Origin: Anaerolineae bacterium
Lineage (GTDB): Bacteria; Chloroflexota; Anaerolineae; Aggregatilineales; Phototrophicaceae
DNA length: 14,045 bases
NCBI GenBank assembly: GCA_028284565.1
Contig: JANQRM010000382.1
Span: 1 to 14,045, forward strand
Direction of reading: 5' to 3'
Part shown: positions 1-14,045 of the stretch, in pieces
How the letters are laid out: every line of letters begins with the position of its first letter
Position numbering within the stretch: position 1 is the stretch's first letter
The notes under the pieces: model-generated
The model's database searches: none
The model's input: only the letters and a program-made list of their open reading frames with translations
What the model was told of the DNA's origin: nothing
Position numbers and translations under genes: made by a program

Positions 1-1
1 C

Positions 2-727
2 GAAGTCTTACCGGAATATCTGCCCTTGACCAATGGGGATGCCGACTTAATCGGGGATGTCGTGGCAGAAGATACAGGCGTGGCGGTCTTCACCCTTGCA
101 GAACTACAAATGCGAGATGGACCCTCGCTCTCGGCTGGAAGTTTGAATCAGACCGTCCCTCAAAGTGTGACCGTGCAGGTCGTCTATCGCAATCAGGATT
201 CGACGTGGGTCTATGTCAACTATCGTGGGGTGTTGGGCTGGATTTCCACCTTTCTCATTCGGGACAATCCCAACTTAGAGAGTGTGCCACTTGCACCCGG
301 TTTACCACCCTTAGCGCAAGCACAAGGCATCGTCGTCCCACCGGAGATTCAACTTGACCAAGTGGAGCGATTGCGTGCTTTTGTCATCGCTAGCCGAGAT
401 GTCTCCAATCAGTTAGCGATTTTCTGGGAAGAAGTGCTGAATGGGCAAACCATGCCTTGCGAACCGCCACCCTTTCTTGCCTTGTATCCTTATACTGAGC
501 AGGATGTCCAACAATTGCCCGAACTCAATCGCCTTGTCCCACGCCTCGATACGGGCATTGAGAATCTGAATTCAGCTATCATACCTCTAACTCAATGCGG
601 TGTTTTTGACCGAGAAACCGTCAGACTAGCGCGTAATAATGCGGTCAATGCTGGGATTATCTTCGAGGCGAGTTTAGGGCGGATTGACATCGTAGAGGAC
701 ATTATCAACGCTCAGGTGGAGAAATAA
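2..727 (+). CDS. Secreted SH3-domain protein, 5'-truncated by window edge
   Basis: The reading frame is open from the first bases of the window, so the gene starts upstream. A TTG at position 26 could be taken as a start but has no clear ribosome site and cuts into the linker before a domain. About 15-80 residues into the visible part lies a bacterial SH3-like beta-barrel, with MRDGPS (typical of the first strand), a WVYV strand and GWIS near its end. The remaining ~140 residues are mostly helical, contain two cysteines (in MPCEPP and TQCG) and match nothing I recognise. SH3b domains usually bind cell-wall or extracellular ligands. The stop is 2 nt before the next gene, also an SH3 protein, so the two are probably one operon. 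The SH3 call is fairly sure; the function is unknown. Confidence 0.7.
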   Translation, partial: EVLPEYLPLTNGDADLIGDVVAEDTGVAVFTLAELQMRDGPSLSAGSLNQTVPQSVTVQVVYRNQDSTWVYVNYRGVLGWISTFLIRDNPNLESVPLAPGLPPLAQAQGIVVPPEIQLDQVERLRAFVIASRDVSNQLAIFWEEVLNGQTMPCEPPPFLALYPYTEQDVQQLPELNRLVPRLDTGIENLNSAIIPLTQCGVFDRETVRLARNNAVNAGIIFEASLGRIDIVEDIINAQVEK

Positions 728-729
728 TC

Positions 730-1455
730 ATGAAATCGAAAACAATCTTGTGGATACTCATCCTCTCGCTCATCTCCCTGCCCATCAGCGCACAGGATAA
801 TCGGGCTACAGAGACCATCTATGGACTGGTCACGGTGGATAACTCCTTTGTCCGTGTGGGTCCCGATTTTGCTTATACGGCTGTTGGTACATTGCCACTC
901 AATTTCTCTGTTGTGATTTTGGGACGCAGTGGTGACTTTATCAACCGTTGGGATGGTCGTCAGTGGTTGCAGATTGAGTACAACGGCGGACAAGCATGGG
1001 TCTATGCGCGTCTGTTACGCGCGAGCATCGCTTTCAATTCGATACCACCTGTCGGGCGTTTGTTACCGCGTAATCGGGATGGGCGTGTGCCAGAAGGTTT
1101 CGATTTGTCGAGTGATGTCTGTAGCCAATGGCAAGGTGCATTTACCCAATCGGGCAACTTCGAGGCAGGGGACACCGAGATTGTCGTGACTTATCCTACG
1201 CTTCAAGGGGCAAATATTTATAGCGTCATTGTCATTTCACCGACGGGCTTCCGCACACCGTTTGATAGCACGACTGGAACAGCGCGCATTCTACTCAATC
1301 GCTTGCCCAATACTGGTGGAGTCTACACGTGGCGAGTTGCTCCTTATTGGACGGATAGCTTCCGTCGCAATCGCGCGCAACAAGTGTGCCTCTTACAAAC
1401 GGGTGGTATGTTTGAGAAACCCGTCACTGAATTTAATCGTGCCGGTTCGAGATGA
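730..1455 (+). CDS. Secreted SH3-domain protein with C-terminal beta domain
   Basis: This is a 241-residue protein. Residues 1-22 form a signal peptide (Lys-rich start, hydrophobic core, cleavage near SAQD). Residues ~30-100 form a bacterial SH3-like domain with VRVGPDF, WLQIEY and AWVYARLL strands. Residues ~130-225 look like a beta-sandwich, bounded by Cys131 and Cys220, which could form a disulfide after export. The ATG lies 2 nt after the stop of the preceding SH3 gene, and a GGTGGAG sequence at the end of that gene serves as its ribosome site, so translation is probably coupled. No enzyme motif is visible. The likely role is extracellular binding or cell-envelope attachment. The fold call is solid; the ligand is unknown. 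Confidence 0.75.
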   Translation: MKSKTILWILILSLISLPISAQDNRATETIYGLVTVDNSFVRVGPDFAYTAVGTLPLNFSVVILGRSGDFINRWDGRQWLQIEYNGGQAWVYARLLRASIAFNSIPPVGRLLPRNRDGRVPEGFDLSSDVCSQWQGAFTQSGNFEAGDTEIVVTYPTLQGANIYSVIVISPTGFRTPFDSTTGTARILLNRLPNTGGVYTWRVAPYWTDSFRRNRAQQVCLLQTGGMFEKPVTEFNRAGSR

Positions 1456-1542
1456 TTGATTGCATTGCTCTCTGGGATACTAAGTTCTGTTGACATTTCT
1501 AATATTTGTGCGATTTCATGTGCTTTTTGCCCTCGCCGTAAA

Positions 1543-1584
1543 TCCCTCTCTCACTTCGCTCCATTTCGTTTCGATGGAGAGGGA
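1543..1584. repeat. Palindromic CCCTCTC/GAGAGGG intergenic element
   Basis: TCCCTCT (1543-1549) pairs with AGAGGGA (1578-1584). Inside it CCAT (1561-1564) pairs with ATGG (1574-1577) around a TTCGTTTCG loop, so the two stems stack with an 11-nt bulge on one side. There is no T-run after it, so it is a poor intrinsic terminator on the + strand. It resembles the short GC-rich palindromes scattered between genes in many Chloroflexota genomes. Only one copy is seen in this window, so repetition is inferred. Confidence 0.45.
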
Positions 1585-1678
1585 CTCATATGGATTAGAG
1601 AGGACTTCTTAGATTTGTGATATGATTGAATGTGTGCTGAGATAGCTCAATGTTTATTTAGTAGAGACGAAAAAGAAT

Positions 1679-1876
1679 ATGCTGATTAAAAATGATTGCG
1701 ACCATTCTTGGGAATTTGTTGGGAAGAAATCTAGTGGAGGAAAAGATTATGATGTAAGTAAATGCATAAATTGTGGTGAAACAAAAGAATTCTTACTCGG
1801 AAACACTGAAGATGCCGATCGCACTATGGGTTATGAGTATGGACATTGGGGTCCGCGTCAGGATGACGCAGTTTAG
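1679..1876 (+). CDS. Small putative zinc-binding protein
   Basis: This is a 65-residue ORF with Cys7-x-His9 and Cys29-x2-Cys32-Gly, a spacing that could hold one zinc ion (zinc-ribbon-like knuckle). The rest is polar, with an acidic tail and no signal peptide or membrane segment. The ribosome site is weak (only GAGACGAAAAAG before the ATG). The gene sits alone in a patch that is richer in A+T than its neighbours, which may mean recent acquisition or simply an intergenic setting. It is not clearly part of the SH3 operon before it, from which it is separated by 223 nt, nor of the convergent gene after it. The metal-site pattern is what makes it credible; the function is unknown and it could be a chance ORF. 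Confidence 0.4.
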   Translation: MLIKNDCDHSWEFVGKKSSGGKDYDVSKCINCGETKEFLLGNTEDADRTMGYEYGHWGPRQDDAV

Positions 1877-2098
1877 GGAGATTGTCTTTGTGTTGAATTG
1901 CAAATTTCGAGCAACTGTAAAACGTTTACAAAAATGTCGAATAATTCTCGGATATGGTATGAAAATCATAAGAGAAAGTAGGCTCTATGGAGCAATCTTA
2001 TGTTTTTGATACATTATTTATAGCTGGTTTTTACTACCCAGAATATATCTTTTGTGTAGTAAAGTGCGGATCGCCTTTTTATCATCTTATTCAAAAAA
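1877..2098. other. AT-rich convergent intergenic region
   Basis: This 222-nt gap lies between the small zinc-protein gene and the convergent FG-GAP gene. It is A+T-rich and holds no credible gene. A short ORF overlapping it in another frame has no recognisable composition or ribosome site. The only structures seen are weak terminator-like hairpins near its right end. Confidence 0.5.
2061..2080 (+). terminator. Possible weak intrinsic terminator
   Basis: AAAG, a one-base bulge and GCG pair with CGC and CTTT around a GAT loop, and the hairpin runs into a T5 tract on the + strand. The stem is short (7 pairs, three of them G-C), so termination would be weak. It sits between convergent genes, where a terminator is expected. 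Confidence 0.3.
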
Positions 2099-2128
2099 TT
2101 AACCCATTCGGCGAACTGTGATGAATGG
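2092..2128 (-). terminator. Possible terminator of the minus-strand operon
   Basis: On the minus strand CCATTC and GAATGG (2128-2123 and 2109-2104) can form a 6-bp stem with a 13-nt loop over the last codons of the FG-GAP gene. It is followed after 5 nt by a run of six T (2098-2093). The stem is short and the T-run is slightly displaced, so this is only a candidate. Confidence 0.25.
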
Positions 2129-3739
2129 ATTGTCAGAAGGGACATCAATTAACGACACGTAGCCGTCGCTCCAGTGGATTTCTAAGGACTCGACGATGGT
2201 ATCTGAAGGAAAGCCAAAGTGAATTCGGCTTGTATCTCCAGAAAGATACCCACTTGATGATTTAATGTGTCGATAAAAGTTACCGGAGTTGGTCTGCAAA
2301 ATCAGTTCTGTACCAATTGCACGCGAATTAAAGCTGTTGTCCCAAATGACATCGACTTGCAAACTCCTACCACTACAGAGCTGATTCTCAAATAGCTGAG
2401 CCGGATGACGGAGGTTATTGACGACAATATCCAAGTCACCATCATTATCCAAGTCTGCCATACTCATGCCACGCCCACTGGCTGTCGAGGCTAAATTCCA
2501 TTCGGGCATGACGATAAAGTCATTGTTCTGGCTATTCCAGAAGGCTTGGTTCTCTTCGACCAATTCATGATTATCAAGGTGTGCGAACATCGTGAATTCA
2601 ATGAACCCATTCACGATATACAAGTCAAGGAAGCCATCTTGATCCAAATCCCCAAACTTGCCTGACCAGCTCCAACCAGACGCATCAATTGCCATATCCG
2701 CTGCATAATTACCAAACGATTCATCTGGTGTTTTTTGCATGAGCAAAACATTTTCCATAACCTGCGGTTCTGCAGGATTGCGGGCTACATTATGCATCGT
2801 TTCCATGATTGGTTGCCATGCGGACAGAGTCGCTTCATCGTCGTTATAGGGCTTCATATCTGTCGAAAAGAGTTCATTAGTGCCATCGTTATTCAAGTCA
2901 GCAACGTCATAACTCATGGTGCTATGGGTCATCGTCTGGAAAAAGCTGGAAATTTGCCACCTGCCCTCCCCTACCCTCAAATAGAAATAGTCCGGAACGG
3001 CAAAGTCATTACCAACAACAATATCGAAGAAGCTATCGTCATTGATATCTGTGAGAATAATCGCTAGCGCTTGAGCTTCTATTGCCAGCCGTGTTGGGCG
3101 AAACACTCCATCGTCATTTTCATAGTGATAGACTCCCCCACGACCCTCAAGCAAGAATTCTTGTCCATAAGCATCGAGTAAAGCGGCATCATATGAACCA
3201 CCGATAAGGTCGAGGTCGCCATCTTTGTCGGTATCGCCCCATGCAACAGAATAGAGTGGCTCCGCGATGTTCGGGAGAAATAGTTGCTCAAACTGCCCTC
3301 CTCCCAGATTGTGCCAGTATGTAGGTCCGGTGACGGTACGCGTGAAGAAAATATCCTGCCAGCCATCACCGTCCACATCAACAACCGTAACAGAACGCGA
3401 GTCGCCATGTGGGAGGCGTTCCACTTCAAAATTAAGATAGCCCTCGTTCCATAGAATCGAATTCATCCCGCCATGATTAGCAAGCACAATATCCAAATCA
3501 CCATCATTATCGAGGTCGTTGATAGCTACACCACTCCCGTTGGCTTCAAATTGTCGTATCTCATCCCCGCCGGGGGTGGTTGTGATATGGTCGAGGGTGT
3601 GTGTGACGAATTGACCAGAGCAAGATGATTCGCTGACTTCTATACTGAGAGGTTCAACGTCAACAACAACATCCTGAGCCGAGCTAAGGGATGTCAAAAG
3701 CAAGATTAACAACCCAGCGCAATAACGGCGTATTATCAT
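2099..3739 (-). CDS. Secreted FG-GAP/VCBS seven-bladed propeller protein with UnbV/ASPIC domain
   Basis: This is a 546-residue exported protein with a signal peptide at residues 1-22, cleaved near SSAQD. Seven calcium-loop motifs of the DxDxDGxxD type start at residues 75, 121, 169, 231, 281, 364 and 429. The first and last are the textbook DLDNDGDLD; the fourth (DINDDSFFD) and fifth (DLNNDGTNE) are degenerate. Seven repeats fit an integrin-alpha-like seven-bladed beta-propeller. Residues ~470-540 match the ASPIC/UnbV domain (SRAIGTEL, SSSGYLSGD, LEIHWSDG), the arrangement seen in CRTAC1-like proteins. Such proteins are usually extracellular and bind calcium and other proteins or glycans. AGGG 9 nt before the ATG is the ribosome site. 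The gene is the last of the minus-strand cluster, 36 nt after a permease gene, so it may help capture the imported sugar. No catalytic motif is seen. Confidence 0.85.
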   Translation of the reverse strand: MIIRRYCAGLLILLLTSLSSAQDVVVDVEPLSIEVSESSCSGQFVTHTLDHITTTPGGDEIRQFEANGSGVAINDLDNDGDLDIVLANHGGMNSILWNEGYLNFEVERLPHGDSRSVTVVDVDGDGWQDIFFTRTVTGPTYWHNLGGGQFEQLFLPNIAEPLYSVAWGDTDKDGDLDLIGGSYDAALLDAYGQEFLLEGRGGVYHYENDDGVFRPTRLAIEAQALAIILTDINDDSFFDIVVGNDFAVPDYFYLRVGEGRWQISSFFQTMTHSTMSYDVADLNNDGTNELFSTDMKPYNDDEATLSAWQPIMETMHNVARNPAEPQVMENVLLMQKTPDESFGNYAADMAIDASGWSWSGKFGDLDQDGFLDLYIVNGFIEFTMFAHLDNHELVEENQAFWNSQNNDFIVMPEWNLASTASGRGMSMADLDNDGDLDIVVNNLRHPAQLFENQLCSGRSLQVDVIWDNSFNSRAIGTELILQTNSGNFYRHIKSSSGYLSGDTSRIHFGFPSDTIVESLEIHWSDGYVSLIDVPSDNPFITVRRMG

Positions 3740-3775
3740 GAAAAAACCCTAATGGTTGAGTGTATCACGTTGAAT

Positions 3776-4636
3776 CTAACGCCCACCTAGCCCACTCATG
3801 GAGATACCACGGATAAACCATTTTTGGGCAAAGATATATATGATTAACACCGGCACCATCGCCACCACAGCCGCCGCCATCATGATATTCCAGCGTGTAC
3901 CATATTGCCCTTGAAAGGAACTCAAGCCAACCGGAACGGTTTGCATTTCATCGGAATTGGTCACAACGAGGGGCCATAGGAAGTCGTTCCATGTGGTCAG
4001 GAACACCAAGATACTAATCGCGGCGATAGCGGTTTTGCTCATGGGCAGGACAATACTCCACCAAATCCGCAACGAGGTTGCCCCATCGAGACGGGCGGCT
4101 TCGTCCAAATCGAGTGGCAGACTTTTAAAGTGTTGACGAAGTAAAAACGTACTAAATGCCGAAAACGCAGGCGGGATAATCAATGCCCAATAGGTATCCA
4201 GCCAATCCAGCCGATTAACGATGATGAAGTTGGGAACGAGTAGCACTGGAAAGGGAATCATCAATGCTGCCAGATATAAGATGAAGATTTTGTCACGTCC
4301 CTTAAATTTCAATCTGGCAAAGGCAAATGCCGCGAGCGATGAGGTTAATATCTGAATAATGGTGACAGCCGTTGAGACAAATAAGCTGTTCAGATAAAAG
4401 CGGTCAAAGGGCATTGACGTGAGTGCATCTTCATAATTTTCAAACATCAACTCTTCGGGAATCCATGTCGGCGGGAAGGTGAAGAGTTCCGGTGCGGATT
4501 TGAGCGATGTACTTATCATCCAGACAAAGGGTAACAACATAATCAAACTGCCGAGGATAAGCACGAGATGTAACGCTAAATTTCCCCATTTGATGGTTTG
4601 CATCGGTGCGCTACGTTTTCGTTTCACCGTTGTCAT
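3776..4636 (-). CDS. Sugar ABC transporter permease (MalG-type)
   Basis: This 286-residue integral membrane protein has six predicted transmembrane segments (about residues 21-42, 82-105, 116-139, 148-166, 203-224 and 249-270). The cytoplasmic EAA loop, which docks the ATPase, lies at about 179-198 and starts EAARLDGA. The end of the protein (GISMSGLGGR) is nearly diagnostic of the MalG/UgpE group of carbohydrate-uptake family 1 permeases. The start overlaps the stop of the partner permease by 4 nt (ATGA), so the two are translationally coupled and should be made in equal amounts. It forms the channel with the upstream MalF-type subunit and receives sugar from the binding protein two genes upstream. 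The sugar cannot be read from the sequence. Confidence 0.93.
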   Translation of the reverse strand: MTTVKRKRSAPMQTIKWGNLALHLVLILGSLIMLLPFVWMISTSLKSAPELFTFPPTWIPEELMFENYEDALTSMPFDRFYLNSLFVSTAVTIIQILTSSLAAFAFARLKFKGRDKIFILYLAALMIPFPVLLVPNFIIVNRLDWLDTYWALIIPPAFSAFSTFLLRQHFKSLPLDLDEAARLDGATSLRIWWSIVLPMSKTAIAAISILVFLTTWNDFLWPLVVTNSDEMQTVPVGLSSFQGQYGTRWNIMMAAAVVAMVPVLIIYIFAQKWFIRGISMSGLGGR

Positions 4637-5649
4637 GATTCATCCACCTCGTAATGCACCCAGCGTCTTTGCATTTGAAGCTGAACGATTGTAATCATCA
4701 GAATAATCGCAAACAGCACCCACGAGATTGCCGCCGCTGTTCCCATCTTCTGATAACTAAAGGCATTCTGGTAGATGTAATAGACGATGGATAAGGTCGA
4801 TTGGAGTGGGTCTCCCCCGCCAAGACGTGTCATCACAAAGGGTTCAGCAAAGAGTTGGAATGCACCGATCATCTGAATGACGAGCAAGAAGAAGGTTGTC
4901 GGGCTGACAAGTGGGACGGTAATATAGCGGAACCGATGCCAACGATTTGCCCCATCGACTTCGGCGGCTTCATACATGGTTTTGGGAATAGCTTGCAAGC
5001 CAGCAAGATATATCACCATTGTAAAGCCCACATTTTTCCACACAGTTAGCACGGCAACGGTTGGCTTCGACCAGAATGGGTCTGCCAGCCAATTAGGTGG
5101 TTGAATATCCCAGCCAGTTGCTTCAGCAATTTGCCATATCCACGAACTAATTAAGCCAGAGTCTTGATTGAACAACCACTGAAACACGGTGGCGGCGGCA
5201 ACCACATTGGCAACCACAGGCATAAAATAAATGACGCGATATATTCCCAAACCGCGCAATCCCGTATTGAGTGCAACCGCCATCAACAAGCCAATCACCA
5301 ATTGAAGCGGAACAATCGCAATGACATAAAAAACGGTATTGCCCAAGACAAGCGGGAAAATCGGGTCGTTGGTTAAGAGGTCGATATAATTATCTAGCCC
5401 GACAAAGGTGGGGTCATTGGTGAGTCTCCATTCTGTGAAACTCAAGCCCAATGACCCCAAAGCAGGTAAAACGACAAAGAGAATAAAACCAATGAGGCTT
5501 GGTAACAAAAATAAGTAGGCTTCAGATTGTTGGCGTGGATTCCAGCGGTCTAATCCAAAAAATCGACCCAAACCGGTATGTCGCCAACCTTCTTTTTTTG
5601 GTTTATCACTATCAACTGTACTGGAGATAGGTTCGACGGTTGTGTCCAT
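4633..5649 (-). CDS. Sugar ABC transporter permease (MalF/UgpA-type)
   Basis: This 338-residue integral membrane protein has a polar, Lys/Arg-rich N-terminal tail of ~42 residues. Six membrane segments follow (about 44-71, 101-126, 137-159, 197-218, 251-271 and 307-326). The EAA loop at about 227-246 begins EAAEVDGA and ends in VPL, as in MalF-type permeases. There is no large periplasmic insertion, so it is closer to UgpA/MsmF than to E. coli MalF. I see no convincing ribosome site before the ATG, which lies 93 nt after the binding-protein gene, so read-through transcription is likely but expression may be lower. It pairs with the overlapping MalG-type gene. The ATPase is not in this window; a shared MsmX/UgpC-type ATPase encoded elsewhere would be expected. 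Confidence 0.93.
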   Translation of the reverse strand: MDTTVEPISSTVDSDKPKKEGWRHTGLGRFFGLDRWNPRQQSEAYLFLLPSLIGFILFVVLPALGSLGLSFTEWRLTNDPTFVGLDNYIDLLTNDPIFPLVLGNTVFYVIAIVPLQLVIGLLMAVALNTGLRGLGIYRVIYFMPVVANVVAAATVFQWLFNQDSGLISSWIWQIAEATGWDIQPPNWLADPFWSKPTVAVLTVWKNVGFTMVIYLAGLQAIPKTMYEAAEVDGANRWHRFRYITVPLVSPTTFFLLVIQMIGAFQLFAEPFVMTRLGGGDPLQSTLSIVYYIYQNAFSYQKMGTAAAISWVLFAIILMITIVQLQMQRRWVHYEVDES

Positions 5650-5742
5650 GATGGCAATTCAGACTAATAAGACACGAATGAACTGCACGGAGCAGAACGA
5701 GCCTGCCCCACACAGTAAATTGATTGTGACTGAGGAAACGGC

Positions 5743-7029
5743 TTATCTTGGGTAACCATTCTCTGCTAGGAAATCATCAGCAGCGGCACAAATGCTTGCA
5801 ACTGCATCTTCAACTGTTGCTTCACCTGACCAGATGGTTTGCATCCCCGGACCAATAATCGTACCATTCAGTTCATTCCATTCACCGAAAATACCCGTAC
5901 GTCCGACTTTGGCGTTGTTCCCTTCGATGATGAAGGCTTCTTTATTGGCTGGTGGCGAGTCACTCCCTAAAAAGGCGTCGGAATTGGCGGTAGAGCGCAA
6001 TGCTGGCAGAATTTCACCAGAGCGTGTGTAGATTTCTTGCCCGCCATCAGTACTTTGGAGCCAGTTGAGGAAGGTCCATGCCGCATCTTTGTTATCACTG
6101 AATGAACTCATTGTCCATGCCGCACCCCCAGCACCAGCCGAGCGTTGTCCGCCTTCTGGGATCGGGACAACCGCAACATCGTAATTCAGTCCAGCTTCAT
6201 TGAAGATCGGCACTCGGCTAGCGTTCTGGATAATCATGGCGACTTGACCACTTTGGAAGACTGCGGCATCCCCACCTGCTTGGCTGAGGTTGGCATCAGG
6301 CATAGCATGATTGTTGTTCATCATATCCACGAAGAATTGTAGGGCTTCCACAGCTTCGGGTTCAGTCAAGGTACAACGGCTGGGATTAGTCATATCATCA
6401 AGGATACTCCCACCATTTTGACCAATCCACAGTTGATACTTGCCGGCTTCCATGCCAAGTGCATAGCGACTAACACGCCCACTACTGGCAACATCCGTCA
6501 GTTGGTCAGCCGCGGCAAGGAAGTCATCCCATGTCCAATCTTCATTGGGGTATTCCAAGCCCAGTTCATCAAAGATATCGATGTTGTAGTACAGCACTTC
6601 GAGACCAATATCACGGGGGAAGCCGTAAACTTGTCCATCATATATGGCAATATCGAGTAGTCCGGGCCAGAAATCGTCACGGTCAAAGTCGGATGCTTCA
6701 ATGAAAGGATCAAGTGGTTCGAGAACACCATCCGCGGCATAACTGACAACGGGGAACAGGAAGGCAATATCGGGGATTTCGGATGAGTCACCCGATGCCC
6801 AAAGCGTTTGGATCTTGGTGAAATAATCTGCCCACGGTTCGTGCCAGATTTCAATGGTGATGTCGGGGTGTTCTGCCATAAAAGCTTCTGCAACGGATTC
6901 ATGGGTGGCAACTTCTTCTGGACTACCCCAGAACGCCCATGTCACGACGGTATCTTGTGCGGTGACGGAGACAGTCAGCAAGACGAGCATCCAGACACCA
7001 ACGAGAAGAAGACTAAAAAGGCGACGCAT
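5743..7029 (-). CDS. Extracellular sugar-binding protein (SBP family 1)
   Basis: This 428-residue solute-binding protein of a carbohydrate ABC importer has residues 1-25 as a signal peptide, cleaved near TAQD. The family-1 fold follows, with typical stretches such as VVTWAFWG at ~28-35, the WADYFTKIQTLWASG region at ~66-80 followed by PDIAFL, and later AWTFLNWL. Unlike many such proteins in monoderm bacteria, the signal peptide contains no cysteine and so no lipobox. The protein is therefore either free or held by its uncleaved signal anchor. A strong AAGGAG ribosome site lies 7 nt before the ATG, consistent with the high expression usual for binding proteins. It precedes two permease genes. 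The length is usual for the family; the ligand is unknown. Confidence 0.93.
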   Translation of the reverse strand: MRRLFSLLLVGVWMLVLLTVSVTAQDTVVTWAFWGSPEEVATHESVAEAFMAEHPDITIEIWHEPWADYFTKIQTLWASGDSSEIPDIAFLFPVVSYAADGVLEPLDPFIEASDFDRDDFWPGLLDIAIYDGQVYGFPRDIGLEVLYYNIDIFDELGLEYPNEDWTWDDFLAAADQLTDVASSGRVSRYALGMEAGKYQLWIGQNGGSILDDMTNPSRCTLTEPEAVEALQFFVDMMNNNHAMPDANLSQAGGDAAVFQSGQVAMIIQNASRVPIFNEAGLNYDVAVVPIPEGGQRSAGAGGAAWTMSSFSDNKDAAWTFLNWLQSTDGGQEIYTRSGEILPALRSTANSDAFLGSDSPPANKEAFIIEGNNAKVGRTGIFGEWNELNGTIIGPGMQTIWSGEATVEDAVASICAAADDFLAENGYPR

Positions 7030-7114
7030 AGGAAACTCCTTAAATATGAAAATTGTTAGGATTAGTTTAACGGATTTTTATCGAATATTCATTACATGCT
7101 TCTAATTTCTCATC

Positions 7115-8449
7115 TCATGATGGTCCACCTCCGGGGTGAATGGTGAAGTCGTTATTCTCTGCCAAGACGGCTGATTCAGGTTTGAGACGCAAAATCTCAT
7201 CGAAAAAGGGCGTTGAACCCGATGTCACACAGGCATGGGCATACAGATACATTGAGGCAGACCATGCTTGTTGGTCAAAGCCCATGGGATGTCCCGTATC
7301 GCCGTGCATCCATTCATTAAAGCCCCATTTGCCATCTGCCCCTTCTTTACAACCCTTTGCTAGTAAACATAGAATACGCTCGGCTTCATCAAACCACTGA
7401 TGCCGAACCAATGAGGCGACATGGAATCCACCCACCATCAACCAAATTCCCCCATTGTGATATTGGTGGGGCAAATTCAGATTCCGACTGCGGAAGTACT
7501 CACGCCAATCCGCTTCGCCGGGGTAAATCGGTGGATAAATGGCTTTGGATGGATAGGGTTCGCTGATGTTAACCTGATACATATAGCGCAAGATATGTTC
7601 TCGGCGGTGTCCATCCGCTATGCCTGTCAAAATTGCTAGACAGTTCCCCAACGTGTCGCACCAGTCCCCATATTCACGGAACGCCACCCATGGCAGATAG
7701 TAAGGTCGGCTCGAAATCGTCCCGATATTATGATAGAGCATGAACCATTCCAATCTGATGGCTTTCAAGCGTTCCAGATGCTCTGCAAAATGGTCTGCAA
7801 TCCAGCAACGGTCAATCCACATCAGCAAATTCAATCGTTCATGAATATCTGCAGGTAGATTGATAAGGTCATGGACGGGCTGGGTATTACTCATCACTTT
7901 CGCCATGGCTTCGTAGGCTAAGGTCACAGCGAAGTAGAGCGCATTGTCATAAAGAGTATTATAGCGTACCGAGACCAAATCCATCCAATTGGCGGCTTCG
8001 GGTATTTCGAGCAAGCCACATTCATTCATATCTTGGTATTCAAGCCATTGAATCGCTTTGGTAATCGTGTGCCAGTATTCGCTGAGGAATTGTGTGTCTT
8101 GAGTGGCGATATAGTACATATAATGGGTGAGGATATACCAGAGATTGGCATCCATCGCGCCTGCATTTTCGGTGCTGATATAACCACTATCCGGGTTCAC
8201 ATTGAGGGGAATTAAGCCACGTTGGGTCTGATGGTTGCCGAGAGTATCTAAACTCGCGCGGACACAATCAATCAATTCCTGATTTTGGTCGGCAATTGCG
8301 CCCAATGCTGTCACGCCCATATCCCTCGCCCAGACCTGTGGATAGCCTGTGGATAAGCCCGACGCACGAAAGCCGGTTCGTGTTGTACACTTCAACAAGG
8401 TTTCAACCGCTTTATCATAGGCAGTTGCGAGCAACTTGTCCTTTTTCAT
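7115..8449 (-). CDS. (alpha/alpha)6-barrel glycoside hydrolase, GH100 invertase-like / amylo-1,6-glucosidase-like
   Basis: This 444-residue protein has no signal peptide, so it is cytoplasmic. Several blocks match the (alpha/alpha)6-barrel glycosidases: QVWARDMG at ~38-45, NWMDLVSVRYNTLYDNALYF at ~154-173, HQYHNGGIW at ~328-336, and NEWMHGDTG followed by QQAWSASMYLYAH near 378-405. The layout recalls GH100 neutral/alkaline invertases, where an Asp in MIDRRMG is the general acid and a Glu near the C-terminus the base. By that comparison Asp157 and Glu379 are the likely catalytic pair. Debranching-type amylo-1,6-glucosidases and GH63-like enzymes share the fold and cannot be excluded. A strong GGGGGAG ribosome site precedes the ATG. 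It lies 27 nt after a PIG-L gene and before the sugar importer, so it probably cleaves the imported glycoside. The substrate is unknown. Confidence 0.65.
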   Translation of the reverse strand: MKKDKLLATAYDKAVETLLKCTTRTGFRASGLSTGYPQVWARDMGVTALGAIADQNQELIDCVRASLDTLGNHQTQRGLIPLNVNPDSGYISTENAGAMDANLWYILTHYMYYIATQDTQFLSEYWHTITKAIQWLEYQDMNECGLLEIPEAANWMDLVSVRYNTLYDNALYFAVTLAYEAMAKVMSNTQPVHDLINLPADIHERLNLLMWIDRCWIADHFAEHLERLKAIRLEWFMLYHNIGTISSRPYYLPWVAFREYGDWCDTLGNCLAILTGIADGHRREHILRYMYQVNISEPYPSKAIYPPIYPGEADWREYFRSRNLNLPHQYHNGGIWLMVGGFHVASLVRHQWFDEAERILCLLAKGCKEGADGKWGFNEWMHGDTGHPMGFDQQAWSASMYLYAHACVTSGSTPFFDEILRLKPESAVLAENNDFTIHPGGGPS

Positions 8450-8476
8450 GACTCCCCCTCAACTCACTTGAGTATT

Positions 8477-9340
8477 TTAACCCCCATCAACAGCGACGTT
8501 CTCGAACAAATCTGATTCGTCTACTTTATTATGTATTGGCGTTGGATAGACACGAGTATAGCCCTGCTGACTCATAAATCGTTTTCGATACCACATGGGT
8601 AAGGTCACAAACCGTCCACGGAGTTGGCTTTTGTGGCAAATATTGGCTTCGTCCCACGCTTCCAAGTAATCTCGTAAGTCTATTTTAGCGTGAATCGGTT
8701 CGATATGTTCCAGAATCTTGAGCAAATCAATATCCTTGTTGTTACCTACCTTACGTGGATTTCTGCCTTTGAGTAGCGCATTGATAATCCGCCATCTGAC
8801 CATCCCTTTTGAGGAACTGGTGAAGTAGAGTTTTTGTGGTTGATAAGGTAGTGAGTTGGTGACATAACTTGCATCATTGGCGATATCCCATGCCGAGCAA
8901 GTGGCTTGATTCATCGCAATATGGTCGGGGTGTCCATAGCCCCCATAGCGATTGAAGGTGACGATAACTTGTGGTCGCACGTCCCGAATGACTTCGACGA
9001 TGCGTCGTGTCACATTTGCAGGTTCATGATTCCAAGTCCACCATAAACTAGCGGGGTCTTGCGAGGTGTCGCTCCCCATCATCCCGCTGTCTTTGAAGCC
9101 AAAGGTAAACACTTTTTTGAAGTTCAATTTCTGGACCGCACAGTCGAGTTCACTCAGACGCAGTTCGGCAACAGATTCATATTGCCCGTTCATCGCATCG
9201 GGTATCGTCCCCACATCGCCATTTGTCGCGCAAATCAAATACACTTCAACACCCTTCTCGACGAGTTTGGTGATGATGCCCCCCATCCCAAAACTTTCAT
9301 CATCAGGATGAGCAAAACAAATCAGCAGGCGTTTTCCCAT
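8477..9340 (-). CDS. PIG-L / LmbE family zinc deacetylase
   Basis: This 287-residue cytoplasmic enzyme has the two family motifs: AHPDDE at residues 10-15 and HPDH at 137-140. The expected zinc ligands are His11, Asp14 and His140, with Asp13 as catalytic base. All are intact, so it should be active. Family members remove acetyl groups from N-acetylglucosaminyl compounds (GlcNAc-PI, mycothiol and bacillithiol precursors, diacetylchitobiose, antibiotic intermediates). It is the first gene of the minus-strand cluster, 27 nt ahead of a glycosidase gene and upstream of a sugar importer, so an N-acetylated sugar or glycoside substrate is plausible. Role in bacillithiol/mycothiol-type synthesis is an alternative, but no glycosyltransferase lies nearby. 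The family is certain and the substrate open. Confidence 0.88.
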   Translation of the reverse strand: MGKRLLICFAHPDDESFGMGGIITKLVEKGVEVYLICATNGDVGTIPDAMNGQYESVAELRLSELDCAVQKLNFKKVFTFGFKDSGMMGSDTSQDPASLWWTWNHEPANVTRRIVEVIRDVRPQVIVTFNRYGGYGHPDHIAMNQATCSAWDIANDASYVTNSLPYQPQKLYFTSSSKGMVRWRIINALLKGRNPRKVGNNKDIDLLKILEHIEPIHAKIDLRDYLEAWDEANICHKSQLRGRFVTLPMWYRKRFMSQQGYTRVYPTPIHNKVDESDLFENVAVDGG

Positions 9341-9373
9341 ATTTATGTACCTTGTGTGAAGTAAACTCCTTAA

Positions 9374-9402
9374 TAAATAACCGAAGAGTTACATGCTGAC
9401 AA
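9374..9402 (-). promoter_or_regulatory. Possible promoter of the minus-strand PIG-L/glycosidase/transporter cluster
   Basis: On the minus strand TTGTCA (9402-9397) and TATTTA (9379-9374) are separated by 17 nt, a fair match to a sigma-70-type promoter. It would start transcription about 25-30 nt before the PIG-L ATG. The whole region is A+T-rich, so the -10 is not unique. Confidence 0.4.
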
Positions 9403-9452
9403 GCGATAGATGGGCTAGAGGTGGTTAGAGCCTTGTGATGTTCTGCACAATT

Positions 9453-9481
9453 TTGACACCCCCTACCCCACTCGTTATTAT
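9453..9481 (+). promoter_or_regulatory. Promoter of the thiolase-like/DUF35/dhaK operon
   Basis: TTGACA (9453-9458) and TATTAT (9476-9481) are separated by 17 nt, a near-consensus sigma-70-type promoter. Transcription would start near 9488, leaving a leader of about 35 nt with no strong ribosome site before the ATG at 9523. An AAATTT core with flanking inverted bases (TAAATTTA, 9495-9502) sits just after the predicted start and might bind a regulator. Confidence 0.6.
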
Positions 9482-9522
9482 TGACCTGTTCGATTAAATT
9501 TATTGTGTAGATTGTTTATTTC

Positions 9523-10722
9523 ATGAGTCGCTTGCCTGTCGTCGTTGGAGTTGGACTCACACCCTTTTCCTCCAATCGTGTGGATAGTAATAGTCGTGAC
9601 CTTGTAGCCGAAGCGGTGTTGGATTGTCTGGCTGATGCAGGAATGGATCATCTCAATGCTGTCGAACATGGCTTAACCAGCTACGAAAGCGACCACTTCA
9701 ATCGTCAGATGACATTGGGTGCAATCCTCCATGACACCATCGGGCTGACTCCCCTGCCGAATGTGCGTGTAGAAGGTGGTGGCGCAACGGGAGCCTTAGC
9801 TCTTCGTACCGCATGGGCATATATTCAAAGTGGCTTATGTGATTCGATCCTTGTCTATGGATGCGAAACGAATGGACGGAGTGTTTCCTCGCAAACGGCT
9901 AATCAACTCTTTGCCCTCTCCGCTGATGTCGATTGGGAGATGATGGTTGGTGGGACGTACACGGGCTTCTATTCGGCGATGATTCGCGCGCATATGGCAA
10001 CATATGGCACAACCGAGGAGCAATTTGCTCATGTCGCTGTACGCAATCGCCACAACGCCCAATACAATCCCATCGCACAAAAACCCATGGACATCACAAT
10101 TGATGATGTGATGCGATCTCGACCCGTAGCAGAACCGTACAAATTGCTGGATTGCAGTCTGCTAAGTGATGGTGCGTCCGTTATCCTTTTAGCAACGGAC
10201 GAATGGGCGAGAGCAAATTCGCCAAAATATGCAGAACGTCCTTGCGTCTGTTACATCTCCACTGGATGCGGAACTGACACGATGCGTCTCGGAGACCGCT
10301 ATCCTGACATCATGAATTTTCGTGGAAAACGCTACGCCGCCCAACAAGCTTACAAAATGGCGGGCATTGAGCATCCTATGCAAGCGATTGATGTCGCCGA
10401 ACTCTATGACAGCTATAGTGGGGTCGAGATTCAAGCGGTAGAAGACTTAGGATTTGTTGAATATGGCGAAGGCGGAACGAGCATCGCGGATGGCACATTC
10501 GACCTTGATGGTGCGCTACCCGTGAATACAAGTGGCGGGTTACTCGGACGAGGCGCACCGGTTGGCGCAACTGGCATCGTCCAAGCGGTTGAAATCTGTC
10601 AGCAACTATGGGGCGAAGTCGATGAGAGACGACAGGTTAAGGACGCTCGTCGTGGACTCACGGACACCCATGCTGGAGTAGGGACGATTTGTGTAGTCAA
10701 CATATTTGAACGGCGAGATTAA
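9523..10722 (+). CDS. Thiolase-fold protein lacking the catalytic Cys and His (SCP-x/Ltp2-like)
   Basis: This 399-residue protein has the thiolase two-domain fold; its length and blocks match SCP-x/archaeal-type thiolases. However, the nucleophilic-cysteine block, usually VExACASG, reads VEGGGATG at 83-90, with Gly87 where Cys is expected. The C-terminal GHPxGATG block reads GRGAPVGATG at 342-351, with Ala345 for His. The usual ELHDxF motif reads ELYDSY at 294-299. The C-terminal GxG region (385-387) has no Cys in the classical place. Normal Claisen thiolysis is therefore unlikely. The family's Ltp2 branch also lacks thiolase catalytic residues, uses tyrosines, and performs retro-aldol cleavage with a DUF35 partner; the next gene, 3 nt on, is DUF35. 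The best guess is an aldolase-like or acyl-transfer enzyme acting with it. The substrate is not known. Confidence 0.8.
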   Translation: MSRLPVVVGVGLTPFSSNRVDSNSRDLVAEAVLDCLADAGMDHLNAVEHGLTSYESDHFNRQMTLGAILHDTIGLTPLPNVRVEGGGATGALALRTAWAYIQSGLCDSILVYGCETNGRSVSSQTANQLFALSADVDWEMMVGGTYTGFYSAMIRAHMATYGTTEEQFAHVAVRNRHNAQYNPIAQKPMDITIDDVMRSRPVAEPYKLLDCSLLSDGASVILLATDEWARANSPKYAERPCVCYISTGCGTDTMRLGDRYPDIMNFRGKRYAAQQAYKMAGIEHPMQAIDVAELYDSYSGVEIQAVEDLGFVEYGEGGTSIADGTFDLDGALPVNTSGGLLGRGAPVGATGIVQAVEICQQLWGEVDERRQVKDARRGLTDTHAGVGTICVVNIFERRD

Positions 10723-10725
10723 CAG

Positions 10726-11253
10726 ATGACTGAACAAATCCAGAGTAAAATAGACACCCAGATTGTCGACAATCCATTGGATATAGACTCCGATGCGTGG
10801 GCAGATTTCCGGCAAATCGAGCGTATCACCCTCGAATTGACTCAATCCTATAAACACAGCTTAGGTAAATACTCACACTTCTTCATCGAATTAGAGAATG
10901 GTCGCTTCTTTGGAACGAAATGCCTCGATTGCGAAAAGGTCTATGCCCCACCCCGCCCACTCTGTCCCGATTGCCTTAGTATCACCCGATGGCACGAACT
11001 CTCTGGAGAAGGCACACTCGAAACGTACTCCATCCTCCACTTCTCACCCGGAAGCAATGGCGATGTGCAAGCCTTAGACACACCTTATATTTTCGCTTAT
11101 GTCTTGCTCGACGGTGCATCGACTCTCTTTCCGCACTTGCTCAAAGCTGACATCAATCAAGTTGCGATGGGGATGCGCGTAACGGTACACTATGTCAATC
11201 ATTCGGTTCACCACCCAATACATTTGATGCACTTCATCCCACTGGAAAACTAA
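10726..11253 (+). CDS. DUF35 zinc-ribbon/OB-fold protein, partner of the thiolase-like protein
   Basis: This 175-residue protein has an N-terminal acidic, probably helical extension (1-45), followed by the DUF35 arrangement. A rubredoxin-like zinc ribbon uses Cys66, Cys69, Cys80 and Cys83 (CLDC ... CPDC), and an OB-fold covers ~90-175 (GEGTLETYSIL, PYIFAYVLLDG, GMRVTVHY). DUF35 proteins form complexes with thiolase-superfamily enzymes, where the OB-fold contacts the CoA and the zinc ribbon bridges subunits; examples are archaeal acetoacetyl-CoA thiolase/HMG-CoA synthase and Ltp2 aldolases. It starts 3 nt after the thiolase-like gene and its stop overlaps the next start (TAATG), so the three genes should be made together. 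The N-terminal extension is longer than in minimal DUF35 proteins. Confidence 0.88.
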   Translation: MTEQIQSKIDTQIVDNPLDIDSDAWADFRQIERITLELTQSYKHSLGKYSHFFIELENGRFFGTKCLDCEKVYAPPRPLCPDCLSITRWHELSGEGTLETYSILHFSPGSNGDVQALDTPYIFAYVLLDGASTLFPHLLKADINQVAMGMRVTVHYVNHSVHHPIHLMHFIPLEN

Positions 11254-12269
11254 TGGCGATTCGCAAAAAGAAACTCATCAATGCCCCCCAGAATATCCTT
11301 AGTGACATGCTCAACGGCTTCGCACAAGCCTATGCCGATATTGTGCGTCTCACAGATAATGGCTTAATAGTCCGTCGCAAACCCAAACCCCAAGGCAAAG
11401 TCGGCTTGGTCATCGGTAACGGCAGTGGACACGAACCCGCCATGATTGGCTTAGTCGGCGAAGGCTTGTTCGATGTCAACATCCCCGGAGAGATTTTCAC
11501 TGCCCCCGGACCAGAACGTATTGTCGAAGGCATCCGAGAAGCAGATAGAGGCGCAGGGGTATTGGTCTGTGTGTCACACCATGCGGGTGATTTGATGAAT
11601 GCTGAACTCGCCCTCGAACTCTGTGAAGCCGAGGGAATCGAAAATGTCGAGATGGTGGTGCTTTATGATGATGTATCCAGCGCACCCAAAGGCAGTGAGC
11701 CAGAACGACGTGGGACAGCGGGCTTGTTCTTTGTCTGGAAGATGCTTGGAGCCTACGCCGAAACAAGCAGTGATTTAGCCCAGACCAAAGCGATGGCAGG
11801 GAAAATCCGAGACAATACTCGCACCTTAGCAATGGCATTGAGTCCCTGTGCCAGTCCCATCACAGGTGAAGCGATGTTTGAACTCGGCGAGGACGAAATT
11901 GAAATCGGCATGGGCGTTCATGGGGAGATGGGCATGGGACGACAGAAACTCGTCACTGCCGATGAAACCGTGGATTTGATGCTACCACACATTGTCGAAG
12001 ACTTGCCTTTTGTAGAAGGCGATGAAGTCCTCGTGATGCTTAACAACAGTGGCAGTTTGACCTTGATGGAGCTATTCATTCTTTACAATCGTGTTGCACA
12101 ACGTCTGCAAGAAGCGGGAATCAAAGTCTACAAATCGTGGATTGGTCCGTATGCCACCACGCAAGAGATGGCGGGATTTGCCATTTCACTCTGTCGGGTT
12201 GATGACGAACTCAAAGCCCTCTGGGATGCACCCGCCAACGGCGCGAATCTTAAGCAGGTTGGCACTTGA
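11253..12269 (+). CDS. dhaK: Dihydroxyacetone kinase-type substrate-binding subunit DhaK
   Basis: This 338-residue protein (E. coli DhaK has 356) binds a short ketose covalently through a histidine for phosphorylation by DhaL. Key sites are present: GNGSGHEP (His60), AGD (Asp113) and GVHGEMG (His223, the residue forming the hemiaminal with the substrate). The loop before Asp113 reads VSHHAGD instead of the usual VKNYTGD, so substrate contacts differ. Related kinases act on dihydroxyacetone, glyceraldehyde or erythrulose. Translation is coupled to the DUF35 gene by a TAATG overlap. The partner DhaL is not next to it but beyond a GntR gene on the other strand. No DhaM phosphodonor gene is seen, so either ATP is used directly or DhaM is elsewhere. 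The family is certain; dihydroxyacetone as substrate is not. Confidence 0.9.
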   Translation: MAIRKKKLINAPQNILSDMLNGFAQAYADIVRLTDNGLIVRRKPKPQGKVGLVIGNGSGHEPAMIGLVGEGLFDVNIPGEIFTAPGPERIVEGIREADRGAGVLVCVSHHAGDLMNAELALELCEAEGIENVEMVVLYDDVSSAPKGSEPERRGTAGLFFVWKMLGAYAETSSDLAQTKAMAGKIRDNTRTLAMALSPCASPITGEAMFELGEDEIEIGMGVHGEMGMGRQKLVTADETVDLMLPHIVEDLPFVEGDEVLVMLNNSGSLTLMELFILYNRVAQRLQEAGIKVYKSWIGPYATTQEMAGFAISLCRVDDELKALWDAPANGANLKQVGT

Positions 12270-12287
12270 GCGAACTCATAGGGATCA

Positions 12288-12980
12288 TCATGATTGAATA
12301 GATTGAGGAGATTCTAGTGCTTTCAGCGCACGAATCCTAGATGCTTCTAAGTGGTTGAGCAAAACAGCATTGAGTCGGTCTGGCGATTGATCGAATAAGG
12401 CATCAAAGAGTTGTTCATGCTCAAAATGGATCGCTAGCAGTTCATTATGACGGTAGCGTGGCAAAATGCTCAGCATCTGCGTATGAACATTCATCTGCTG
12501 AAATAACTTGAGCATCTGGGGCGTTCCGCCTTTGATAATAAACCGTTCATGCATTGCTTGGTCAAGCTGAATATATTCATCAAGAATATTAGACCAATTT
12601 TCATTCGCTTGAGAGACTAGGTCCTGCATGCGTTCTCGAATCTGATCAAAAAACTCAAAATCACTGGGTTCTAAGTATTTAAACAAACACAATGACACAT
12701 AAAGTTCTAGAGCGCTACGAATCTTGTAATTTTCTTCAAGACGAGCAGAATCGACAATTGCAATGAATGTTCCACGTCGGGGTTGGACGTCAACCAGTCC
12801 TTCATTCTGGAGCAGTGTAAGGGCATCTTTCAAGGGTGTGCGACTGACCTGAAATTCGACCTCCAGAACTTTCAAATCAAGCTGTTCACCGGGATGAAAT
12901 CGCTGGTTAAGAATATCTTGACGCAACAAATCATAAACGGTATTGCTTAAAGTAACCAAAGTATCAGGCTGTAAATCCAT
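12288..12980 (-). CDS. GntR-family transcriptional regulator with FCD ligand domain
   Basis: The protein has 230 residues from the ATG at 12980; a TTG one codon earlier is possible and fits the GGAG ribosome site slightly better, though that site is distant in both cases. Residues ~10-74 form the GntR winged helix (FHPGEQL, VSRTPLKDAL, QPRRGTF). Residues ~84-220 form an all-helical FCD domain with the likely metal ligands Asp140, His144, His188 and His210. FCD regulators usually sense small organic acids or sugar acids. The gene is divergent from dhaL and convergent with dhaK (18-nt gap). Two identical palindromes in the shared intergenic region are the natural operators, so it probably represses itself and dhaL until its ligand appears. 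It is very likely the local regulator. Confidence 0.9.
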   Translation of the reverse strand: MDLQPDTLVTLSNTVYDLLRQDILNQRFHPGEQLDLKVLEVEFQVSRTPLKDALTLLQNEGLVDVQPRRGTFIAIVDSARLEENYKIRSALELYVSLCLFKYLEPSDFEFFDQIRERMQDLVSQANENWSNILDEYIQLDQAMHERFIIKGGTPQMLKLFQQMNVHTQMLSILPRYRHNELLAIHFEHEQLFDALFDQSPDRLNAVLLNHLEASRIRALKALESPQSIQS

Positions 12981-12997
12981 CAATTTTGAACAGTCTC

Positions 12998-13009
12998 CTG
13001 AAATTTCAG
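12998..13009. promoter_or_regulatory. Operator 1, CTGAAATTTCAG (GntR gene side)
   Basis: This is a perfect 12-bp palindrome, identical to a second copy at 13142-13153. It lies 17 nt after the -10 of the predicted GntR promoter, about +11 to +22 of the transcript, and its edge overlaps the CAGGAG ribosome site of the GntR gene. Bound regulator would block the gene's own expression. It is likely a site of the adjacent GntR/FCD protein. Confidence 0.7.
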
Positions 13010-13026
13010 TTCATTAATTTGTCGTA

Positions 13027-13055
13027 AACATACCCTATTGTGATGGATTTATCAA
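13027..13055 (-). promoter_or_regulatory. Predicted promoter of the GntR gene
   Basis: On the minus strand TTGATA (13055-13050) and TATGTT (13032-13027) are separated by 17 nt. The predicted start is near 13020, giving a leader of about 40 nt that contains operator 1. Confidence 0.5.
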
Positions 13056-13095
13056 TGATAGAGGGCTGAAATTGGGCATTGAATCGTCGATATTC

Positions 13096-13124
13096 TTGAC
13101 AAAGTTTGGGATTGTGTTCATAAT
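13096..13124 (+). promoter_or_regulatory. Predicted promoter of dhaL
   Basis: TTGACA (13096-13101) and CATAAT (13119-13124) are separated by 17 nt, one base from consensus in total. Transcription would start near 13131, leaving a leader of about 157 nt that carries operator 2 and a 33-codon ORF. Its -35 lies 40 nt from the -35 of the opposing GntR promoter. Confidence 0.7.
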
Positions 13125-13141
13125 CTGTTCAGAAATTCCAT

Positions 13142-13153
13142 CTGAAATTTCAG
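13142..13153. promoter_or_regulatory. Operator 2, CTGAAATTTCAG (dhaL side)
   Basis: This second perfect copy of the 12-bp palindrome starts exactly 17 nt after the dhaL -10, the same offset as operator 1 from its promoter. Nearby TTCAGA (13128-13133) forms a further inverted repeat with the TCTGAA that begins this site, and a half-site CTGAAATT lies at 13066-13073; these may be weaker contacts. It is likely bound by the adjacent GntR protein to repress dhaL. Confidence 0.7.
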
Positions 13154-13189
13154 TTATAAAGATTATTTAAGTCATTTTGAGCATACACA

Positions 13190-13291
13190 ATGAGAGAACG
13201 AGGCATACAGGCTTTTTATTGGCAAGCAATATCTCTCTTGTCTCACTTAATTTGTTGCAACATCTACTTTCCCAAGCAGGTTGCCTCATGA
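13190..13291 (+). CDS. Possible leader ORF overlapping the dhaL start
   Basis: An ATG at 13190 opens a 33-codon frame (starting MRERGIQAFYW, ending FPKQVAS) whose TGA overlaps the dhaL ATG as ATGA. The overlap would couple translation of dhaL to that of the leader. No clear ribosome site precedes it, only an A+T-rich stretch after operator 2. The peptide is moderately hydrophobic and resembles nothing I know. It could be a chance frame in a long leader; the exact 4-nt overlap is the only positive sign. Confidence 0.3.
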   Translation: MRERGIQAFYWQAISLLSHLICCNIYFPKQVAS

Positions 13292-13917
13292 GTGAACTCA
13301 CCGGAACACTCACTGCAGAAATGATTCAAGCGATTCAGCAAATAATCAGTAATTCTAAAGATGAACTCAATCAACTCGACTCCGCATTAGGAGATGGTGA
13401 TCATGGGACAGGTATCAGCACCGCCCTAGAAGATGCCAGCCAAAAAGTTGCCGAACTCAACTCCCCTACCCCAACCGATGTTTTTAAGACAACTGCCCTC
13501 TCGTTGATGAATCGCATGGGTGGCGCATCGGGTGCATTATTCGGCACGCTCTTCTTAAAGATGAGTACTACCACTAAAGACAAAACTGTCTTGTCTCATA
13601 CTGATTTTGCGTCGGCACTTCAAGCCGGAATCGAAGGCGTGAAACAACGCGGTAAATCAGACTTAGGCGATAAAACCATGCTCGATGCACTCATCCCAGC
13701 CGGAGAAGCGTTTGCTGAAGCCGATAATTTTATGAATGGATTTCAATCGGCGATGTACGCATCACAAAACGGAGTCGAGCAAACTCGTGACATGGTTGCG
13801 AAACATGGACGCGCTAAATTCATCGGCGAGCGTGCAATTGGACATCCTGATGCTGGGGCGACCTCAGTGGCAAAAATGTTTCAAGCCATCTACGATTATT
13901 GGGAAACGAGAAATTAA
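13288..13917 (+). CDS. dhaL: Dihydroxyacetone kinase-type nucleotide-binding subunit DhaL
   Basis: The protein has 209 residues from the ATG at 13288, which has AGCAGG just before it and gives the normal DhaL length of about 210. A TTG at 13177 would add 37 unconserved residues and is rejected. The nucleotide/magnesium site LDSALGDGDHG at 30-40 holds the Asp triad Asp31, Asp36 and Asp38. GGASGALFG (78-86), GDKTMLDAL (127-135) and HPDAGATS near 196-203 complete the family pattern. DhaL carries ADP/ATP and transfers phosphate to the ketose bound by DhaK. Here it is separated from dhaK by the divergent regulator gene, with its own promoter and operator. A possible sugar-isomerase gene follows 3 nt after its stop. 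The family is certain. Confidence 0.92.
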   Translation: MSELTGTLTAEMIQAIQQIISNSKDELNQLDSALGDGDHGTGISTALEDASQKVAELNSPTPTDVFKTTALSLMNRMGGASGALFGTLFLKMSTTTKDKTVLSHTDFASALQAGIEGVKQRGKSDLGDKTMLDALIPAGEAFAEADNFMNGFQSAMYASQNGVEQTRDMVAKHGRAKFIGERAIGHPDAGATSVAKMFQAIYDYWETRN

Positions 13918-13920
13918 TTT

Positions 13921-14045
13921 ATGGTAAAGTACAAGTTACGGGTCGGATACGTTGGGGTTTCCATTGCGTCCTACTTCGCATCAGAGCATCAAACACGTGA
14001 ACGCGCCATTGAGGGACTCACTAAACTTGCTGAGACCCTCGACTT
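13921..14045 (+). CDS. Possible sugar isomerase (L-fucose/L-arabinose isomerase-like), 3'-truncated
   Basis: An ATG 3 nt after the dhaL stop opens a frame that runs off the right edge, so only about 41 residues are seen. It starts VKYKLRVGYVGVSIASYF and continues with a charged helix. A short beta strand, a glycine-containing turn and then an aromatic and a helix resemble the N-terminal Rossmann-like start of FucI/AraI-type isomerases. The evidence is thin and another alpha/beta enzyme is possible. The tight spacing with dhaL argues for one transcript. If it is an isomerase, it could supply the ketose that DhaK/DhaL phosphorylate. Confidence 0.4.
   Translation, partial: MVKYKLRVGYVGVSIASYFASEHQTRERAIEGLTKLAETLD

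What the first reader, a model, noticed from the sequence alone, without database searches (positions are those of the whole stretch)
9523..11253. Thiolase-fold protein without catalytic Cys and His, paired with DUF35
The Cys block reads VEGGGATG and the GHP block reads GAPVGATG, while a Tyr (Tyr295) stands where the HDxF motif has His. The fold is kept but the thiolase chemistry should be gone. DUF35-bound Ltp2 aldolases are a known case in which a thiolase fold was turned to retro-aldol cleavage. Here the pair sits in a carbohydrate locus rather than among steroid genes, so a new substrate class for this fold is possible.
Basis: partly seen in the sequence, partly recalled or inferred. Interest (0 to 1): 0.72.

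Follow-up and report, generated by a model that had tools for sequence, protein, structure and literature searches.

The report
Cysteine-free thiolase-fold lyase, sugar operon
This gene pair encodes a thiolase-shaped enzyme that has lost the usual thiolase catalytic residues, looks rebuilt to split small molecules held on coenzyme A, and sits in what looks like an undescribed sugar-breakdown operon shared by distant groups of bacteria.

Summary
ORF 9523-10722 keeps the thiolase fold (pLDDT 91.8) but has Gly87, Tyr295 and Ala345 where thiolases have Cys, His and His. The set is invariant in the 120 listed closest homologues and nearly so in 120 homologues of an alphaproteobacterial orthologue that is 40% identical to the window's protein. 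All 17 more distant relatives met in a 400-genome survey are ordinary Cys/His thiolases. The Y-D-x-Y motif matches the catalytic motif of the DUF35-bound steroid aldolases Ltp2 (YDHF) and Sal (YDCY), but their second catalytic residue is absent; invariant His383 is the best substitute. By sequence the protein is nearer archaeal thiolases than Ltp2 or Sal. It belongs to an operon shared by Chloroflexota and marine Alphaproteobacteria: ABC importer, nucleoside-hydrolase-like enzyme, arabinose/fucose-isomerase-fold protein, DhaKL-type kinase, CoA ligase or CoA-transferase, and often a LacD-type aldolase, aldehyde dehydrogenase and epimerase. Best reading: a Cys-independent retro-aldolase-type lyase acting on a small polar acyl-CoA in furanoside catabolism, a substrate class new for this fold. 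Activity, order of steps and substrate are not shown. The boldest open reading is cleavage of arsenosugar-derived dimethylarsinoylacetyl-CoA.

The parts
9523..10722 (+). Thiolase-fold protein, 399 aa, with Gly87 / Tyr295-Asp-Ser-Tyr298 / Ala345 / His383 in the active-site positions; proposed Cys-independent acyl-CoA lyase (retro-aldolase type)
10726..11253 (+). DUF35 partner: rubredoxin-like zinc ribbon (zf-ChsH2) plus OB fold (OB_ChsH2_C), CxxC...CxxC present
   Evidence: next to the thiolase-fold gene in 29 of 30 loci, the other (L002) ending at its contig end
11253..12269 (+). DhaK-type kinase subunit; keeps the GVHGE His and the GD Asp, but the Lys of the canonical KNYxGD motif is Ser (SHHAGD)
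12288..12983 (-). GntR/FCD transcriptional regulator lying between dhaK and dhaL
13177..13917 (+). DhaL-type kinase subunit (the ORF start may be too far upstream)
   Evidence: TIGR02365 over its cut-off

Best explanation
A DUF35-bound thiolase-fold enzyme that no longer forms a Cys-acyl intermediate. It keeps the fold and presumably the CoA tunnel and oxyanion hole, and uses Tyr295 (base, as Tyr294 in Ltp2 and Tyr302 in Sal) with His383 (beside the oxyanion-hole position, proposed to protonate the enolate) to break the bond between the alpha carbon of a small polar acyl-CoA and its substituent, releasing a shorter acyl-CoA (acetyl- or glycolyl-CoA) and, in the plain case, a carbonyl product. 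The acyl-CoA is made by a co-encoded CoA ligase (Alphaproteobacteria) or CoA-transferase (Chloroflexota). The pathway imports a furanoside, hydrolyses it, isomerises the sugar and phosphorylates a keto compound with a modified DhaKL kinase; many members also have a LacD-type aldolase and an aldehyde dehydrogenase. Shown by tools: fold, residue replacements and their conservation, gene set. Inferred: lyase activity, roles of Tyr295 and His383, order of steps, substrate. The rivals R1, R3 and R2 below are sub-cases of this statement (order and substrate); the fourth denies it.
Against: No assay. Sequence and fold are closer to archaeal thiolases than to Ltp2 or Sal. No MaoC-type hydratase, the usual partner of the steroid aldolases, appeared among the operon proteins scanned. 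Of 12 genomes checked, mostly chosen because ALDH or LacD was missing from the locus, eight have no ALDH match above 45% identity and two none at E<=1e-100, so one pathway order cannot be fixed.
Confidence: 0.6

Rival explanations
1. Pathway order R1: the lyase works last. A furanoside modified at C5 is hydrolysed, isomerised, C3-epimerised, phosphorylated at C1 and split by the LacD-type aldolase into DHAP and X-CH2-CHO; the acid X-CH2-COOH is made, joined to CoA, and the thiolase-fold enzyme removes X. This is a formal analogue of sulfo-EMP glycolysis (recalled).
For: It gives every conserved enzyme a step. Alphaproteobacterial gene order epimerase-DhaL-DhaK-aldolase-ALDH in 2 of 3 plasmids, without the ALDH in the third. 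The isomerase-like protein's only NCBIfam match is sulfoquinovose isomerase SftI and its fold matches L-arabinose isomerase; the aldolase matches LacD and YihT. The nucleoside-hydrolase-like protein has Ser in place of the Glu of the AEFN motif in 13 of 13; that Glu contacts the 5'-hydroxyl in known enzymes (recalled). DhaK Lys to Ser in 25 of 25.
Against: In 10 of 30 loci the five-gene core stands without ALDH or LacD nearby, and 10 of 12 genomes checked have no close ALDH. LacD proteins of the two phyla are only 28% identical. An ordinary 5-hydroxy pentose would give glycolyl-CoA, which has nothing to cleave.
Confidence: 0.4
2. Pathway order R3: the lyase works first on an aldonyl- or 2-deoxyaldonyl-CoA (for example 2-deoxyribonyl-CoA), giving acetyl- or glycolyl-CoA plus glyceraldehyde, which the isomerase turns into DHA for DhaKL.
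For: The core thiolase-DUF35-DhaK-DhaL-isomerase stands together without ALDH or LacD nearby in 10 of 30 loci. Klebsiella michiganensis is proposed to degrade deoxyribonate through deoxyribonyl-CoA to acetyl-CoA and glyceryl-CoA (PMC6365646, passages).
Against: Leaves the epimerase and LacD aldolase without a role. The DhaK active-site change argues against plain DHA. A dedicated triose isomerase is not obviously needed.
Confidence: 0.22
3. R2: the substrate is apionyl-CoA, cleaved like the tertiary alcohol of Ltp2 into dihydroxyacetone and glycolyl-CoA, and DhaKL makes DHAP.
For: Chemically direct; DhaKL next door; apiofuranose has no 5'-hydroxymethyl at C4, in keeping with the altered nucleoside hydrolase (recalled structure).
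Against: No role for isomerase, epimerase or LacD aldolase; DhaK Lys to Ser and Tyr to His; no gene named for apiose among the families found (not searched for as such).
Confidence: 0.1
4. A non-catalytic or acyltransferase/decarboxylase thiolase homologue, for example a malonyl-CoA-type decarboxylase like TbSLP or a scaffold for DUF35.
For: The canonical catalytic residues are lost; TbSLP is reported to decarboxylate malonyl-CoA with a very low rate (passage).
Against: Conservation of new residues: Y295 and H383 in both sets; E55 and D57 in 9 of 9 aligned Chloroflexota-type rows and 120 of 120 in the alphaproteobacterial set. A scaffold would not need them. Both characterised aldolases share YDx[FY]; but the paper also groups TbSLP (YDCF) with them, so a decarboxylase is not excluded by the motif.
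Confidence: 0.15

Closest known systems
Ltp2-ChsH2(DUF35) steroid C3 side-chain aldolase (6ok1)
   Same: Thiolase fold, DUF35 partner, catalytic Tyr of a YDx[FY] motif (Y294DHF)
   Different: Tyr344 is Ala345 here; His296 is Ser297; 27-28% identical in the fold alignments; sugar operon, not steroid genes
CtSal-Shy(DUF35) bile-acid aldolase (9myr)
   Same: YDCY against YDSY; DUF35 partner
   Different: Catalytic Cys304 is Ser297 (Ala in 22 of 120 in the alphaproteobacterial set); no MaoC hydratase domain seen; 24-25% identical
Archaeal acetoacetyl-CoA thiolase of the thiolase/HMG-CoA synthase complex (6esq/6et9) and Pyrococcus thiolase (7yvy)
   Same: Highest sequence and fold scores
   Different: Cys and both His present there, absent here (alignments)
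PRK06365-type thiolase-domain proteins (NF004982; locus L026)
   Same: VEGGGATG and the His of the HAG loop, with a DUF35 gene next door
   Different: Retains HDAY and GHP; outside the clade in the tree
Sulfo-EMP pathway (sulfoquinovose isomerase, 1-kinase, YihT aldolase; recalled)
   Same: Logic of isomerase, kinase and class I aldolase on a terminally modified sugar
   Different: Different kinase family; CoA step and thiolase-fold lyase added

Membership tests
Ltp2/Sal DUF35-bound aldolases | Thiolase fold with adjacent DUF35 protein | tested here: met
Ltp2/Sal DUF35-bound aldolases | Catalytic Tyr in a YDx[FY] motif in place of HDCF | tested here: met
   Y295-D-S-Y; motif from PMC12329534. 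Ltp2 and Sal sequences were not aligned directly; equivalence is through the HDCF of zebrafish SCP2-thiolase and the paper's statement
Ltp2/Sal DUF35-bound aldolases | Second catalytic residue Tyr344 (Ltp2) or Cys304 (Sal) | tested here: not met
   Ala345 (by spacing) and Ser297
Ltp2/Sal DUF35-bound aldolases | Placement in the Ltp2 or Sal clade | tested here: inconclusive
   NCBIfam lipid-transfer models score 70-200 bits against 342-352 for PRK06064/PRK06365; Ltp2 and Sal sequences were not at hand for the tree
Ltp2/Sal DUF35-bound aldolases | Retro-aldol activity on a beta-hydroxyacyl-CoA | not testable with these tools
   needs assay
Ltp2/Sal DUF35-bound aldolases | MaoC-type hydratase partner | tested here: not met
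   No MaoC family among the operon proteins scanned; genes outside the operon were not scanned
Thiolase (degradative, biosynthetic or SCP2 type) | Nucleophilic Cys, His of HDxF, His of GHP | tested here: not met
   Gly87, Tyr295, Ala345
Dihydroxyacetone kinase DhaKL | DhaK and DhaL domains with substrate-binding His | tested here: met
Dihydroxyacetone kinase DhaKL | Canonical KNYxGD active-site Lys | tested here: not met
   Ser in 25 of 25, against Lys in the solved DhaK chains aligned; DhaK scores 338 bits against the TIGR02363 cut-off of 406

The most novel reading that the evidence does not exclude
The operon degrades arsenosugars (5-deoxy-5-dimethylarsinoyl-ribosides of algae). The riboside is hydrolysed, isomerised, phosphorylated at C1 and cleaved between C3 and C4 to DHAP and dimethylarsinoylacetaldehyde, which is oxidised to dimethylarsinoylacetate (DMAA) and joined to CoA. 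The thiolase-fold/DUF35 enzyme then breaks the carbon-arsenic bond by a retro-aldol-like hydrolysis, expelling the acetyl-CoA enolate and leaving dimethylarsinate, which the MFS protein may export. Support: of the natural 5-modified ribosides that I can name, only one with an electrophilic group such as As(V) suits this chemistry after route R1; ArsK (arsenite efflux) is the best NCBIfam match of the adjacent MFS in 3 of 3 alphaproteobacterial loci, though far under its cut-off (75-102 bits against 400), with a lactate transporter second in two; [quoted passage not shown] Against: a digestion model with human gut bacteria gave no dimethylated arsenic products from an arsenosugar (PMC6656958, passage); no arsenic gene showed up among the operon families (none was searched for as such); the Chloroflexota MFS is of another type (no similarity); two loci carry a GH42 galactosidase; at least one record (L022) is titled groundwater.
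Probability: 0.1. Interest if true: 0.93.

Novelty: new variant of a known kind. Interest (0 to 1): 0.63.

Why it matters
The DUF35-bound thiolase-fold aldolases that I found described act on steroid side chains; my searches of the held library showed none in sugar metabolism. A conserved Tyr/His version shared by Chloroflexota and marine Alphaproteobacteria would suggest that the fold became a lyase more than once, would give a CoA-dependent way of splitting polyol-type acids, and points to an unrecognised furanoside pathway in little-studied bacteria. Marinovum algicola, Paracoccus seriniphilus and Parasedimentitalea marina carry the operon on plasmids, so it can be tested directly.

Tried and rejected
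Ordinary thiolase: rejected on residues. Decayed pseudogene: rejected, open frame with homologues of 70-84% identity. An alternative Cys nucleophile: C211 is shared with the ordinary thiolases aligned, C106 and C249 are absent from the alphaproteobacterial rows shown. Plain ribose or glycolaldehyde route: leaves the lyase without a cleavable bond. 5'-deoxyadenosine and methylthioadenosine routes: the acyl-CoA has no electrophilic group to lose (reasoning, no call). Literature on the operon: searches found no paper; one search gave one proteome catalogue (listing only); one search gave only the Sal paper; one search listed 8 papers, of which I read passages of one. A search for arsenosugar degradation genes (listings) gave no gene for this. 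YnjB transporter papers (listing only) gave no substrate in the listing.

First ORF clustering missed genes because antisense ORFs were picked; one search repeats the count by tblastn and replaces it. L026 (40% identity, HDAY) was left out of the 30-locus count on purpose. In one search, one of the 12 ALDH hits (L047), one of the 14 LacD hits (L013) and one ATPase hit (L003) lie on the other strand and are probably not operon genes; the P. marina nucleoside hydrolase lies beyond the end of L047 and is not in the 17. Only 8 + 9 of the 240 homologues, L026 and the 17 thiolases went into the tree, whose tool warns of long branches, L026 among them.

Full report
The observation. The window holds a 399-aa ORF (9523-10722, +) and a 175-aa ORF (10726-11253, +) whose stop overlaps the start of a DhaK gene. 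Pfam assigns Thiolase_C_1 (121 bits) and Thiolase_N to the first and zf-ChsH2 plus OB_ChsH2_C, that is DUF35, to the second. phmmer alignments to solved thiolases show the Cys block as VEGGGATG, HDCF as YDSY and GHP as GAP. So the nucleophile position is Gly87, the HDxF His is Tyr295, the HDCF Cys is Ser297 and the GHP His is Ala345.

Is it more than chance? In the 120 listed closest homologues (of 3786 with E<=1e-60, the window's own protein included), Gly87, Tyr295, Ala345 and His383 are invariant. A survey of 400 genomes of the phylum of one member gave 19 matches at E<=1e-60: 2 with 78-79% identity (one of them the centre genome, whose locus was already known) and 17 with 35-39%. All 17 of those carry Cys, HDC and GHP. 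The family is thus a tight group with its own active site. The search for related loci returned 27 loci: 26 of 70-83% identity, titled as Chloroflexota or groups within it apart from one Candidatus Fraserbacteria bin, and L026 at 40%.

Orthologues in another phylum. A tblastn of plasmids found a 40% identical protein on plasmid pW43B of Parasedimentitalea marina. It has VEGGGASG, YDSY, GQGAPVGATG and DTHGG. Of the 120 listed homologues of it (of 618 with E<=1e-80, itself included), Gly87 and Tyr295 are kept in 120, Ala345 in 119 and His383 in 119 (the exceptions are one Ser and one gap). Those with an organism name are Alphaproteobacteria, mostly marine genera, or unplaced bacteria. Ser297 is Ala in 22 and Tyr298 is Phe in 16, so these two are unlikely to be catalytic. 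Glu55 and Asp57 are kept in 120 of 120 there and in 9 of 9 rows of the Chloroflexota-type alignment. A maximum-likelihood tree of 35 rows groups the two sets (96/95), with L026 next to them and the 17 thiolases apart (100/99). L026, a PRK06365-type protein with a DUF35 neighbour, has Gly at the Cys position and the HAG His but keeps HDAY and GHP. This suggests that Gly and His came first and Tyr and Ala later; the tree warns of a long L026 branch.

The operon. Counting genes by tblastn in 30 loci (26 of the 27, without L026, plus the window and three alphaproteobacterial plasmids): thiolase-fold 30, DUF35 29, DhaK 27, DhaL 25, isomerase-like 24, ABC ATPase 23, solute-binding protein 21, nucleoside-hydrolase-like 17, LacD-type aldolase 14, CoA-transferase III 13, MFS (Chloroflexota type) 12, ALDH 12, PNP-like 10, ADP-ribosylglycohydrolase-like 9, epimerase 8, AMP ligase 3, GH42 2. 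One ALDH, one LacD and one ATPase hit lie on the other strand. The loci without DhaK (L001, L002, L018) end at a contig end first, and the six without the isomerase-like gene end at, before or just after DhaL, as the window does. L005 and L009 lack DhaL at its usual place. The isomerase-like protein has no Pfam match; its only NCBIfam match is SftI (127 bits, cut-off 700) and its model (pLDDT 78.2) matches L-arabinose isomerases with TM 0.66-0.74 at 6-7 A rmsd, then fucose and D-arabinose isomerases. Between phyla the ALDH is 59% identical, the nucleoside-hydrolase-like protein 53%, DhaK 43%, the isomerase-like protein 32% and the LacD protein 28%; the two MFS proteins show no similarity. The binding protein exceeds the cut-off of NF008633 in both phyla (one protein each).

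Clues to the substrate. The nucleoside-hydrolase-like family lacks the Glu of the AEFN motif (Ser in 13 of 13), which by recall contacts the 5'-hydroxyl. DhaK has Ser for the Lys of KNYxGD in 25 of 25 and His for the Tyr in 25 of 25, so its substrate is probably not plain dihydroxyacetone. CoA activation is by an AMP ligase in the three alphaproteobacterial loci and by a CoA-transferase in 13 of the other 27, which supports a CoA-ester substrate for the thiolase-fold enzyme. Against a single fixed order: 10 of 30 loci have the five-gene core without ALDH or LacD nearby. Of 12 genomes searched, mostly chosen for such gaps, only 2 (G004, G412) hold an ALDH of 67-70% identity, 8 hold only 43-45% ones and 2 none at E<=1e-100; all 12 hold a LacD-like protein, best match 37-48%, one with an internal stop.

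Reading. Three orders fit in part: R1 (5-modified riboside, lyase last), R3 (aldonyl-CoA, lyase first) and R2 (apionyl-CoA). R1 uses all conserved enzymes and resembles sulfo-EMP; R3 suits the five-gene core and has a CoA-bound precedent in deoxyribonate catabolism (PMC6365646, passages). If R1 is right, the natural 5-modified riboside that I can name whose CoA ester could lose its substituent by this chemistry is an arsenosugar; that is the bold case, at 10%.

Novelty. Ltp2 and Sal define the kind. This is a variant with another catalytic pair, a possibly separate origin and a non-steroid operon. Paper searches found no description of it in the held open-access library, which lacks most subscription journals and all bioRxiv preprints.

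Noticed in passing
L026:2485-3846 and 3860-4405: A PRK06365-type thiolase-domain protein with Gly for Cys and the HAG His but intact HDAY and GHP, next to a DUF35 gene: a possible intermediate or third functional group.
   Followed up: partly
window 11253-12269 and 24 other loci: DhaK family with Ser for Lys and His for Tyr in the KNYxGD motif, 25 of 25 proteins from two phyla; its kinase substrate is probably not dihydroxyacetone.
   Followed up: partly
L050:32624-33730, L008:5629-6708 and others: Nucleoside-hydrolase-like family DTDxxNEIDDQ with the AEFN Glu replaced by Ser, 13 of 13 aligned; likely a furanoside hydrolase of other specificity.
   Followed up: partly
L050:26821-28242, L009:12734-14191: A protein of about 480 aa without Pfam match whose model has the arabinose/fucose isomerase fold.
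   Followed up: yes
L047, L049, L050: The alphaproteobacterial operon is carried on plasmids; the MFS gene overlapping the thiolase-fold gene has ArsK as best NCBIfam match in 3 of 3, far under its cut-off.
   Followed up: partly
window 3776-9340 (minus strand): Divergent sugar-type ABC transporter (binding protein 5743-7029, likely permeases 3776-5649), a GH100/GDE-like protein (7115-8449) and a PIG-L deacetylase (8477-9340).
   Followed up: no
window 2099-3739 (minus strand): FG-GAP repeat protein with an ASPIC/UnbV domain.
   Followed up: no
L006:4503-6701, L012:4530-6728, L003:1391-2434: GH42 galactosidase inside the operon in two loci (one scanned, the other by similarity) and a phosphotriesterase-family gene near it in another.
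   Followed up: partly
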